Origin: Rhizohabitans arisaemae
GTDB lineage: Bacteria; Actinomycetota; Actinomycetes; Streptosporangiales; Streptosporangiaceae
Reading direction: 5' to 3'
NCBI RefSeq assembly: GCF_025996515.1
Contig: NZ_BLRH01000035.1
Coordinates: forward strand, 868,001-932,000
DNA: 64,000 nt
This document shows, piece after piece, positions 1 to 64,000 of the stretch (position 1 is its first letter; each line of letters opens with the position of its first letter). Under the pieces are notes generated by a model. It did no database searches. It was not told the DNA's origin and was given only the letters and a program-made list of their open reading frames with translations. The translations under genes and the position numbers were made by a program.

Positions 1-249
1 CCCCGGTCAGTGCCAGGGGGCTGGTTCGGGTTGCGGCTCTCGCCCTCACAGGCTGGGGTGCCATGTCCTTCCCAATCGGGTCACTCGCAGCATTCTCAAG
101 CACACCGATTGACCGCAGGAGGATCGCAGACTGATCCTCAACACGTCGGAGCATGCGATTCCCAAGGCGCGTGGTTCGCCAAGTGTCCTGGGAGGTGTGG
201 CTGCGCGAACCGGCGTCAGGCGAGAACTCTGAACTGGAAGGAGGTTCCG

Positions 250-507
250 ATGGCTCTACGGTTTGTGGGCAAAGATCCAGAGTTGGATCACAACGGATCC
301 CCTACGATCTACGAGGACGGGGACACATACATCCTCCAAGGATGGGTGATCGAGGATCCGTTGACCCTTGCGGAGATCCATGAATTTCAGCCCATCCCTG
401 ATGGCGAGGCGGTCATTCGTTTTCCGAAACGGATGATGCCACTCTTCCCGGAGGTTTACTGTGCGGCCGACGACGAGCGCCGTCAGCGTGGCGACGGCGA
501 CGCGTAA
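250..507 (+). CDS. Small acidic hypothetical protein upstream of a DUF6879 gene
   Basis: An 85-residue protein that I do not recognise. The start is fixed by a perfect AAGGAGGT ribosome site at 238-245, four bases before the ATG; the open frame reaches further upstream but has no such signal. There is no signal peptide or membrane segment; the centre is acidic and the tail is rich in Arg and Asp. Its last 47 bases overlap the start of the DUF6879 gene in another frame, so the two are probably translated together. Position suggests it belongs to the same regulatory cassette as the DUF6879 and DUF5753 genes that follow. The function is unknown; that it is a real gene is fairly likely because of the ribosome site and the codon bias. 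Confidence 0.6.
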   Translation: MALRFVGKDPELDHNGSPTIYEDGDTYILQGWVIEDPLTLAEIHEFQPIPDGEAVIRFPKRMMPLFPEVYCAADDERRQRGDGDA

Positions 508-1006
508 CGAGTTTGCCGAACTACTCGAGTCAGCCCAGCACTCGGCTGTGCACTTGGAGACACGGGATGTCTATGCCGTCGGTGACCCGTTCTTCCAAGC
601 GTGGAAGGCCGGAGAGCCGTTCGACCGATCCGAGCGTGATCAGGTGTGGAAGGAGATCCTGGTCGGTCCCGTCAGCCGGGGTGTGGAGATCCGGCGGGCA
701 CGTATTGTGTCCGAACCCGTCTCGGACTACATCAGGTACGAACACTCGATCACTGTCTATGCCAACATCGCGGCCGGTGAGCAGGTTAGGTGGCTGTCCC
801 GTCGCCTCGCCTCCGACCTGGCTTTGCCGGGAAACGACTTTTGGTTGTTCGACGGCGAAACCGCGGTGTTCAATCACTTCACCGGGGACGGTGAATGGGT
901 GGGGACGGAGGTCCTTGTCGACCCTGCAGTCACGAGGCTGTGCGCGTCGGCCTTTGACGCGGTCTGGGATCGTGCCACACCCCACCAGGAGTATCGGCTC
1001 AGCTGA
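461..1006 (+). CDS. DUF6879 family protein
   Basis: A 181-residue protein with the layout of the actinobacterial DUF6879 family: an N-terminal helical part (FAELLESAQHSAVHLETRD), a central segment with RGVEIRRARIVSEPVSDYIR, and a C-terminal part with the WLFDG stretch. Members nearly always sit beside XRE regulators carrying a DUF5753 domain, as here, and are thought to be partners or effectors of those regulators; the biochemical role is not known. The GTG start lies inside the previous gene and is preceded by GGAGG, which indicates coupling. The next gene starts 14 bases after the stop. The length is normal for the family and no lesion is visible. Confidence 0.85.
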   Translation: MRPTTSAVSVATATRNEFAELLESAQHSAVHLETRDVYAVGDPFFQAWKAGEPFDRSERDQVWKEILVGPVSRGVEIRRARIVSEPVSDYIRYEHSITVYANIAAGEQVRWLSRRLASDLALPGNDFWLFDGETAVFNHFTGDGEWVGTEVLVDPAVTRLCASAFDAVWDRATPHQEYRLS

Positions 1007-1020
1007 GATATGCGACCCAC

Positions 1021-1863
1021 ATGTCGGTTTCCAGCGTAGAAGCGGCACGTAGGGCTCTTGCCCTACGGCTTCGCGAGATACGTGTCGAACGCGGCCATAC
1101 GGCCAAGGAACTGGCGAGACTCGCCGGGTGGCATGACGGCAGCAAGGTCTCCAAGATCGAGCACGGCAGGCAGACACCTTCCGCCGACGATATCCGTGCC
1201 TGGTGCCGTCATTGTGACGCGTCGGATCAGATCGACGATCTTATGGAGAGCATGCGGATCGTCGAGGGGATGTACGTCGAGTGGAGACGGCGGCAACGCA
1301 CCGGGATGCGCCGTCTTCAGGAGTCCTATGTGCCGTTGTATGAGGCGACCAGCCACTTTCGCATCTACCAATCGCTGTGTGTGCCCGGCCTTCTTCAGAC
1401 GGAGGAGTATGCTTCGGTGCTGCTTGGGGCGATCATCTCTGCCCAAGGCGTTCCTGATGACACACAGGCCGCTGTCGCAGCCCGCATACGGCGGCAGCAG
1501 GTTCTCCACGAGGGTACTCGCCGGTTCGCGATTCTCCTGGAAGAGTCCGTGCTGCGCACGGGTCTGGGTGGGTCCGAGGTCATGGCCGGTCAGCTCAACC
1601 GGTTGACGGCGGCGATGTCGTTGCCTCGGGTGAGCCTTGGAATCATCCCGGCAACCGTCAACCGGACCGCTTGGCCGACTGTTCCGTTCTGGGTCTATGA
1701 CGAGAATCGGGTCATCGTCGAACTGCCGTCAGCCGAGGTGACGATCACACAGCCTCGCGAGATCGCGATATACACCGCCACATTTAGGTCTCACGCCAAG
1801 GACGCCGTCTATGGCATACAGGCTCGGGCCTTGATCGATTCAATCATGAGTGAAATCTCTTGA
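1021..1863 (+). CDS. XRE-family regulator with DUF5753 domain
   Basis: A 280-residue transcription factor. Residues about 10-65 form a helix-turn-helix (RLREIRVERGHTAKELARLA, then SKVSKIEHGRQTPS), and about 90-275 form a DUF5753 domain, recognisable from FRIYQSLCVPGLLQTEEYA and from IRRQQVL. This pairing is one of the most abundant regulator types in filamentous actinomycetes, usually next to DUF397 or DUF6879 genes, and some members influence development or antibiotic production. The ATG start is the first in frame, 14 bases after the DUF6879 stop. It probably regulates its own cassette, but I see no clear operator upstream. It appears intact. Confidence 0.9.
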   Translation: MSVSSVEAARRALALRLREIRVERGHTAKELARLAGWHDGSKVSKIEHGRQTPSADDIRAWCRHCDASDQIDDLMESMRIVEGMYVEWRRRQRTGMRRLQESYVPLYEATSHFRIYQSLCVPGLLQTEEYASVLLGAIISAQGVPDDTQAAVAARIRRQQVLHEGTRRFAILLEESVLRTGLGGSEVMAGQLNRLTAAMSLPRVSLGIIPATVNRTAWPTVPFWVYDENRVIVELPSAEVTITQPREIAIYTATFRSHAKDAVYGIQARALIDSIMSEIS

Positions 1864-1937
1864 TCTGACATTGACGAGCATTCTTCAGCACAGTTATCGG
1901 CCGCTGCACTGCGCGGGTCGATCCTTGAGGTGCCTCC

Positions 1938-3053
1938 GTGGCAGGCATTACCGCCTTAGATCAGATGGTTCGGAAGGGAGATCTTCTAGTGCTTGAAGAC
2001 TTCGAGCTCAACCGGGTCGAGGCGTTCTTCCGGAAGGTTGCCGACCGCTTTCCTCTTGTTGAGTCTGTGTCCACGGTCGTGATCACGCATCTGCTGCCTG
2101 AGCGGCCCGTGTTCTTGCGCGCTGTTGATCGCATTGCTCCGGTTGTATCGGTTTTGCCCAAGCCTAAGTCGATAAATGCGGCTGCCCTGCGTGAGATCAG
2201 CAAAGCCATGCCCGTGGGCGAACTGGACCGTGCCGCGCTTGCTGCACCCGACCACGCTCTAGCCTTCCTGGAGTCACAGGCGGCGGGCCGTAATCTCGTA
2301 CTCCTGGATATCGGCGGATACTTCGCACCCACCCTGGCATACCTGTGCGACCAATTCTCAGGTCAGATCAGCGGCGTCGTGGAAGATACCGAGAACGGTC
2401 ATCAGCGTTATGCGGCGTTGGCCAAGCTGCCGTGTCCCGTTCTCAGCGTTGCCAGATCTCCTTTGAAGGAGCCTGAGGACTTCCTGGTAGGGCAGTCGGT
2501 TACCTTCTCGACAGAAGCGCTGATCCGATCGCGCGGCGACATCCTCAACGGACGTCCGGCCACCGTCATCGGCTACGGCAAGATCGGCCGATCTATCGCC
2601 TCGATGCTCCACGCGAAGAACGTCGGCGTTACCGTGTACGACTCCGACCCCGTCCGCCGCGCTCAGGCCCTCTCCCAAGGATTCAGGTCAGCGTCGACAC
2701 TCGCCCAAGCACTTAGAGGAGCGGGGGTCATCATATGCGCGACAGGAAACCTTGCACTCAGAGAAGACGACTTCGCAGCCGTGGCTAACGGCGCGTACAT
2801 TGCCTCGGTAACAAGCAGTGACGATGAACTGGAGCTGGCCGCGCTCGACGCGCTATATGAGCGGACCTCAGCGGGGGAGTACATCACCCGATATGCACGG
2901 ACCGGGCACTACTTCTACGTGCTGGCAGACGGGAACGCGGTCAACTTCCTGCACGGCGCGAGCGTCGTGGGACGCTGTCGGGGGGCAGCGGCTGCATGCG
3001 ATGGACGCCGCCGATTCGGTGAACGCGGTGGCCGTGGGGCGGTTCAACGGTAA
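1938..3053 (+). CDS. S-adenosylhomocysteinase-like NAD-binding protein, 3' end replaced
   Basis: The first roughly 344 residues resemble the adenosylhomocysteinase fold: a substrate-domain-like N-terminus, then a Rossmann segment with the glycine motif TVIGYGKIGRSIASML (about residues 210-225) and VYDSDPVRRAQA. Family members then continue through a C-terminal segment that begins with a GNAVNFLHG-like sequence. Here that sequence appears (GNAVNFLHGASVVG), but translation then runs out of frame into WD40-repeat DNA for about 28 junk residues (RCRGAAAACDG onward). The gene is therefore broken at about position 2968, apparently by a deletion fused to a WD40 gene. The GTG start has TTGAGG upstream. 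Canonical catalytic residues are not obvious, so this is an SAHH-like relative rather than the housekeeping enzyme. Whether the truncated product folds is unknown. Confidence 0.7.
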   Translation: MAGITALDQMVRKGDLLVLEDFELNRVEAFFRKVADRFPLVESVSTVVITHLLPERPVFLRAVDRIAPVVSVLPKPKSINAAALREISKAMPVGELDRAALAAPDHALAFLESQAAGRNLVLLDIGGYFAPTLAYLCDQFSGQISGVVEDTENGHQRYAALAKLPCPVLSVARSPLKEPEDFLVGQSVTFSTEALIRSRGDILNGRPATVIGYGKIGRSIASMLHAKNVGVTVYDSDPVRRAQALSQGFRSASTLAQALRGAGVIICATGNLALREDDFAAVANGAYIASVTSSDDELELAALDALYERTSAGEYITRYARTGHYFYVLADGNAVNFLHGASVVGRCRGAAAACDGRRRFGERGGRGAVQR

Positions 3054-3539
3054 GCCCGTGATCATCTCCGGCGGCGACGACGGCAGCGGCGGCGGCAAGG
3101 TGGAGATCTGGGATGCCGTCGGCGGGCAGCGGCTGCACGCGATGGACACCAACGGTTCGGTGTACACGGTGGCCGTGGGGCGGTTCAACGGTAAGCCCGT
3201 GATCATCTCCGGCAGCGGCTCTAGCTCGAGCGGCGACAAATTCGTGGGCAAGGTGGAGATCTGGGATGCCGTCGGCGGGCAGCGGCTGCACGCGATGGAC
3301 ACCGGCGGTTCGGTGTACACGGTGGCCGTGGGGCGGTTCAACGGTAAGCCCGTGATCATCTCCGGCAGCGGCTCTAGCTCGAGCGGCGACAAATTCGTGG
3401 GCAAGGTGGAGATCTGGGATGCCGTCGGCGGGCAGCGGCTGCACGCGATGGAAACAGCCGATTTCGTGTCCGCGGTGGCCGTGGGGCAGTTCAACGGCCA
3501 ACCCGTGATCATCTCCGGCGGCGGAGATCTGCTCCAGGT
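2968..3539 (+). repeat. Four tandem WD40-blade repeats of 141-153 bp
   Basis: Units begin with TGGGA at 2968, 3109, 3262 and 3415. The second and third are both exactly 153 bp (51 codons) and almost identical base for base, including a Gly/Ser-rich insert (GSGSSSSGDKFVGK). The first is 141 bp with a different insert and the last is shorter and more diverged. Identity at silent sites points to recent unequal crossing-over or gene conversion within the array. The period is a multiple of three and follows the propeller blade, so this is a coding repeat. Confidence 0.85.
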
Positions 3540-3693
3540 TTGGGCGACCTCATTGCCCGCCGATCTCCTCAGCGATGTATGCGCCCAGGTATCTCGCCCC
3601 CTCACCCCGGCCGAATGGATCGAACACATCGGGATTGACGACGCTTTCCGACAGGTGTGTCCAGACCAAGGTTCGACGTACGCTCCGCCGTGA
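2968..3693 (+). pseudogene. 3' remnant of a WD40-repeat protein gene
   Basis: Frame 1 from about 2968 encodes tandem beta-propeller blades of the type AVAVGRFNGKPVIISG ... KVEIWDAVGGQRLHAMD, followed by a characteristic C-terminal end (LTPAEWIEHIG and a final ...QVCP). Actinomycete WD40 proteins of this kind are usually several hundred residues longer, with an N-terminal effector or peptidase-like domain and more blades. Here the 5' part is missing and the coding sequence starts abruptly inside a blade, exactly where the SAHH-like gene breaks off and in a different frame. The first in-frame ATG is at 3001 and has no good ribosome site. I read it as the tail of a deleted gene; expression of a short propeller fragment is possible but unlikely. 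Confidence 0.7.
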
Positions 3694-3762
3694 ACTCCCG
3701 GACCGGATCCGCATCCTCGGCGCCGGCCGCCAAGCTCGCGGCTTTGTAGCGCGATCCCGCCT

Positions 3763-3809
3763 GGCGACCGGTTCCCCAGTACCGCCTCAACCGTTCGGGG
3801 AACCTCGCC
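3763..3809 (+). terminator. Possible terminator hairpin after the WD40 remnant
   Basis: An 8-bp perfect stem (GGTTCCCC / GGGGAACC) is extended by a further 5 bp (GGCGA / TCGCC) across a two-base bulge, with a 19-base loop. There is no T-tract, which is usual for actinomycete I-shaped terminators. It lies 70 bases after the WD40 stop. The rest of 3694-3987 shows no gene. Confidence 0.4.
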
Positions 3810-3987
3810 GGTACTTACGTTGGGTTCGGCGTCTGGGCTGCTTGGGGCCGCACACATCTGTTGAGACCGGGTACGGGCTGCGCTGGGGAGCGGGCTGCGG
3901 GCGCCGTACCGGATAACGGTTCAGCCTGGGGGTGGACAGTCTGTGGTCCGATGTGCGGGACGGGGTGGGTGGGTCACGCTGGCGGGC

Positions 3988-4893
3988 ATGATTGAGTTGC
4001 GGGAGTTGACCAAGCGGTACGGGACCAAGGTTGCCGTCGATCACCTGTCCTTCGAGGTGAAACCGGGGCAGGTGACCGGGTTCCTCGGGCCGAACGGCGC
4101 AGGGAAGTCGACCAGCATGCGGGCCGTACTCGGCCTGGACGCCCCCACCTCCGGGGAGGCGCTGGTGGGCGGCCGGCGGTACGCCACGTTCCGGCGTCCG
4201 CTGCACGAGGTGGGCGCGCTGCTCGACGCCGGGGCGGTGCACCCGGCCCGTACCGCGCTGGACCATCTGCGCTGCCTGGGCCGGAGCAACGGGATCGGGC
4301 GGCGCCGCGCCGAACAGGTGCTTGAGCTGGCCGGGATCGCCGAGGTCGGGCGGCGGCGGGTCGGCGGTTTCTCGCTGGGGATGCGGCAGCGGCTGGGGAT
4401 CGCCGCGGCGCTCCTCGGCGACCCGAAGGTGCTGCTGTTCGACGAGCCGGTCAACGGGCTCGACCTGGACGGGGTCCGGTGGATCCGGGAGCTGCTCCGC
4501 GGGTTCGCCGCCGAAGGCCGTACCGTCCTGATCTCCAGCCATCTGATGAGCGAGATGGAGCTCGTCGCGGACCGGCTGCTCATCGTCGGGCGGGGACGCC
4601 TGATCGCCGACACCACCGTCGAGGAGCTGGCCGAACGCTACCAGCGGGGCGTGATCGTCCGGACGCCGCAGCCGGAGCGGCTCGCCGCCGCGCTGGAGGC
4701 CGTCGGGGCGAGGGTCGTCGCCGAACCGGACGGGCGGCTCGCCGTTCGCGGAGTGGACGCCGTCAAGATCGGGGATCTGGCGGCGGAGGGCGGCATCCCG
4801 GTGTACGAGGTGACCCGGCGCGGCGCCACCCTGGAGGAGGCGTACCTGCAGCTCACCGCGGAGAGCGTCGAGTTCGGGGGAGCGGCGGCGTGA
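3988..4893 (+). CDS. ABC transporter ATP-binding protein
   Basis: A 301-residue ATPase subunit of an ABC-2 (DrrA/NodI-like) exporter. Walker A GPNGAGKST is at residues 34-42, the signature SLGMRQR at about 129 and Walker B VLLFDEPVNGLD at about 149, followed by the switch histidine in LISSHLMSEME. The C-terminal 80 residues form the extra domain usual for this subfamily. I chose the ATG at 3988 because MIELRELTKRYG matches the family N-terminus; the open frame extends 45 bases upstream. It overlaps the permease gene by four bases (GTGA), so the two form one exporter, probably for a drug, lipid or peptide. The substrate cannot be read from sequence. Confidence 0.92.
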   Translation: MIELRELTKRYGTKVAVDHLSFEVKPGQVTGFLGPNGAGKSTSMRAVLGLDAPTSGEALVGGRRYATFRRPLHEVGALLDAGAVHPARTALDHLRCLGRSNGIGRRRAEQVLELAGIAEVGRRRVGGFSLGMRQRLGIAAALLGDPKVLLFDEPVNGLDLDGVRWIRELLRGFAAEGRTVLISSHLMSEMELVADRLLIVGRGRLIADTTVEELAERYQRGVIVRTPQPERLAAALEAVGARVVAEPDGRLAVRGVDAVKIGDLAAEGGIPVYEVTRRGATLEEAYLQLTAESVEFGGAAA

Positions 4894-5657
4894 TCGACGC
4901 CGTCGCGGCGGAGTGGCTGAAGCTCCGTACCGTCCGCTCCACCTACTGGATCGTCGGCCTGGCGTTCGCGACGCTGCTCCTCGGCTCGGCGATGGCGCTC
5001 TCGGGGGTGAGCGGCTGGGACAGCCTGCCGCCGGAACGCCGGGTGCGTTTCCAGGCTGTGCCGATGGAGCAGGTCATCGCGCCGATCGTCCAGCTTTCCC
5101 TGGCGGTCCTCGCGGTGCTCGCGATCACCTCCGAGTACGCCACCGGGCTGATCCGCGCCACGGTCACGGCGGCGCCCCGGCGCTGGACGGTGCTCGCCGC
5201 CAAAGCGTCCGTGCTCGCCGCCGTCACCCTGGTCGCCGGGACCGCGATCGTGTTCGCGATGTTCTTCCTCGGCCGTCTGATCGTCGGCGACCGGCCGATG
5301 CCCGGGCACACATCCCCGATCCCGGAGGAGATCCCCCGGCTGATCGCCGCCACGGTGACGATCACGGTCGTCGCCCTTTTCGGCCTCGGGCTCGGCGCGG
5401 TGCTCCGCTCCACAGCGGGGGCGCTCAGCGTGCTCTTCGGGTTCGTCTTCGTGCTGCCGCCCATCGTGGGACTCGTGCTGCCCGAGCCGTGGGACGCCCG
5501 GGTCGCCGCGTTCCTGCCGCCCGGTCTGGCCGACGGGCTGGCGGGTACGGTGGCCGACCCCGTGCTGTCCCCGCTCGCCGCCGGGCTGGTGCTGGCCGGA
5601 TATGTCGTGATCTCGCTGGGCGCCGGGGTCTTCGCGCTCACCCGCCGAGACTGCTAG
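4890..5657 (+). CDS. ABC-2 type transporter permease
   Basis: A 255-residue membrane protein with about six hydrophobic segments, starting at the GTG that overlaps the stop of the ATPase gene. The N-terminal WLKLRTVRSTYWIVG and the internal ITSEYATGLIRATVTAAPRR are typical of ABC-2 permeases in the family linked to bacitracin/lantibiotic-type exporters. It forms the membrane channel for the preceding ATPase. The protein is full length, with a short cytoplasmic C-terminus (FALTRRDC). Oddly, the DNA just downstream holds degraded copies of this gene's 3' end. Confidence 0.88.
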   Translation: MIDAVAAEWLKLRTVRSTYWIVGLAFATLLLGSAMALSGVSGWDSLPPERRVRFQAVPMEQVIAPIVQLSLAVLAVLAITSEYATGLIRATVTAAPRRWTVLAAKASVLAAVTLVAGTAIVFAMFFLGRLIVGDRPMPGHTSPIPEEIPRLIAATVTITVVALFGLGLGAVLRSTAGALSVLFGFVFVLPPIVGLVLPEPWDARVAAFLPPGLADGLAGTVADPVLSPLAAGLVLAGYVVISLGAGVFALTRRDC

Positions 5658-5689
5658 AAGCGGGCTCGATCGGCAGTGCTTCCGATGCC

Positions 5690-5926
5690 GGGTCCGGGCG
5701 ACCGTTCCGGGGTGCGGTGGCCGAACCTGTATCGAGGTGTCCGCGCTCCCCGAAGGGGCTGTTGAAAGCAGGGGTTCGTGCCCGAACCGTGAGACGCGGC
5801 GGTCGCCGTGTCCCCATCGCCGGTTCCGGCAGACGGGCTCACGGGTGCGGTGGCCGAGCCTGCGCCCGCCGGATATCTGCGTATGTGCTCACCCACAGGG
5901 ACTGCTGGAGGCGGGCTCGATCGGCA
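5690..5926 (+). pseudogene. Decayed tandem copies of the permease 3' end
   Basis: At least two degenerate partial copies of the last roughly 190 bases of the permease gene lie between it and the next gene. The longer copy (about 5776-5926) aligns with the intact gene from about 5474: GCCCGAACCGTGAGACG against GCCCGAGCCGTGGGACG, then ACGGGTGCGGTGGCCGA against GCGGGTACGGTGGCCGA, and finally the exact 16-mer GCGGGCTCGATCGGCA, found at 5660-5675 and again at 5911-5926. A shorter copy (about 5690-5770) repeats GGTGCGGTGGCCGA and CTGTTGAAAGCAGGG. Frames are broken and internal bases deleted, so none of this is expected to be translated. Confidence 0.6.
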
Positions 5927-5955
5927 TGCGAGAACACCGGGTAGGCTCGCCTGCC

Positions 5956-6756
5956 ATGGTGACAGCCGGACTGATGGAGGAGATTCCGCTCGAAGGCGGG
6001 GACGTGACCGCCGGCGTGGTGCGGGTGGGGGACACGGTACGGCGTCCGCCCCGGCCCACGGCGCCCGCCGTACACGCCCTGCTCAAGCATGTACGGTCCC
6101 GCGGGTTCGCCGGGGCGCCGCAGGTCATCGGGGTGGACGACCAGGGGAGGGAGATCCTCACCTACGTGCACGGGGAGACGGCGCTGCGCCCCCTGCCCGA
6201 CTACGCGGTGACCGAGCGGACCCTGGTGGAGCTGGCCCGGCTGCTCCGCCGGTACCACGACGCGGCCGAGTCCTTCGTGCCCCCGACCGACGCGGTGTGG
6301 GAGTCCGGCTCCAATGTGGACGACGAGCCCGAGCTGATCGGGCACTGCGACGTCACCCCGGAGAACGTGGTGTTCCGTCTGGAACGTCCCTACGCCCTGA
6401 TCGACTTCGACATGGCGCGGCCGACGACCCGGCTGTTCGACGTGGTGACGACGCTCCGGCACTGGGTTCCCCTCGCCGACCCGGCGGACCGCGACCCTCG
6501 GCAGGCCGGGCTGCAGGCCGGACCGCGGATCCGGCTCTTCTGCGACGCCTACGGGCTTACTTCTGAGGAACGGCGGAAGGTGCTGCCCATCGCCCGTCTC
6601 CGCTTCCAGCGGTCCTACGACGAGATGGCCGATCGCGCGATCACCCACGGCGGCGGCTGGGCTCGGATGTGGGACCAGGGGGCGGGGGAACGGATCCAGC
6701 GGGCCCAGTCCTGGCTCACCGCGAACTGGGGCGAACTCGATGCCCACCTGGCGTAG
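5956..6756 (+). CDS. Aminoglycoside phosphotransferase/choline kinase-like protein
   Basis: A 266-residue protein of the APH kinase-like fold. The catalytic loop is HCDVTPENVVF at about residues 132-142 and the metal-binding DFD (LIDFDMARPT) follows at about 152, as in the family. The N-terminus (GDTVRRPPRPTAPAVHALL) corresponds to the small ATP-binding lobe. Such proteins phosphorylate small hydroxylated molecules; the substrate is unknown and a resistance role should not be assumed. The ATG at 5956 is chosen because translation upstream reads the decayed repeats; a second ATG 18 bases on is possible. The 3' end overlaps cobD by 17 bases, suggesting coupled translation. Confidence 0.82.
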   Translation: MVTAGLMEEIPLEGGDVTAGVVRVGDTVRRPPRPTAPAVHALLKHVRSRGFAGAPQVIGVDDQGREILTYVHGETALRPLPDYAVTERTLVELARLLRRYHDAAESFVPPTDAVWESGSNVDDEPELIGHCDVTPENVVFRLERPYALIDFDMARPTTRLFDVVTTLRHWVPLADPADRDPRQAGLQAGPRIRLFCDAYGLTSEERRKVLPIARLRFQRSYDEMADRAITHGGGWARMWDQGAGERIQRAQSWLTANWGELDAHLA

Positions 6757-7717
6757 GTCACACAGCCGGGCCCTCGGTCTGGCGCTCGGCTTCGCCCTCG
6801 ACAAGATCTTCGCCGACCCACGCCGTGGCCACCCCGTCGCCGCGTTCGGGCGGGCCGCCGGTTTTCTGGAGAAGCGTCTGTACGGCGACTCGCGGGTCCG
6901 CGGCTCGGTCTTCGCCGCACTCTCCGTGGGCGCGGTGGCCGGGGCCGGGATCGCCCTGGAGCGGGTCACCCGCTCCGGCCGGGGTTCGGCGTTCACCCAA
7001 ACCGCCGCCACCGCCGCCGCCACCTGGGCTGTCCTCGGCGGCACCAGCCTGGCCCGGGAAGGCGAGCGGATGGCGCGCACCCTGTCCGACGGCGACCTGA
7101 CCGCCGCCCGGGGCCGGCTCGGCCACCTCTGCGGCCGGGACCCCTCCCGGTTGGACAGCGCCGGAATCGCCCGAGCCGCCTTGGAGTCGGTCGCAGAGAA
7201 CACCTCCGACGCGGTGGTCGCCCCTCTGTTCTGGGGAGCCTGCCTGGGCGTTCCCGGACTGCTCGCCTACCGGGCGATCAACACCCTCGACGCGATGGTC
7301 GGCCACCGGTCACCCCGCTACCAGCGGTTCGGCTGGGCCTCGGCCCGCCTCGACGACCTCGCCAACCATCTTCCCGCCCGGATCACCGGACTCCTCGGCG
7401 CTGTCGCCGCCCCCATCGTCGGCGGCTCTCCACGCCGGGCGCTGTCCACGATGCTCCGGTACGGCTACCGCCACCCCAGCCCCAACTCCGGTGTCTGCGA
7501 AGCCGCCTTCGCCGGCGCCCTCGGGGTACGGCTCGGCGGTCTTAACCACTACGCGGGCCGCGACGAGTTCCGCCCCCACCTCGGCGAAGGCGCCCCGCCC
7601 ACCCCCCAGGACCTCCGCAACGGCGTCCGCCTGGCCCGCACCGTCAACCTCCTCGCCCTCGCCACCGCCGCAGCCATCACCCTCCGCCCGTCGCGTGAGC
7701 GGCAGCAGACCGGCTGA
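6740..7717 (+). CDS. cobD: Adenosylcobinamide-phosphate synthase CobD/CbiB
   Basis: A 325-residue integral membrane protein that attaches the aminopropanol (phosphate) arm to adenosylcobyric acid in the late part of adenosylcobalamin synthesis. Family marks are DKIFADPRRGHPVAAFG near the N-terminus, ARAALESVAENTSDAVVAP in the middle, INTLDAMVGHRSPRY, and the segment rich in H/P/N (YRHPSPNSGVCEAA FAG). Length is normal. Its start lies 17 bases inside the preceding phosphotransferase gene. CobC, encoded about 29 kb away here, supplies the aminopropanol phosphate precursor, and CobQ makes its corrinoid substrate. Confidence 0.93.
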   Translation: MPTWRRSHSRALGLALGFALDKIFADPRRGHPVAAFGRAAGFLEKRLYGDSRVRGSVFAALSVGAVAGAGIALERVTRSGRGSAFTQTAATAAATWAVLGGTSLAREGERMARTLSDGDLTAARGRLGHLCGRDPSRLDSAGIARAALESVAENTSDAVVAPLFWGACLGVPGLLAYRAINTLDAMVGHRSPRYQRFGWASARLDDLANHLPARITGLLGAVAAPIVGGSPRRALSTMLRYGYRHPSPNSGVCEAAFAGALGVRLGGLNHYAGRDEFRPHLGEGAPPTPQDLRNGVRLARTVNLLALATAAAITLRPSRERQQTG

Positions 7718-7847
7718 GCCAAGTAGGCCGAACACAGGTCAGGCTTCTTCCAGATTCCTGAGGAGTTCGAACATGCCGGACGAAGGATTGTCCTTGGGAA
7801 AGAGCGTGCCGTTCCGCTTGCCTCGTCGTGGTCGCTGTGGCATCCGA

Positions 7848-8867
7848 CTAGCCGATCAGCCCAAGCGCACGGCGGATGCCGGACTGGTCTATGTGGGGGA
7901 GTGCTCCGAACCTACCGCGCAGATAGGCGTCTTCGAGATTCCGGGAATTCCGTACACGTTCACCCGCGAATTCAGCGAGTGCCCCCAGGTGGGTGGAACC
8001 GTCGTCACGCTTCTCGGTGAGCCAAATTTCGTCCCGGTTGAGATGGTTGAGCAGGCTTGTAGCATGTGAGGTGAAGATAAGCTGTGCATCTCGCGGGTTG
8101 GTCGCCGGGCTGTGAAAGATTGTCAGTAGCTCTGCGGACAGGATTGGATGCAGGTTTGCATCCAACTCATCGAGAATTATAACGGACCCTCTTCTTGGGG
8201 CTGTCAAGACAGGCCCGATCAGGTGGAACGAGGTCTTGGTTCCCTCAGATTCGGAACTGAAATTTAGAGGTATATCTCCTTCGGAGAATCTCAGGCCTCG
8301 GTGCGTCTGAATTTCCTGGATCTTGCGGGCGAAATCCGAGACAAGTGGCTCGTCGAATCGGCGTGCGATTGAGAGGGCCAGGGCGCTGTGGGTCAGCAAC
8401 TTACGGGTTCCGGAAATGCCACCAAGGCCTCGCTGTAGCTTAAGCTCCAGGCCGTCCCGCTCAAAGATTCGCCTGCGATTCTTCTCCGGATAGTGGAACA
8501 GACCTTCGTAGAGAATCCTCGCCTGGGTGAGTGCGAGAACATACTCGAATCTCACTCCTTTTATGGTCATCTCGACGGAGAACTCGCTAGGCATGGTCGG
8601 GCCTGTACCGAACGCGAATGGGTCGATGGGGATTTCGTCTTCCCAGAAACGCAGGGAGTGCTGAACGGCGTCGCGGACCCAGGAAAGCGCCGCCACGACA
8701 TTCGACTTTCCCGAGGCGTTGGGGCCGAACACTGCGGCGACGGGCAGGAGGCTCGCGCCGAGTTGTGGAGCCGGACGGGCCTCTTCCCGATCATCGATCG
8801 CCACCATCGAAAGCTCGACCCGCTCTCTGATGGAGCGGTAGTTCTTTGCATCGAATCTTATCAACAC
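7848..8867 (-). CDS. AAA15-type (OLD/SMC-like) ATPase, possible defence protein
   Basis: A 339-residue ATPase of the COG1106/AAA15 group. It begins with the characteristic MLIRFDAKNYRSIRE and has Walker A GPNASGKS at residues 48-55. The C-terminal half has a signature-like SESEGTKTSF, Walker B VIILDELDANLHP and the H-loop LIFTSHATSLLN. Members are often paired with RloB-type proteins or nucleases in phage-defence or restriction loci; no partner is adjacent here, so the role is open. Base composition is visibly lower in GC than the flanking cob genes, and the 203 bases upstream are AT-rich, which suggests horizontal acquisition. It converges with cobD, and I see no terminator between them. Confidence 0.85.
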   Translation of the reverse strand: MLIRFDAKNYRSIRERVELSMVAIDDREEARPAPQLGASLLPVAAVFGPNASGKSNVVAALSWVRDAVQHSLRFWEDEIPIDPFAFGTGPTMPSEFSVEMTIKGVRFEYVLALTQARILYEGLFHYPEKNRRRIFERDGLELKLQRGLGGISGTRKLLTHSALALSIARRFDEPLVSDFARKIQEIQTHRGLRFSEGDIPLNFSSESEGTKTSFHLIGPVLTAPRRGSVIILDELDANLHPILSAELLTIFHSPATNPRDAQLIFTSHATSLLNHLNRDEIWLTEKRDDGSTHLGALAEFAGERVRNSRNLEDAYLRGRFGALPHIDQSGIRRALGLIG

Positions 8868-9070
8868 TATGCCACAATATTCGCTGTTAGTCGTCGATGC
8901 AGATGAAATCTGTAACCATGGGACGGAGACTGGGCTTGAAACCAGTTAAAGTGTGAGTGTGCTGGTTGCCCAAATCCGACTAAATCCTGAATTTGAAATT
9001 TGGGGCGTTCTGTGACTCCATTAACAGATGGACAGTACGACCTGACCCCGGTTGGTGGGGAGCTCGCCAA

Positions 9071-9799
9071 TCAGGGTGTGCGGGCGCGTATGCGGTCGTC
9101 GAGGAGGAGTAGGTCGGCCACGAGGCGTTCGGGGGTGTGGGCCGCAAGTTCCAGGTCGGCCACCACCACGTGACCTCCTGCCGGAGCGGTGCACGGGTAG
9201 ACGGTGAGCGTTTCCGGCAGCCCGGTGGCATCGACGTTCCGGGGCAGGTAGGTGACCGTCCACGCCTCGACCGCGTCTCGGACGTCCATCAGTTCGTCGC
9301 GAAGCAGGTTGTTGCCGATGCGAACCGTGGGTGCGTCGATAGCCTGCACTACATCTGAGACCAATGACACCAGCCAGACAGGCGGATGTTCCTCCAAAGG
9401 TCTAGCCCCGCCCTGCGCGACCGGATAGCGCGTATAGAAGCCGAACGATGCGGTGAACGACCACCTGTGCAACACCCCGGCGGTCCATCGCGAGTGGATG
9501 ATGTTCTTGGGCATATCGTTGAGGCGGCCCTGGGCGATACCACTCGTCCCAGCCGCCTCGAACAGCTTGCCAAAGGCATCAACCCTGCGGTTGCCCACCA
9601 TCTCGGCTTCGATGGCATCCGGATCCGCCCACTGTTCGGCCGTCATGCCCTCCGAGTGCCAGGAGACTGGGGCCTCATAGGCTTCGGTTACGTGGGCGTC
9701 GATCACGTCCATGAGGTTGCGTAGCCGTCGCGCTTCCCCGTGCCAGCGCTCAGCGGGTACCTGCGAACCCGTTGAGAGCGTCCATTCATCGAGCGCCAT
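9071..9799 (-). CDS. Imm52-like immunity protein
   Basis: A 242-residue soluble protein downstream of a Tox-REase-5 toxin gene. It has no signal peptide and is rich in Trp and acidic residues. Its segments HRWSFTASFGFYTRYP and the C-terminal VVVADLELAAHTPERLVADLLLLDDR look like Imm52, an immunity family known mainly as the neighbour of Tox-REase-5 toxins. The pairing with that exact toxin family supports the call more than residue-level recognition does. It starts 14 bases after the toxin stop, with AAAGGAT before the ATG, so the two form one transcript. It would bind and block the nuclease in the producing cell. Confidence 0.65.
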   Translation of the reverse strand: MALDEWTLSTGSQVPAERWHGEARRLRNLMDVIDAHVTEAYEAPVSWHSEGMTAEQWADPDAIEAEMVGNRRVDAFGKLFEAAGTSGIAQGRLNDMPKNIIHSRWTAGVLHRWSFTASFGFYTRYPVAQGGARPLEEHPPVWLVSLVSDVVQAIDAPTVRIGNNLLRDELMDVRDAVEAWTVTYLPRNVDATGLPETLTVYPCTAPAGGHVVVADLELAAHTPERLVADLLLLDDRIRARTP

Positions 9800-9813
9800 G
9801 GGGCCATCCTTTC

Positions 9814-10518
9814 TTATTCCGGTGGCTTGGGCCGGTACACGGCACGGATTTGCCCTTCAAGTCGAGGGTCGTTGTTGAAGGCTCGGTTGAGCAGGCGGGC
9901 GAAGGCCCGTTCGGCGCACCACCACTCAACCGGTCTTCCGGCACCCGCCACCACTTGATCAAGCGCTCGATCCAGTAGTTTCGGAAGGCCGCTGCGCGAT
10001 GAATGCGCCCACCGTGAATAAAAGTCGCCGGTGCCTTTGTCGATGAACTGGTCGTACCGCCCTTTGGCGTCAACCAGCACCTCAACCGAAACGCCATCGC
10101 GCTGTTCAACCCGGGCTGCGTCGAACATCACCGACTTGCCACCGTGCACTACCAGGTATTCGCGGTCCGCGGGGCCGCCGCACTCGCGCCGGACCCAGCC
10201 CTCATAGTCGGCGTTGAACGGGGCGCCGTGGTGGCGGGGCGGGGCCACGATCCAGCCCGAGCCGAGCAGCGTCGCCGCGTACAGCAGGACCAGGTTGTGG
10301 CCTTTCCGCATTTGGACGTACGCGTCCTCCAGCCGGGCCAGGGCCTCTGCCAGATGCGCCAGTCCTTCCTGGGGTAGCGGGGAGAGAGCACCGTCCGCGA
10401 TCGGAGCCAAGATGCTCGCCGCCGTCTCCACTCTTTCCCTGGCGGACTCCAGCGGCTCGACCGGGAGCCCCTCGGCGATGGCGCGTAGACGCGCGGCGAG
10501 ATCAGTGATCAAAGACAT
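9814..10518 (-). CDS. Polymorphic toxin with Tox-REase-5 nuclease domain
   Basis: A 234-residue protein. Residues 1-86 form a helical module ending in LLYAATLLG. Residues about 115-234 match Tox-REase-5, a restriction-endonuclease-fold toxin: the likely active-site series is D133 in VMFDAA and D150-A-K152 in VEVLVDAKGRYDQF, followed by the family stretches FIDKGTGDFY and RPVEWWCAERAFA. It would cleave DNA or RNA in a target cell. There is no signal peptide, transmembrane segment or long delivery stalk, so export must depend on the N-terminal module or on another protein. The same layout, with a different C-terminal domain, recurs in the protein encoded at 18211-18927. The immunity gene follows directly. 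Confidence 0.78.
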   Translation of the reverse strand: MSLITDLAARLRAIAEGLPVEPLESARERVETAASILAPIADGALSPLPQEGLAHLAEALARLEDAYVQMRKGHNLVLLYAATLLGSGWIVAPPRHHGAPFNADYEGWVRRECGGPADREYLVVHGGKSVMFDAARVEQRDGVSVEVLVDAKGRYDQFIDKGTGDFYSRWAHSSRSGLPKLLDRALDQVVAGAGRPVEWWCAERAFARLLNRAFNNDPRLEGQIRAVYRPKPPE

Positions 10519-10843
10519 CCGGACCGCCGTTCGTCTCCGGAGGGGGAAGCGACGTCGACGCCTCGCGAATCACCCGAATTCAGCACCCAACGGTCGGCGG
10601 CAGAGAGAACGGCCTTACCCCGGTGACACTTCGGAAGTGCGTCCCGCCGGGAACGTACGGTCGGTATCGTCATGTATGCAAGGAGTTATTCCGGAATGGC
10701 ATGCCGCAACGGCCGCCGGTGGGATTCGCCCTTGTGCCTAGCGACACCGGGTTGCTCAGCTGTTCAAGCTGGGGCGTCGAATCGCCGGGATAAACCTGAT
10801 ACCTATGTGCGTGGGTGTTTTGCGCAAAGAGTGAGGGGACTCG
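10519..10843 (+). other. Divergent intergenic region, toxin to cobQ
   Basis: This 325-base stretch separates the toxin gene (leftward) from cobQ (rightward) and must hold both promoters. I see no recognisable cobalamin riboswitch core and no convincing gene. The part from 10660 to 10840 is less GC-rich than its surroundings. Confidence 0.5.
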
Positions 10844-12355
10844 GTGGCGAGGAACGGGGCGTTGCTGGTGGCGGGGACGGCCAGTGATGCGGGGAAGAGT
10901 GTGCTGACCGCGGGGATCTGCCGGTGGCTGGCACGGCAGGGGGTGAAGGTGGCCCCGTTCAAGGCGCAGAACATGTCGCTCAACTCCTTCGTCACCGCCG
11001 ACGGGGCCGAGATCGGGCGGGCGCAGGCGATGCAGGCGGCGGCGTGCGGGATCGAGCCCACCGCGGACATGAACCCGGTGCTGCTTAAGCCGGGGAGCGA
11101 CCGGCACAGCCAGGTGGTGGTGCTCGGCCGGCCGGTCGCCGAGGTGGACGCGCTCGGGTACCGGGAGCATCGGGACCGGCTCCGCGAGGTGGTGCTCGCC
11201 TCCCTGGAGCGGCTCCGCGAGGCGTACGACGTGGTCATCTGCGAGGGCGCGGGCAGCCCGGCCGAGATCAACCTGCGGGCGGGGGACATCGCGAACATGG
11301 GGCTGGCCCGGCCCGCGCGGCTCCCGGTGCTGGTGGTGGGGGACATCGACCGGGGCGGGGTCTTCGCTGCGCTCTACGGGACCCTGGCGCTGCTGGATCG
11401 GGAGGATCAGGCCTTGATCGCCGGATGGGTGATCAACAAGTTCCGGGGGGCGCCCGAGCTGCTCGCGCCGGGACTGGACATGCTGCGGGAGCTCACCTCG
11501 CGGCCGGTGCTCGGCGTGCTGCCGTGGCTCGCCGGACCGGAGATCGACGTGGAGGACTCCCTGGCGCTGGAGCGTCCGGCGGCGACCCCGCTGCCGCCGT
11601 ACGGAGCGCAGACCCTGCGGGTCGCGGTGGTGCGGTATCCGCGGATCTCCAACTTCACCGACCTGGACGCCCTCGCCGCCGAACCCGGGGTCGTGGTCCG
11701 GTTCACCGCGGATCCGGCCGAGGTGGCGGCGGCGGATCTCGCCGTGCTGCCGGGTTCCCGGGCCACCGTCGCCGATCTGGAGTGGCTGACCGAGCGGGGG
11801 CTCGCGGCGGCCCTGACGCGGCGGGCCGCGGCGGGTCGGCCGATCCTCGGGGTGTGCGGCGGATATCAGATGCTGGCCGGGACGATCCACGACGAGGTCG
11901 AGTCGGGGCGGGGTCTGGTGCCGGGGCTGGGGCTGCTGCCGACCCGGGTGGAGTTCGCCAAGGCCAAGACGCTGGGGCGGCCAGCGGGGGAGGGGTACGG
12001 CCATCCGGTGGCCGCCTACGAGATCCATCACGGGCTGACCACGGTGGAGGGTGACGCGGACCGCTTCCTCGACGGCTGCCGGGTGGGGGGCGTCTACGGG
12101 ACGACCTGGCACGGGGCGATGGAGAACGACGACTTCCGCCGGGCGTTCCTGGCCGATGTCGCGCGGCGGGCGGGCCGCTCCTTCGTCCCCGCGCCGGACG
12201 TGTCGTTCGCCGCGATCCGGGAGGCGCGGCTGGACGCGCTCGGCGATCTGGTGGAACGGCATTTGGACACGGCCGCGATCTGGCGCATCCTTGAGCATGG
12301 AGTGCCGACCGGCCTGCCGGTCATTCCACCCGCCGGCCTGGGAGGCGCGTCGTGA
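10844..12355 (+). CDS. cobQ: Cobyric acid synthase CobQ/CbiP
   Basis: A 503-residue glutamine-dependent amidotransferase that amidates four side chains of adenosylcobyrinic acid a,c-diamide to give adenosylcobyric acid. The N-terminal ATP-binding (dethiobiotin synthetase-like) domain begins [20 protein letters not shown] and contains [12 protein letters not shown]. The C-terminal class I glutaminase domain has the nucleophile in GVCGGYQML (about residue 345) and the histidine region YEIHHG. Length is normal. The GTG start follows GTGAGGGGACTCG. It overlaps the next small gene by four bases. CobD acts immediately after it in the pathway. Confidence 0.95.
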
Positions 12356-12558
12356 ACTTTCTGCTCTTCGTGGTGACGGTCATGGTCGTCGTGATCGGTG
12401 TGTCGATCCTGCTCCGCGATTCCCGGGCACGCCGGGCGCTGGCCGGCAGGCCGAAGCAGGAGAGCCCGCGCGAGATCCTCATGCGCCGGTATGCGGCCGG
12501 GGAGATCGACGAGGACGAGTACCTGCGCCGAATGTCCGGGCTGTCGCAGAGCTGGTGA
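12352..12558 (+). CDS. Small membrane protein with SHOCT domain
   Basis: A 68-residue protein with one N-terminal transmembrane helix (about residues 3-22, [19 protein letters not shown]) and a C-terminal SHOCT motif ([20 protein letters not shown]). SHOCT is a short helical hairpin found at the ends of many bacterial membrane proteins and is thought to mediate oligomerisation. It is coupled to cobQ by a GTGA overlap, but a role in corrinoid synthesis is not known for this family; cotranscription may be incidental. Confidence 0.85.
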
Positions 12559-12582
12559 TCACGCGCGGGTCCCGGCACCGGG

Positions 12583-13146
12583 TCAGGAGGGCTGGAAGCT
12601 CCCGGTGAGCTCGCCCTTGGCGATCGCGTTCTGATCCAGGCTCTTGCCGATCTCGACCGGGCTTTGGGTCTCGGCGTTCTGCAGCGGCTCCTTCAAGGCG
12701 TAGACCTTGAACACGTAGCGGTGCCGCTGTCCGGGCGGGCACATGCCGGCGTAGGCGGCCTGCCCGTTCGATCCCTTGAGCTGCGTCCCCTTGGCGGGCA
12801 CGGCCCCTTCGGCCACCTCGGTCGCGGCCGGGTCGATGTTCAGGACGACCCAGTGGACGTACGGGGGATTCGGCGCGTCCGGGTCGTCCACCACGAGGGC
12901 GAGTGAGGTCGCCTCCTTGGGCACCCCGCTCCACTGCAGCGGCGGCGAGATGTTCTCTCCCTTACAGGAGTACTTCACCGGGATGTCCGCACCGGCGGCG
13001 AACGCCGAGCTGGTGACGGTGATCGACGCGGTGGCGGGGGCGGAGGAAGCCGGGGGTTTCGTGCCGTCCTGGCTGCTTTCGCCGGTACCTGACGAGCATC
13101 CGGCGAGGGCGAGGATGGTCACGCTGATACAGATAAGCCGCTTCAT
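12583..13146 (-). CDS. YbhB/YbcL (Raf kinase inhibitor-like) lipoprotein
   Basis: A 187-residue secreted lipoprotein. The signal peptide MKRLICISVTILALAGC ends in a clear lipobox (LAGC) at residues 14-17, which decides the start at 13146; the open frame extends 13 codons upstream without good reason. The mature part is a phosphatidylethanolamine-binding-protein-like domain: KYSCKGENISPPLQWSGVP, LVVDDPDAP, VHWVVLNI and the C-terminal GHRYVF-type segment (RHRYVFKVYAL). Bacterial members are of unclear function. It converges with the SHOCT gene. Confidence 0.9.
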   Translation of the reverse strand: MKRLICISVTILALAGCSSGTGESSQDGTKPPASSAPATASITVTSSAFAAGADIPVKYSCKGENISPPLQWSGVPKEATSLALVVDDPDAPNPPYVHWVVLNIDPAATEVAEGAVPAKGTQLKGSNGQAAYAGMCPPGQRHRYVFKVYALKEPLQNAETQSPVEIGKSLDQNAIAKGELTGSFQPS

Positions 13147-13769
13147 ACCCGGGATTGTTGCTGGAGTCGCCGTTGTTTTCAGCATTTTTCGCTTATCAAG
13201 ATTTACGAGTGTTCGGCACTGTTATGTCGGTGCAGGTGGGCATGGGTTTTTGTGGTGTTATGTCGAGATTCTGAGGTGAAGCCGCCTCGTCTATAAAGTG
13301 ATAAACGGTGAAATAATGTAATAAGAGATCATGGAGGCGTCGAGTAACGCTCGGGCTCGATCGGTTAACGGGATAAAGACACATAATCGAGCTGGGTACG
13401 GCCTGCGGGTGCCCAGACGCCGGACTCCGGCGGAGCAAGCGTCCGCGCAGCCCGTACACCGTCTGACTCGGGCATTGACCGGCCCGGCACCTGAGGGCGG
13501 GCCTTGGCGTGGCCTTGTTCCGCCGGGCGCGTGCACCGCGTCGGCCCCGCGGTGCACGCGTAGCCCGTACATGATCGGAAGGGTCCACGGAGCCGGTACC
13601 CGACCGGGTTCCGGCGGCCCGGCGCCCGCCGCACCGGGGCGAACCACCCGTCGGGCACGCCGGGGAGAAGCGCCGGCGGACATGTTGCCGGGACCGGGAA
13701 GCGAAGACCAGGATGAACTGTCCGGGTACGGTACTCGTCCGGCGATGGCGGGAACATCAGGATTGCCCC
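13147..13769 (+). other. Long intergenic region with AT-rich patch and hairpin
   Basis: No credible gene lies in these 623 bases. The left half (13187-13390) is unusually AT-rich and contains a 10-base direct repeat TGTTATGTCG at 13220 and 13256; it could hold promoters for the YbhB gene and for the rightward ABC genes. The right half contains a strong imperfect hairpin, listed separately. Confidence 0.5.
13524..13567 (+). repeat. 13-bp perfect inverted repeat, extended to 17 bp
   Basis: CGCGTGCACCGCG (13528-13540) and CGCGGTGCACGCG (13548-13560) are perfect arms around a seven-base loop. Four further pairs (CGGG with CCCG) form outside a three-base TAG bulge. No T-tract follows. It lies about 200 bases before the ABC ATPase start, so it may be a leader-RNA structure, a protein site or a relic terminator. 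Confidence 0.55.
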
Positions 13770-14672
13770 ATGACAGCAGTGATTGAGGCCGAGGGACTGA
13801 GCAAGTTCTACGGCCGGCGACGAGGGCTGGAGAATCTCACCCTGACCGTCGCAGCCGGGGAGGTGTTCGGATACCTCGGGCCGAACGGCGCGGGAAAAAC
13901 CACCACCATCCGGCTCCTCCTGGACGTGATCAGGCCGACCAGAGGCCGGATCAGGATCCTGGGGAAGGACCCCCGGGACCACCGGGTCCGCGCGCGGATC
14001 GGCTACCTCCCCGGTGAGCTCTCCCTGGAGGGCACCGAGCGGGCGAGGGAGTACCTGGAGTTCCTCGCCCAGGTCAGAGGGTCCGGCAGGAGTCAGATCC
14101 CGGTGCTCGCCGAGCGGCTGGAGGCGGATCTGTCCGTCAGCATGGGCAAGCTTTCCAAGGGCAACAAGCAGAAGGTCGGCCTGATCCAGGCGTTCATGCA
14201 CAATCCAGATCTTCTGGTGCTCGACGAGCCGACCAGCGGCCTGGATCCGCTGGTTCAGCAGGAGTTCCTCGCAATGGTCCGCGAGGCCAGGAACGCGGGC
14301 CGTACCGTGCTCATGTCCTCCCACGTGCTCGCCGAGGTCGAGCACGTCTCCGACCGGGTGGGGGTGGTCCGCGGGGGCCGGCTCGTGGCGGTGGAGGGTG
14401 TGGCCGCGCTGCGCGAGAAGGCGATCCGCCGGGTGGAGTTCCACTTCGACGCGCCCGTTCCGCCGGAGGCGTTCGAGGGGCTGCCCGGGGTGCGTGACCT
14501 GAGGGTCGAGGGTACGGCGGTCCGCTGCACGATCGACGGGCGGCCCGACGCGCTGATCAAGGCCGCGGCGCGCTTCACGGTCGTGCACATGGTGAGCGAG
14601 GAACCCGACCTGGAAGAGATCTTCCTGGCGTACTACAGCGAGGAGGAGGACCATGCCTACGCTGGTGCGTAA
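13770..14672 (+). CDS. ABC transporter ATP-binding protein
   Basis: A 300-residue ABC-2 exporter ATPase. Walker A GPNGAGKTTT is at residues 37-46, the signature LSKGNKQKVGL at about 130 (Ser-Lys-Gly in place of the classical SGG), and Walker B LLVLDEPTSGLD at about 149, followed by MSSHVLAEVEHVSDR. The ATG at 13770 gives the family N-terminus MTAVIEAEGLSKFYG; the open frame runs 19 codons further upstream without a matching sequence. Its 3' end overlaps the permease gene by 20 bases. The pair probably exports an unknown compound and may confer resistance to it. Confidence 0.92.
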   Translation: MTAVIEAEGLSKFYGRRRGLENLTLTVAAGEVFGYLGPNGAGKTTTIRLLLDVIRPTRGRIRILGKDPRDHRVRARIGYLPGELSLEGTERAREYLEFLAQVRGSGRSQIPVLAERLEADLSVSMGKLSKGNKQKVGLIQAFMHNPDLLVLDEPTSGLDPLVQQEFLAMVREARNAGRTVLMSSHVLAEVEHVSDRVGVVRGGRLVAVEGVAALREKAIRRVEFHFDAPVPPEAFEGLPGVRDLRVEGTAVRCTIDGRPDALIKAAARFTVVHMVSEEPDLEEIFLAYYSEEEDHAYAGA

Positions 14673-15453
14673 GACCCTGCGGGACTACCGGCGCTCGCTG
14701 ATCGGCTGGACTGTGGGCATATGCGCGTTCCTCACACTTTATCTGTCGATATATCCGAGCATTGCCGCCAACCCCGACGTGTACGGCGATGCCGCGCTCG
14801 CCAAGTACCCCGGCGCGCTCCGCGACCTCATGGGAGGTCTCGACGACATCGCCAGCGGTGCGGGCTACCTGCAGACCCTGGTCTACCAGCTCTTCGGGCC
14901 GCTGCTGTTCATCGTCTGCGCCGTTCTGCTCGCCAACCGGGCCATCGCCGTCCCCGAGGGGAAAGGCACCCTGGAACTCACCCTCGCCCTCCCGCTCTCC
15001 CGGAGCCGGATCGTCCTGGAGCGGTGGGCCGCCGTCGCGGTCGGGCTCCTCATCGTGACCGTCGTCAGCTTCGCGCTGGTCACGACCATGGTTGCGCTTG
15101 TCGACATGAACGTCGAGGTGGACCGGGTTCTCGCCGCGCACACCGGGCTCTACCTGCTCGCCCTGCTGGTCGGCACCCTCGCCCTCGCCATCGGGGCGAT
15201 CACCGGCCGTAAGGCGGTCGCCTTGGCGGCGTCCGGCGGGGTGGCCGTCGCCTCCTACGCGATCGAGTCGCTTGCCAAGAACGTCGACGCGATCTCCTGG
15301 CTGCGCTGGGTCTCCCCGTTCCGCTACTACGCGGACGGAAACCCACTCCGCCTGGGCTGGCCCGTCGGGGACTACCTGATCCTCGCCGCCGCCATCGCCG
15401 TCCTGCTCTTCACGGCGGTCCGCGCCTTCGACCGCCGTGACGTCGGGGTGTGA
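14653..15453 (+). CDS. ABC-2 type transporter permease
   Basis: A 266-residue membrane protein with about six transmembrane segments, including GWTVGICAFLTLYLSIYPS near the N-terminus and a C-terminal YLILAAAIAVLLFTAV. The stretch PEGKGTLELTLALPLSRSR is typical of the loop that contacts the ATPase. It starts 20 bases before the stop of the ATPase gene, so translation is coupled. It ends before an efficient-looking hairpin. The substrate is unknown. Confidence 0.9.
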   Translation: MPTLVRKTLRDYRRSLIGWTVGICAFLTLYLSIYPSIAANPDVYGDAALAKYPGALRDLMGGLDDIASGAGYLQTLVYQLFGPLLFIVCAVLLANRAIAVPEGKGTLELTLALPLSRSRIVLERWAAVAVGLLIVTVVSFALVTTMVALVDMNVEVDRVLAAHTGLYLLALLVGTLALAIGAITGRKAVALAASGGVAVASYAIESLAKNVDAISWLRWVSPFRYYADGNPLRLGWPVGDYLILAAAIAVLLFTAVRAFDRRDVGV

Positions 15454-15481
15454 GCGTGGCACGTGACCGAATCGGGTAAAA

Positions 15482-15508
15482 CGGAGCCCCGGGACGACCG
15501 GGGCTCCG
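15482..15508 (+). terminator. Intrinsic terminator after the ABC operon
   Basis: A perfect 11-bp stem CGGAGCCCCGG / CCGGGGCTCCG with a five-base loop lies 28 bases after the permease stop. No T-run follows on the plus strand, while TAAAA upstream would give a T-run on the minus strand. It lies just before the PucR gene. Confidence 0.75.
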
Positions 15509-15562
15509 CGGCTGAGAGGGCCGGAGTAGGGTTGCCGTCGGTGCGCACCGCGAGGAGGGGAC

Positions 15563-16657
15563 GTGGCCGGAAACGGTGACCTCTCCACCCGGATCGGCGA
15601 GGCCGTCGGGGTTCCCGCCGACCTGCTCCGTGAACCGGTCTCCGTCGTGGTGGACGCCGTGGACACCGGCCGCCCGCCCGGGCGGGACGCGATCGGCCGC
15701 TGCCGCGAGGCCGCGGCGCTCGCCGCAGAACGGGGCGCCCCGCTGAAGGCGCTGGTCGAGGCCGTACTGCTCGCCGCGGAACACCTGACCGCATCCGGTA
15801 CGGCGTCCGCGCCGATCGCCGCGTTACGCCGTACGATCCTCACACTCATGGACGGCTACGAGGCCGCCCAGCGCGCCGCGATCAGAAAAGAGGTCGAGGC
15901 CCGCAGGGAGTTCATCCACGATCTGCTGCACGGCAGGGCCGAACGGCTCGCCGAACGCGCGGAGCACTTCGGGCTCGCTCTCGCCGAGGCGTACACGGTC
16001 ACCGTGGCCAGGCCCGCCCAGTCCCCGATCGGCGCGGATCCCGTCATCCGGCGGATCGAACACCTGATGATCGCGCGATTCGGGTCGCACAACGTCCTCG
16101 TCACCGGAGAGGACGGCCTGCTCGTCTGTGTCTCCCCGGGCACCCTCCCCGCGGCGGTCGGGGAGTTCACCCACCACGTCAGGGCGGCGCTGGAACCCGG
16201 CTGGCGGATCGGAGTCGGCCGCCCGCACCACGGACCCGGCGGGGTGGTCACCTCCTACCGGGAGGCCTGCGGGGCGGTCGAGCTCGGCGATCGGCTCGGC
16301 CTGCGAGCCCCCGTGCTCAAAGCCGCCGACCTGCTCGTCTTCCCCGTCCTGCTGCGGGACCGGGCGGCCATCGAGGACCTCGTCGGCTCGGTGCTCGCCC
16401 CGCTCCGCCAGGCCAGGGGAGGCCCGGGGCCGCTGCTGGCGACCCTGGAGGCGGTGTTCGCCGCGCAAGGCAACCAGAGCGCCGCCGCCCGCAGACTCGG
16501 CATCAGCTCCCGGGCGGTCACCTACCGGCTGGAACGCATCCGCCGGCTCACCGGTTTCTCCCCCGACGACCCGACCCAGCGGTTCACCCTGGAGGCCGCG
16601 GTCCTCGGCGCCCGGCTGCTCGACTGGCCCGAGCACCCGTTCCCGCACGATCGGTGA
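15563..16657 (+). CDS. PucR/CdaR-type transcriptional regulator
   Basis: A 364-residue regulator. The N-terminal two thirds resemble the sensory and GGDEF-like region of the PucR family (central LLVCVSPGTLPAAVG, WRIGVGRPHHG). Residues about 295-350 form the HTH_30 DNA-binding domain: LLATLEAVFAAQGNQSAAAR then RLGISSRAVTYRLERIRRLTG. Family members typically control purine, sugar-acid or amino-acid catabolism or nearby transporters. The GTG start has GAGGAGGGG upstream. It stands alone between a terminator and an MFS gene; the MFS exporter is a plausible target but this is only positional. Confidence 0.88.
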   Translation: MAGNGDLSTRIGEAVGVPADLLREPVSVVVDAVDTGRPPGRDAIGRCREAAALAAERGAPLKALVEAVLLAAEHLTASGTASAPIAALRRTILTLMDGYEAAQRAAIRKEVEARREFIHDLLHGRAERLAERAEHFGLALAEAYTVTVARPAQSPIGADPVIRRIEHLMIARFGSHNVLVTGEDGLLVCVSPGTLPAAVGEFTHHVRAALEPGWRIGVGRPHHGPGGVVTSYREACGAVELGDRLGLRAPVLKAADLLVFPVLLRDRAAIEDLVGSVLAPLRQARGGPGPLLATLEAVFAAQGNQSAAARRLGISSRAVTYRLERIRRLTGFSPDDPTQRFTLEAAVLGARLLDWPEHPFPHDR

Positions 16658-16836
16658 CTTGATACGATCTTGATCGACATCGTCGGATCGAGGGGAATCG
16701 CATGCGTATCGACAAGGCCGACCTCGCCGCTCCGACGCGAGGGGACATCGCGCTCTAGCCGCTCGATCGGCACCCTCACTCCTCGCCTCGGGGCGGTCAC
16801 AGGCACTGACCGATTCCCTCCTCCGAGGAGCAACTT

Positions 16837-18042
16837 TTGCGTGCCCGTACATCCGCGCGTCTTGGCGCGGATTTTTCCAAGCTGTGGACCGCCACGGCCA
16901 TTTCCAACATCGGCGACGGCATCACCATGGCCGCCGGACCGCTGCTCATCGCCTCCCTCACCGCAGACCCCGCCGCGGTGGCCGCCGCCGTCTTCGTCCA
17001 GCAGCTGCCCTGGCTGCTCTTCGCCCTGATCAGCGGGGCGTACGTCGACCGGGTGGACCGGCGGCGGCTCATCGTCGTGGTCAACCTGCTCCGCGGTCTG
17101 GCGCTCGCCGCCCTGACCGTCACGGTGGCGACAGACCTGGTGAGCCTCCCGGTCGTCTACCTCACCCTCTTCCTGCTCGGTGCCGGTGAGACCCTCGCCG
17201 ACACCGCCGCCGGGGCGATCCTCCCCGCCGTCGTCCCGCCGGAGCGGCTCGCCGGCGCCAACGCCCGGCTGATGGCCACCTTCACCCTCGGCAACCAGTT
17301 CCTCGCCAAACCGCTCGGTGCGGCTCTGTTCGTCGTCGCCGCCGCACTGCCGTTCGGCGTGGACGCGCTCACCTTCCTGGTGGCCGCCGCGCTCATGGCA
17401 TGGGTACGGCCGATTCCGGCGCAGCCGTCCGAGCCCTCCGCCGGGCTGCGCGCCGAGATCGCCGCGGGGGTTCGCTGGCTCTGGCGGCACCGCCTGATGC
17501 GGACCCTCACCGTGAGCATGGGCCTGTCCAACGTGGTGTTCGGCGCGGCCTTCTCGGTCTTCGTCCTCTACGTTCAGCAGCGGCTGGGCCTGTCGGAGCT
17601 CGGGTACGGCCTGCTGCTCACCACCTTCGGGGTCGGCGGCCTGGTCGGCACCGGCCTGGCCGCCCGGCTCCAGGCCCGCTTCGGCGCCGCGGTCCTGCTC
17701 CGGGCCGGGCTCGTCGTCGAAGCATCCACCCATGCCGTCCTCGCCCTGGCCACCACGGCGTGGATCGCCGTGCCCACCCTGGTGTTCTTCGGCATCCACG
17801 CCATGGTGTGGGGCGTCATCGCGGTGACCCTGCGCCAGCGGGTCGTACCGCCGGACCTGCTCGGGCGGGTCGGCAGCGTCAACGCGCTCTTCGACGTCGG
17901 CGGTTCCGCCTTGGGCGCCCTTCTCGGCGGGCTGCTCGCCTCGACCCTCGGCATCACCGCCCCGTTCTGGACGGCCGCCGTCGTGGTGACCGTCATCACG
18001 ATCGTCGCCTGGCGTCGACTGGGGGAGGCCCCTGGGAAGTAG
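16837..18042 (+). CDS. MFS transporter (EntS/MFS_3-like exporter)
   Basis: A 401-residue major facilitator protein with about 12 transmembrane segments. The N-terminal FSKLWTATAISNIGDGITMAAGP and the loop motif GAYVDRVDRRRL are typical of the MFS_3 group, which includes siderophore and macrolide exporters. The start is a TTG six bases after GAGGAG; no ATG nearby has a comparable site. A small open frame of 18 codons (16702-16758) precedes it but is weakly supported. It ends before a strong hairpin. The substrate is unknown. Confidence 0.88.
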   Translation: MRARTSARLGADFSKLWTATAISNIGDGITMAAGPLLIASLTADPAAVAAAVFVQQLPWLLFALISGAYVDRVDRRRLIVVVNLLRGLALAALTVTVATDLVSLPVVYLTLFLLGAGETLADTAAGAILPAVVPPERLAGANARLMATFTLGNQFLAKPLGAALFVVAAALPFGVDALTFLVAAALMAWVRPIPAQPSEPSAGLRAEIAAGVRWLWRHRLMRTLTVSMGLSNVVFGAAFSVFVLYVQQRLGLSELGYGLLLTTFGVGGLVGTGLAARLQARFGAAVLLRAGLVVEASTHAVLALATTAWIAVPTLVFFGIHAMVWGVIAVTLRQRVVPPDLLGRVGSVNALFDVGGSALGALLGGLLASTLGITAPFWTAAVVVTVITIVAWRRLGEAPGK

Positions 18043-18050
18043 CACCATCC

Positions 18051-18083
18051 CCGCCAGGCGGGTCCCCCTCGGGCCCGCCTGGC
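18051..18083 (+). terminator. Terminator hairpin after the MFS gene
   Basis: GCCAGGCGGG pairs perfectly with CCCGCCTGGC and the stem continues for three more pairs (one G-T), leaving a short loop of about seven bases. It begins ten bases after the stop codon. No T-tract is present. Confidence 0.75.
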
Positions 18084-18210
18084 CCTTACCGGATCCATAC
18101 CGATCAGGTCAGATCGCTTGAAAAAACGACGAACACGAATTGTCTAATCGATGTAACTAATTGCTATGGCGGTTGATATGCCGAAATCCCCCTGATATCG
18201 GAGAGCTGGA

Positions 18211-18927
18211 TTGTCCCTGGGAGAGGTGATCGCACGAGCGGGATCGGCGCTTGTCGGTTCGGAACGGGCTCGGCATCTTTCGGCCGAGGCGGCGGATGCG
18301 CTGGACTGGGCCTGCGCCGAACTGCGTCGCACCCTCCACGGCTCAAGCGCACCCGAGTTCGAGGAAGCCCTTGCGTCGTTGACCAGAGCCCAGGACGCGA
18401 TCGGTGAGATGTGCTCCACCCTGGCCTTGGCGGAGACGGCAATCCACGCCTACCTTCGCCACCTGGGCGTATCTGACACCGACGCCCCGGTCACCACCGT
18501 TGCGCCGGAATCGAGATCGGCGAGGGCCGTCGGCACGCCTGGTGCCGGGCCCTCGAGGAAGCCGGGTCGGGATACGCCGGCTGCGGCTGATCAAGGTGTT
18601 GCCGCCGACACTGAAAGGTACTGGAAACCGGACGGGCTTCCTGAAACGATTCCGGTTGAATGGGGGGCTGGAATTTCGAATAGGAAGGGTACGGGAATAC
18701 GCTGGCATGATCCCTTGAATCCTCGTGGAAGCGGTGTCAGGATCGACAAGGGAGACCCAGATAGTGCATGGCCGTCACAGCGAGTTGATCACGTTATTGT
18801 TCGTTACAATGGCAAGGTGATCGGGCGTGACGGGAACCCGATAGAGGGATCGATTAAAGTTTATTTCGAGAATGCCCATATTCCGTTCAGTGAATGGTCG
18901 AAGTGGTCGACATGGCACACTCCATGA
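18211..18927 (+). CDS. Polymorphic toxin with helical N-terminal module
   Basis: A 238-residue protein. Residues 1-90 form a helical module (MSLGEVIARAG ... ETAIHAYLRHLG) like that of the toxin at 9814-10518 and of actinomycete DUF6244-type proteins. Residues 91-150 are a low-complexity Ala/Pro/Gly linker. Residues about 150-238 form a compact domain with WGAGISNRKGTGIRWHDP, RIDKGDPDSAWPSQRVDHV, GKVIGRDGNPIEGSIK and AHIPFSEW, which resembles C-terminal toxin domains of the Ntox class; I cannot name the exact family with certainty. The TTG start is preceded by GGAGAG; a GTG five codons on is an alternative. The stop overlaps the immunity gene (ATGA). The later part is less GC-rich than its neighbours. 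Confidence 0.68.
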   Translation: MSLGEVIARAGSALVGSERARHLSAEAADALDWACAELRRTLHGSSAPEFEEALASLTRAQDAIGEMCSTLALAETAIHAYLRHLGVSDTDAPVTTVAPESRSARAVGTPGAGPSRKPGRDTPAAADQGVAADTERYWKPDGLPETIPVEWGAGISNRKGTGIRWHDPLNPRGSGVRIDKGDPDSAWPSQRVDHVIVRYNGKVIGRDGNPIEGSIKVYFENAHIPFSEWSKWSTWHTP

Positions 18928-19322
18928 GTGATGATGTCCGATTTCCGGAAATGCGGCGGGAGATAATCTCCGCGGTCAACGCGCTGGCGAGTCCCGAGCA
19001 CCAGCAGAGGGTGTGGATCGATCGGGAGTATCCTCATCCGGGATACTACGACGACTTCACTCTGAATATACATATTCTCTATGATGACACGGATGTCCTG
19101 GAGAACACTTCATCGTGCATCGGGGACTATCTCAGGTCGCAGGATGAAGTCGACGCCCTAACAAAGCTTGCCGCCGCGATCGACGCGATGTTCGCAGCTC
19201 TGGGGACGGAACTTGAGGACCTGGATTACATGAGATCCCCGTTCTGGGGTTCCGTGGTCAGCGCTGCCGCTGCCGCGGTTCGTGTTCTAGCGAATGAGGG
19301 CGACCAATCCGCGAGAACTTAG
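18924..19322 (+). CDS. SCO4402-family protein, probable immunity protein
   Basis: A 132-residue acidic protein. DVRFPEMRREIISAVNALA, QRVWIDREYPHPGYYDDF and NIHILYDDT match the SCO4402 family of Streptomyces and relatives, which commonly follows genes for polymorphic toxins. I chose the ATG that overlaps the toxin stop as ATGA; an in-frame ATG 30 bases earlier lies inside the toxin gene. Tight coupling to a toxin, small size, acidity and lack of a signal peptide all fit an immunity protein that neutralises the toxin in the cytosol. The family itself has not been shown to do this, as far as I know. Confidence 0.78.
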   Translation: MSDDVRFPEMRREIISAVNALASPEHQQRVWIDREYPHPGYYDDFTLNIHILYDDTDVLENTSSCIGDYLRSQDEVDALTKLAAAIDAMFAALGTELEDLDYMRSPFWGSVVSAAAAAVRVLANEGDQSART

Positions 19323-19325
19323 GTC

Positions 19326-20288
19326 TCACGGCAGAAGCAGGAGTTTGCCGGTGGTGCGGCGGCTTTCCAGGTCCTCGTGCGCCTTGCGGGCGTCGTCGAG
19401 GTTGTAGCGCTGGAAGATGCGGACGGATAGGGCGCCGGAGGCCAGCAGGCGGAAGATGTCGGCGGTGCGGGTGCGGAGTTCCTCGGGGGTGGCGAGGTAG
19501 GCGCCCAGGGAGGGGCGGGTGAGGAAGAGCGAGCCTCCGGCGGCGAGCCGCTGGGGGTCGACGGGGGAGACCGGGCCGCTGGCTTGGCCGTACAGGGCCA
19601 TCATGCCCCGGGGTCGCAGGGAGTTCAGGCTGCCCTCGAAGGTGGCGGCGCCGACCCCGTCGTAGACGACGTGCACGCCGGCGCCGCCGGTGAACTCCCG
19701 GGCGGCGGTGGCGAAGTCGTCGTAGCGCAAGACCTCGTCGGCTCCGGCTTCCCGGGCAATCTTCTCCTTCTCCTCGGTGGACACGGTGCCGATGACCCGT
19801 CCGCCGAGGAGTTTGACCATCTGGGTGAGGAGCTGCCCTACTCCGCCCGCCGCGGCGTGGACCAGGGCCACATCGCCCGGCTGGACGGGGTAGGTGGAGT
19901 GGGTGAGGTAGTGCGCGGTGAGCCCTTGCAGCAGTACGGCGGCCGCGTCCTCGATCCAGACACCGGAAGGGACGGCGATGACCTTGTCAGCGGGGATCAC
20001 CGCCTTCTGTGCGTATCCGCCGGGAACGTTCACCCAGGCGACGGGGTCGCCGACCGCGAATCCGGTGACGTTCTCGCCGAGGGCCGAGACGGTGCCCGCG
20101 CCCTCGACCCCGGGGACGAACGGCATCGGCATGGGGTAGAGACCGGTGCGCTGGTAGGTGTCGATGTAGTTCACGCCGGAGGCGGCGACGTCGATCAGGA
20201 TCTCGCCGGGACCGGGGAGGGGATCAGCCAGGTCGCGTGGCTCAAGAACCTCGGGTCCGCCGAGGGACGAGACGACTACCGCGCGCAT
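19326..20288 (-). CDS. NADPH:quinone oxidoreductase (zeta-crystallin type)
   Basis: A 320-residue medium-chain reductase. The N-terminal GroES-like domain carries GPGEILIDVAASGVNYIDTYQRTGLY; the Rossmann domain has the nucleotide motif LVHAAAGGVGQLLTQ at about residues 143-157. It lacks the zinc ligands of alcohol dehydrogenases and so belongs to the quinone reductase branch. It ends four bases from the convergent immunity gene. It lies 33 bases downstream of the tetR gene on the same strand, so the repressor probably controls it together with the divergent exporter, as part of a response to a quinone-like or lipophilic compound. Confidence 0.92.
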   Translation of the reverse strand: MRAVVVSSLGGPEVLEPRDLADPLPGPGEILIDVAASGVNYIDTYQRTGLYPMPMPFVPGVEGAGTVSALGENVTGFAVGDPVAWVNVPGGYAQKAVIPADKVIAVPSGVWIEDAAAVLLQGLTAHYLTHSTYPVQPGDVALVHAAAGGVGQLLTQMVKLLGGRVIGTVSTEEKEKIAREAGADEVLRYDDFATAAREFTGGAGVHVVYDGVGAATFEGSLNSLRPRGMMALYGQASGPVSPVDPQRLAAGGSLFLTRPSLGAYLATPEELRTRTADIFRLLASGALSVRIFQRYNLDDARKAHEDLESRRTTGKLLLLP

Positions 20289-20321
20289 GGCTGCCTCTTT
20301 CGCGAAACGACTTCTGATCGT

Positions 20322-20984
20322 TCACGATATCGCCCCGGAGCTTTCCGCTTGCTGCACCGGGGGTGTGTCCCAGCCGAACCGCAGTGCCTCCCCGGCGATC
20401 GCGAGGGTCTCGTCGATCCGGGTGGAGAGCTCCTCCAGGTCCGTGGTGTCGGGGTGGATGCAGAGTCCGGTGCCGACGCGCACCGCGGCCCAGAAGAACT
20501 CGACGATCAGGATTGGCCGTGGATCGGCTTCCGGGTCGATGCCCCATCGGGTGGCGATCGCGTCAGCGAGCTGTTTCCCGACTTTCAGGTTCCGGCGGAG
20601 GTTGCCGGCGAACAGAATCGGACTCATCTCGGCAAGTCGTACAGACTTGCGAAATCTCTGTGATCTTTCGGTGTTACTGAGAATAGTCGTTTGCATGATG
20701 GTACGCCATGCGGTGCACAATGCTGCGAAGGGTGCTTCGTGGTCGAGGCGCAGCATGAACTCGGCGAAGAAGGCGTGCTCGGTCTCGACGAAGCAGGCCA
20801 AGGCGACCTCTTCCTTGGTGGCGAAGTAGCGGAAGAACGTCCGCTGGGAGACGTTCACGGCCGCGGCGATCTCATCGACGGTGGTCGTCTCGTAGCCCTG
20901 GGTGAGGAAGAGGTCGAGCGCTGTGTCGATCAGGGCGGTCCTGGTCTGCTGCTTCTTGCGTTCCCGTAGCCCGCTGTCTGACAT
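20322..20984 (-). CDS. TetR-family transcriptional repressor
   Basis: A 220-residue regulator. Residues about 8-55 form the DNA-binding helices (TRTALIDTALDLFLTQGYETTTVDEIAAAVNVSQRTFFRYF), and the C-terminus is a ligand-binding helical domain that fits the MftR/TetR_17-like pattern. It is divergent from an MFS drug exporter, with three similar palindromes in the 118-base gap, and is followed by a quinone reductase. The classical arrangement is repression of itself and the exporter, released by a transported ligand. Its central part (residues about 95-125) is encoded by DNA a little less GC-rich than average. Confidence 0.93.
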   Translation of the reverse strand: MSDSGLRERKKQQTRTALIDTALDLFLTQGYETTTVDEIAAAVNVSQRTFFRYFATKEEVALACFVETEHAFFAEFMLRLDHEAPFAALCTAWRTIMQTTILSNTERSQRFRKSVRLAEMSPILFAGNLRRNLKVGKQLADAIATRWGIDPEADPRPILIVEFFWAAVRVGTGLCIHPDTTDLEELSTRIDETLAIAGEALRFGWDTPPVQQAESSGAIS

Positions 20985-21004
20985 TGTGACCTTCCTCTCA
21001 GATC

Positions 21005-21066
21005 GGTCAGTCGCTGATAAATGTCAGTAGCTGACTGATTGGTCTAGTATATGTCAGCAGCTGACA
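21005..21066 (+). promoter_or_regulatory. Three TetR-type operator palindromes
   Basis: TGTCAGCAGCTGACA (21052-21066) is a perfect palindrome with 7-base arms around one central base. TGTCAGTAGCTGACT (21022-21036) is a near copy, and GGTCAGTCGCTGATA (21005-21019) is a weaker third. They lie between the divergent tetR and MFS genes, spaced 17 and 30 bases apart, and are good candidates for repressor binding. Confidence 0.8.
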
Positions 21067-21102
21067 CTTAATGTACTTATGCCCCCGGGGGAAAGAACCA
21101 CC

Positions 21103-22683
21103 ATGTCTCAGGCGAACGCTGTAATCGACCCACCTGCTCAGGTTCCGAAAGGCCCGCAGGGTCACCCGTGGCTCACCCTTCTCGCGGTCTCGCTCGGCGT
21201 GATCATGGTGATGCTGGACGGCACCGTCGTCGCCATCGCCAACCCCGCCATCGCCGCCGACCTGAACACCACACTCGCCGACCTCCAGTGGATCACCACC
21301 GGATACCTGCTCGCCCTGGCCGTCTTCCTCGTCACCGCGGGCAAGCTGGGTGACCTGTTCGGACATAAGCGGATCTTCGTCGTCGGCATCGTCGGATTCA
21401 CCCTCACCTCGCTGGCGATCGGCTTGACCTCTTCAGTCGGCTGGCTGATCGCGTTCCGGGTGCTCCAGGGCCTGTTCGGCGCGCTGCTGCAGCCCGCCGC
21501 GCTGGCGTTGCTCCGCGCGGCGTTCCCCCCTGAGCGGCTGAACATGGCGATCGGCATCTGGGGTGCGACCATCGGTGTCTCCAGCGCGGCCGGCCCGATC
21601 ATCGGCGGCGTCCTGGTGGAGAACGTGAGCTGGCAGTCGGTCTTCTTCATCAACGTTCCCGTCGGCATCGTCGCGTTGATCGTCGCCGTTCTGGTGATCA
21701 AGGAAAGCAAGGCGGGCATCCTCTCCAAGATCGACGTTCCCGGGGTGGTCCTGCTGTCGGGTGCCATGTTCGCCCTGATCTGGGCGATCATCAAGGCCCC
21801 GGAGGAGGGCTGGGGTTCCGGCTACACCCTCGGCTTCCTCGGCGGGGCGATCCTGCTCACCGCGATTTTCCTCTGGTGGCAGACCCGGGCCGTGGAGCCG
21901 CTGCTCCCGCTCAGTCTCTTCCGGAACATGTCGGTGTCCATGGGCACCGTGCTGATGGTGCTCGTCGCCTTCTCGATGTTCGGCGCGATGTTCTTCCTCA
22001 CGTTCTTCTTCCAAGGCGTGCACAGCCTCTCACCCCTGGAGGCGGGTCTGCGGATGATGCCGATGAGTGCGGGCATGATCGTCGCCTCGCCGCTCGCCGG
22101 GTTCCTCATCGGCAAACTCGGGCCGAAGATCCCCATCGTGGTGGGCATGCTGCTCACCGGGACGGCGATGTTCCTCCTCTCCCGGCTCGGGATGGACGCC
22201 GGCTACATCGACACCGCCATCCCGTTCGTACTGCTCGCCTTCGGTCTGTCCCCCGTCATGGTCGGTGCGACGGAGATCATCGTCGGGAACTCGCCCGAGC
22301 ACCTCAGCGGGGTCGCCTCCGGCATGCAGCAGTCGGCCATGCAGGTCGGCGGATCGCTCGGTACGGCCGTGCTGGGCGCGCTGATCACCGCCAAGGTCAC
22401 GGACGTGCTCCCCGGCCACTTCGGCGCGACCGGGCTGCCCGTCCCGTCGGCGGAGCAGGTCGACCAGATCAAGGGCGTGGTCGCCTCCGGGTTCGCCCCG
22501 GTCCCCCCGGGCACCCCCGACCAGGTGGCCTCTCTGATCGAGAAGGCCTCGCACCTGTCGTTCCTCGACGGCATGCACCTCGGCTTCACGGTGAGCACCG
22601 GCGTCGCGGTCTTCGCCGCGGTCCTCGGCCTCCTGGTCAAGGCCGGCCGCAAGACCGACGCCCCGGCGGTCCACGTCGGATAG
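21103..22683 (+). CDS. MFS transporter, DHA2 (EmrB/QacA) drug exporter family
   Basis: A 526-residue membrane protein with about 14 transmembrane segments. Motif D1-like MVMLDGTVVAIANPAIAADL and motif A GKLGDLFGHKRIF are typical of DHA2 drug:proton antiporters, and the motif C region (GATIGVSSAAGPIIGGVLV) is present. The ATG at 21103 is preceded by GGGGGAAAG; an earlier in-frame ATG at 21079 lacks a site and lies closer to the operators. Expression is probably controlled by the divergent TetR protein through the palindromes upstream. The natural substrate is unknown. A terminator follows. Confidence 0.93.
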   Translation: MSQANAVIDPPAQVPKGPQGHPWLTLLAVSLGVIMVMLDGTVVAIANPAIAADLNTTLADLQWITTGYLLALAVFLVTAGKLGDLFGHKRIFVVGIVGFTLTSLAIGLTSSVGWLIAFRVLQGLFGALLQPAALALLRAAFPPERLNMAIGIWGATIGVSSAAGPIIGGVLVENVSWQSVFFINVPVGIVALIVAVLVIKESKAGILSKIDVPGVVLLSGAMFALIWAIIKAPEEGWGSGYTLGFLGGAILLTAIFLWWQTRAVEPLLPLSLFRNMSVSMGTVLMVLVAFSMFGAMFFLTFFFQGVHSLSPLEAGLRMMPMSAGMIVASPLAGFLIGKLGPKIPIVVGMLLTGTAMFLLSRLGMDAGYIDTAIPFVLLAFGLSPVMVGATEIIVGNSPEHLSGVASGMQQSAMQVGGSLGTAVLGALITAKVTDVLPGHFGATGLPVPSAEQVDQIKGVVASGFAPVPPGTPDQVASLIEKASHLSFLDGMHLGFTVSTGVAVFAAVLGLLVKAGRKTDAPAVHVG

Positions 22684-22697
22684 CCCAGGACAGCCGT

Positions 22698-22737
22698 GAA
22701 GGGCGGCCGGCTTCTCCAGGGAAACCGGCCGCCCTTC
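22698..22737 (+). terminator. Terminator hairpin after the DHA2 exporter gene
   Basis: A perfect 13-bp stem, GAAGGGCGGCCGG / CCGGCCGCCCTTC, with a 14-base loop starts 15 bases after the stop. It may serve both strands, since the next gene converges on it. A few pyrimidines but no long T-tract follow. Confidence 0.85.
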
Positions 22738-22843
22738 CTGTCTTCCGGCTCACCACGGCGGGAGTCCCGGCCCAGCCGTGTGCCGGCGCCATGAGGCTCC
22801 GTTCCCGGGACTCATGGCGCTGTCCGTGCTCAGGCCGAAGCCG

Positions 22844-23323
22844 TCACTGGTCGATGGCCCAATTGCCGCACCTGGATACATTGTCGATGCGAGCGCACGC
22901 CCGTACGGCGTAGTGCCAGCTGTAGACCGACTGGGTTCTGAAGACGTTGAACGGGCCGCACTGTTTCCAGCCGCCGCCGTAGGAGCGCACACGGTTGTCG
23001 TCGCTGAAGTACCTGGGCGATCGCTGGCTCATCGTTCGCCTGCTCCGGTCGATCCATACCTGGTCGCCGGAGCGGAACCCCGTCTTGATCTCGGCGCGGC
23101 TGTAGCGGTCCAGGAGACTCTCGTTCTGCAATTCGACCCTGCGGCCGTTGAAGTTGAACGACGCTCCGCTCTCGACGGCCCGGAACCGTCCGACCACCGC
23201 GGTGCCGTCGCATTCGGCGGGGGTCGCCTGGGCCGTTCCCGGCGTCAGCGCCGTAAACGCCGTGACGCTGAGCAGGATGGCGGCGAACGCACCACCGCGA
23301 CGCTTGATATTTCGGTTTCCCAT
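22844..23323 (-). CDS. Secreted protein of unknown function
   Basis: A 159-residue protein with a clear Sec signal peptide (NIKRRGGAFAAILLSVTAFT, cleavage near TAQA-TP at about residues 32-36). The mature part is basic, rich in Arg, Asn, Ser and aromatic residues, with four cysteines (AECDG, KQCGP, RACAR, SRCGN) that probably form two disulphides. The start is set by AAGGAGAAT upstream of the ATG; the open frame extends 41 codons further without a signal. I do not recognise the family. The disulphide-rich secreted layout would suit a small extracellular effector or inhibitor, which is speculation. Confidence 0.8.
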   Translation of the reverse strand: MGNRNIKRRGGAFAAILLSVTAFTALTPGTAQATPAECDGTAVVGRFRAVESGASFNFNGRRVELQNESLLDRYSRAEIKTGFRSGDQVWIDRSRRTMSQRSPRYFSDDNRVRSYGGGWKQCGPFNVFRTQSVYSWHYAVRACARIDNVSRCGNWAIDQ

Positions 23324-23653
23324 GAAATTCTCCTTTGATTCTTTCCAGGTCCTGAGTCCAGGACGATTTCCTGCGCGGAATCCGCGGGATGGCTGCCGCC
23401 AGGCCGGCGACGACGGAGAATGCTCATCGCTTACGTGGCTTCGCACCCCTGTTCGCCGTCACCGGCGTCCCTCGTCAGCGGCGCCGCACTGGAAACACAG
23501 GCGATATTTGCCGCTGATACCGACCCCTGGCAATAGAAAACCGACGAGATGGGATACTGGGACGTCTCTCCCACCATGAGCTGCGGCTTCTTAGCCTGCT
23601 GGGATATGGGTGGGACATGCTTCTCGATTGATGGGACCATAACGGAGGGGGCG
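23324..23653 (+). other. Intergenic region between divergent genes
   Basis: This stretch lies between the secreted-protein gene and the broken regulator gene. I see no gene. Short TGGGA-type repeats (GGGATACTGGGACG, GGGATATGGGTGGGACA, GATGGGACC) precede the regulator remnant and could be its old operator. Confidence 0.4.
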
Positions 23654-23809
23654 ATGACCCTGACGAAAGAGATTGAGCAGTTCGCCGCCCGCCTCCGGGT
23701 ACTCAAGAACCGGGCGGGGAGAAGCTCCGAAGCGCTGGCCAAGTAGACCGGAATCAGCCGTTCCAGCCTCCATCGTTGCTGCGCGGGCACGAAATTTCCG
23801 GCCGGCCAC
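23654..23809 (+). pseudogene. XRE-type regulator gene broken by an in-frame stop
   Basis: The ATG at 23654, with GGAGGGGG upstream, opens a reading frame that starts like the N-terminal helix-turn-helix of actinomycete regulators (EIEQFAARLRVLKNRAGRSSEALAK). It then meets a TAG at 23744. The same frame continues after the stop with TGISRSSLHRCCAGTKFPAG, exactly the expected second half of the helix-turn-helix. Beyond that the similarity fades into ordinary high-GC sequence. One nonsense mutation plus loss of the rest of the gene explains this; a 30-residue peptide would not bind DNA. Confidence 0.65.
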
Positions 23810-24088
23810 GGTGCGGTTCACGCATTCGCCGTGGCACGTGGGGCGTTGGGTGCCGGCCCGGCTGCTCTCCGTACGTGCGCTTCGCCTGGTCCGGGGACAA
23901 GCGGCGATCGAGTTCCTTGGCCGACGTGGACCGGCTTACGTCCGGACCGCAGACGCCGGATCCTTGCGACCATCGCGGTACGGCAACGGGAAGCCACCCT
24001 GCCTGCGCGGGTGCGGCGGTATGTCACATTCATGGGCTTGCTTTCCCTCGTATGGGGTGAGGACCGGGAAGGCAAGGAGGAAACGGAT
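23810..24088 (+). other. Non-coding gap before the oxidoreductase gene
   Basis: Apart from the sigma-type promoter candidate listed separately, I see no gene here. The sequence is open in one frame into the oxidoreductase gene, but the translated part (residues such as PGPGTSGDRVPWPTWTG) has no family resemblance and is preceded by no ribosome site. Confidence 0.5.
24022..24052 (+). promoter_or_regulatory. Candidate ECF41-type promoter
   Basis: TGTCACA at 24022-24028 equals the -35 element reported for ECF41 sigma factors, and a -10-like CGTA is at 24049-24052. The spacer is 20 bases, longer than the 16 expected before CGTC, so this is tentative. It lies 37 bases upstream of the oxidoreductase gene that is coupled to an ECF41 gene, the usual place for an autoregulated promoter. 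Confidence 0.45.
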
Positions 24089-25255
24089 ATGCCAAAGGAG
24101 ATCACGGTTGTCGGGGGAGGGCTGGCGGGGCTGGTGGCGGCCATCGCGTGCGCCGAGGCCGGGGCGCGGGTCACGCTGCATGAGGCCCACGCCACGTTCG
24201 GCGGGCGAGGCCGGGCGACCGCCGCGCCGTACATCGCCCATGAGGGGGCACACGTCTTCTACGCAGACGGCCCGCACTGGAGCTGGCTCACCTCGCGGGG
24301 CCTGACGGGTCCGCTCGGCAGGCCGCCGCTCCGGGACGCCGTACGGATGGGATTCCTGCACGGCGGCCGGATGCGCCGCCTCCCGCCCGCCGGGTTCCTC
24401 CGCCTGATGGCGGGGCGGGGCAGGAAAGCCCCCGTCGACGAGGACTTCTTCACCTGGGTTTCCAGGACCCACGGTGCGGAGACGGCCAGGGTGGCCGCCA
24501 ACGCGATCGGCGTCGTCACCTACGACGCCGACACCGGGCGTCTGTCGGCCGCCTTCGTGTGGGAGTTGCTGCGGCGGGTGTTCGCGCCGGCTCCGCCCGC
24601 CGTCCGATGGGTGATCGGAGGCTGGCAGGCCGTCGTCGGCAGGCTTGTCGACCGGGCCCGCGAGCTCGGGGTCCGCCTGGAACCGAACTCCCGGGTGACC
24701 GAGCTTCCCGGTGGGCCGGTGATCGTGGCGACCGAGCTGGCCTCGGCCCGGGTGCTCCTCGGCGATGCGTCGCTGACCTGGGAGAGCGGGAACTGTGCGA
24801 TGCTCGACCTGGCCGTCCGCCGGGACTCGCGGGACCGTTTCATCTGCTTCGACCTCGACGGCGGCGGCTTCCACGAAAGCTATTCGATGCAGGATCCGAC
24901 GGTCGCGCCGGAGGGGGAGTCACTGTTCCAGATCGACATGCCGGTCCGCCGGGACGAGGGCAGGACGGACGCCCGGAGGCGGGTGGAGGAGCTCGCCGAC
25001 CTGACGGTCCCCGGCTGGCGGGAGCGGACGACCTGGCGGCGGTCGGGGTTCTCCAAGGGTCGTACCGGAGCTCTGGACCTGCCGGGATACACCTGGCGGG
25101 ACCGTCCCGCGATCGACCGCGGCGACGGCGTGTTCCTGGCGGGTGACATGGTGGCGGCGCCCGGTATGCGCGGTGAGATCTCCGTCAACAGTGCGATCAA
25201 GGCGGCCGAGGGGGCGGTGCGTGCGGCGGCGGGCAAGGTCGGGGCGGCGCCGTGA
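24089..25255 (+). CDS. FAD-dependent oxidoreductase (phytoene-desaturase-like)
   Basis: A 388-residue flavoprotein. It opens with the dinucleotide-binding motif ITVVGGGLAGLVAAIACAEAG and TLHEAHATFGGRGR, and closes with a second FAD-contact segment GVFLAGDMVAAPGMRGEISV. The fold matches the amine-oxidase / phytoene-desaturase group; the substrate is unknown. The ATG at 24089 is preceded by AAGGAGG; the upstream extension of the frame is not coding. It overlaps the next gene, an ECF41 sigma factor, by four bases. ECF41 genes are normally paired with oxidoreductases or carboxymuconolactone decarboxylases whose expression they drive, so this is probably the cognate partner. Confidence 0.88.
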   Translation: MPKEITVVGGGLAGLVAAIACAEAGARVTLHEAHATFGGRGRATAAPYIAHEGAHVFYADGPHWSWLTSRGLTGPLGRPPLRDAVRMGFLHGGRMRRLPPAGFLRLMAGRGRKAPVDEDFFTWVSRTHGAETARVAANAIGVVTYDADTGRLSAAFVWELLRRVFAPAPPAVRWVIGGWQAVVGRLVDRARELGVRLEPNSRVTELPGGPVIVATELASARVLLGDASLTWESGNCAMLDLAVRRDSRDRFICFDLDGGGFHESYSMQDPTVAPEGESLFQIDMPVRRDEGRTDARRRVEELADLTVPGWRERTTWRRSGFSKGRTGALDLPGYTWRDRPAIDRGDGVFLAGDMVAAPGMRGEISVNSAIKAAEGAVRAAAGKVGAAP

Positions 25256-26136
25256 CCACGGCCCACGACGTCTTCCAGGCTCACCGGAACCTGCTGTTCA
25301 GCCTCGCCTACGACATTCTGGGCAGTGTCGCCGACGCCGAGGACACGGTTCAGGAGACCTGGCTGCGCTGGTCCGGGGTGGACCATGCCGGGGTAGGCAA
25401 CCCGCGCGCCTACCTGGTGCGGATCACCACCCGCCTGGCGCTGGACCAGGTGACGCGTGCCCGTTCGGCCCGGGAGGACTACGTCGGTCCCTGGCTGCCC
25501 GAACCGCTGTGGACCGAGCGGCCGGAGAGCGGCGGGGACCCGGCCGAGGACGTCGTCCGCGCCCAGACCGTCGCCTTCGGCTTGATGGTGGTGCTGGAGA
25601 CCCTGTCGCCGCTGGAACGCGCGGCGTTCGTGCTGCGGGAGGCGTTCGGGTTCGAGCATTCCGAGATCGCCGTCATCCTCGCCCGGTCACCCGCCGCCGT
25701 TCGCCAGCTCGTCCATCGCGCCCGTGAGCACGTTCAGGCCCGCCGCCCCCGGTTCGCCGCGGAGCGGGCCGTCGCGCAGGCCGCCGCGGAACGTTTCCTG
25801 GACGCGGCGCTCGGCGGCAGTTTCGACGGCCTGATGGAGGTTCTCGCCCCCGACGTCACGCTCTGGTTCGACGGCGGGGGACAGGTCCGTACGGCGCTGC
25901 GGCCGATCCGGGGGAACGACAAGGTGAGCCGTCTGCTCGCCGTCGTGGCCCGGACCGACCGGCCCCTGGACGTCCGCTGGTCGCGGGGCGACGGCCCGCC
26001 GACCGCGCTGATGCTGGCCGACGGGACGCCGCTCGGCGTGCTCACCGTGGTCACCACTCCGGGCGGGGAGCTGATCAGGGAGGTTTACGGGCTCCTCAAC
26101 CCGGCCAAGCTCACGCACCTCCGGCCGGCGGAGTGA
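25252..26136 (+). CDS. ECF41-group RNA polymerase sigma factor (SigJ-like)
   Basis: A 294-residue sigma factor. Region 2 (about residues 5-75, with DILGSVADAEDTVQETWLRW) and region 4 (about 115-165, EAFGFEHSEIAVILARSPAA) are followed by a SnoaL-like C-terminal domain of 120 residues. The group marks are present: WLPEPL between regions 2 and 4, FDGGGQ (the DGGGK motif with Q for K) and NPAKL (the NPDKL motif). In this group the fused C-terminal domain acts in place of a separate anti-sigma factor. The start is the GTG of a GTGA overlap with the oxidoreductase gene. It may recognise the TGTCACA element upstream of that gene. Confidence 0.92.
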   Translation: MTTAHDVFQAHRNLLFSLAYDILGSVADAEDTVQETWLRWSGVDHAGVGNPRAYLVRITTRLALDQVTRARSAREDYVGPWLPEPLWTERPESGGDPAEDVVRAQTVAFGLMVVLETLSPLERAAFVLREAFGFEHSEIAVILARSPAAVRQLVHRAREHVQARRPRFAAERAVAQAAAERFLDAALGGSFDGLMEVLAPDVTLWFDGGGQVRTALRPIRGNDKVSRLLAVVARTDRPLDVRWSRGDGPPTALMLADGTPLGVLTVVTTPGGELIREVYGLLNPAKLTHLRPAE

Positions 26137-26290
26137 TCGCGCACCCCGATCCCGTCGGTGAACGTCGCCGTGGGAGCCGGGGGTGGGCGGCGGAAACCTC
26201 CGTGGATTCCGGCGATGCGTCTTCGGGTGGGCGGCTTCCCGTCTATTACCGCATACACGGTCGATGACATGCGGAAAATCGGCAAACTAA

Positions 26291-26326
26291 CGAACTTGCG
26301 TTCGATCATGTTATGAACGTATGTTC
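26291..26326 (+). promoter_or_regulatory. Two LexA-type SOS boxes
   Basis: CGAACTTGCGTTCG (26291-26304) and GAACGTATGTTC (26315-26326) both fit the actinobacterial SOS box (GAAC-N4-GTTC); the first is a perfect 14-base palindrome in its arms. They lie directly upstream of the DUF6504-DnaE2 genes, in a short AT-rich patch. The remainder of 26137-26290 shows nothing further. Confidence 0.88.
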
Positions 26327-26389
26327 GATCCGAAGTCTACAGCCGTGCCTCTCCCCCGGAGGCGATTCGTGCGCCTGGGGAGAGTGACC

Positions 26390-26464
26390 ATGAACGGGTG
26401 GACCGCCGACAACCGTGCTGATGCTGACGCGACGGCCGAACCGCTGGGCGAGGAGGAGACGTGA
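26390..26464 (+). CDS. Tiny ORF heading the SOS cassette
   Basis: A 24-codon reading frame (begins MNGWTADNRADADATAEPLG) with a good ribosome site GGGGAGAG seven bases upstream and a stop that overlaps the GTG of the DUF6504 gene as GTGA. The same frame is open back to an ATG at 26321 inside the second SOS box, which would give 47 residues. The overlap and ribosome site suggest real translation, perhaps as a leader that couples translation to DUF6504. I do not recognise the peptide, and it could be a relic of a lost gene. Confidence 0.4.
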   Translation: MNGWTADNRADADATAEPLGEEET

Positions 26465-26727
26465 GCAGAGTGTACGGAGACCCCATCGAGGCATGGACCC
26501 GGGACGGACGGCCGGACCGGTTCCTCTGGCGCGATCGCCTCTACACGGTGGAACGGGTGCTCGATCACTGGGTGACCTCCCGCCAGTGGTGGAAGACCAC
26601 CGAGACCGACCTGGGGGAGCGCCGGTTCTGGCGGGTCGAGGCGACCCCGGACCGGGAGGTCGGGGTCTACGAGCTGCGGTACGACACCGCGAGCAACGGC
26701 TGGCTGATGCTGCGGGTCTGGGACTGA
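26461..26727 (+). CDS. DUF6504 family protein
   Basis: An 88-residue protein of the DUF6504 family: RPDRFLWRDRLYTVERVLDHW in the middle and WRVEATPDREVGVYELRYDT at the end. Such genes typically lie between a Y-family polymerase-like gene (ImuB) and dnaE2 in actinomycete mutagenesis cassettes. The exact role is not known; a link with lesion bypass is inferred from this constant position. The GTG start follows GAGGAGG. It is followed, three bases after its stop, by dnaE2. No imuA' or imuB is present here. Confidence 0.88.
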   Translation: MSRVYGDPIEAWTRDGRPDRFLWRDRLYTVERVLDHWVTSRQWWKTTETDLGERRFWRVEATPDREVGVYELRYDTASNGWLMLRVWD

Positions 26728-26730
26728 GCG

Positions 26731-29700
26731 GTGCGCCCGTTCACCCATCTGCACGTCGCCTCCGCCTACTCGCTCCGGTACGGCGCCGCGTTTCCGGCGG
26801 CCCTCGCCGCGCGGGCGGCCGAGCTCGGCATGGACGCCCTGGCGCTGACGGACCGCGACGGGATCTACGGCGCGGTCAAGCACGTCCAGGCCTGCGTGAA
26901 AGCCGGTATCCGGGCGATCGTCGGCGTCGACCTGGTGCTGGCGGACGATTCCGCGCCGGGGAAGCCGGCGAGGGTCACCCTGCTGGCCAAACCCGGCGGG
27001 TGGGGCGCGCTCTGCCGGGTGGCCAGCGCGGCCCATCTGGGGCAGGCCGGCGCCCGGGGCGCCCCCGCGGTGACCCGTGAGTCGATCGCGGAGCAGGCGC
27101 AGGGGGAGCTGGTCCTCTTGCTCGGCCGGGGGTCGGACGTCGGGCGGGCGGTGGCCGAGCATCGGTTCGACGACGCGCGGGACCTGTTCCGGCGCTGGCG
27201 TGAAGCGGTCCCGGACCTCGCCGTGGAGGTCGTCGACCAGTACGGCTACCGCGAGGCGAGCACGGCGGCCCGGATGCTCGCCTTCGCCGACCGGGTGCGC
27301 GCCAAGGCCGTACTCACCAATCAGGTGCGGTATGCGGATCCGCAGGACGCGCCGGTCGCGGACGTCCTGGACGCGGCGCGGCGGCTGGCGCCGCTGCACC
27401 CCCGGCATCTGGATCAGAGCACGTCGCACGCCTATCTGAAGAGCGGGAAGGAGATGCTGGAGGTCGCGGAGCGGATCTGCGGGCCGGACCGGGCGGCGAT
27501 CGGCCGGTTGCTGCACACCACCCGCGAGGTCGCGGAGGGCTGCGTGCTCGACCCGGACGACGTGCTGGCGATGCGCGTGGGCCGGGTCCACCTGCCGGAG
27601 GTCGGCCGGGATCCGGTGCCGCTCCTGCGCAACCACTGCGAGGACGGACTGATCCGCCGAGGTATGGAACGATCCAAAACGACACGGGCCCGGCTTGAGG
27701 ACGAGCTGCGCGTCATCGAGCGGAAGAACCTATCCGGATATTTCATCGTCATCGCGGAAATCGCCAGCATGATTCGGCACATCCCGGTCCGCTGCGCCAT
27801 CCGCGGATCCGGCGCGGGCAGCCTGGTCAACCACCTGATCGGCATCAGCGAGGTGAACCCGATCGAGCACGGCCTGCTCATGGAGCGCTTCCTCTCCGAC
27901 GGCAGGATCGGGCTCCCCGACATCGACCTCGACGTGGAGTCCGCCGCGCGGCTCGACTGCTATCGGGCGATCTACGAGCGGTACGGCGAGACGCGGATGG
28001 CCTGCGTCTCGATGATGGAGACCTATCGGGCCCGCAGCGCGATCCGGGACGTCGGCGCGGGGGTGGGCCTGCCGCCGCACGAGATCGATGTGATCGCCAA
28101 GGCGTTCCCGCACATCCGGGCACGGCAGATCCGGGCCGCGCTGAACGACCTGCCCGAGCTGCGGGCGAGTGGGCTGGACCAGGCACAGCTGCGTCAGGTG
28201 TTCGCCCTGGCGGAGCGGCTCGACGGGCTGCCCCGGCACATCGCCATGCATCCGTGCGGGGTGCTGGTCGGCAACGGCGGGCTGCGGGACCGCACGCCGG
28301 TGCAGCACAGCCTGATGGGTTTCCCGATGAGCCAGTTCGACAAGGACGACGTGGAGGAGGCCGGTCTGCTCAAACTGGACGTCCTCGGGGTACGGATGCA
28401 GTCGGCCATCGCCTACACGCTCTCGGAGATCTCCAGGGTGGACGGGGTGACGGTGGATCCGGACGCGGTGCCCCGGGACGACGCCGCGACCTACGACATG
28501 ATCTGCTCGGGCCGTACCCTGGGCTGCTTCCAGATCGAGTCGCCGGGTCAGCGGGAGCTGGTGGCCAAGCTGGAGCCCCGGACCGTCCACGATCTGATCG
28601 TCGACATCTCGCTGTTCCGCCCCGGACCGGTCAACTCCGACATGGTCACCCCGTATCTGGAGACCCGGCACGGCTGGCGTGTCGCGAAATATCCGCATGA
28701 AAGTCTGCGGGAGGCGCTGGCCGAGACCCACGGGGTGGTCGTCTTTCACGAACAGGTTCTCCGGGTCGTCGACGCCGTCACCGGCTGCGGCCTCTCCCAC
28801 GCGGAGAAGGTGCGCCGGACGCTGAGCGACCCGGACCGGCGCCAGGACGTCCGCCGCTGGTTCCTGGCGAACGCCCGGCCGGACTTCGACCCGGCGACGG
28901 TGGAGCGGGTGTGGACGATCCTGGAGGCGTTCGGCGCGTTCGGCTTCTGCAAGGCCCACGCCGCGGCCTTCGCCCTGCCCACCTACCAGTCCGCCTGGCT
29001 GAAACGGCACCACACCGCGGCCTTCTTCGCCGGGATCCTCACCCACGAGCCGGGGATGTACCCGCCGCGGGTCATCCTCGACGACGCCCGCCGATGCGGG
29101 GTGGAGATCCTCCCGCTCGACGTCAACCGGTCCGGCCGGAACTGGGAGGTGGAGAAACGCCCGACCCCGGACGGACCCGTCTACGGCCTGCGGGTTCCGC
29201 TGTCCGCGGTGAAGGGGGTCTCCGACGCCGAAGTCGAGCGGATCACGGCGGGCCGCCCGTACACCTCCCTCGCCGACTTCTGGGCGCGGGCGCGGCCGTC
29301 CCGCCCCGTCGCCGAACGCGTCGTCGAGGTGGGGGGAGCCGACGGCCTGTACGGGCTGAGCCTGGCCGGTCCCCGCTGGCGCCCGGGGCGCCTGACCAGG
29401 CGCGATCTGATCGCCCAGGTGGGGGCGCTGGCGCGGGGGCCGTCGGGGGCGGGGGCGCAGATGCCCCTGGAGTTCACCGAGCGCATCGAGCCGGGGGAGC
29501 TGCCGGAGATGACCGAGGCCGAGGCGGTCCGGGCGGAGCTGGAGATCCTGGGGATGGACGTCAGCCGGCACGTGGTCGGGTTCCACGAGGAGCTGCTCGC
29601 GGAGCTCGGCGTCGTCCGCTCCCGCGACCTGCTGCGCTGCCGGAACAACTCCTCGATCCTGGTCGCCGGGGTCAAGGTCGCCACCCAGACGCCCGCGGTG

Positions 29701-30159
29701 CGCTCCGGGCAGCGGGTGATTTTCGTGACGCTGGACGACTCGACCGGGCCGGTCGACCTGACGTTCTTCGAGTCGGTCCAGGGGGCCTGCGCCGCCACGG
29801 TGTTCGGGTCCTGGCTGCTGGTGGCGAGGGGGGTGGTCCGCCGTACCGGCGCTCGGGCGGTCTCCCTGCGCGCCGAGGCGTGCTGGGACCTTCCGGCGCT
29901 TGAGGAGCTCCGCGCCGCCGAGGGGCCGGACGCGGTGCGGAGCCTGGTACGGCGTGCGCCCGCAACCCGCGACGGGGGCGTCGGCGGCCGGGCGATCGAG
30001 TACGGCAACGGCTACCGGCTCTCGCCGTACGCAGACCTCGGGCCCGTTCCGTCTCCGGCGGCCGGCCTGGCGGCGAGCGTGCCGTCCGCCAGGCTCTGGC
30101 ACGCCAGCCAGGGAAGCTCCGGGGACACCGGGCGCCGACAGTATTTACCTCGGCACTGA
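26731..30159 (+). CDS. dnaE2: Error-prone DNA polymerase III alpha subunit DnaE2/ImuC
   Basis: A 1142-residue C-family DNA polymerase. The PHP domain begins FTHLHVASAYSLRYG and includes LALTDRDGIYGAVKH; the catalytic aspartates are in LPDIDLDVE at about residues 394-402; RPGPVNSDMVTPYLETRHG and FGFCKAHAAAFALPTYQSAWLKRHH follow, and an OB domain lies near the C-terminus (VTLDDSTGPVDLTFFE). Length and PHP sequence separate it from the replicative DnaE1. DnaE2 performs translesion synthesis after DNA damage, normally together with ImuA' and ImuB. Here it is preceded by two SOS boxes and DUF6504 only, so any ImuB must be encoded elsewhere. The GTG start is three bases after the DUF6504 stop. Confidence 0.92.
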   Translation: MRPFTHLHVASAYSLRYGAAFPAALAARAAELGMDALALTDRDGIYGAVKHVQACVKAGIRAIVGVDLVLADDSAPGKPARVTLLAKPGGWGALCRVASAAHLGQAGARGAPAVTRESIAEQAQGELVLLLGRGSDVGRAVAEHRFDDARDLFRRWREAVPDLAVEVVDQYGYREASTAARMLAFADRVRAKAVLTNQVRYADPQDAPVADVLDAARRLAPLHPRHLDQSTSHAYLKSGKEMLEVAERICGPDRAAIGRLLHTTREVAEGCVLDPDDVLAMRVGRVHLPEVGRDPVPLLRNHCEDGLIRRGMERSKTTRARLEDELRVIERKNLSGYFIVIAEIASMIRHIPVRCAIRGSGAGSLVNHLIGISEVNPIEHGLLMERFLSDGRIGLPDIDLDVESAARLDCYRAIYERYGETRMACVSMMETYRARSAIRDVGAGVGLPPHEIDVIAKAFPHIRARQIRAALNDLPELRASGLDQAQLRQVFALAERLDGLPRHIAMHPCGVLVGNGGLRDRTPVQHSLMGFPMSQFDKDDVEEAGLLKLDVLGVRMQSAIAYTLSEISRVDGVTVDPDAVPRDDAATYDMICSGRTLGCFQIESPGQRELVAKLEPRTVHDLIVDISLFRPGPVNSDMVTPYLETRHGWRVAKYPHESLREALAETHGVVVFHEQVLRVVDAVTGCGLSHAEKVRRTLSDPDRRQDVRRWFLANARPDFDPATVERVWTILEAFGAFGFCKAHAAAFALPTYQSAWLKRHHTAAFFAGILTHEPGMYPPRVILDDARRCGVEILPLDVNRSGRNWEVEKRPTPDGPVYGLRVPLSAVKGVSDAEVERITAGRPYTSLADFWARARPSRPVAERVVEVGGADGLYGLSLAGPRWRPGRLTRRDLIAQVGALARGPSGAGAQMPLEFTERIEPGELPEMTEAEAVRAELEILGMDVSRHVVGFHEELLAELGVVRSRDLLRCRNNSSILVAGVKVATQTPAVRSGQRVIFVTLDDSTGPVDLTFFESVQGACAATVFGSWLLVARGVVRRTGARAVSLRAEACWDLPALEELRAAEGPDAVRSLVRRAPATRDGGVGGRAIEYGNGYRLSPYADLGPVPSPAAGLAASVPSARLWHASQGSSGDTGRRQYLPRH

Positions 30160-30236
30160 TCCGGGGTTGCGGATTCTCGACGATCGGCTTTCTACATTCT
30201 TCGTTGTCCCGTTCAGCCGATCGAAAGTGAGACGCC

Positions 30237-30611
30237 ATGAAGCCCTCCGCGCTTCTGATTCCCCTGATCGCAGCCGGTGTGGTCGCGGTGACAGCCGTCC
30301 CCGCCAACGCCGAGGTGAACTCCTTCAGAGTGACGGTGAACCCCGGTGAGGAGATCTTCGCCAGCGGTCCGCTCAAGAAGACGAAGGACTCGCTCGGCGC
30401 GGTCCTGGTGAAGCTGGAGGAGAACGCCGCCAACGCCGAGGTGAAGGTCGGCAACTGCAAGGGCAAGTACCTCGGTGCCGCCGCCATCGTGGCGAACGAC
30501 CACCGGCCGGCCGTCGCCGCCGCCCAGATCCCCACCGGCCAGTGCGTCAGGCTCAAGGTGAAGAACAACGGCACGGCTCCCACGGTCTTCGCCGGTACCT
30601 GGTCCTTCTGA
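30237..30611 (+). CDS. Small secreted protein of unknown function
   Basis: A 124-residue exported protein. A signal peptide covers about residues 1-26 (ALLIPLIAAGVVAVTAVPANA, cleavage after ANA). The mature part is a small, Lys- and Ala-rich, probably beta-sandwich domain with FRVTVNPGEEIFASG, two cysteines (GNCKG, GQCVR) that may form a disulphide, and a C-terminal TVFAGTWSF. Neither a lipobox nor a membrane anchor is present, so it is released or wall-associated. GTGAGACGCC precedes the ATG. I do not recognise the family. It is monocistronic: a good terminator follows. Confidence 0.82.
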   Translation: MKPSALLIPLIAAGVVAVTAVPANAEVNSFRVTVNPGEEIFASGPLKKTKDSLGAVLVKLEENAANAEVKVGNCKGKYLGAAAIVANDHRPAVAAAQIPTGQCVRLKVKNNGTAPTVFAGTWSF

Positions 30612-30622
30612 GCGACCCGTCC

Positions 30623-30652
30623 CCGCGAGGGCCTGTGACCGGGCCCTCGCGG
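30623..30652 (+). terminator. Terminator hairpin after the small secreted protein
   Basis: A perfect 11-bp stem, CCGCGAGGGCC / GGCCCTCGCGG, with an eight-base loop starts 11 bases after the stop codon. No T-run follows. Confidence 0.85.
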
Positions 30653-30748
30653 TCGGCCGTACTTCGCGGGTATCCGGCGGATGCGCGGGCGGGATGCGCT
30701 CCGACCTGTTACTAATGGGGCAACGTCAGATCGGTAACGGGGTCCGTC

Positions 30749-31648
30749 ATGCGCCGTGGGGCGATTGCCGCTGCTCTGTGTGTCGCGCTGGCGGCATGCT
30801 CCGTCGTCTCGCGGCCCCAGGTCGGCGGGACCGGCCCGGCGCCGCCGTCGGCGACCGTCGCCGATCGGGGCGGGCCGCAGCCCGCCGTGGCCGAGGCGGA
30901 GGCGGAGCGGATCGCCCGGCGCTATCTGGAGGTCGCGGGCGAAGCCGACCTGCGTAGGGACCAGCGGCTGCTCGCCCAGGTGGAGGGCGGTACGGCGCTC
31001 GCCGTGCACAGTGCCCTCTACCGGATTCTCCCCAGGCCCGGCCGGATCCCCGGCGATGTGACGGACCGGTTCCTGATCCCCAAGTTCACCGGGTATCCGC
31101 GGTGGTTCGTCGCGGAGGGCCGGGGGCATGCCGCCGTGTTCGTCCGGCGGTCGCCGGGCGCGCCGTGGCTGGTCCGCCATCGGGTCACCCTGCAGGGGCC
31201 GCTGCCGCGGGTCAAACGGGATCGGGACGGATACGCCGTCCAGCCCCGGGAGGTTCCGGACCCGGCCGTCGACCACGCCCAGCTGATCACCCGCGGCGGA
31301 TGCGGCGATCTCTGTACGGCGCTCCGCCGCCACCACCGCCTGTTCGCCGGCGCGCGCTGGCGGGCACGGGTGCAGATCCGGCCGGGGCAGGAGCGCTACG
31401 CGCTGCGTACGGCCGACGGCGGTTCGCTCGTCTGGTACTTCCTCGATCACTCGTTCACGGCGGTCAGAGGCGAAGGCGGTCACCCGGTCACGATGGAGCA
31501 GGAGGCGGCCCGCATGCTCGGCGTCGCCGAGCTCACCCGCAGGATGGACTGGCGGTCGAGCTACCAGGCCGTCGCCCACGCCGGCCGGGGGCGGACGCTC
31601 TGGCTCGGCCTGGAGCTGCCCGGCTGGGTGAGCGTCACCGGGCGGTGA
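30749..31648 (+). CDS. Putative lipoprotein of unknown function
   Basis: A 299-residue exported protein. The signal peptide MRRGAIAAALCVALAAC ends in a lipobox (ALAAC, Cys at residue 17), so the mature protein should be anchored to the outer face of the membrane. The mature part has a helical stretch rich in Glu/Ala (AVAEAEAERIARRYLEVAGEA) followed by a mixed domain with aromatic patches such as LVWYFLDHSF. I recognise no family. The ATG start is the first in frame. It ends ten bases from the convergent DUF4328 gene, where short GGTGAC / GTCACC repeats could form a hairpin. Confidence 0.82.
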   Translation: MRRGAIAAALCVALAACSVVSRPQVGGTGPAPPSATVADRGGPQPAVAEAEAERIARRYLEVAGEADLRRDQRLLAQVEGGTALAVHSALYRILPRPGRIPGDVTDRFLIPKFTGYPRWFVAEGRGHAAVFVRRSPGAPWLVRHRVTLQGPLPRVKRDRDGYAVQPREVPDPAVDHAQLITRGGCGDLCTALRRHHRLFAGARWRARVQIRPGQERYALRTADGGSLVWYFLDHSFTAVRGEGGHPVTMEQEAARMLGVAELTRRMDWRSSYQAVAHAGRGRTLWLGLELPGWVSVTGR

Positions 31649-31657
31649 CCCGGGGCG

Positions 31658-32329
31658 TCACCGCAGGCCCCGCCGACCGGCCCCGGCGGGTACGTCGAGG
31701 CGGACGGTGGAGTCGGTGGTCATCTGCTGGGCCCGGGTGATCTCCCAGATCGTCGCCCCGCACAGCAGCGCGGAGACCAGGACCGAGGCGGCCTGCGCGT
31801 GGCCGGTCCCGGTCAGCAGCGGGCCACGGGAGAACACCAGCGTCCAGACCGTCACCAGGCAGCTCGCCCACCAGCAGGTGAGCAGGGTGAGCCAGGGGGC
31901 GAGGGTGAGGCGCCGGGGGGAGGAGCTGCCCCGCCAGACGTCGTGGACGATCAGGGGCGGCAGGACCAGGTTGACCAGCGGGACGAACCACACCGCGATC
32001 GCCCATCCCCGGCTGAACCGCGGCCTGGTCAGCCCGTACACCTCGATGGTCTGCCTGGCCCGCCACAGCCAGCCCAGGTAGGACCCGGCGGTGGTGAGGG
32101 CGATTCCGGTCGCCAGCAGGACAAGCAGGGCGAAGACCGTGACGGCCCCGACGACGGGGTTACCTTCCGATTCCCTGGGCATACCGCCCATGGCGGCGAT
32201 CTCTCGCATCAACGTCTGGCCACGGGTGGCCTCGAAGATCGCGAGAGCGGTGACCGCCAGGACGTTCGAAACCAGTAAAACGCAGGTCCACATGGCAGGC
32301 CGAACCGGCGCACTTGGCGCATAGCGCAT
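31658..32329 (-). CDS. DUF4328 membrane protein
   Basis: A 223-residue membrane protein with about five or six helices. The family marks are YLGWLWRARQTIEVYGLTRP between helices 3 and 4 and GWAIAVWFVPLVNLVLPPLI after it, both typical of DUF4328. Function is unknown; members are widespread in actinomycetes. The start codon is an ATG 12 bases before the plus-strand TGTCTCCCC, which reads GGGGAGACA upstream on the coding strand and supplies a good ribosome site. Confidence 0.87.
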   Translation of the reverse strand: MRYAPSAPVRPAMWTCVLLVSNVLAVTALAIFEATRGQTLMREIAAMGGMPRESEGNPVVGAVTVFALLVLLATGIALTTAGSYLGWLWRARQTIEVYGLTRPRFSRGWAIAVWFVPLVNLVLPPLIVHDVWRGSSSPRRLTLAPWLTLLTCWWASCLVTVWTLVFSRGPLLTGTGHAQAASVLVSALLCGATIWEITRAQQMTTDSTVRLDVPAGAGRRGLR

Positions 32330-32445
32330 GATGTCTCCCCCCGCATGCGCTTGATCACAGACAGTGCCTACATATCCCGGGGTTGGACACTCCTAACCCA
32401 AGATCGTTCCATCTCTGTGACCGGTAACGGGGGCGTAGTACCGGT

Positions 32446-33099
32446 TCAGGTGACGAATCCGGACTCCCAGGCCCATGCCGCGACCTCCACCCGGTTCCGT
32501 ACGCCGAGTTTGGTCTGGATGCTGCCGAGGTGGGTCTTGACGGTGGACAGCGAGACGAAGAGCTCGGCGGCGACCTCCTGGTTGGTACGGCCCCGCGCGA
32601 CCAGCCGGACCACGTCCAGCTCGCGCTCGGTGAGCGGTTCGGCCGGGGCCCGTCCGTGCCCGGTCGTCGAGGGTTTGGCCAGATGCTCCAGGAGCCGTAC
32701 GGTCACCGACGGCGAGACCAGGGCGTCTCCGCCCGCGGCGGCCCGGATCGCCTCGATCAGCAGGGTGGGCCCGCTGTCCTTGAGCAGGAAGCCGCACGCT
32801 CCCGCGCGCAGCGCGCCGTACACGTATTCGTCGAGGTCGAACGTGGTGACGATGACCACGCGGAACGGCTGGGCCACCCCGGGGCCGGCCAGGATCCGGG
32901 TGACCTCTATTCCGTCGAGCCGGGGCATCCGGATGTCGAGCAGGCACACGTCCGGTCTGAGCCGCCGCGCGTGCTCGACGGCCTCCGCCCCGTCGGCCAC
33001 CGACGCGACGACCTCGATGTCCGGCTGGGCATCCAAGATCATTTTAAAGCCGGTGCGAACAAGCTGCTGGTCGTCGGCGATGAGAACCCGAATCGTCAC
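32446..33099 (-). CDS. LuxR-family response regulator (orphan)
   Basis: A 217-residue NarL/FixJ-type regulator. The receiver domain (about residues 1-120) has the acidic pocket IADDQQ, the phosphoacceptor aspartate in VCLLDIRMP and the conserved lysine in FLLKDS. The C-terminal LuxR helix-turn-helix is at about 150-210 (LTERELDVVRLVARGRTNQEVA). I chose the GTG at 33099, which gives the exact family N-terminus MTIRVLIADDQQ; the frame extends 38 codons upstream. No histidine kinase is in the window nearby, so the partner is elsewhere or lost. It is divergent from an ABC exporter that it could regulate; a short palindrome lies just upstream of its start. Confidence 0.9.
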   Translation of the reverse strand: MTIRVLIADDQQLVRTGFKMILDAQPDIEVVASVADGAEAVEHARRLRPDVCLLDIRMPRLDGIEVTRILAGPGVAQPFRVVIVTTFDLDEYVYGALRAGACGFLLKDSGPTLLIEAIRAAAGGDALVSPSVTVRLLEHLAKPSTTGHGRAPAEPLTERELDVVRLVARGRTNQEVAAELFVSLSTVKTHLGSIQTKLGVRNRVEVAAWAWESGFVT

Positions 33100-33101
33100 A
33101 T

Positions 33102-33118
33102 AGGTGATTCTGTCACCT
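33102..33118 (+). promoter_or_regulatory. Palindrome upstream of the response regulator gene
   Basis: AGGTGA and TCACCT form a 6-base inverted repeat with a five-base spacer, three bases upstream of the regulator start and 110 bases before the divergent ABC gene. This suits an autoregulatory site, but the arms are short. Confidence 0.4.
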
Positions 33119-33227
33119 CGAAAAAGGGGGCAGTCCGTACTAATCAGCCATTCGGCTGACCCGTCGGCCATCGGATAGCACCACCGGCCGATCCGGTGAC
33201 GGCCTTGCGACACCCATGATCGGTCGT

Positions 33228-33917
33228 ATGAGTGAAGACGTGCTGTCCGGCATCGGCCTGGTCAAGAGATTCGGGGAGACCGTCGCCCTCGGCGGCGTCG
33301 GCCTGCAGGTCGCCCGAGGCGAGGCCGTGGCGATCATGGGCCCGAGCGGGTCGGGAAAATCCACCCTCCTGCACTGCCTGGCGGGGATCACCCGACCCGA
33401 CGCCGGCCGGGTCCACCTGCTCGGACAACGCATCGACACGATAGGGGAGCGGCGCCGCAGCGAGCTGCGGAGAACCCGGTTCGGCTTCGTCTTCCAGTTC
33501 GGCCAGCTCCTCCCCGAACTCCCCGCCGAGGAGAACGTCGCCCTCCCCCTCATGCTGGGCGGGATGCCCCGGACCAAGGCGGTCGGGCGGGCCCGGGACT
33601 GGTTCGGCCCACTCGGGCTCACCGGTAAGGAGCGGCGACGACCCGGTGAACTGTCCGGCGGCGAGGCACAGCGGGTCGCGATCGCCCGGGCGCTCGTCAC
33701 CGAGCCGGCCGTGGTCTTCGCCGACGAGCCCACCGGCGCACTCGACCAGGCCACCGGCCACACCGTGATGGGGCTGCTCGTCGACTCCACCAGGAAAGGC
33801 GGGGCCTCGCTGGTCGTCGTCACCCACGACCCGGAGGTCGCGCGCTGGTGCGACCGCGTCGTCGAGGTACGCGACGGACTCCTGCGCGGCGCCGCCGGCG
33901 CGGAGGCCGGCCGGTGA
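33228..33917 (+). CDS. ABC transporter ATPase, MacB/LolD-like
   Basis: A 229-residue ATPase of the type that works with FtsX-fold permeases. Walker A GPSGSGKST is at residues 38-46, the Q-loop region at FVFQFGQLLPELPAEENV, the signature LSGGEAQRVAIARAL at about 143 and Walker B VVFADEPTGALD at about 166. An ATG four codons upstream (33216) is an alternative start. It overlaps the permease gene by four bases (GTGA). Such systems export peptides, antibiotics or lipoproteins, or act as mechanotransmitters. Expression may be tied to the divergent response regulator. Confidence 0.92.
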   Translation: MSEDVLSGIGLVKRFGETVALGGVGLQVARGEAVAIMGPSGSGKSTLLHCLAGITRPDAGRVHLLGQRIDTIGERRRSELRRTRFGFVFQFGQLLPELPAEENVALPLMLGGMPRTKAVGRARDWFGPLGLTGKERRRPGELSGGEAQRVAIARALVTEPAVVFADEPTGALDQATGHTVMGLLVDSTRKGGASLVVVTHDPEVARWCDRVVEVRDGLLRGAAGAEAGR

Positions 33918-35893
33918 GCGCGCTCCTCAGACTGAACGTCCGGCTGCTGCGCGGCGGCGGGCGGGGCGGCCTGCTCGGCAGCGGCCTGACCCTCGTCGCC
34001 GTCGCGGTCGCCACCACCCTGCTGCTCTTCTCCGTCTCGGTCAACGTCGCGTTCGCCGACCGGGCCGCCCGCGAAACGTGGCGCAACCCGGCCCCCGCCG
34101 AGAGCGGCGCCCGGGTGATCCAAGCCGTCGGCACCGAGTTCGCCGGCGGCAAGCCGATCGTCGTGGTCGACCTCGCCGCACTCGACCCCGGCGCCCCCGC
34201 GCCGCCCGGACTGCCCCGGTTCCCCCGGCCAGGGGAGGTATGGCTCTCCTCCGCGCTCGCCGAACTGGCGGCAGAGCTCCCCGCCGACCGGCTCGCGGCC
34301 AGATTCCCCGGCGAACGGGCGGGTACCGTCGGGGACGACGCGCTCATCCACCCGGACGAGCTCGTCGCCGTGCTCGGGCATCGGCCCGGCGCCCCCGCCG
34401 TGACCGCCGAGCGGCCGCCCGGCCCCGACCTCACCTCCGTCTCCCCGACTCCGATCAAGGACTTCGCCGGTACGGAGACCCGGCTCGCGGTGAACTACCG
34501 GATTCTCGCCGCCGTCGCCGCCGTACTCATGATCGTCCCGCTGCTGGTCTTCGGCGGCGCCGCGGCCCGGCTCACGGTCGCGCGCCGCGACGCCAGACTC
34601 GCCGCGCTCCGCCTCGTCGGGGCCACCCCCGGCCAGGTCGTCGGCATGACCGTGGCCGAAGCCGTGGTCACCGCGCTGGCCGGCTCGGCGGTCGGCACCG
34701 TCCTGTACACCGTGGCGATCCCGGTACTCGCCCGGATCGAGATCGCCGGTGGGGGCTGGTACGCGGCGGACCTCTGGCCGGGGATCCCGATCGTCGCCGC
34801 GGTGCTGTTCGCCGTACCGCTGCTCGTCGGGCTCAGTGCGGCGATCGGGCTCCGCCAAGTCGTGGTGAGCCCACTCGGGGTGGCCAGACGGCACACGCCG
34901 CCCGCCCTGCGCGTGATCCGGGTCCTGGCCTTCGTCACGGCGCTGCTGGTCGTACCCTTCATGAGCCCGGAGGTCGGGGTCGGCGTCATCCTCACCGTGA
35001 TCGGCCTGGTCTTTCTGGCGATCAACCTCGTCGGCCCGTGGGTGGTGGCGCTGATCGGCCGGATCACCGCCGCGGTCGCCCGGCGGCCCGCGGGACTCCT
35101 CGCGGCCAGGAGGCTCGTGGACGACCCGCGGTCCGCCTGGCGGACGGTGAGCGGGGTCGCCCTCACCGGGTTCGTCGCCGGTTTCGTCAGCCTGCTCAGC
35201 CCCGACCCGAGCGCGTTCACCCGCGACACCCCCGGCGACCGGCTGGAACTCACCGTGCCCGCCGCACAGGCGGCCGGCACGGCCGACGCCGCCCGCCGGA
35301 GACTGGCCCAGGCGGGGGTGCGGGCCACGGTGACGGCGGAGGACACCCGGCTCCAGGGCGCCGACCGGGTCGCGACCGTCGTCGCGACGGTGAGCGGAGG
35401 CGGCGACGAGGCGCTGGACCGTGGCCGGACCGCCCTGCGCGACCTCGTCCCCGGACAGCCCCCGCAGGCGAGCCGGGACCGCGACGCGCAAGCCGTCTCC
35501 CTCTTCACCGACATCCGCACCGGGACCGTCGTGGTACTCGCCGTGTCGTTCCTCGTCGCCGTCGCCGGAGCCGGGATCACCGCCGCCTCCACCATCTTGG
35601 ACCGGCGCCGGACGTACGCGCTGCTCCGCCTGGCCGGAACCCCCCTGGAGGTCCTCGATCGGGCCAGACGGTCCGAAACCATGATCCCCCTCACGATCAT
35701 GGGCGGCGGGGCGATCCTCACCGGACTGTTCGTCGCGGCGCCGTTCGCGACGCAGGTCGGGCTGAATCCCGGCGGCCTCGTCACCCTCGCGATCTGCGTG
35801 AGCCTGGGCGTCGCCGGGGTGATCGGCGCCGGCGCGCTCACCAGGCCCCTCCTCAAATCCGTGACCGAGAACCCGGCCCCCCGCCCCGACTGA
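33914..35893 (+). CDS. ABC transporter permease, FtsX fold
   Basis: A 659-residue membrane protein. A first transmembrane helix (GSGLTLVAVAVATTLLLFSV) is followed by an extracytoplasmic region of about 140 residues. Next come a first FtsX core (about residues 190-330: ILAAVAAVLMIVPLLVFGGA, then ARRDARLAALRLVGATPGQV), a pair of helices and cytoplasmic linker, and a second core near the C-terminus (VVVLAVSFLVAVAGAGITAA, then LDRRRTYALLRLAGTP). The duplicated core is usual for long actinomycete FtsX permeases. The GTG start overlaps the ATPase stop. A perfect hairpin ends the operon. Confidence 0.9.
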   Translation: MSALLRLNVRLLRGGGRGGLLGSGLTLVAVAVATTLLLFSVSVNVAFADRAARETWRNPAPAESGARVIQAVGTEFAGGKPIVVVDLAALDPGAPAPPGLPRFPRPGEVWLSSALAELAAELPADRLAARFPGERAGTVGDDALIHPDELVAVLGHRPGAPAVTAERPPGPDLTSVSPTPIKDFAGTETRLAVNYRILAAVAAVLMIVPLLVFGGAAARLTVARRDARLAALRLVGATPGQVVGMTVAEAVVTALAGSAVGTVLYTVAIPVLARIEIAGGGWYAADLWPGIPIVAAVLFAVPLLVGLSAAIGLRQVVVSPLGVARRHTPPALRVIRVLAFVTALLVVPFMSPEVGVGVILTVIGLVFLAINLVGPWVVALIGRITAAVARRPAGLLAARRLVDDPRSAWRTVSGVALTGFVAGFVSLLSPDPSAFTRDTPGDRLELTVPAAQAAGTADAARRRLAQAGVRATVTAEDTRLQGADRVATVVATVSGGGDEALDRGRTALRDLVPGQPPQASRDRDAQAVSLFTDIRTGTVVVLAVSFLVAVAGAGITAASTILDRRRTYALLRLAGTPLEVLDRARRSETMIPLTIMGGGAILTGLFVAAPFATQVGLNPGGLVTLAICVSLGVAGVIGAGALTRPLLKSVTENPAPRPD

Positions 35894-35974
35894 CCGCTGC
35901 CGGTACGGGGCAAAGCCCGAGGTCGTCCCGGGGAGCCGCTCGCGCCGCGTCCGGCGGGGGCCGCACCCGGAACC

Positions 35975-36005
35975 GGTTCGTGCCGCCCTTCGCGCGGCAC
36001 GAACC
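35975..36005 (+). terminator. Terminator hairpin after the FtsX permease gene
   Basis: GGTTCGTGCCG and CGGCACGAACC form a perfect 11-bp stem with a nine-base loop, 82 bases after the permease stop. No T-tract is present. The rest of 35894-36136 holds no recognisable gene. Confidence 0.75.
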
Positions 36006-36136
36006 ATCCGCAATCGATGTCGGCTGGGAAGAGCGCGATGCCGGTGTGGGGGACGGCAGGATAGGTTGACGTGTCCGAGGCGGCGGTGCTCGGTTTCGTG
36101 GTCGCCGGGCAGATGATTCCGCGTGAAGGGGCTCGG

Positions 36137-36718
36137 ATGAGTGTTGACCTTTGGACACCAGGCACCACGGTGTCGACCGGGCGCCTGCTGCTGCGGCCGT
36201 GGGAGGAAGGGGACGTCGAGGACTGCTGGGCGGCCGTCCACGGGGACCCCGAGATCGGCCGCTGGATGCCGTGGGCCGAGGACTACACCGTGGAGACCGC
36301 GCGGGACTGGTGCACCGTGCACGCGCACGCCAATCCGCGCACCTCGCTGAACTTCGCGATCGTCCCCCAGGATCGGTCCGGCTCCGCCCCGGTGGGGGGC
36401 CCGGCGGTCGGCTCGATCGGGCTGACCCGCTTCGCCGCCATGGCGCGCGTCCCCACCGTGGAGATCGGCTACTGGCTGGCCGCCCCGGCGCGGGGCCGGG
36501 GCTACATGTACGAGGCGGTCGGCGCGCTGTCCGTGTACGCCTTCGAGACCGGGGCCGAGCGGGTGGAGATCCTGGCCGCGTCCGGCAACGAAGCCTCGCA
36601 GCGGGTCGCGCTGAAGTGCGGTTTCACCCGGGAGGGGACGCTCCGCGGCGCCGGGCGGGTCACCGGGGGAGTCGTCGATCTCGTGGTGTTCGGCCTGCTC
36701 CCCGGGGAGACGCCGTGA
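36137..36718 (+). CDS. GNAT acetyltransferase (RimJ/RimL type)
   Basis: A 193-residue N-acetyltransferase. It opens with VSTGRLLLRPWEEGDVEDCW, and the acetyl-CoA loop is APARGRGYMYEAVGALSVYAF at about residues 113-133, followed by ASGNEASQRVALKCGFTREG, all typical of the RimJ/RimL group. These enzymes acetylate the N-terminus of ribosomal proteins or other amines; the substrate here is unknown. The ATG at 36137 is preceded by GAAGGGG; GTG starts further up are less likely. It overlaps cobC by four bases (GTGA), yet no role in corrinoid synthesis is known for this family. Confidence 0.88.
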   Translation: MSVDLWTPGTTVSTGRLLLRPWEEGDVEDCWAAVHGDPEIGRWMPWAEDYTVETARDWCTVHAHANPRTSLNFAIVPQDRSGSAPVGGPAVGSIGLTRFAAMARVPTVEIGYWLAAPARGRGYMYEAVGALSVYAFETGAERVEILAASGNEASQRVALKCGFTREGTLRGAGRVTGGVVDLVVFGLLPGETP

Positions 36719-37743
36719 CCGGGTGCGCCGACGTCGATCTGCGGCACCACGGCGACACCGAAGTGGGTCCGGGCCTGACGGACCTCGCGGTCAACGTACG
36801 GCCGGACACCCCGCCACGTTGGCTCGCCGACCTGCTGCGGGAGTCGATCTCCGAGCTGTCCGCCTACCCAGACCAGCGTGCCGCGCGGGCCGCGGTGGCC
36901 GCCCGGCACGGCCGTACCGCCGGCGAGGTGCTGCTTACCGCGGGGGCCGCGGAGGCGTTCGTGCTGCTCGCTCGGGTGCTGCGGCCGGAACGGGCCGTGG
37001 TGGTGCATCCGCAGTTCACCGAACCCGAGGCGGCGCTGCGCGCGGCCGGCCACCGGGTGGACCGGGTGCTCCTCCATCCCGGCCGTTTCCTCCTCGACCC
37101 GGCCGCGGTCCCGGCGGACGCCGATCTCGTGGTCGTCGGCAACCCCACCAACCCGACCTCGGTCCTCCATCCCGCCGAGGCGGTCGCCGCCCTGGCCCGG
37201 CCCGGCCGGACCCTCGTGGTGGACGAGGCTTTCGCGGACTGCGTCCCGGGGGAGACCGAGAGCCTGGCCGACCGGGGTGACCTGCCGGGGCTTGTGGTGG
37301 TCCGCAGTCTCACCAAGACCTGGGGGCTGGCGGGGCTGCGGATCGGATACCTGCTCGCCGAACCCGCCCTCGTCGCGGAGCTGACAGGGGTCCAGCCGCT
37401 CTGGGCGGTGTCCACTCCCGCGCTGCTCGCGGCGCAGGCCTGTTCGGCACCGCACGCGGTCGCCGAGGCGGAGGAGTGGGCTGTGTCCCTCGCCGCGGAT
37501 CGCGCCCACCTCGTGGCGACGTTGGCCGAGGCGGGGGCCGAGGTCGTGCCCGATCCGCGAGCCTCCTTCGTCTGCGTTCGCCTCCCCGGGGCGGACAAGG
37601 TACGGCTGGCGCTGCGGGATCGCGGCTTCGCGCTTCGCCGGGGGGACACCTTCCCCGGTCTCGGCCAGGATTGGCTGCGTATCGCCGTACGCGACAAACA
37701 GACCACGGACCGGCTTGCCGCCGCGCTCGCGAACGTGCTCTGA
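36715..37743 (+). CDS. cobC: CobC, threonine-phosphate decarboxylase-type PLP enzyme
   Basis: A 342-residue class I/II aminotransferase-fold enzyme of the Rv2231c/CobC type. Marks include ELSAYPDQRAARAAVAARHG, the NPTNPTS motif (about residue 144), VVDEAFADCVPGE and the PLP lysine in VVRSLTKTWGLAGLRIGY. CobC-type enzymes decarboxylate L-threonine phosphate to (R)-1-amino-2-propanol phosphate, the linker joined to adenosylcobyric acid by CobD. The GTG start overlaps the acetyltransferase stop. The cobT gene begins 25 bases after its end, forming a small cob operon. Confidence 0.9.
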   Translation: MTGCADVDLRHHGDTEVGPGLTDLAVNVRPDTPPRWLADLLRESISELSAYPDQRAARAAVAARHGRTAGEVLLTAGAAEAFVLLARVLRPERAVVVHPQFTEPEAALRAAGHRVDRVLLHPGRFLLDPAAVPADADLVVVGNPTNPTSVLHPAEAVAALARPGRTLVVDEAFADCVPGETESLADRGDLPGLVVVRSLTKTWGLAGLRIGYLLAEPALVAELTGVQPLWAVSTPALLAAQACSAPHAVAEAEEWAVSLAADRAHLVATLAEAGAEVVPDPRASFVCVRLPGADKVRLALRDRGFALRRGDTFPGLGQDWLRIAVRDKQTTDRLAAALANVL

Positions 37744-37768
37744 CCCATCTCCCCGAAGGAAGTGACCC

Positions 37769-38854
37769 GTGGTGGAAACGACCCTGCTCGACGAGACCCT
37801 CGCCCTCCTCAGCCCGCCGGACGGGCGGGCGGCGGAAGAGGCCCGGGCGCACCAGGACCGGCTGACCAAGCCGCGGGGCGCGCTGGGCGCCCTGGAGGAC
37901 GTGTCGGTGCGGCTCGCCGGGATCGCGGGCGCGTGCCCGCCGCCGATGCCCGCCCCGGTGTCGCTCGCCATCTTCGCCGCCGACCACGGGGTGCACGCGC
38001 AGGGGGTGTCACCCTGGCCGCAGGAGGTGACCACCCAGATGGTGGCGAACTTCCTCGCGGGCGGGGCGGTGGCCAACTGCTTCGCCGCGCAGGTCGGCGC
38101 CGAGGTGATGGTGGTCGACGTCGGGGTTGCCGGTGACATGACCGGCATGTCAGGACTTGTCGCCCGTAAGATCGCGTACGGCACCGCGGACATGACCCAA
38201 GGGCCCGCGATGACCCTCGCCCAGGCCCGGGACGCGATCGAAGTCGGCATCACCGTCGCCCACGGGCTGATCGACCGGGGCAGCCGCTGCCTGATCACCG
38301 GGGACATGGGGATCGCCAACACCACGGCCTCGGCGGCGCTGATCGCCTGCCTGACCGGTAAGGACCCGGCCGAGGTCACCGGGCGTGGCACCGGAATCGA
38401 CGACGCGGTGTACACACACAAGATCGAAATGGTCCGGCGCGCGCTCGTCGTCAACGGGCTCGACGGTGCCGGCTCCCGGGACGCGCTGCACGTCGTGGCC
38501 GCGGTCGGCGGGCTGGAGCACGCGGCGCTGGCCGGATACCTCCTCGGCGCGGCGAGCAGGCGGATCCCGGTCATCCTCGACGGGGTGATCGCCGGGGCGG
38601 CGGCGCTGGTCGCGTCCGCGTTCGCCCCCGTCGTCGCCGAGTACTGCGTGGCCGGACACCGCTCGGCCGAACCCGGGCACGCCGCCGCGCTCGACGTCCT
38701 CCGGCTCCGCCCCCTGGTCGACCTGGAACTCCGCCTTGGCGAAGGCACCGGCGGCCTCCTGGCGTACCCCCTGGTCAGCAGCGCGGTCCGGGTCCTGCAC
38801 GACGTCGCCACCTTCGACTCCGCCGGCGTCACCGACAAGGACGCCCCCGCGTGA
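37769..38854 (+). CDS. cobT: Nicotinate-nucleotide:dimethylbenzimidazole phosphoribosyltransferase CobT
   Basis: A 361-residue enzyme that makes alpha-ribazole phosphate, the lower-ligand nucleotide of cobalamin, from dimethylbenzimidazole and nicotinate mononucleotide. Family stretches are LTKPRGALGALEDVSVRLAG, IFAADHGVHAQGVSPWP, CLITGDMGIANTTASAAL and GTGIDD. The catalytic glutamate region near the C-terminus (DLELRLGEGTGG) is present. Length is normal. The GTG start follows GAAGGAAGTGACCC. It is the last gene of the acetyltransferase-cobC-cobT unit and is followed by two hairpins. Confidence 0.95.
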   Translation: MVETTLLDETLALLSPPDGRAAEEARAHQDRLTKPRGALGALEDVSVRLAGIAGACPPPMPAPVSLAIFAADHGVHAQGVSPWPQEVTTQMVANFLAGGAVANCFAAQVGAEVMVVDVGVAGDMTGMSGLVARKIAYGTADMTQGPAMTLAQARDAIEVGITVAHGLIDRGSRCLITGDMGIANTTASAALIACLTGKDPAEVTGRGTGIDDAVYTHKIEMVRRALVVNGLDGAGSRDALHVVAAVGGLEHAALAGYLLGAASRRIPVILDGVIAGAAALVASAFAPVVAEYCVAGHRSAEPGHAAALDVLRLRPLVDLELRLGEGTGGLLAYPLVSSAVRVLHDVATFDSAGVTDKDAPA

Positions 38855-38859
38855 CCTCC

Positions 38860-38952
38860 GGACGCCGCCTCCGGTCGGCGTCCCGGTGCACCACCCCACG
38901 GATCCTGTACGGGCACACCCGGCGAAACCGGCTACCCAGCCCGTACAGGATC
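38860..38952 (+). terminator. Double terminator after cobT
   Basis: A first hairpin has perfect 8-bp arms GGACGCCG / CGGCGTCC (38860-38867, 38876-38883). A second has perfect 13-bp arms GATCCTGTACGGG / CCCGTACAGGATC (38901-38913, 38940-38952) with a 26-base loop that itself contains CCGG-CGAAA-CCGG. They start five bases after the cobT stop. No T-tracts follow. Confidence 0.8.
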
Positions 38953-39093
38953 GCCCACCTACGAGCATGTGAACTCGTATGCCTCCTTCGGGGAAGCCGG
39001 TTAGGAGAGAGCGCGTTGGCGGCTGGTGTGGCGGAGCCGGGGTCGGGCTAGAGTCGGGCGTGGAATGACCTTTTGACATGAGAAGAATCGCCC

Positions 39094-39948
39094 GTGATTC
39101 GCGCGACCGCTCGGATTCGTGCCAAGCTCGCAGCACTCCGGCTCAGAGAGAGCGTCACTCTCGGTCCCGTGCTTACCGATACGCAGGTCTCACAGTTCGA
39201 AGCCGACCACGGCATCCGGCTACCGGAGGAGTTCTGGTGGTTCGTGACCCGTATCGGTCACGGCGGATACGGCCCCGCCTGCGGATTACTGCCGATGGAG
39301 CGGTGGATATGCAGGGGAGCGGCGAAGAGAGGCGAAAGGCTCGACCAACCGTTTCCGGTGGATCCCGATCTGGAAGTTCCCACCAGCCTCGATATGCATG
39401 ACGGGATTGTGGGTTCCTGTCCCGGTACCATCCAGGTCGCCGATGGTGGCTGCACCACCTACACACTGCTCGTTGTCACCGGGTCCGGTCGTGGGCGCCT
39501 GGTCGAGGATTACGGCGATCTGGCCGCTCCGCGATATTGCGCCGACTCCGACTTCCTTTCCTGGTACGAGCGCTGGCTGGACTTCGTCCTGGCGGGACAC
39601 CGAAGTCTGACCTCGTTCTCCCACCAGATGGCCGGTGACGAAGACCGGCTTGTGGCCACGCTCCGGCACGACCCCAGCACGGCGCGGCGCCGCGCCGCCG
39701 CTTACACGTTCATCACTTACCCGGGTCCAAGTGACATGCTGGTCGGCAGTCTTCTTCAGGCTTTGGCGGCTGAGCCTCATCCGGCGGTCCGAGAGACGAT
39801 TCTGCGCGCCCTTGCCGCACAGGACGAGGATGACCCTGAGCTGCCGACTGCGGCTCTTGCGGATCCGCATCCCCGCATTCGCTCCCTCGCGGCCGGCATG
39901 GTGGATTCGAGGACTCCGAATGTGCACAGCGGCCATTCACCGAGATGA
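39094..39948 (+). CDS. SUKH (SMI1/KNR4) family protein with HEAT-like tail
   Basis: A 284-residue protein. Residues about 20-175 form a SUKH domain: LTDTQVSQFEADHGIRLPEE, WWFVTRIGHGGYGPACGLL and SDFLSWYERWLDFVLAG near the end. SUKH proteins are the most common immunity proteins of bacterial polymorphic toxins. Residues about 180-275 resemble a short run of HEAT-like helices (VRETILRALAAQDEDDPEL, DPHPRIRSLAAGMVDS). No toxin gene adjoins it, so it is an orphan immunity gene or has another role. The GTG start is the first in frame and is weakly marked by AAGAATCGCCC. Confidence 0.8.
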   Translation: MIRATARIRAKLAALRLRESVTLGPVLTDTQVSQFEADHGIRLPEEFWWFVTRIGHGGYGPACGLLPMERWICRGAAKRGERLDQPFPVDPDLEVPTSLDMHDGIVGSCPGTIQVADGGCTTYTLLVVTGSGRGRLVEDYGDLAAPRYCADSDFLSWYERWLDFVLAGHRSLTSFSHQMAGDEDRLVATLRHDPSTARRRAAAYTFITYPGPSDMLVGSLLQALAAEPHPAVRETILRALAAQDEDDPELPTAALADPHPRIRSLAAGMVDSRTPNVHSGHSPR

Positions 39949-40413
39949 GGGGCTCATGGTTGCCCCATAGCCCCGCCTATGCGAGTGAGACGCCGGGTCA
40001 GTGAGCGTGGTCGGCAGCCGCATCCGGCTGGGCGGCCTCATCCCGCGTCGTCCTGCACTCCCGACCGGACTCGATCAGGGAGGCGCAGGTTCGTGGTGTT
40101 TCTCCGGCCCCGCCGGGCTGGTGTGGTGGGAGCCGAGTGGGGTGTTCGGGGTGGACGATGCCGAGACTCGACAAGATCGAGACCATTATGTCGCCCGCAG
40201 TGTCTTGAATGGGGTCCTTCCAGGTCAGCGAGGAAACGCCCGTGGGGCCACATAGAGGCCAGCAACCTGTTTTGAGCCATCAAGGGCTCAGATGGCGCTA
40301 TTTTTCTTGTCTGGTTACAAGTAGCCAAAAGGGTGCGTGAGGCCGGTCGACGACAACCGATAGGTTTACCCCATACCTAACGTGCGAGGCACACTTCGAT
40401 GGGAGATCCTGCA
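39949..40413 (+). other. Intergenic region with a weak intrinsic terminator
   Basis: I see no gene in these 465 bases. At 40273-40290 TGAGCC / GGCTCA form a 6-bp hairpin, overlapping an alternative GCCATC / GATGGC stem, and a T-rich run (TATTTTTCTT) follows at 40299-40308. This is the only T-tract terminator I found in the window. The last 80 bases should hold the promoter of cobA/cysG. No cobalamin riboswitch core is evident. Confidence 0.45.
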
Positions 40414-41646
40414 ATGCCGCCCTACCTGCTCGGTCTGCGCCTCCACGGGCGCCGGGTTCTCGTGGCCGGCGGTGGTCGGGTGGCCCAGCGGCGCGTGCCC
40501 ACCCTGCTGGGAGCGGGCGCCGAGGTGCTCCTAGTCTCGCCCGAGGTGACGCCGGCGCTTGACGATCTCATCGCGGCCGGGCGCATCACCTGGCGCCGCA
40601 GGCCGTACCAGGCGGAGGACTGCGCCGGGGTGTGGCTGATCCAGGCGTGCACGGACGACCCCGTGGTCAACGACGAGATCGCCCAAGAGGCCGAGCGTCG
40701 GCACATCTGGTGTGTACGCGCCGACGACAAGGACGCCTCCGCCGCGTGGACCCCGGCGAGCGGCCAGGTCGACGAGATCGGGATCGGAGTGGTGGCCGGG
40801 GGCGATCCCCGTCGCTCCGCGGGTGTCCGGGACGCGATCGTCGAAGCGCTCAGGGACGGCACGGTGGACGCCAGGCGGGGCCGCGCCCGGCCGGTCGGCG
40901 TCGCCTTGGTGGGTGGGGGGCCCGGCGACCCCGGGCTGATCACCGTCCGCGGCAGGCAGCTGCTCGCCCAGGCCGACGTGGTCGTCGCCGACCGGCTCGC
41001 GCCCAGCGCGCTCCTGGACGAGCTGCCGCCCGACGTCGAGCTGATCGACGCGGCGAAGATCCCGTACGGGCGTTCGCTCGCCCAGGAGAAGATCAACGAG
41101 GTGATCGTCGACCGCGCGCTCGCGGGCAAGTTCGTGGTCCGTCTCAAGGGAGGCGATCCGTTCGTCTTCGGCAGAGGGGGCGAGGAGCTTGAGGCGTGCG
41201 CCGCGGCCGGGGTTCCGGTCGTCGTCGTCCCCGGTGTGACCAGCGCGATCGCCGTACCCGGATCCGCAGGGGTACCGGTGACCCATCGGGGGGTCACCCA
41301 GGAGCTGCACATCGTCTCCGCCCACGTGGCGCCGGGGGACCCGGCCTCCACCGTCGACTGGGCCGGACTGGCGCGATCGACGGGCACGCTGATCCTTCTC
41401 ATGGCCGTCGAGCGCATTTCGGTCATCGCCTCAACATTGGTCCGGTACGGACGTTCTCCTGAGACTGCCGTAATGGTGGTACAGGACGGTACTCTTCCCA
41501 CCCAGCGCACTCTCGTCGCGACGCTGTCCGATGTCGCGGAGCGGGTGAAATCGGCTGGAGTTCGACCTCCGGCGATCGTGGTCGTCGGTGATGTTGTCAG
41601 GGTCGGCCAGGAGATTGAAATGGTTCGAGCGGGGCAGATTCCGTGA
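40414..41646 (+). CDS. cobA: Uroporphyrinogen-III C-methyltransferase with precorrin-2 dehydrogenase domain
   Basis: A 410-residue CysG-like fusion. Residues 1-150 form the NAD-binding precorrin-2 dehydrogenase/ferrochelatase domain (RRVLVAGGGRVAQRRVPTLL). Residues about 160-405 form the SAM-dependent methyltransferase (VALVGGGPGDPGLITVRG, VVRLKGGDPFVFGRGGEE, LILLMAVERI). It converts uroporphyrinogen III to precorrin-2, the branch point to sirohaem and cobalamin, and probably on to sirohydrochlorin. I chose the ATG at 40414, with GGGAGAT eight bases upstream; an ATG five codons earlier is possible. Its stop overlaps the start of a dynamin-like GTPase gene, an unexpected partner. Confidence 0.92.
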   Translation: MPPYLLGLRLHGRRVLVAGGGRVAQRRVPTLLGAGAEVLLVSPEVTPALDDLIAAGRITWRRRPYQAEDCAGVWLIQACTDDPVVNDEIAQEAERRHIWCVRADDKDASAAWTPASGQVDEIGIGVVAGGDPRRSAGVRDAIVEALRDGTVDARRGRARPVGVALVGGGPGDPGLITVRGRQLLAQADVVVADRLAPSALLDELPPDVELIDAAKIPYGRSLAQEKINEVIVDRALAGKFVVRLKGGDPFVFGRGGEELEACAAAGVPVVVVPGVTSAIAVPGSAGVPVTHRGVTQELHIVSAHVAPGDPASTVDWAGLARSTGTLILLMAVERISVIASTLVRYGRSPETAVMVVQDGTLPTQRTLVATLSDVAERVKSAGVRPPAIVVVGDVVRVGQEIEMVRAGQIP

Positions 41647-43826
41647 CATCTGCGGCCAAGAAGCCAGGACAGGCGAACTCGCCTGACGGCGGCGTTCCGG
41701 TGGGCTCCGGCAGCATGGAGACCGAGCCGTCGATGGGCGAACAGACACTTACCTTCACCGCGATCTCCGCGGGGACCCCCGACCCCCGGGAGTCCGCAGC
41801 GGCCCGGGTCGAGGACGACGATCCGCCCACAGGCGAGATCGACCTCCCCGGCGACCTGGCCGGGGACACCGTCTACTCGGACTTCGGCGCGTTCGAGGAC
41901 TCCGAGGACGACGATCTCGCCGCCTCCGGAGACGATCCGGCCGGTTCACGCGATCTCGACGATCCGATCGACCTGGACGATCCGGTGGCCCTCGGCGACC
42001 TGGACGACCTCGACCTGGAAGACGACCAGGACGATCGGGTTGATCTGGACGACCTGGCCGGAGACGACGTCGGCAAGTCCGACCGGGACTCCGGGAAGAT
42101 CGACGCGTTCGACTTCGGTGTGGGTGCGCGGCCCGAACGTGAACCGCGCGTCCCCGACCCGATCGCCAAGCAGGTCGAGGCGGCGCTTTCGACGCTGCGC
42201 GAACTCATCGGCGGGATCCGGCTCGGACTGGAGCTGCCCGGGGTGGAGAAGGCGAGGAAGTCCCGGCAGGAGATCCTCGCCCAGCTCGACGACTACGTGG
42301 TGCCCAGGCTCACCTTCTCCACGGCACCCGCGCTCGTCGTCGTGGCCGGATCCACCGGCGCGGGCAAATCGACCCTCGTCAACACCCTCGCGGGCGCGAA
42401 GGTCAGCGCCACCGGGGTACGCCGCCCCACCACCAGCGTCCCCGTCCTCGTGTTCCACCCGTCCGACCGGGCTTGGTTCCAGGAGGGCGGTGTCCTTCCC
42501 GACCTGGTCGCGACGGCCGGGGCGCCGGAGCAGGCGCAGATCGTGCTCACCGAGACCGAGCGGCTGCCCGAGGGGGTGGCCGTACTCGACACCCCCGACA
42601 TCGACTCGGTGGTGGAGGAGAACCACGCGGTCGCGCACCGGCTCCTCGCCGCGGCCGACCTGTGGGTGTTCGTGACCACGGCCGCCCGGTACGCCGACGC
42701 GCCGGCGTGGCGGCTGCTCCGCCTGGCCAAGGAGCGCGGGGCGAGACTGGCGATCGTGCTGTCCCGGGTGCCGGGGCGGTCGAAAGACGTGGTCGTCGCC
42801 CACTTCACCCGCATGCTGGAGGACTACGGCCTCGGTGACGTGGAGCGGTTCGTCATCCCCGAGTGCGCGGTGACCGACGGCAGGCTCCCCTCGGCCGAGG
42901 TCACCGAGCTGCGGATGTGGCTTGCCGAGCTCTCCGTGGACGAGGAGAGCCGCGACCGGGCCGTCCAGCAGACGCTCTCCGGGGTGCTGGACAGTTTCCG
43001 GACCCGGATCCCCGAGCTCGCGCGGCACCTGGAGGCCCAGGTCGCCTTCCGGGCGGAGATGCGCGCCGACGTCGAGGCGGCGTACGGCACGGCGCTGGCG
43101 GAGATCGACGAGGCGATGCGGAGCGGCTCGCTGCTCCGCGGCGAGATCCTCGCCCGATGGCAGGACTTCTCCGGAACGGGGGAGCTCATCCGAAGCCTGC
43201 ACGTCGGCCGCTCCCGCCGGCTCCGCGCGCCCGGGAGCAAGCACCAGGAGCCGGCCCGGGCCGGCACGTTGAAGGCCGCCATCCGCTCCGGACTCGAGGC
43301 CGTGATCATCGCTGCGGCGCATCGGGCGTCCGAGGAGGTCGTGGTCCGCTGGGGCTACCGGGCCCCCGCGGGGACCGCGCTCGCCGCGACCCCGGGGCTC
43401 GGCCGGGCCTCCGAGGAGCTGATCCGCCGGGCCACCCGTGCCATCGGCGCCTGGCAGGAGCACGTCCTGGAGCTCATCCGCACCCATGGGGTGGCCAAGC
43501 GATCGGTCGCCAGGGTCGTCTCGTTCGACGAAGAGGCGCTGGCGATGGTCTTCACCGTCGGCCTGCTCGGCTACGGCACCTCCGACGTGCGGATCGAGAC
43601 GGGGACGAGTGTGATGCCCCAGCGGCTGCTTCGTGCCCTGTTCGGCGCCGAGTATCTGCGGAACATGAGCGCCAAGGCGCGCAACGACCTGCGGGCCCGG
43701 GTCAGCATGCTCTTCGACGAAGAGATGATCAGGTACGCCGACGCGCTCGACCACGCCGGGATCCCCGACGAGAACGCCGCCACCCATCTGTACCAGGCCA
43801 CGTACAACCTCGAGGTCGCACGATGA
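41643..43826 (+). CDS. Dynamin-like GTPase with acidic N-terminal region
   Basis: A 727-residue bacterial dynamin-like protein. Residues about 60-165 are extremely acidic and low in complexity (runs of DLDD and DDLD). The G domain follows: G1 GSTGAGKS at about 236, switch I threonines in RRPTTSVPVL, G3 DTPDID at about 316. The G4 motif (N/T-K-x-D) is not recognisable; the expected place reads VLSRVPGRSKD, so nucleotide specificity may be relaxed. The C-terminal 250 residues are helical with an amphipathic patch (EEALAMVFTVGLLGYG) but no clear transmembrane helix. It overlaps cobA upstream and a second GTPase gene downstream. The pair resembles the DynA/DynB proteins that stabilise FtsZ rings in Streptomyces sporulation. 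Confidence 0.8.
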   Translation: MTSAAKKPGQANSPDGGVPVGSGSMETEPSMGEQTLTFTAISAGTPDPRESAAARVEDDDPPTGEIDLPGDLAGDTVYSDFGAFEDSEDDDLAASGDDPAGSRDLDDPIDLDDPVALGDLDDLDLEDDQDDRVDLDDLAGDDVGKSDRDSGKIDAFDFGVGARPEREPRVPDPIAKQVEAALSTLRELIGGIRLGLELPGVEKARKSRQEILAQLDDYVVPRLTFSTAPALVVVAGSTGAGKSTLVNTLAGAKVSATGVRRPTTSVPVLVFHPSDRAWFQEGGVLPDLVATAGAPEQAQIVLTETERLPEGVAVLDTPDIDSVVEENHAVAHRLLAAADLWVFVTTAARYADAPAWRLLRLAKERGARLAIVLSRVPGRSKDVVVAHFTRMLEDYGLGDVERFVIPECAVTDGRLPSAEVTELRMWLAELSVDEESRDRAVQQTLSGVLDSFRTRIPELARHLEAQVAFRAEMRADVEAAYGTALAEIDEAMRSGSLLRGEILARWQDFSGTGELIRSLHVGRSRRLRAPGSKHQEPARAGTLKAAIRSGLEAVIIAAAHRASEEVVVRWGYRAPAGTALAATPGLGRASEELIRRATRAIGAWQEHVLELIRTHGVAKRSVARVVSFDEEALAMVFTVGLLGYGTSDVRIETGTSVMPQRLLRALFGAEYLRNMSAKARNDLRARVSMLFDEEMIRYADALDHAGIPDENAATHLYQATYNLEVAR

Positions 43827-45448
43827 CGACAGTCACGACGTCCGGCAACGATCTCGCCGCGCGCCTGACCGCGCTCTCCAGGATCGTCGAGTTCGGCGCC
43901 GACCGGGTCGAGCCGCGGGCGCTCGCGGAGGCCAGGCAGTTGCTCGGCCGGGCCGGGGACCGGCTGGCGCTCTCGGGCGAGCACACGGTGGTGGCGCTCG
44001 CCGGTGGCACCGGCAGCGGAAAGTCGACCCTGTTCAACGCGGTCTGCGGGTTGGACCTGTCCCCGGTGGGGATGCGGCGGCCGACCACGTCGAACACGCA
44101 CGCCTGTGTGTGGGGCCTGGAAGGGTCGGGACAGCTGCTCGACTGGCTTGGCGTCCAGTCGCGATACCGGTTCAACCGGGCCAGCGCGCTCGACCGGGAC
44201 GACAACCGGCTCCACGGTCTGATTTTGCTCGACCTCCCCGACCACGACTCCATCCGGGCGCTCACCGACTACGAGGCCGATCGCATGATCGGTGTGGCCG
44301 ACCTGATCGTCTGGGTGCTGGATCCGCAGAAGTACGCCGACGCGTCGGTCCACCGTAAGTACGTCACCGAGCTGGCTGGGCACGACGCCGTCACCGTGTT
44401 CGTCCTCAACCAGATCGACCGCCTCACCCCCGACGAGGTGGCCGAATGCGTCGATGACCTGCGGGATCTGCTGCGGCGGGAAGGCCTGGAGAACCCGATC
44501 ATCGTCACCACCTCGGCGCTGACCAGGAAGGGCGTCGACGGGTTCCGGAGCGTCGTCGCCCAGATCGTGGCCACCAGGCGCGCCTCGGCTCAGCGCATCG
44601 CCGCGGACCTGGAGCGGATCGTGCCCCAGATCACGCCGCCTCTGCCCCCCGTGGAGATCGACGTGGTGGTCGATCGGCAGCGCCGAACGGGGCTCACCGA
44701 CGCCCTCTGCGACGCCGTCGGGGTCGCCGCGGTCGCCGACACCGTGGAGAACGTCTACGCCGCGCGGTCGGTGGAGTGGGTGGGCTGGCCCTACGCCCGA
44801 TGGGTCACCTCCCTCGGCACCGACCCACTGCGCACACTCAACCTCCACGGCTTCCGGGACGACATCAGGGCCGGCCTGACCGCGGCGTCGGTGAGCGCAC
44901 AGCCCGCCGAGGTCGACAACGCCGTACAGTCCCTGGTGGATGGGGTAAGTTCCGGCATACCGGATAACTGGCGCTATGGCATCCGCGACATCGCCCGGGC
45001 CAACTCGGCGAACCTCCCCCGGGCGCTCGCCGATGAGCTGGTGAGCGTCGCCCCACGCCTGGATCACGTGCCCGGCTGGTGGCAACTCATGCGTCTGTGG
45101 CAATTTCTCCTGGTCCTCCTCGCCGTCGTCGGGGTGGTCTGGGCGGGCTCCCTCCTGCTGTTCGGCGTGCCGGAGTCGCAGACACCGGTTCCCTGGGTCG
45201 CCGCCGGGGTCGCCGTATCCCTGGGTCTGGGTCTGCTCACCGCCGTCGTCAGCCGCAACGTGGTCCGGCGCACCGCCGCCGCCGACCGGGAGCACCTCGA
45301 ACGGGAGATGCGCGGGCGGGTCGAACGGATCGCCGAGGAGTCCGTGATCCTCCCGGTGGAGGGGGAGCTCGCCAGGTACGGGGAGTTCCACACGGCCCTG
45401 GCCACGGTCGGCGCGATCCAGCGGCCCATGGCGGGCCTGCGCGGATAG
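43823..45448 (+). CDS. Dynamin-like GTPase with C-terminal membrane anchor
   Basis: A 541-residue GTPase of the YfjP/dynamin-like group. G1 is GGTGSGKST at about residue 63, the switch has RRPTTSNTHACVWG, G3 is LDLPDHDS and G4 is LNQID (NQxD). The C-terminal part has two transmembrane helices, FLLVLLAVVGVVWAGSLLLF and PWVAAGVAVSLGLGLLTAVV, and a short helical tail. It is coupled to the first GTPase gene by an ATGA overlap. Two adjacent dynamin-like proteins, one soluble and one membrane-anchored, are the arrangement of Streptomyces dynAB. By analogy they would assemble at the septal membrane during sporulation; this is inferred. Confidence 0.82.
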   Translation: MTTVTTSGNDLAARLTALSRIVEFGADRVEPRALAEARQLLGRAGDRLALSGEHTVVALAGGTGSGKSTLFNAVCGLDLSPVGMRRPTTSNTHACVWGLEGSGQLLDWLGVQSRYRFNRASALDRDDNRLHGLILLDLPDHDSIRALTDYEADRMIGVADLIVWVLDPQKYADASVHRKYVTELAGHDAVTVFVLNQIDRLTPDEVAECVDDLRDLLRREGLENPIIVTTSALTRKGVDGFRSVVAQIVATRRASAQRIAADLERIVPQITPPLPPVEIDVVVDRQRRTGLTDALCDAVGVAAVADTVENVYAARSVEWVGWPYARWVTSLGTDPLRTLNLHGFRDDIRAGLTAASVSAQPAEVDNAVQSLVDGVSSGIPDNWRYGIRDIARANSANLPRALADELVSVAPRLDHVPGWWQLMRLWQFLLVLLAVVGVVWAGSLLLFGVPESQTPVPWVAAGVAVSLGLGLLTAVVSRNVVRRTAAADREHLEREMRGRVERIAEESVILPVEGELARYGEFHTALATVGAIQRPMAGLRG

Positions 45449-45639
45449 GGCTTCGGCTCCCCGGTCCCGCTCCGTACCGCACACGCCCCACCGCGCCCAA
45501 CACACGTCGACTGTCGCCGGCCGCGCCGACGCGGAGCCGTCGATCGCCGCGTCGGTGAACGACGCAAGCGGGGAGGCGAGCCGCCGTACGTCGGGGGAGA
45601 GCGCAGGCGCACGGTGGGATTCCCGGTTCGTCGCATCGG

Positions 45640-46200
45640 TCAGGCGGCACGGGTCCGGCCATCGGGCCACCCTTCGCCGTCCTCGGCCGGAAGGCCCGCC
45701 TCCTCCGGCGGCTCGTACCCGGAGGAGTCCCCGTAGGACGACTCCCCGCCGTCGTCGATGGGTTCGACGCCCTGGGCCCACTCCCCGGTGTCCTCGTCGT
45801 GCCGCTTCATCGCCTGAGAGTCGCCGGGGATCGTCCACGCCCGGTCGGCTTTGCTGAACGTCGAGACACCCCACCGCAGGTCGTGGCCGAGGGCGACGGC
45901 TTCGAGCTCGATGGAGACCCGCCGGGTGCGTCCGTCCTCGAAGCTGCGGACGTTGAGCCTGCCGTGGGCGATGATCCGCTGTCCCACCCGGACCGACTGA
46001 TGGACGTGGTCCGCGAGCTGACGCCAGCAGCGGACGTTGAGATAGACCGTGTTGCCGTCTTTCCAGCTCTCGGTCTGGCGGTCGAACTTGCGGGGTGTGG
46101 ACGCGACACGCAACGTCAGGACGTGCACCCCGTTCGCGACTTCGGCGATCTTGGGTGTGGCGGTGACGTTGCCGACCACGGTGATATACGTTTCGTTCAC
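45640..46200 (-). CDS. Single-stranded DNA-binding protein (SsbB-like paralogue)
   Basis: A 186-residue SSB. The OB fold occupies about residues 1-115: TYITVVGNVTATPKIAEVAN, KDGNTVYLNVRCWRQLADHV, GQRIIAHGRLNVRSFEDG. The C-terminal tail is acidic and Gly-rich but ends in DGRTRAA and lacks the acidic-Ile-Pro-Phe tip that recruits repair proteins. The replicative SSB of actinomycetes has that tip, whereas the sporulation-linked paralogue SsbB of Streptomyces lacks it. It converges on the dynamin-like pair. I leave the symbol empty because the paralogue assignment rests on the tail only. Confidence 0.9.
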   Translation of the reverse strand: MNETYITVVGNVTATPKIAEVANGVHVLTLRVASTPRKFDRQTESWKDGNTVYLNVRCWRQLADHVHQSVRVGQRIIAHGRLNVRSFEDGRTRRVSIELEAVALGHDLRWGVSTFSKADRAWTIPGDSQAMKRHDEDTGEWAQGVEPIDDGGESSYGDSSGYEPPEEAGLPAEDGEGWPDGRTRAA

Positions 46201-46860
46201 AACGGCCTCCTGTCCTCAACGGGCCCGGCGCGCTGCCGAAGGCCACCGGACAAGCGTGGCCGAGCACCCGTCGGCCGACCTCGACCGAGCGCCGTTCTGT
46301 GGAAATCCCCACTCCCGACGATCACACCTGTGGACAACACGGGGAGCACCTCGGACAGCGCCCCGTCGCGAGGGGCAACCGTGGAGCCCGCCGACGGCGA
46401 AGCCGACGCGGGGGAATTGCGCAGACCGGTCGGCTGAAGGGTCGTGACGGCGTGGCCCTGCGCGGACGGCGCCGAGGTGGGGAGGGCGTCTGCGTCGGCG
46501 GGCGGACCGTTCGGAGGAGAGCATCCGCGGCGGGGCCGGCCGGGTGTGCCGGTGTGGGTTGCGGGAGTGGATTTATTCACCCGCGATGGATCGGATCCTC
46601 GGCGCCGACGGCGGGACCGCATGGGGATGCCGATCTTCAAACCGGACTTCGGTCCAGGTGAGACCCCTGCTTGGTGCATGCCGGATCACGCGGAGACCGG
46701 CCCGGCCGGGATGTCTCTCCAGCGGTGGGAGTTCCGGAGGAGGTCAAGAAGCCACCGGTTCAAGTCGCACTCTGCACGAGGCGCAATTATTGTGTTACAC
46801 AACGTGATAGCAGTTGTGGCCTCACGGCACTCCGGGTGATCCGCGGATGATGGGGGAGGG
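46201..46860 (+). other. Divergent region between ssb and the GGDEF gene
   Basis: No convincing gene lies in these 660 bases. The left 570 bases are high in GC with open frames in several phases that lack ribosome sites. The final 100 bases are AT-rich and contain TTGTGTTACACAA, a short palindrome, overlapping a BldD-like box. Promoters of both divergent genes must lie here. Confidence 0.5.
46795..46807 (+). promoter_or_regulatory. BldD-like box upstream of the GGDEF gene
   Basis: TTACACAACGTGA fits the BldD consensus TNACNC(A/T)GNGTNA at all fixed positions except one (A in place of G at position 8). It lies 53 bases before the start of a diguanylate cyclase gene. BldD is a c-di-GMP-binding repressor that is known to control diguanylate cyclase genes. 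Confidence 0.55.
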
Positions 46861-48183
46861 ATGTTGGCTCCCAGTCGGGCTGGTGTTGAAGGCGATGTGA
46901 GAAGGCGGCGGCGAACCGCGTGGCCGATTCGTCGCTGGCCACTGCTCACGCAGCGGCATCCCCTGATCGTTTATGTGGGCGCGGTCGTCTCACTCCACCT
47001 GTTCGCGATCGGGCTGTTCGCCGCGCAGACGGAGCTGCGCTGGCGTGAGCTGCTCACCTTCGTGGCGTTGACGATCTGCGGCGCGGTCTGCATCGAGGCC
47101 ACCCGAAGACTCGGCATGCCGGCCGGGGTCTCCCGTGACCTGCTGTCCGCGTGGTGGCTCCCGGCGGCGCTCCTCCTACCGCCGGTCTACGCGTTGCTCG
47201 CGCCGGTGCCCCTGCAGATCCTGCTCCAGTTGCGTGTCCGCCCGACGATGCTCTTCCGCAGGGTGTTCAGCGCGGCCGCCATCGGGTTGTCCGCGCTCAT
47301 GGCCTCGCTGGTGTTCCACGGGGCGGTGCCCGCGCCCCTGGAGAGTCCGAGCGCCTGGCTCCTCGGCTCCGGCATGAAGATCATGCTTGCCGTCGTCTGC
47401 GGGGTGCTCTTCACCGTCGCGAACACGGTCCTGGTCGCGGTCGCCGCGCACACCTCCGACCCCAAGGCCAGGTGGCGGGGTCTCTTCTGGAACCGCGAGA
47501 CCCTCATCCTCGACATCGTCGAGCTCTGCCTCGGGGTCCTCGTGGCGATCACCTGCGCCCTCAGCCCGGCGCTGCTTCTGGTCACCCTGCCCCCCGTGGT
47601 CCTGCTCCAGCGGAGCCTGCTCCACGCCCAGTTGCAGGCGGCGGCGCGTACCGACGCCAAGACCGGCCTGCTCAACGCGGCGGCCTGGCAGCGGGAGGCC
47701 GACACCGAGATCGGGCGGGCCCAGCGCACCGGGGAGACCCTCGGGCTCCTCATCGTCGACATCGACCACTTCAAACGGGTCAACGACGGCTACGGGCACC
47801 TCGTCGGAGACCAGGTGCTCATCGCGGTGGCCGGGACGCTCCGCAACCAGCTCCGTGACTACGACGTCGTCGGGCGGTTCGGCGGCGAGGAGTTCGTCGT
47901 GCTGCTGCCCCGGGCCGACGTCGCCGAGGCCCGCAGGGTCGCCGAGCGGCTGCGCTCCCGGGTCGGCCGGCTTGCCGTCCCCGTAGACGACACGTTGATC
48001 ACGGTCACGATCTCGGTGGGGGTCGCGATTCTCCGCACCCACGGGGACGACCTGATCGAGCTTCTCGCCGCCGCGGACCTCGCCCTCTACCGGGCCAAGG
48101 AACTCGGCCGCGACCGGGTCTGCGTACCGGTGGTCGCCACGCCCGCCCCGAGCACAGGGGATGAGGCCGCCCAACCGGGCTGA
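46861..48183 (+). CDS. Membrane-bound diguanylate cyclase (GGDEF)
   Basis: A 440-residue enzyme that makes c-di-GMP. The N-terminal 260 residues carry about six hydrophobic helices (for example LIVYVGAVVSLHLFAIGLF and ALLLVTLPPVVLLQRSLL). The C-terminal GGDEF domain begins at about residue 265 (ARTDAKTGLLNAAAW), with IVDIDHFKRVNDGYGHLVGD and the active-site GGEEF at 341-345. An inhibitory I-site RDYD lies five residues before GGEEF, so product feedback is expected. The ATG follows GGGGGAGGG. The upstream BldD-like box suggests developmental control. No EAL domain is present. Confidence 0.92.
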   Translation: MLAPSRAGVEGDVRRRRRTAWPIRRWPLLTQRHPLIVYVGAVVSLHLFAIGLFAAQTELRWRELLTFVALTICGAVCIEATRRLGMPAGVSRDLLSAWWLPAALLLPPVYALLAPVPLQILLQLRVRPTMLFRRVFSAAAIGLSALMASLVFHGAVPAPLESPSAWLLGSGMKIMLAVVCGVLFTVANTVLVAVAAHTSDPKARWRGLFWNRETLILDIVELCLGVLVAITCALSPALLLVTLPPVVLLQRSLLHAQLQAAARTDAKTGLLNAAAWQREADTEIGRAQRTGETLGLLIVDIDHFKRVNDGYGHLVGDQVLIAVAGTLRNQLRDYDVVGRFGGEEFVVLLPRADVAEARRVAERLRSRVGRLAVPVDDTLITVTISVGVAILRTHGDDLIELLAAADLALYRAKELGRDRVCVPVVATPAPSTGDEAAQPG

Positions 48184-48339
48184 GGCCCGTCAGTCGGCCT
48201 CCCGCCAAGAGGTCGTCGACCACACGGGCGCGTGATGTGAGGGATGTCCGGGATAGGTGGGGACTGAGGGCGGCGATGGGTCGCGGCCAGGCCTTCCTCG
48301 ATGACAGCACTGGACGAGAAAGGCCCTAGGCTTGCTGAC

Positions 48340-50004
<1,665 letters not shown>

Positions 50005-50013
50005 CGTCTCCGT

Positions 50014-50044
50014 CCGCCCGGTGGCGTCGGCGTCCACCGGGCGG
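50014..50044 (+). terminator. Terminator between ettA and glbO
   Basis: CCGCCCGGTGG and CCACCGGGCGG form a perfect 11-bp stem with a nine-base loop, ten bases after the ettA stop and 43 bases from the glbO stop. It is positioned to serve both converging genes. Confidence 0.8.
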
Positions 50045-50086
50045 GCCCGCTCACGACCCTTGGCACGCTGCGGTGCGGGCGGCGGC

Positions 50087-50473
50087 CTAGCCGGTGGGGG
50101 CGTTGATCAGGCTGTGCGCCGCGTAGACGAGGTAGTTCCATAGCTTGGTCTCCTGCTCCTCGGGGAGCTTGAGTTCCTCGACGGCGTCACGCATGTTCTT
50201 GAGCCAGGCGTCCCGCTCGCGTTCGCCGATCACGAACGGGTTGTGCCGCATACGCAGCCGCGGGTGGCCGCGTTCCCGGCTGTAGGTGTTCGGGCCGCCC
50301 CAGTACTGGATGAGAAAGAGGCGCAGGCGTTCCTCCGCACCCTCGAGGTCGGCTTCCGGATAGAGGGGAAGCAGGACCGGGTCCTCCGCCACCCCCTGGT
50401 AGAAGCGGTGGACGAGCCGGCGGAACGTCTCCTCACCGCCGACGGTCTCATAGAAACTCTCGGATTCGGACAC
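50087..50473 (-). CDS. glbO: Group II truncated haemoglobin (GlbO type)
   Basis: A 128-residue truncated globin. The group II sequence [20 protein letters not shown] opens it, [25 protein letters not shown] covers the B/E helices, and [20 protein letters not shown] contains the proximal histidine of the F helix region. This closely follows mycobacterial GlbO, which binds oxygen and detoxifies peroxide and other reactive species. The GTG start gives the family N-terminus; the open frame in the same phase runs far upstream because of high GC. It is monocistronic by position, 146 bases from the MscS gene. Confidence 0.92.
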
Positions 50474-50619
50474 GTAATCCAGATTAGGCCCTCTTCCGGG
50501 ACGGTTCGGCCCGTGAGCCGTCGCCCCCGATCGTGATTCGGGGCACACGGTGCCGGTGCCGCGCCGGGCTTGCCCGTACCGAGGTCTCGGCGTGGAACGG
50601 AGCGCGGCCCCGAGGTGGG

Positions 50620-51690
50620 TCAGGAGGGGGCCGCGGCCAGGGAGATCCCTTCCCGGTCGAGTGCGTCCTTGACCCGGACCCGCAGTTCCCGGGAGACCTC
50701 CCACTGCTTGAGCGGCGCGGTCTTGACCACGACCCGGATGACGACGGCTTCGTGGGAGATGGCCTCGACGCCCCACACTTCGGGCTCTTCGAGGACGACC
50801 CCTTCCTCCAGGTCCCGCCAGAGTTTCACCGCGGTCTGCTTGAGCACCTCGCGTACCCGGGGGACGTCGGAGTCGTAGGAGACGGGGACGTCGAACACGG
50901 CCCGCGCCCAGCCCTGGGACTCGTTGCCGACCCGGATGATCTCGCCGTTGCGGACGTACCAGACGGCGCCGTTGACGTCGCGGAGGCGGGTGATCCGCAG
51001 AGTGACGGCTTCGACGGTGCCCTGGGCGTGCTGGACGTCGATGACGTCGCCGACGCCGAACTGGTCTTCGAGGATCATGAACAGACCGGAGAGGAAGTCC
51101 TTGATGACGTTCTGGGCGCCGAAGCCGACGGCGACCCCGATGACGCTCGCGCTGGCCAGCAACGGGCCGAGGGGGATGCCGAGCCGGCCGAGGATGGTGA
51201 GGACGGCGGTGCCCAGGATGATGATCGAGGCGATGGACTTGAGGAGGGAGTCCATGGTGCGGGCCCGCTGCCGCCGGCGTTCGGCGAGGAGCGCCGGGTT
51301 GCCGTCGAAGACCGTGGCGGTCCGGTAGCGGAGCCGTTCCGGCATGAGGCCGGTTCCCATACGGGTGGTGAGCTTGCCGATCAGCCGGTTCACGATCGCC
51401 CGGATGACGAACGCGATGATCAGGATCAGGAAGAGGTCCGCGACTCCCGCGACGAGGGGGACCCACTTGGCGTTGTCGAACATCTGGTTGAAGAGCGGGC
51501 AGATGAGCCCGTCGGTGCAGGATTCCATCAGCGCCTCGTCGGCCGGCTTGACGGGGAAGGTCGGGCTGGGCAGCGGCGAGGAGGGCGGTGCCGGTGTGGG
51601 CGTCGGCGTGGGTACGGACGTCGGTGTCGGCGTCGGCACGGGCACGGGTGACGGGCTCAACCCAATCAGCGCGGCCACGGGCGAGAGCAC
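50620..51690 (-). CDS. MscS-family mechanosensitive ion channel
   Basis: A 356-residue membrane channel. An unusual N-terminal segment (about residues 12-48) is rich in Pro and Thr with PTPTPT repeats and probably lies outside the membrane or near the wall. Transmembrane helices follow at about 77-105 and 140-160, then the pore helix TM3 with [20 protein letters not shown] and the beta domain [20 protein letters not shown]. The C-terminal vestibule domain ends the protein. It protects against osmotic downshock in general; its Pro/Thr extension is of unknown use. The GTG start follows GGGGGAT (plus-strand complement ATCCCCC). Confidence 0.9.
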
Positions 51691-52139
51691 GAGGCGGATC
51701 CCCCTCGGATCGGATCGGGACTGTTACCTGGACATTACCGTCCTTTAGCCCCAGATCCGGCCGTTGTCATATACGCCGGGGAGCGGGAGCTCTCCGTCCT
51801 GGGCTGTTACAGGCGGACGGGGAGCGAACCGATGACGACGGCTGGGCGGTTACACGCACCCGGAAGCGTGGTCCTCGCCGTATCCGAGGGAGACACCCCT
51901 CATTCCCATACGGACGGTGCCGTATGGAGCCTATGAAGTCTTCCGTGCGGCCTCCGGGCGCCGGCGGGATGGACGCACAGGCGAAACCGGCGGGCGCCCG
52001 ACATCCGGGGTCCGGATGTTCCGCACCGGACGTCCCGCCGGCCTCACCGTCGACCGCACGCGGCTGTGCGGATCCTTGTGAAGGCCTACGGCGGGGAGAC
52101 CTCGTTCGGTCCCGGCGTAGGCGCTTCGCGGGCGAGCCC
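51691..52139 (+). other. Intergenic region with two short hairpins
   Basis: I see no gene in these 449 bases. CCATACGG / CCGTATGG (51906-51913, 51920-51927) and ACATCCGG / CCGGATGT (52001-52008, 52012-52019) are perfect 8-bp inverted repeats, possibly terminators for the leftward gene starting at 52412 or protein sites. The left end must hold the MscS promoter. Confidence 0.45.
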
Positions 52140-52412
52140 TCACTCGCCCACCGCTGCGAGGACCCGGGCGACCTTGGTCGCCGCACCCGCCGGGTCGTCG
52201 GCCCGGTGCATGCGCTCCCCCCAGGACCACCAGTAGTACTCCGTCGTCGCTTGGGCGTGACACGTGACGTTCTCCGCCAGGCTGGTCGCACGAGGGTTGA
52301 TCACGCGGACGAAGGCTCGTCCCGACTGAGTCCGTACGACTCGCGCCAGCAATCCGTGCGAGTCCAGTGCGCAGACCAGTCGTTGCAGATGCCCGAAGTG
52401 TTCGTCCCCCAC
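52140..52412 (-). CDS. Hypothetical protein, 90 residues
   Basis: A small soluble protein that I do not recognise. The GTG start at 52412 is preceded by AGGAGGTGGGCACGAG, a strong ribosome site nine bases away; the longer open frame to 52628 has no such site and odd composition. The sequence contains GLLARVVRTQSGRAFVRVINP and a Trp/Tyr-rich patch (TTEYYWWSWGERMHRADD), the latter resembling short actinomycete proteins paired with regulators. It is divergent from the NsdA-like regulator gene across a 316-base gap that contains a BldD box, so the two may be co-regulated. Confidence 0.6.
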   Translation of the reverse strand: MGDEHFGHLQRLVCALDSHGLLARVVRTQSGRAFVRVINPRATSLAENVTCHAQATTEYYWWSWGERMHRADDPAGAATKVARVLAAVGE

Positions 52413-52728
52413 CTCGTGCCCACCTCCTGAGAAATCCCGGGCAACGGATGTGTGCGGAGGGTCTCGTTCCGGCCGCGTTCCGTTGCTGCTCCGCTCAACA
52501 TGACTTACAAGTCGACAGCGGTCAACGTGCATAGCAAGCTCTACGGGGCTGTGGATATGCCATGCGGTGGCAGAGATCCCCGTCTGAGAAGAAGGTTCCG
52601 TCACCACAAGAGTTGTCAAGTCACACACACAGGTTGGGTCGGGCTGTCATCATCTGAAGGAAACGCAGTGGTCAACAGGTGTCACCCTGTGTTAATCGGT
52701 TGACTCACCGGTCGGGGCATGTAACTGG
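52413..52728 (+). other. Divergent promoter region
   Basis: This stretch, lower in GC than the flanking genes, separates the 90-residue leftward gene from the rightward regulator gene. It holds a full BldD consensus (listed separately) and a run of CACACACACA repeats at about 52622. I see no gene. Confidence 0.5.
52682..52694 (+). promoter_or_regulatory. BldD consensus box
   Basis: TCACCCTGTGTTA matches the BldD consensus TNACNC(A/T)GNGTNA at every fixed position. It ends 35 bases upstream of the start codon of the NsdA-like regulator gene, near where its promoter is expected. Confidence 0.65.
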
Positions 52729-54312
52729 ATGTACACGTCCAGCCGCAGGAGAGGGGCCGGGTTGTCCGGAAGGCAGCACAAGGAGATCGAGATCGCCCGG
52801 CGGATCCGTGCCAAGGGGATGGCGGCCGGGCAGAGCACGGCCCAGATCGCCGAAGAGGTGCATGAGACGTGCGGGCCCCAGTTCAACACCACGAAGATCA
52901 AAGCTCACCGCCTCTCCCACGGGATCGCCCTCGCCGATGTCATCGAGCAGGTTCGAGCACTGTTCGAGCGGGACGGCAAACCGCCGCCGGGGATCGGCGA
53001 GACACTCCTGTCGGCCTATGAAAGCGGGATGAAGCGTCCGGGTCCCGAGTATCTGCACTACCTGTGCTCGGTGTATCGGGTGGAGCCCGACGCGCTCGGG
53101 TACGACGGGCCGTGCATCTGCGGCCACGGCCATCGCATGCCCGGCGTCGTCCGGGGGGGATGCGCGGACGGGCTGGATCAGTCGCCGCCCCCTCGGGAAC
53201 TCTGGCTGCAGCCGGGCTTCGCCCCGCCGTTCGGGGAACGGCGGGGGGACGAGGAGGAGGAGGTGCTCCGCCAGACGCTCCTCGACGTCCTCGCCCGGAC
53301 CGGCCACGAGCTGGACGCGCAGGTCCTGGGGGCGGCCGACCGGGTTCGCCGCCGGATGGAGGACACCCTGGTGTCGGCGAGCGTCTCTCCCGCGATGCTC
53401 GACCAATGGGAAGAAATGATCATGGGGCTGGGCCGCCAGTACAGCAACACCGCCCCGCTGCGGCTCCTCTGCGACGTCCTGCTGGAGTTCAGCGGCGTCC
53501 GCCGGGCGTGTGAGCGCCGCCAGCCCATGGACCTGCACGAGCGGCTGTGCCGGATGGCGGCGCAGCTCTCCGGGCTGAGCGGCATGATCATGATCAATCT
53601 GGGCGACCACCGGCTCGCCCGCTCCTTCTTCCGGACCGGCAGGACGGCGGCCGACGAGACCGGTGATCGGGCGCTGCGGGCCTGGGTCATCGCCAGGGAA
53701 GCGCTGGTACCCCTCTACTACGGAGACCCACGCGAGGCCCTCACCCTCGCCAAGAAGAGCAAGGACCTGGCCGGCCAGACCCCCTGCGCGGCACAGGCCA
53801 TGGCGCCCGTCGTCGAAGCCCGGGCCCTGGCCATGCTCTCGGGGTCGGGGCGCAAGGACGTCGTCGACCAGGCCAAACGGGCGCTCTCCAGGGCCAGGGC
53901 CGCCTACGCGCAGATGACCCCGTCGGAGAAGGACGACTCCGCCTTCGGATACACCGAACGCCAGCTCTACTTCCACCAGGGCGACGCCCTGGTCAAACTC
54001 GGGCAGGCCATGGAGGCCGACTTCCTTTTGGAGCAGGCGCTGGCGAAGTACGGCCCGCATGAGTGGCTAGATCGGACCCTCATCGGGTTCGACCGGGCCA
54101 AGTGCAAGATCCTTGAAGGGGACGTCGACGAGGCACTGGAACTGGGGCAGCGGACGGTCGAGTCCCTCGCATACGAGTACCGCACGGACATCGTGATGCG
54201 CAGAGCCCACGAGCTCGCCAAGTCCGCGGAGCTGGGTGGTAAGGCCAGTTCCTCCAGGCTCCGTTCGTACAAGGAGTCGCTCAAGGAACAGCAGGGGCGG
54301 CCCGGTACCTGA
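52729..54312 (+). CDS. XRE-type regulator with TPR-like C-terminal region (NsdA-like)
   Basis: A 527-residue regulator. Residues about 15-125 contain a helix-turn-helix unit of XRE type, best seen in GETLLSAYESGMKRPGPEYLHYLC. A small Cys/His segment follows (PCICGHGHRMPGVVRGGC). From about 170 to 510 the protein is helical with TPR-like repeats (HRLARSFFRTGRTAADETGD, ALTLAKKSKDLAGQ, DALVKLGQAMEADFLLEQAL). Size and layout resemble NsdA, a Streptomyces negative regulator of sporulation and antibiotic synthesis, and a BldD box precedes the gene. The ATG at 52729 is used; a TTG 33 bases on is an alternative. It overlaps the acetyltransferase gene by one base (TGATG). Confidence 0.72.
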   Translation: MYTSSRRRGAGLSGRQHKEIEIARRIRAKGMAAGQSTAQIAEEVHETCGPQFNTTKIKAHRLSHGIALADVIEQVRALFERDGKPPPGIGETLLSAYESGMKRPGPEYLHYLCSVYRVEPDALGYDGPCICGHGHRMPGVVRGGCADGLDQSPPPRELWLQPGFAPPFGERRGDEEEEVLRQTLLDVLARTGHELDAQVLGAADRVRRRMEDTLVSASVSPAMLDQWEEMIMGLGRQYSNTAPLRLLCDVLLEFSGVRRACERRQPMDLHERLCRMAAQLSGLSGMIMINLGDHRLARSFFRTGRTAADETGDRALRAWVIAREALVPLYYGDPREALTLAKKSKDLAGQTPCAAQAMAPVVEARALAMLSGSGRKDVVDQAKRALSRARAAYAQMTPSEKDDSAFGYTERQLYFHQGDALVKLGQAMEADFLLEQALAKYGPHEWLDRTLIGFDRAKCKILEGDVDEALELGQRTVESLAYEYRTDIVMRRAHELAKSAELGGKASSSRLRSYKESLKEQQGRPGT

Positions 54313-54782
54313 TGCGCATCCGCCGGTATCTCCCCGCCGATCGGGACGAGGTGCTGGCACTCCATCGGGCCGGGCTGGCCGACGTCGGGGTACGGCCCGG
54401 CGACGGCGTCTACTACGAGGACGACCTGTCCCGAATCCCGGAAATCTATCTCCACGACGGGGGAGAGTTCCTCATCGGCCACATCGACGGACGGGTGATG
54501 GCGATGGGCGCGCTCCGGCGGGTCGGCGACGGGGTGGCTGAGATGTGCCGACTCCGGATCCACCCGGACTTTCACCGGCGCGGACACGGCTCGGCGATGC
54601 TCCGGGCGCTCGTCGATCACGCCCGGAGTCTCGGCTACACCGCACTCGTCGCGAACACCACCCTGGGCCAGCGGGCCGCGCTCGCCCTCTACCGCAAGTA
54701 CGGCTGGCGCGAGCTCGGGCGGGCACGGGTCGGTGAGCACACCGTCGTCTATCTCGGTCGGCGGCTGGATCCGGCCGATTGA
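54312..54782 (+). CDS. GNAT acetyltransferase
   Basis: A 156-residue acetyltransferase. MRIRRYLPADRDEVLALHRAGL forms the N-terminal strand-helix; MCRLRIHPDFHRRGHGSAML carries the acetyl-CoA pyrophosphate loop (RRGHGS) at about residues 90-96, followed by the C-terminal YRKYGWRELGRARV. The substrate is unknown. Its start shares one base with the stop of the upstream regulator gene, so the two are cotranslated; the acetyltransferase may modify a target in the same regulatory process, though cotranscription alone does not show that. Confidence 0.87.
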   Translation: MRIRRYLPADRDEVLALHRAGLADVGVRPGDGVYYEDDLSRIPEIYLHDGGEFLIGHIDGRVMAMGALRRVGDGVAEMCRLRIHPDFHRRGHGSAMLRALVDHARSLGYTALVANTTLGQRAALALYRKYGWRELGRARVGEHTVVYLGRRLDPAD

Positions 54783-54792
54783 GGGAGGGGTC

Positions 54793-55008
54793 TCAGCCGC
54801 AGCAGCCGCCTCCGCAGCATCCTCCGCCGGAACCTCCGCGCGGCGCGGGGTCGCTCCCGCCGCGGCCGGTCACGGCCACGGTGGAGAGAAGTTTGACGGT
54901 GTCGTCGTGTCCCCCGGGGCAGACGGTCGGATCGTTCGCCTCGGCCATGGGACGGTTCTGCTCGAAGGTGGCTCCGCAGGCGCGGCAGCGGTAGTCGTAT
55001 CGCGGCAT
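54793..55008 (-). CDS. FmdB-family zinc-ribbon protein
   Basis: A 71-residue protein. MPRYDYRCRACGATFEQNRP carries the first CxxC pair (Cys8, Cys11) and TVCPGGHDD takes the place of the second, with one Cys and a His (C-P-G-G-H) where most members have two cysteines. The tail is Gly- and Cys-rich (GGGCCGGGCCG), a common end in this family. FmdB-type proteins are putative regulators or metal-handling proteins of unproven function. It converges with the acetyltransferase gene 10 bases away. Confidence 0.85.
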   Translation of the reverse strand: MPRYDYRCRACGATFEQNRPMAEANDPTVCPGGHDDTVKLLSTVAVTGRGGSDPAPRGGSGGGCCGGGCCG

Positions 55009-55097
55009 GTGCCTAGCGTACGGGGCGACCCATCGGGTGGGTACAGGTCCCGGCGCCGCGGCGACGAGAGATCGCCGACGGCACCGGGGTCACCGTC

Positions 55098-55607
55098 TCA
55101 CGCGGCCGATCGCGAGAGATAGGGCGCCCAGAGCGGGTCGCTGTCGTAGTGCGAGCCGATGAGCCGCCAGTGCGCACCCCGGGGGACGACGGGGGCGAAG
55201 GGCAGGGCCCATCCGAGCTCTTCCAGCAATCTGTCAGCCTTGCGATGGTTGCAGGACATGCAGGAGGCCACGCAGTTCTCCCAGGTGTGGGTACCCCCTC
55301 GGGAGCGTGGCACCACATGGTCGATCGTCTCGGCGCGGTGACCACAGTAGGCGCAGAGATAGTCGTCGCGCCGCATGAGCGCGGCGCGGGTCAGGGGGAC
55401 ACGGGACCGAAAAGGGATTTTCACGTACCGGCGTAACCGGATGACCGACGGCACGTCGATCACCTGTGTCGCCGAGTGCAGGACCGTACCTCGCTGATCG
55501 CGATGAACGACGTCGGCCTTGTCCCTCAAGATGAGCACGACGGCACGGCGCAGGGAGAGCGTCGTCAGCGGCTCGTAGGTGGCGTTCAACAACAGAACCT
55601 GGCGCAT
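55098..55607 (-). CDS. HNH endonuclease family protein
   Basis: A 169-residue protein. The N-terminal half (MRQVLLLNATYEPLTTLSLR ... RLRRYVKIPFRSRVPLTRAA) is the conserved extension of a chromosomal HNH group found in most actinobacteria. The HNH motif follows: CAYCGHRAETIDHVVPRSRGG, the central Asn in TWENCVAS, and a zinc-binding second pair CMSCNHRKAD. Such stand-alone HNH proteins are not linked to restriction systems; their substrate is uncertain. I chose the ATG at 55607, next to an in-frame GTG; longer starts lack a ribosome site. Confidence 0.9.
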   Translation of the reverse strand: MRQVLLLNATYEPLTTLSLRRAVVLILRDKADVVHRDQRGTVLHSATQVIDVPSVIRLRRYVKIPFRSRVPLTRAALMRRDDYLCAYCGHRAETIDHVVPRSRGGTHTWENCVASCMSCNHRKADRLLEELGWALPFAPVVPRGAHWRLIGSHYDSDPLWAPYLSRSAA

Positions 55608-55996
55608 CACTCGACCCCCGCCGGGGTCGTCCAGGCACACTTGGCACAATCATGGGTCGCGTCGGTGATTTCACCGGGGCGCGACCCGGTTTGTCGGCCG
55701 CTGTCAAGCGGCCCGGGCGCATCCGTCACGAGGACCTCCGCCGGAAGCCCTGCGGACCCTTGCCGCAGCGGCCGTCCTGGTTAAGTGTGGCGTTTGATGC
55801 GGCCCTCTCGCCACCCCATAACGCCTCGGCCGGTGTGACGGGCGGACCCTCTGGCTGCTTTATAGCCGCTTTAGCAGTTTAATACACTCTGTGGAGGGAA
55901 AGATGCCCTAAAGGGCCTTAGTGTCTTTTTTGGTGCTGGGGTGGCGAGCGAGAAGACGTCCGGTGCGCCGTGAACCGAGGCCTTAGAGTGCCTCAC
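55608..55996 (+). other. Divergent intergenic region
   Basis: I see no gene. The stretch 55855-55950 is AT-rich and contains GCCC-TAAA-GGGC followed twelve bases later by TTTTTT, a weak terminator-like element, and AT-rich blocks that could be promoter elements for the peptidase gene. Confidence 0.45.
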
Positions 55997-58096
55997 ATGA
56001 CGCCGCGACACCCGTACCCATCCGCGCCCCGCCAGGACCTCGTCGAGGAGGTGCACGGCGCCCGGATAGCCGACCCCTACCGATGGCTCGAGGATCCGGA
56101 CTCCCCTGACACCCAAGGCTGGCTCACCGCCCAGGACGCGCTCTTCACCACCGCGAGCGTCGACTTCGCGGGTGTCGGGGCCTTCCGGGAGCGGGTCGCC
56201 GAGCTGACCCGTACCGGCTCGGTCGGCACGCCCGTCTGGCGGGGGAAGCGGCGGTTCTTCACCCGGCGGGACCCCGACCAGGAGCACGCGGTGCTCTACA
56301 CCGTCTCCCCGGAAGGGCAGGAGCGCGCCCTGCTCGACCCGATGGAGATCGATCCCAGCGGGCTCACCACACTCGACACCTGGTCGGTGGACAAGGAAGG
56401 GCGGCTTCTCTCCTATCAGATCTCCGTGGGCGGTGACGAGAACTCCCTCCTGCACGTGATGGACGTCATCACCGGGGCCGTGATCGAAGGCCCGATCGAC
56501 CGGTGCCGCTACTCTCCGGTCGCCTGGCTTCCCGGCGGCGAGGCCTTCTACTACGTCCGGAGCCTCCCCGCCGAGGCGGTCCCGGCGGGCGAGGAGCAGT
56601 ACCACCGCCGGGTCTACCTCCATCGGGTCGGGACCCCCGAAGGGAGCGACGTCCAGGTCTTCGGCGAGGGCCTGGAGAAGACCAACTACTACGGGGTCTC
56701 GGTCAGCCGGGACGGACGTCATCTGCTGATCAGCGCGACGAGGGGGACCGCCCCCCGCGACGACCTCTGGATCGCCGACCTGACCGCGTCCCCGCCGCAC
56801 GCACCCGAGCTGATCGTCGTCCAGGAGGGGGTGGACGCCCAGACCGGCGGCCAGGTGGGACGGGACGGGCGGCTGTACCTCCGGACCGACCGGGACGCGC
56901 CCCGCGGCCGGCTGTGCGTGACGGACCCCGCCACCCCGGACGCGTCGAACTGGCGTGACCTCGTCCCCGAGGACCCCGCCGCGGTGCTCCAGGACCACGC
57001 GATCCTGGACGACCTGGAACCCGCAGTGCTCCTGGTCGGCTGGACCCGGCACGCGGTGAGCGAGATCACGGTGCACAGCCTGGAGACCGGGGAGCGGATC
57101 GGCACGGTCCCCCTGCCGGGCCTGGGCTCGATCGGCGGGATCTCCGAACGCCCGGAGGGCGGCCACGAGGCCTGGTTCGGCTACACCGACCACACCACGC
57201 CGGGCACCGTGCACCGATACGACGCCAGGACCGGCCAGACGACGCTGTGGGCCTCCGCGCCCGGCACCGCCGAGATCCCGTCCGTCACCACCGAGCAGGT
57301 GGAGTACACCTCCAAGGACGGGACCACGGTACGGATGCTGATCGTCTCCTCCGGTGGAGGCGGCGGGGCCCCTGAAACACCCAGGCCGACGATTCTGTAC
57401 GGGTACGGGGGTTTCGGGATCTCCCTTACGCCCGCCTTCTCGGCGGCCGTCCTCGCCTGGGTCGAGGCAGGCGGTGTCTACGCCATCGCCCAGCTGCGCG
57501 GGGGCGGCGAGGAGGGCGAGGACTGGCACCGGGCGGGCATGCTCGGCGCCAAGCAGAACGTCTTCGACGACTTCCACGCGGCGGCGGAGCGGCTCGTCGC
57601 CGGCGGGTGGACCACCCCGGACCGCCTGGCCGTCTCCGGCGGCTCCAACGGCGGCCTCCTGGTGGGTGCCGCGCTCACCCAGCGCCCCGACCTCTTCGCG
57701 GCGGTGTCCTGCTCGGCACCGCTGCTGGACATGATCCGCTACGAGCGGTTTGGCCTCGGCCAGAGCTGGAACGTGGAGTACGGCTCCGCGGACGATCCGG
57801 CGGAGTTCGCCTGGTTGCGCGGCTACTCCCCGTACCATCACGTTCAGGAGGGGGTGGCCTACCCCGCGGTGCTGTTCACCGTCTTCGACTCCGACACGCG
57901 GGTCGACCCGTTGCACGCCCGCAAGATGTGCGCCGCGCTCCAGCACGCCCAGTCCGCCGACCGGCCGGTCCTGCTCCGCCGGGAGACCGAGGTGGGCCAC
58001 GGGGCCCGCTCGGTGAGCCGTTCGGTGGACCTCTCCGCGGACGTCCTCGGCTTCCTGGCCGCTCAGACCGGGCTGACCCCGCCGGACCCCGCCTAG
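55997..58096 (+). CDS. Prolyl oligopeptidase family serine peptidase
   Basis: A 699-residue S9A peptidase. The N-terminal seven-bladed propeller (about residues 30-430) opens with VEEVHGARIADPYRWLEDPDS. The catalytic alpha/beta-hydrolase domain has YGYGGFGISLTP, the nucleophile Ser in SGGSNGGLLVG at about 548, the acid Asp in TVFDSDTRVDPLHA and the His in TEVGHGARS. It cleaves short peptides after proline. There is no signal peptide, so it is cytoplasmic. I chose the ATG at 55997 (MTPRHPYP), as nine upstream codons lack family resemblance. A strong hairpin separates it from purU. Confidence 0.93.
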   Translation: MTPRHPYPSAPRQDLVEEVHGARIADPYRWLEDPDSPDTQGWLTAQDALFTTASVDFAGVGAFRERVAELTRTGSVGTPVWRGKRRFFTRRDPDQEHAVLYTVSPEGQERALLDPMEIDPSGLTTLDTWSVDKEGRLLSYQISVGGDENSLLHVMDVITGAVIEGPIDRCRYSPVAWLPGGEAFYYVRSLPAEAVPAGEEQYHRRVYLHRVGTPEGSDVQVFGEGLEKTNYYGVSVSRDGRHLLISATRGTAPRDDLWIADLTASPPHAPELIVVQEGVDAQTGGQVGRDGRLYLRTDRDAPRGRLCVTDPATPDASNWRDLVPEDPAAVLQDHAILDDLEPAVLLVGWTRHAVSEITVHSLETGERIGTVPLPGLGSIGGISERPEGGHEAWFGYTDHTTPGTVHRYDARTGQTTLWASAPGTAEIPSVTTEQVEYTSKDGTTVRMLIVSSGGGGGAPETPRPTILYGYGGFGISLTPAFSAAVLAWVEAGGVYAIAQLRGGGEEGEDWHRAGMLGAKQNVFDDFHAAAERLVAGGWTTPDRLAVSGGSNGGLLVGAALTQRPDLFAAVSCSAPLLDMIRYERFGLGQSWNVEYGSADDPAEFAWLRGYSPYHHVQEGVAYPAVLFTVFDSDTRVDPLHARKMCAALQHAQSADRPVLLRRETEVGHGARSVSRSVDLSADVLGFLAAQTGLTPPDPA

Positions 58097-58104
58097 ACGG
58101 GTAC

Positions 58105-58144
58105 GGGACCACCGGGGCATGCCGACGGCGCGGCCTCGGTGGTC
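58105..58144 (+). terminator. Bidirectional terminator between peptidase gene and purU
   Basis: GGACCACCGGGGC pairs with GCCTCGGTGGTCC over 13 bp with a single G-T pair, leaving a 14-base loop. It lies eight bases after the peptidase stop and 20 bases from the purU stop. Confidence 0.78.
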
Positions 58145-58163
58145 CGGCCCGGACGGATGCGAA

Positions 58164-59006
58164 TCAGGAGCGGAAGACGACGGTGCGCCCGCCGTTGAGC
58201 AGGACGCGCCGGTCGGTGTGCCAGCGCACGGCGCGGGCGAGGGCCAGGCACTCCAGGTCCCGGCCGACGGCGGCGAGCCGGTCCGGGTCGTGGGTGTGGT
58301 CCACCCGGGCGACCTCCTGCTCGATGATCGGCCCTTCGTCGAGGTCGGAGGTGACGTAGTGCGCCGTCGCGCCGATGAGCTTCACACCCCGTGAGTGGGC
58401 CTGGTGGTACGGGCGCGCGCCCTTGAACGAGGGGAGCGCGGAGTGATGGATGTTGATCACCTTGCCGGAGAGCTTCGCGCAGAGGTTCTCGGAGAGGATC
58501 TGCATGTACCGGGCGAGCACCACCAGGTCCGCCTGGTAGTGGTTGACCAGGGTGAGGATCTCGTTCTCCTGCGTGCCCTTGGTCTCGGGCGCGACCGGGA
58601 GGTGGTGGTAGTCGATGCCGTAGGACTGGGTGAGCGGCCGCAGGTCCGGGTGGTTGGAGACGACGGCGACCACCTCGATGTCGAGCAGGCCGCTGCGCAC
58701 CCGGTAGAGCAGGTCGTTGAGGCAGTGCCCGAGCCTGCTCACCATGACGAGCACCCGAGGCTTGATCGCCTTGTCGTGGAGCTCCCACTCCATGGAGAAC
58801 TCGGGGGCCAGGGCCGCGAACGCCGTACGAAACCCGTCGGCGTCGCCCCCGGTGAACTCGACCCGCATGAAGAAGCGGGCCTCGTACGGGTCGCCGTACT
58901 GCTGGCTTTCGGCGATGTTGCATCCGTACTCGGCGAGGGCCCCGGAGACGGCGGCCACCACCCCGGGCCGGTCGGGACAGGACAAGGTCAGCACGAATCT
59001 ACTCAT
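58164..59006 (-). CDS. purU: Formyltetrahydrofolate deformylase PurU
   Basis: A 280-residue hydrolase that releases formate from 10-formyltetrahydrofolate and so balances one-carbon pools. An N-terminal ACT domain (FVLTLSCPDRPGVVAAVSGA) is followed by the formyltransferase fold: LVVLARYMQILSENLCAKL, the catalytic Asn-His region INIHHSALPSFKGA, and the catalytic Asp in TSDLDEGPI. Length is normal. It lies 28 bases downstream of the ilvD stop on the same strand (ilvD is transcribed first), so cotranscription is likely. Confidence 0.95.
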   Translation of the reverse strand: MSRFVLTLSCPDRPGVVAAVSGALAEYGCNIAESQQYGDPYEARFFMRVEFTGGDADGFRTAFAALAPEFSMEWELHDKAIKPRVLVMVSRLGHCLNDLLYRVRSGLLDIEVVAVVSNHPDLRPLTQSYGIDYHHLPVAPETKGTQENEILTLVNHYQADLVVLARYMQILSENLCAKLSGKVINIHHSALPSFKGARPYHQAHSRGVKLIGATAHYVTSDLDEGPIIEQEVARVDHTHDPDRLAAVGRDLECLALARAVRWHTDRRVLLNGGRTVVFRS

Positions 59007-59033
59007 ACGAGGCCCTCAACGTGGCTAGGACGG

Positions 59034-60875
59034 TCAGCGGGCGAGCTGGCTCAGGTCGCGGGAGGCGCCCGTGGAGGCCGACGTCGTCAACGCGGCGTAG
59101 GCCTGCAGCGCGGCGCTCACCGGACGGTCGCGGTCCCGCGGACGGTACCCGCCGAGCTCCGCGAGCAGCCGGGTGCGCCGGAGCGCGAGCTCGGAGTCGG
59201 CCACCGCGAGGTTGATGGAACGCCCCGGGATGTCGATCTCGATCGTGTCGCCGTCCTCGACCAGGGCGATGATCCCGCCCTCCGCGGCCTCGGGGGAGGC
59301 GTGGCCGATGGAGAGCCCGGAGGTGCCGCCGGAGAAACGCCCGTCGGTGATGAGCGCGCACGCCTTGCCGAGGCCGCGCCCCTTCAGGAAGGAGGTGGGG
59401 TAGAGCATCTCCTGCATGCCGGGGCCGCCCTTGGGTCCCTCGTAGCGGATGACGACCACGTCGCCCGGCTTGACCTTGTTGCCGAGGATCCCCTCGACGG
59501 CGCTCTCCTGGGATTCGAAGACCCGGGCGGTGCCGGTGAACCGCCAGAGCGACTCCTCGACCCCGGCCGTCTTGACGATGCAGCCGTCGGGGGCGAGGTT
59601 GCCGTAGAGCACCGCCAGGCCTCCGTCGCGGGTGTAGGCGTGCTCGTGGTCCCGGATGCAGCCCTGCTCGCGGTCGAGGTCGAGCTCCTCCCACCGGGCG
59701 TTCTGCGAGGCGCCCTGCGTGGTCCGCACCCCGCCGGGGGCGGCGTGCCACAGCTCCGTCGCCTCCGGGGAGGCGGTGGGCGACCGGACGTCCCAGGCCG
59801 CGAGGTACTCGGGGAAGGAGTCGCTGTGGATGCTGTGCACGCTGCGGATGAGCAGACCCGCCCGGTCGAGCTCGCCGAGGATGGCGGGGATGCCGCCCGC
59901 GCGGTGCGCGTCCTCCACGTGGTACTTGGCGGTGGCGGGGGCGAGCTTGCACAGGCAGGGGACCCGCAGGGAGATCTCGTTGATCTCCTTCAGCCCGAAG
60001 TCGACGCCGGCCTCCCGGGCGGCGGCGAGCAGGTGCAGGATCGTGTTGGTGGAGCCGCCCATGGCGACGTCGAGGGCCATGGCGTTGGCGAACGCGTCGT
60101 GGGTCGCGATGGACAGCGGCAGGACCGAGGCGTCGTCCTCGTCGTAGTAGCGGCGGCACAGGTCGACGACGGCCCGGCCCGCGTCCTGGTACAGCCGCTT
60201 GCGCGCGACGTGGGTGGCCAGGGTCGTGCCGTTCCCGGGCAGGGCGAGCCCGAGCGCCTCGACCAGGCAGTTCATGGAGTTCGCGGTGAACATGCCGGAG
60301 CAGGAGCCGCAGGTCGGGCAGGCGCTCTCCTCCATCTCCAGGAGCTCGGCGTCGGAGACGCTCTCATCGGCGGCGGCGATCATCGGGTCGATGAGGTCGA
60401 GCTTGCGGCCCGCGGTCCCCTTGCCCGCCTCCATGGGCCCGCCGGAGACGAAGACCGTGGGGATGTTGAGCCGGAGCGCGGCCAGCAGCATGCCCGGTGT
60501 GATCTTGTCGCAGTTGGAGACGCAGACGAGGGCGTCGGCGCAGTGCGCGTTGACCATGTACTCGACCGCGTCGGCGATGAGCTCGCGCGAGGGGAGGGAG
60601 TAGAGCATGCCTCCGTGCCCCATCGCGATGCCGTCGTCGACCGCGATCGTGTTGAACTCGCGGGGGATGCCGCCGGCTTCCCGGACCGAGTCGGCGACGA
60701 CCGCGGCGACCTCCCGCAGGTGCACATGACCCGGTACAAACTGGGTAAAGCTATTGGCGACGGCGACGATCGGCTTGCCGAAGTCGGTCCCCGCCACACC
60801 GGTGGCCCTGAGCAGTGCCCGGGCACCGGCCATGTTCCTGCCGTGCGTGACGGTACGGGACCTGAGGGTGGGCAT
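59034..60875 (-). CDS. ilvD: Dihydroxy-acid dehydratase IlvD
   Basis: A 613-residue iron-sulphur enzyme that dehydrates 2,3-dihydroxy-3-methylbutanoate and its methylpentanoate homologue in valine, leucine and isoleucine synthesis. Cluster ligands are in [13 protein letters not shown] (about residue 122) and [19 protein letters not shown] (about 194-210). Other marks are [20 protein letters not shown] and [14 protein letters not shown]-terminal substrate residues lie in [20 protein letters not shown]. Length is normal. purU follows on the same strand. Confidence 0.96.
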
Positions 60876-60977
60876 ATCGGTGCGCTCCCATCGCGAGACC
60901 TACGTCTCTAGATGGTACGGGTCACGTCCTGCCCGCGCACAATCAACGCGGCCTTCCCGGGCCCGGCCGGGCCGTCG

Positions 60978-61802
60978 TCAGCTGGGCGGATACCGGGTCG
61001 GCAGGACCGCTTCGGCGGCCTCGGCGATCTCCTGGACGTCGGCCGGGGTGAGGCACTTCTCCCGCTTGGTGATCCAGCTCCGGACCCTGCTCCCGTCGAA
61101 GACGTCGACTTCCCTGATGTTGAGGACCTTCCACGGGATGGAGGGACCGTAGATGGCCAGCGACGGGACGACCGTGATCTCACGCCCGAGTTCGTCGCTG
61201 ATCAGCTTGGCCGCGGTGCTGGCCTCCCAGTTGGCCTCGTCCAGCCGCGCCTTCTGGTTGAAGGGGCCGTGGAAGAGCTTGCGGTGCGACATCGCGCGGA
61301 CCGGCAGGCGCTTGTCCCACTTCTCGGAGTCCACGGCGTAGATGCCGGTGGGCCCCACCACGAGGTGGTCGATCTGCGCGTCGCTGTCGGGCAGCGCCCG
61401 GGCGTGGAGGGAGTAGTACCCGTTCCGCTCCAGCCGGCGCAGCTGCGCCTCGGTCCGCCGTTCCGCCACCGAGGCCCGGCGCCACGCCGAGACCGACGAG
61501 ACGGTGCGGGCGCGGTAGACGGTGTCGGCGATCGCCGCGATCACCGCGGCGGTGAGACCGACCCGCCAGTTGAGCAGGATCGTGAACAGGACGGCCGCCC
61601 CCAGCGAGACGATGAGACGCCGTCGCCAGTGGGCGTACTCCGGTTGCTGCAGGAACCCTTTGAGGGACGCCCGCTCCACGGGAGCGTAGGTCGTGGTCTC
61701 CTCGACGTCCGGGGTGCCTGCCCGGGGAGGTCGCTCGCTCACCCAGATCGGGGATTGCGCGTTGGCGTCTTCCGGGGTGTTCGCAGAATCCACACGAGGC
61801 AA
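60978..61802 (-). CDS. NERD domain (nuclease-related) protein
   Basis: A 274-residue protein. After an N-terminal soluble segment come two adjacent hydrophobic stretches (LIVSLGAAVLFTILLNW and VGLTAAVIAAIADTVY) that probably anchor it in the membrane. The C-terminal half is a NERD domain: DSDAQIDHLVVGPTGIYAVD carries the D-H ... D core and SEKWDKRLPVR the following lysine of the nuclease-like site. Function is unknown; the fold is related to Holliday-junction resolvases. The start is a TTG at 61802 or a GTG three codons on; neither has a strong ribosome site. Confidence 0.82.
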   Translation of the reverse strand: MPRVDSANTPEDANAQSPIWVSERPPRAGTPDVEETTTYAPVERASLKGFLQQPEYAHWRRRLIVSLGAAVLFTILLNWRVGLTAAVIAAIADTVYRARTVSSVSAWRRASVAERRTEAQLRRLERNGYYSLHARALPDSDAQIDHLVVGPTGIYAVDSEKWDKRLPVRAMSHRKLFHGPFNQKARLDEANWEASTAAKLISDELGREITVVPSLAIYGPSIPWKVLNIREVDVFDGSRVRSWITKREKCLTPADVQEIAEAAEAVLPTRYPPS

Positions 61803-62115
61803 GGTAGTTGACGCGCGGTTACCTGCCTAGTGTTGTGTAGTTCATACTTTTATCGCCGTGTTGTTCCGGTTCACCCGGGTGGAATACGGGTATTATTACG
61901 TTCCCTTTTCTCCGTTCCCTGGTGCAGGTTACGCCAAACTCGGCGACCGTCGGTGCCCGAGGGCCGGGATTTCTTGATGTGACTCCGCTCCGTCACCGTT
62001 TTCCTTCTCGGCTATCGAACATCCATTCGTTCGGCTGGGAGAGTTTAGTGGGAATTTGCGGGAGACAGCCCTCACCCCTCTGGTCAGGGTCCGCCCGGAA
62101 GATTACGTTGACATC
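61803..62115 (+). other. Divergent AT-richer intergenic region
   Basis: I see no gene here. The first 120 bases are AT-rich with TAGTTGACGCG and an imperfect inverted repeat (GGCAAGGTA ... TACCTGCC) overlapping the start of the NERD gene, which could be a promoter and operator. The rest is unremarkable. Confidence 0.45.
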
Positions 62116-62412
62116 ATGGTCAGCGGGATCGAGATCCTCGGGATACTGATCGCGGTGTCCGGAGGGATGTTCATAGTGATCGGTCTTCTCGTGGTCGCCC
62201 CCACGCTGAAGCGCTCCCAGGAATCACGGGTGGGTTCCCTGCCGCTCTGGTTCAACGGCCCGGGCGGTGCGGAGGAAGGCGTCGGCACCTCCAGGCTCGT
62301 CCTCACCGACCGCCCCGCGCACTGGGCGGCCGGCGGCACGGCCGACTGGACCGAACTCGCCAGGACCGCGGAGCCCGCCCGGGGCACCGGCGGCGCGTCG
62401 GCGGGGTGGTGA
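62116..62412 (+). CDS. Small single-span membrane protein
   Basis: A 98-residue protein with one N-terminal transmembrane helix (about residues 5-29, IEILGILIAVSGGMFIVIGLLV) and a soluble Gly/Ala/Arg-rich tail that is probably disordered. The ATG follows TTGACATC and is the first start that gives the helix at the N-terminus; the frame extends 20 codons upstream. I recognise no family. It is followed two bases later by the DUF5130 gene, so both are likely one operon, perhaps with the small protein as a membrane partner. Confidence 0.68.
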   Translation: MVSGIEILGILIAVSGGMFIVIGLLVVAPTLKRSQESRVGSLPLWFNGPGGAEEGVGTSRLVLTDRPAHWAAGGTADWTELARTAEPARGTGGASAGW

Positions 62413-62413
62413 C

Positions 62414-62776
62414 ATGCCGATCCTGACCTCTCCGCAGGCCGACGACGTCCGTACCGCCATCCGGCACGCCGCGCTCCGGGCGGACCTGCGGGTGGCCGTC
62501 TTCATGGGCTCCGCCCAGGGGCGCGCGCGCGACTACGCCGAGCGGCTGCACGCCGCGCTCGGCGACGAGCAGGCCCCCCGCGCCGTTCTCGTCTTCGTCG
62601 ACCCCGGGACGCACGCGCTGGAGATCGTCACGGGCGCGCTGATCCGCGGGCGGGTCACCGACGGGCAGTGCCGCCTCGCCGCGATGGCGATGGTCACGGC
62701 CTTCAGCGCCGGGGACTACGACGGCGGCCTCGTCCAGGGCATCGAGATGCTCACCGAGTACGCCACGCACAGCTGA
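62414..62776 (+). CDS. DUF5130 (TPM-like) protein
   Basis: A 120-residue protein of the DUF5130 family, which has a TPM-like fold: ADDVRTAIRHAALRADLRVA, YAERLHAALGDEQAPRAVLV, DPGTHALEIVTGALIRGR and the C-terminal AMAMVTAFSAGDYDGGLVQG. The role is unknown; members are frequent in actinomycetes. It has no signal peptide or helix of its own, unlike some TPM proteins, but it is paired with a small membrane protein. A good hairpin lies after its stop. Confidence 0.85.
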   Translation: MPILTSPQADDVRTAIRHAALRADLRVAVFMGSAQGRARDYAERLHAALGDEQAPRAVLVFVDPGTHALEIVTGALIRGRVTDGQCRLAAMAMVTAFSAGDYDGGLVQGIEMLTEYATHS

Positions 62777-62787
62777 GGTCCGGTACG

Positions 62788-62818
62788 GCCTGCGGGCGGC
62801 CCGGCGTCGCCCGCAGGC
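62788..62818 (+). terminator. Bidirectional terminator
   Basis: GCCTGCGGGCG and CGCCCGCAGGC form a perfect 11-bp stem with a nine-base loop between the DUF5130 stop and the stop of the convergent kinase gene. Confidence 0.82.
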
Positions 62819-62826
62819 GGATCCGC

Positions 62827-64000
62827 TCAGTCCGCGGGGTCCAGGGAGAGCCGGAACTCCAGGTGGGTTCCCCCGGCCTCGCCGCGGACCGTGCACCGCG
62901 CGCCCGGCCGGTCCAGGTGGACCATGAACCCGGTGAGCTGGGCGTTCACCGCCTCGACCATCGCGCCCGGCATCCGGATGTTGACCCGCCAGGCGCCCCG
63001 GTACCTGATGTAGAGCAGGATCCCCGTCCCGCCCGCCTCGATCGTGCAGCCGGGCCCGCCCACCGTGTGCGGGTCGTTCCCGGTGAGGAGGTGCCGGGTC
63101 CGGCCCACCGTGAGGTGGAGCGGAGGCGTCTCGTCTCCCCCCGGCGCGGGGACCGGAACCGGCCCGGCCGGAACGGGCGGACGTGCGGGCGGGATCCGGG
63201 CCGAGGGGTTCCGTTCCGGCGGGGTCGCCTCCGGGTGGAGCCCGTCCGGCAGGACGAGGGTCGGTGTGGGCCGGGCCGGCGGCGCCGTCCGGAGGCGCTC
63301 CGGCGTGGGATCCGGGGAGACCAGGGCCTGCAGAAGGTGGAACGCGGTCGGCCGGAGCGCGGGGTCCTTGCTGAGGCAGCGTTCGACGACGGGCCGCAGC
63401 GCCGCGGGTACCCCGCTCAGGTCGGGTGCGGTGTTGAGGATGTGGTGCGGGAGGGCGTTCAACGGGACGCTGCCGAACAGGGTCCGGCCGGTGGCCGAGA
63501 AGACCACGGTCGCGGCCCAGGCGTAGACGTCGGCGGCCGTGCCGACCGAGCCGACCTCGAACTGCTCGGGCGCCATGTAGAGCGGGGTGCCGAGGAGCCT
63601 GGTCGTCGGGCCCAGTGTGGTCTCCACCGCCCGGGCGATGCCGAAGTCGACCACCCGGGGCCCGTCCGGGCCGATCAGGACGTTGCCGGGCTTGAAGTCC
63701 CGGTGGATCACCCGGGCGTCGTGGATGGTGGCGAGCGCGGTGGCCAGCGAGATCGTCAGGCGTTCCAGGGCGGGGCCGGTGTAGGGGCCCCGCTCGTCCA
63801 CCGCCCGCTGCAGCGACGGTCCCTGGACGTACTCGCTGACGATGTACGGGACGTGCCCGTCCACGTCGGCGTCGAGCACGGCGGCCGTATAGGCGTGCCG
63901 GACCCGCCGGGCCGCGGCCAGCTCCTCGGTGAAGCGGCGGCGGGCGTCCGTCTCGCTCGCCCATCCGGCGCGGAGCACCTTCACCGCCACGCGTTCGCCT
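62827..64000 (-). CDS. Serine/threonine protein kinase, N-terminus cut by window edge
   Basis: At least 391 residues of a Hanks-type kinase; the glycine loop lies beyond the window. Visible are the ATP-binding lysine (VAVKVLRAG), the catalytic loop VIHRDFKPGNVLI, the magnesium-binding DFG (VVDFGIARAV) and MAPEQF at the end of the activation segment. The catalytic part is followed by a Pro/Ala-rich linker (about residues 250-310) and a C-terminal beta-rich domain with TVGGPGCTIEAGGTGILLY. No transmembrane helix is evident in the part seen, so it may be soluble. It is probably active, as all catalytic residues that can be seen are intact. Confidence 0.92.
   Translation of the reverse strand, partial: GERVAVKVLRAGWASETDARRRFTEELAAARRVRHAYTAAVLDADVDGHVPYIVSEYVQGPSLQRAVDERGPYTGPALERLTISLATALATIHDARVIHRDFKPGNVLIGPDGPRVVDFGIARAVETTLGPTTRLLGTPLYMAPEQFEVGSVGTAADVYAWAATVVFSATGRTLFGSVPLNALPHHILNTAPDLSGVPAALRPVVERCLSKDPALRPTAFHLLQALVSPDPTPERLRTAPPARPTPTLVLPDGLHPEATPPERNPSARIPPARPPVPAGPVPVPAPGGDETPPLHLTVGRTRHLLTGNDPHTVGGPGCTIEAGGTGILLYIRYRGAWRVNIRMPGAMVEAVNAQLTGFMVHLDRPGARCTVRGEAGGTHLEFRLSLDPAD

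Follow-up and report, generated by a model that had tools for sequence, protein, structure and literature searches.

In this study, we describe an SOS cassette of the soil actinobacterium Rhizohabitans arisaemae, composed of two LexA boxes, a DUF6504 gene and dnaE2 (positions 26290-30159 of the window, that is, of the whole 64,000-nucleotide stretch analysed). With a probability of about 0.7, we read it as a translesion cassette under SOS control that belongs to the predicted DnaE2-[ImuB-C] type, in which DUF6504 would recruit a DnaE2B polymerase, with DinB and RecA as probable helpers. In several bacteria, damage-induced mutation is the work of DnaE2 polymerases, for which both ImuA' and ImuB were long assumed to be necessary. 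The lineage examined here keeps an SOS-boxed DnaE2 with just the tail domain of ImuB, as a separate protein of 88 residues, and the cassette offers a compact setting in which to ask what portion of ImuB is required to run an error-prone C-family polymerase.

A first-pass annotation of this DNA had described two LexA boxes ahead of a tiny ORF, DUF6504 and dnaE2, and in its main elements this description is borne out: box 1 (ACGAACTTGCGTTCGA, 26290..26305) has 11 and box 2 (ATGAACGTATGTTCGA, 26313..26328) 10 of the 12 consensus bases, and both genes are recognised by their matches to PF20114 and to polymerase domains. The two LexA-like 16-mers lie 23 bp apart, start to start; per 64 kb, a first-order Markov model of the window predicts 0.1 sites with at least 11 consensus bases and 2.5 with at least 10. 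Paired boxes spaced by 22-23 bp also stand upstream of DUF6504 at four other loci (L029, L033, L048, L166), and a box with at least 10/12 bases was found in 44 of 50 DUF6504 loci (-260 to +20 of the match; 50 of 53 match rows, omitting G026:C141, G020:C647 and G029:C683), where single-base shuffles give an expectation of 0.24. Near-consensus boxes also precede lexA and what we take, from their N-termini, to be recA and ruvC of the same genome, so the LexA box code is valid in it. Judged by its upstream boxes, the cassette would belong to the LexA (SOS) regulon, with LexA repressing the operon through both sites and damage relieving this repression. The tiny ORF (24 aa, 26390..26464, plus strand) is probably not a gene and drops out of the cassette, as it has no Pfam match, and visual inspection of the regions ahead of 29 other DUF6504 loci showed no recognisable counterpart. 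A potential hairpin in the interval from the boxes to DUF6504 (arms 26349-26359 and 26374-26384) was discarded, its stability being like that of shuffled sequences (z 0.57).

DUF6504 (26461..26727, plus strand, 88 aa) matches PF20114 with an E-value of 3e-18 and 66.4 bits (cut-off 24.2). Profile comparison identifies it as a homologue of the C-terminal domain (ImuB-C) of proteobacterial ImuB: hhalign linked it to proteobacterial ImuB C-termini at 95.8% (E 7e-9), as against 0.1% for ImuA' as negative control. In the converse scan, PF20114 matched five of six proteobacterial ImuB proteins at E ≤1, two of them above the curated cut-off and the weakest at E 0.06, and gave no match in the sixth. 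No hhalign link was obtained between DUF6504 and the actinobacterial ImuB C-terminus (2.2%), nor between the proteobacterial and actinobacterial C-termini (0.3%), so the ImuB-C identity of DUF6504 rests on the proteobacterial type. Its AlphaFold2 model is all-beta, with six strands and a pLDDT of 88.6. A fold search with this model returned 221 matches at E up to 10 and none at E ≤0.001, and the best matches of a second search (Z 7.1) were engineered binding scaffolds, which may reflect a common arrangement only.

The polymerase gene (26731..30159, plus strand, 1142 aa) encodes PHP, DNA_pol3_alpha, finger, HHH_6 and OB domains. In a tree of 38 rows, 25 DnaE2B-type sequences, including a Streptomyces-like one (L193) and one from Embleya (L224), fell on one side of a branch with support 100/100, and 11 DnaE2A-type sequences on another (100/99), the labelled sequences of PMC12926913 being outside this set and the long branches of DnaE1 and DnaE2B being flagged. 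On tree and alignment, the polymerase of the window is thus placed in the DnaE2B clade and not in the DnaE2A clade linked to ImuA' and ImuB. The alignment shows the polymerase aspartates retained, with the active-site motif PDIDLDVE at residues 396-403 (27916..27939, plus strand) and the third catalytic aspartate region LKLDVLGV at residues 547-554 (28369..28392, plus strand), and the PHP metal site degenerate; DnaE2B should therefore be able to synthesise without PHP proofreading, and is probably error-prone. A putative clamp-binding-like motif, QMPLEF, occupies residues 910-915 (29458..29475, plus strand), in columns that read QLP or QMP in five of the six other DnaE2B rows displayed and QLA in one; a putative clamp motif QLPLx has been reported in some Actinobacteria (PMC3919608, accessible part). 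Within a C-terminal stretch predicted to be disordered (residues 1079-1142, pLDDT <50), the alignment further reveals a conserved tail, LWHASQGSSG, at residues 1122-1131 (30094..30123, plus strand). DnaE2B C-termini share this predicted disordered element as LWHxSxGSSG, where DnaE2A has SRDF[H/R] instead, a motif found at the C-terminus of about 77% of DnaE2 according to the accessible part of PMC3919608; the two DnaE1 rows, cut by locus ends, are uninformative on the tail. Our literature search found no description of LWHxSxGSSG, one of which the supplements of PMC12926913 might contain, and longer tail strings gave one chance match only.

The first-pass annotation had remarked on the local absence of imuA' and imuB and proposed a whole-genome search, in which neither gene was found. 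The Y-family domain PF00817 identified a single protein, DinB, with catalytic motifs kept by eye. As PF00817 is a weak detector of ImuB, finding the degenerate protein in 14 of 21 relatives having one, the search was redone with an eight-sequence actinobacterial ImuB profile, which scores the ImuB proteins of the 21 relatives at 340-832 bits and here retrieved only DinB (83 bits). A six-sequence ImuA' profile, which gives E <1e-13 in 23 of 60 genomes, had no match. Profile scoring covered 48 of 170 first-look candidates for ImuA' and 25 of 71 for ImuB, and within this coverage neither imuA' nor imuB turned up in the genome.

That imuA', imuB and dnaE2 go together in most actinobacteria, as the first-pass annotation presumed, does not fit the 60 relatives searched. 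DnaE2B occurs in 29 and DnaE2A in 23 of 60, as assigned by identity bands (DnaE2B at least 46%; DnaE2A 33-37% and, at 32%, G047, where the gene shares a contig with imuB), of which the DnaE2A band touches that of DnaE1, since DnaE1-type rows reach 32%; the tree checks these assignments for 22 of 29 DnaE2B and 7 of 23 DnaE2A genomes, and two genomes (G019, G029) count as DnaE2A by fragments only. In M. tuberculosis, too, the cassette is split (PMC6511836, accessible part). Strong ImuA' matches (E <1e-13) were found in 22 of 23 DnaE2A genomes and strong ImuB matches (at least 340 bits) in 21 of 23, as against none for either in the 26 genomes with DnaE2B alone, where G008 and G057 gave faint ImuA' matches only (E 0.009 and 0.005). 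DUF6504 accompanies DnaE2B in 27 of 29 genomes and is present in 15 of the 31 others; in 22 of the 27 the two genes are neighbours on the same strand, separated by 0-0.6 kb. The relatives also reveal other outcomes, with the pair split in G008, G021 and G030 and dnaE2 lost in G005.

Having a DnaE2B polymerase and a standalone ImuB-C-like DUF6504 without imuA' or imuB, the cassette corresponds to the published DnaE2-[ImuB-C] type, as outlined in the accessible text of PMC12926913. The arrangement is thus already known, and Rhizohabitans adds one more example: a report of 2013 already mentions ImuB-C standing alone with DnaE2 in the absence of DinB (PMC3765255, accessible part), and the type was named in 2026, as a prediction, as group five of DnaE2B, in Actinobacteria only (PMC12926913). 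The two agree in DnaE2B, in the standalone ImuB-C and in a genome without ImuA and ImuB; the accessible text of the paper names no further partner, whereas here a dinB with its own LexA-like box lies elsewhere. Group four of the same source, with DnaE2B, an active PolY, ImuB-C and RecA in Tessaracoccus lapidicaptus, shares the polymerase clade and the small protein, but has its PolY in the operon, where the window has no PolY gene. The ImuA'-ImuB-DnaE2 mutasome of the M. tuberculosis type likewise has a LexA-controlled C-family polymerase and an ImuB-C-like domain; here, by contrast, there is no ImuA' and no ImuB, the polymerase is DnaE2B rather than DnaE2A, and it has LWHASQGSSG near its C-terminus rather than SRDF[H/R]. 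D. deserti also carries a standalone ImuB-C beside dnaE2 and no ImuA, but its operon includes lexA and the Y-family gene for ImuY, both missing from the window cassette, and its UV mutagenesis needs ImuY and DnaE2. In the Streptomyces dnaE2-dinP operon, LexA boxes lie upstream and dnaE2 is SOS-induced in S. venezuelae (PMC9380542, accessible part), and a Y-family protein, inactive according to the accessible text of PMC12926913, takes the place of DUF6504; the Streptomyces-like L193, with the tail variant FGHRSPGSAG, and the plasmid locus L224 share the DnaE2B clade with the polymerase of the window.

As to how the cassette might work, DUF6504, named by the first-pass annotation as the obvious candidate, is indeed the best-supported partner of DnaE2B, and its relation to ImuB-C suggests that this standalone beta domain would bind the PHP domain and thereby recruit the polymerase; published work has modelled such an interface for the corresponding ImuB-C portion in M. 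tuberculosis ImuB. The clamp- and RecA-binding roles of the missing ImuB and ImuA' would probably fall to the QxP-type motif of DnaE2B and to DinB with RecA, and the disordered LWHxSxGSSG tail is a likely docking peptide. What the annotation overlooked is a second candidate, dinB, which lies on another contig than the cassette, itself free of Y-family genes. DinB of this genome has a RecA-NT-like tail, a short match equalled in 1/300 shuffles here (63/300 in G048 and 41/300 in G049), and its gene has its own LexA-like box (TCGAACGTATAATCGA), equalled by 1/200 shuffles. Across the 49 of 60 genomes tabulated (46 in the dinB tree), the box reaches at least 10/12 bases in 11 of the 13 genomes of the clade that includes Rhizohabitans (100/100) and at least 9/12 in all 13, the 9/12 sites of G005 and G022 being equalled in 7.5% and 3% of shuffles and the box of G034 sitting some 25 bases away from the usual position; beyond this clade, 4 of 36 genomes likewise have a 9/12 site. 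The box is a feature of one clade and may stem from a single event. No description of it was found in the literature, with the supplements of PMC12926913 as a possible place for one. At seven loci of other families comparable to group four (L185-L190, L192), dinB lies downstream of dnaE2, and in four of them the methyltransferase that precedes dinB in Rhizohabitans lies between the two. The box, the tail and these homologues together make DinB plus RecA candidate partners of DnaE2B in trans.

Whether DinB belongs to the machinery at all is where the main competing explanation departs from ours. A strictly two-protein mutasome, in which DnaE2B needs nothing beyond DUF6504 and dinB belongs to the SOS response independently, has a substantial chance of being right, although one short of even. 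It agrees with an operon shared by DUF6504 and dnaE2 only, with the wording "linked only to ImuB-C" in the accessible text of PMC12926913, with a dinB box of at least 10/12 in none of the six genomes that have DnaE2B alone and belong to the family but not to the 13-genome clade, and with G015, which retains the dinB box and has neither DUF6504 nor DnaE2B. Against it, the dinB genes downstream of dnaE2 in other families are of the same kind as that of Rhizohabitans (65-71% identity), and DinB is the one Y-family protein that the genome search yielded. A split mutasome, in which the LexA-boxed catalytic DinB with its RecA-NT-like tail replaces ImuB as Y-family scaffold and, via RecA, ImuA', in which DUF6504, as a polymerase-neutral SOS adaptor, persists in some lineages that have lost DnaE2, and in which LWHxSxGSSG docks DnaE2B, is an elaboration that we put forward tentatively, as rather improbable in its entirety.

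The adaptor component recurs in another, similarly doubtful proposal, that DUF6504 acts generally in the SOS response, as a damage sensor or polymerase adaptor rather than as a subunit reserved for DnaE2, and that its linkage to dnaE2 is one of several deployments. Six genomes, 98-99% complete, carry an SOS-boxed DUF6504 without any DnaE2 (G005, G006, G010, G012, G018, G023), a situation for which we found no description in the literature; G005 retains the conserved right-hand neighbours of the window's cassette and lacks dnaE2, and G012 has no Y-family match either. The adaptor is thus not tied to DnaE2, and a second SOS-boxed paralogue in 8 of 60 genomes and solo ImuB-C genes adjoining other repair genes (PMC3765255, accessible part) point the same way, whereas its retention with DnaE2B and the adjacency of the two genes, both counted above, speak against this proposal. 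That imuA' and imuB are hidden in the 2% that the assembly lacks (98.13% complete, 63 contigs, 4.31% contamination), or beyond the reach of the profiles and the share of candidates scored, is very improbable, as their absence repeats in 26 of 26 DnaE2B-only genomes, which independent assembly gaps do not explain. The translesion cassette with DUF6504 as recruiter is the reading we prefer. There are three testable leads: the LexA-like box of dinB, the tail conserved among DnaE2B proteins and the occurrence of DUF6504 genes in genomes lacking DnaE2.

Some minor observations concern DUF6504 itself, a name of which we found no mention in literature text. A second, B-type DUF6504 was considered for this genome and rejected, since the B profile retrieves only the known gene, and the idea that lexA lies opposite B-type genes was dropped as well, the neighbours scanned being two TetR and one Uma2. 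A phage collection gave no DUF6504 match. In the plasmid collection a single record matched, one of 11.85 Mb from Nonomuraea gerenzanensis, which exceeds the whole Rhizohabitans genome and is thus probably chromosomal.

In the features tested, the cassette at 26290-30159 fits the DnaE2-[ImuB-C] type set out in the available text of PMC12926913, where this kind is so far only predicted, with a Y-family partner encoded in trans as a possible exception. Published supplements aside, our analysis equates DUF6504 with ImuB-C (the C-terminal domain of ImuB) and adds a tail on the polymerase, a LexA-like box before dinB and DUF6504 genes in genomes lacking DnaE2. A text search of 5.39 million papers returned no occurrence of the word DUF6504.

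The cassette opens with two LexA-like 16-mers at 26290 and 26313 (23 bp apart), followed on the forward strand by DUF6504 (26461-26727; Pfam E 3e-18) and, head to tail after a 3-base gap, by a C-family polymerase gene, dnaE2 (26731-30159, forward strand), with Pfam PHP, polymerase, finger, helix-hairpin-helix and OB domains. Pfam domains and box scores (matches out of 12 consensus bases) bear out the boxes, DUF6504 and dnaE2 of the first-pass annotation; the tiny ORF of 24 residues that it also listed has no Pfam match and, by eye, no recognisable counterpart in 29 other loci. By chance, 64 kb should hold 0.1 site at least as good as the first box and 2.5 sites at least as good as the second. 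Near-consensus boxes also lie upstream of R. arisaemae lexA and of the genes that we take, from their N-termini, to be recA and ruvC, so the box code is valid in this genome. At 44 of 50 DUF6504 loci a box of at least 10/12 was found between -260 and +20 of the match (0.24 expected); 16 of the 50 have a perfect box, and four loci (L029, L033, L048, L166) again show two boxes spaced 22-23 bp apart. Judged from these sites, SOS control of DUF6504 loci is conserved.

Profile searches of the whole R. arisaemae genome (8.33 Mb, 63 contigs, 98.13% complete) found neither imuA' nor imuB, which the first-pass annotation had reported missing from the cassette; the imuA'-imuB operon elsewhere in the genome that it named as its refuting result was looked for and not found. 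Among the genomes of 60 relatives, our ImuB profile, built from eight actinobacterial sequences, recovered ImuB in 21, with scores of 340-832 bits, and the ImuA' profile (six sequences) gave matches at E < 1e-13 in 23 of the 60. In R. arisaemae, with 48 of 170 first-look candidates scored, the latter found nothing at E ≤ 0.01. When the genome was searched with the Y-family catalytic domain, one protein was returned, a DinB with its catalytic motifs kept by eye; the domain search is a weak test for ImuB, as it detects the degenerate ImuB in 14 of the 21 relatives having one. That both genes exist in the genome and were missed is very improbable: the ImuB profile, with 25 of 71 first-look candidates scored, yielded DinB alone, at 83 bits, and no ImuB.

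The polymerase scores 649.8 bits against the NCBIfam error-prone polymerase model, below the cut-off of 939, and is thus divergent. A 38-row maximum-likelihood tree puts it among 25 rows of the DnaE2B type, which form one side of a branch with 100/100 support; 11 rows of the DnaE2A type, the ImuA'/ImuB-linked clade, form a separate group (100/99) and two DnaE1-type rows of R. arisaemae itself a third, with long branches meeting between DnaE1 and DnaE2B. These two DnaE1-type C-family polymerases are encoded 26 kb apart, at G000:C33:59103-59909 and 85346-86155 (L003, L004). By alignment, the window protein retains the polymerase aspartates (PDIDLDVE, LKLDVLGV), and its PHP site differs from that of DnaE1 in four parts: HLHVAS for HLHVHT, TDRDG for TDHGN or SDHGN, GVD for GIE and NQVRY for NDSHY. 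Under the rule given in the available text of PMC12926913, that any deviation from the conserved motif inactivates the PHP nuclease, that of this DnaE2B would count as inactive.

Among the 60 relatives, DnaE2B-type polymerases (46-100% identity) occur in 29 genomes and DnaE2A-type polymerases (32-37%) in 23. ImuA' at E < 1e-13 is found in 22 of the 23 DnaE2A genomes, the exception (G040) being 77% complete, and additionally in G036. ImuB was not found in G029 and only as a fragment in G040, but is present in the other 21 DnaE2A genomes, and G036 carries it as a contig-end fragment. None of the 26 DnaE2B-only genomes has ImuB by the actinobacterial profile or ImuA' at E < 1e-13, for which there are weak matches only, in G008 (E 0.009) and G057 (E 0.005). 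DUF6504 occurs in 42 of the 60 genomes: 27 of the 29 DnaE2B genomes have it, as do 15 of the 31 others. Of the two DnaE2B genomes without DUF6504, G042 has a weaker profile match directly upstream of dnaE2, and in G057 a Y-family homologue adjoins dnaE2 instead. Where both are present (n = 27), the genes are adjacent, on the same strand and at most 0.6 kb apart in 22 genomes; they are 8.3 kb apart in G059 and far apart in G008, G021 and G030, and a contig end obscures their spacing in G029. At one locus (L180, G037:C3:10229-16012) DUF6504, imuA', imuB and a DnaE2A-type dnaE2 follow each other in one direction, a standalone DUF6504 coexisting there with a full ImuA'-ImuB-DnaE2 set.

The Pfam DUF6504 model matched the C-terminus in five of six proteobacterial ImuB proteins scanned, two above cut-off (E 3.3e-6 and 1.4e-5) and three below (down to E 0.06), and gave no match in the sixth. 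Comparison of a profile of 24 DUF6504 proteins with one of eight proteobacterial ImuB C-termini gave 95.8% (E 7e-9), against 0.1% for ImuA' as negative control. Actinobacterial ImuB C-termini showed no link to DUF6504 (2.2%), and likewise none to their proteobacterial counterparts (0.3%). An AlphaFold2 model of DUF6504 has six strands (pLDDT 88.6), and a fold search with it found no solved structure at E ≤ 0.001. In this it resembles ImuB-C, described in the available text of PMC12926913 as a beta-barrel without close PDB relatives.

Near the protein end, 25 of the 29 DnaE2B genomes carry LWHxSxGSSG or a variant (the latter in G029 and G057), 0-13 residues from the stop in 24 genomes and 46 in G029. 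The motif was not found in G013, G042 and G044, and the G020 protein is cut by a contig end, leaving no readable tail. None of the DnaE2A-type rows has it; of the 11 in the tree, ten bear SRDF[H/R] and one SRNFH, the former reported in the available text of PMC3919608 to form the extreme C-terminus in about 77% of DnaE2 proteins. The two DnaE1 rows end short of their C-termini and were left out of this comparison. In a structure model of the window polymerase, pLDDT is below 50 over residues 1079-1142, tail included. Since the tail is conserved without predicted structure, it suggests a docking peptide. A literature text search for pieces of it, supplements not covered, gave one chance match only.

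What, then, might work with the cassette? From its gene context, dinB is a possible partner encoded in trans. In R. arisaemae, dinB is found on a separate contig, preceded by a methyltransferase-like gene, and the gap directly before dinB contains a LexA-like box, TCGAACGTATAATCGA (10/12), equalled in 1 of 200 shuffles. A tree of 46 DinB proteins places the R. arisaemae protein in a 13-genome clade (100/100) in which the upstream box reaches at least 10/12 in 11 genomes, its position hardly varying among them apart from G034, and at least 9/12 in all 13. In seven loci from other families (L185-L190, L192), a dinB 65-71% identical to this one lies downstream of DUF6504-dnaE2 or dnaE2, and in four (L186, L188, L190, L192) the same methyltransferase stands in between. 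Its SOS control may thus be kept via the operon in one arrangement and via its own box in the other. The DinB tail, ERAMDRAVRRFGEGAII, resembles the N-terminus of the organism's own RecA, ETALAQIERQFGKGSVM (1 of 300 shuffles as good), the match being weaker in other genomes by shuffle test; a RecA-NT motif in C-terminal extensions of many Y-family proteins is described in the available text of PMC6511836. Against DinB as partner, however, the box is confined to one clade: outside it, none of 36 genomes reaches 10/12 and four reach 9/12, and six DnaE2B-only genomes of the family lie there without a box of at least 10/12. Moreover, G015 has the dinB box yet no cassette. In many relatives dinB is preceded by a methyltransferase-like gene (L002, many of L096-L122).

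DUF6504 itself may serve more than DnaE2, because it occurs SOS-boxed without it: six genomes (G005, G006, G010, G012, G018, G023) have a LexA-boxed DUF6504 and no DnaE2 of either kind. In G005 dnaE2 is missing and four right-flank genes of the window (31658-35893) directly follow DUF6504; in G012 domain search and ImuB profile gave no Y-family match either. Eight genomes hold a second DUF6504 paralogue, whose boxes score 11/12 or 12/12 and which profile search did not find in R. arisaemae. A broader service than DnaE2 has been proposed for ImuB-C in general (PMC3765255, available text). The second paralogue (L159, L161, L163, L167, L169, L173, L176, L179) has about 88 residues and a box close upstream; its neighbour is a TetR gene in two Pfam-confirmed loci and Uma2 in one.

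Around the cassette, comparison with 16 loci turned up no counterpart of the small genes at 30237 and 30749. An ECF-type sigma factor gene adjoins the dnaE2 locus both in the window (25252-26136) and on an Embleya plasmid (L224, 416-2618; 38% identical, other strand). Each has an FAD-oxidoreductase-like gene beside it (by eye in the window, by annotation in Embleya), and these showed no match to each other by tblastn. The window holds 11 LexA-like sites of at least 10/12 in total, against 2.5 expected; these include, besides the two cassette boxes, sites of 10/12 at 51476 and 62015 (TCGAACATCTGGTTGA and TCGAACATCCATTCGT).
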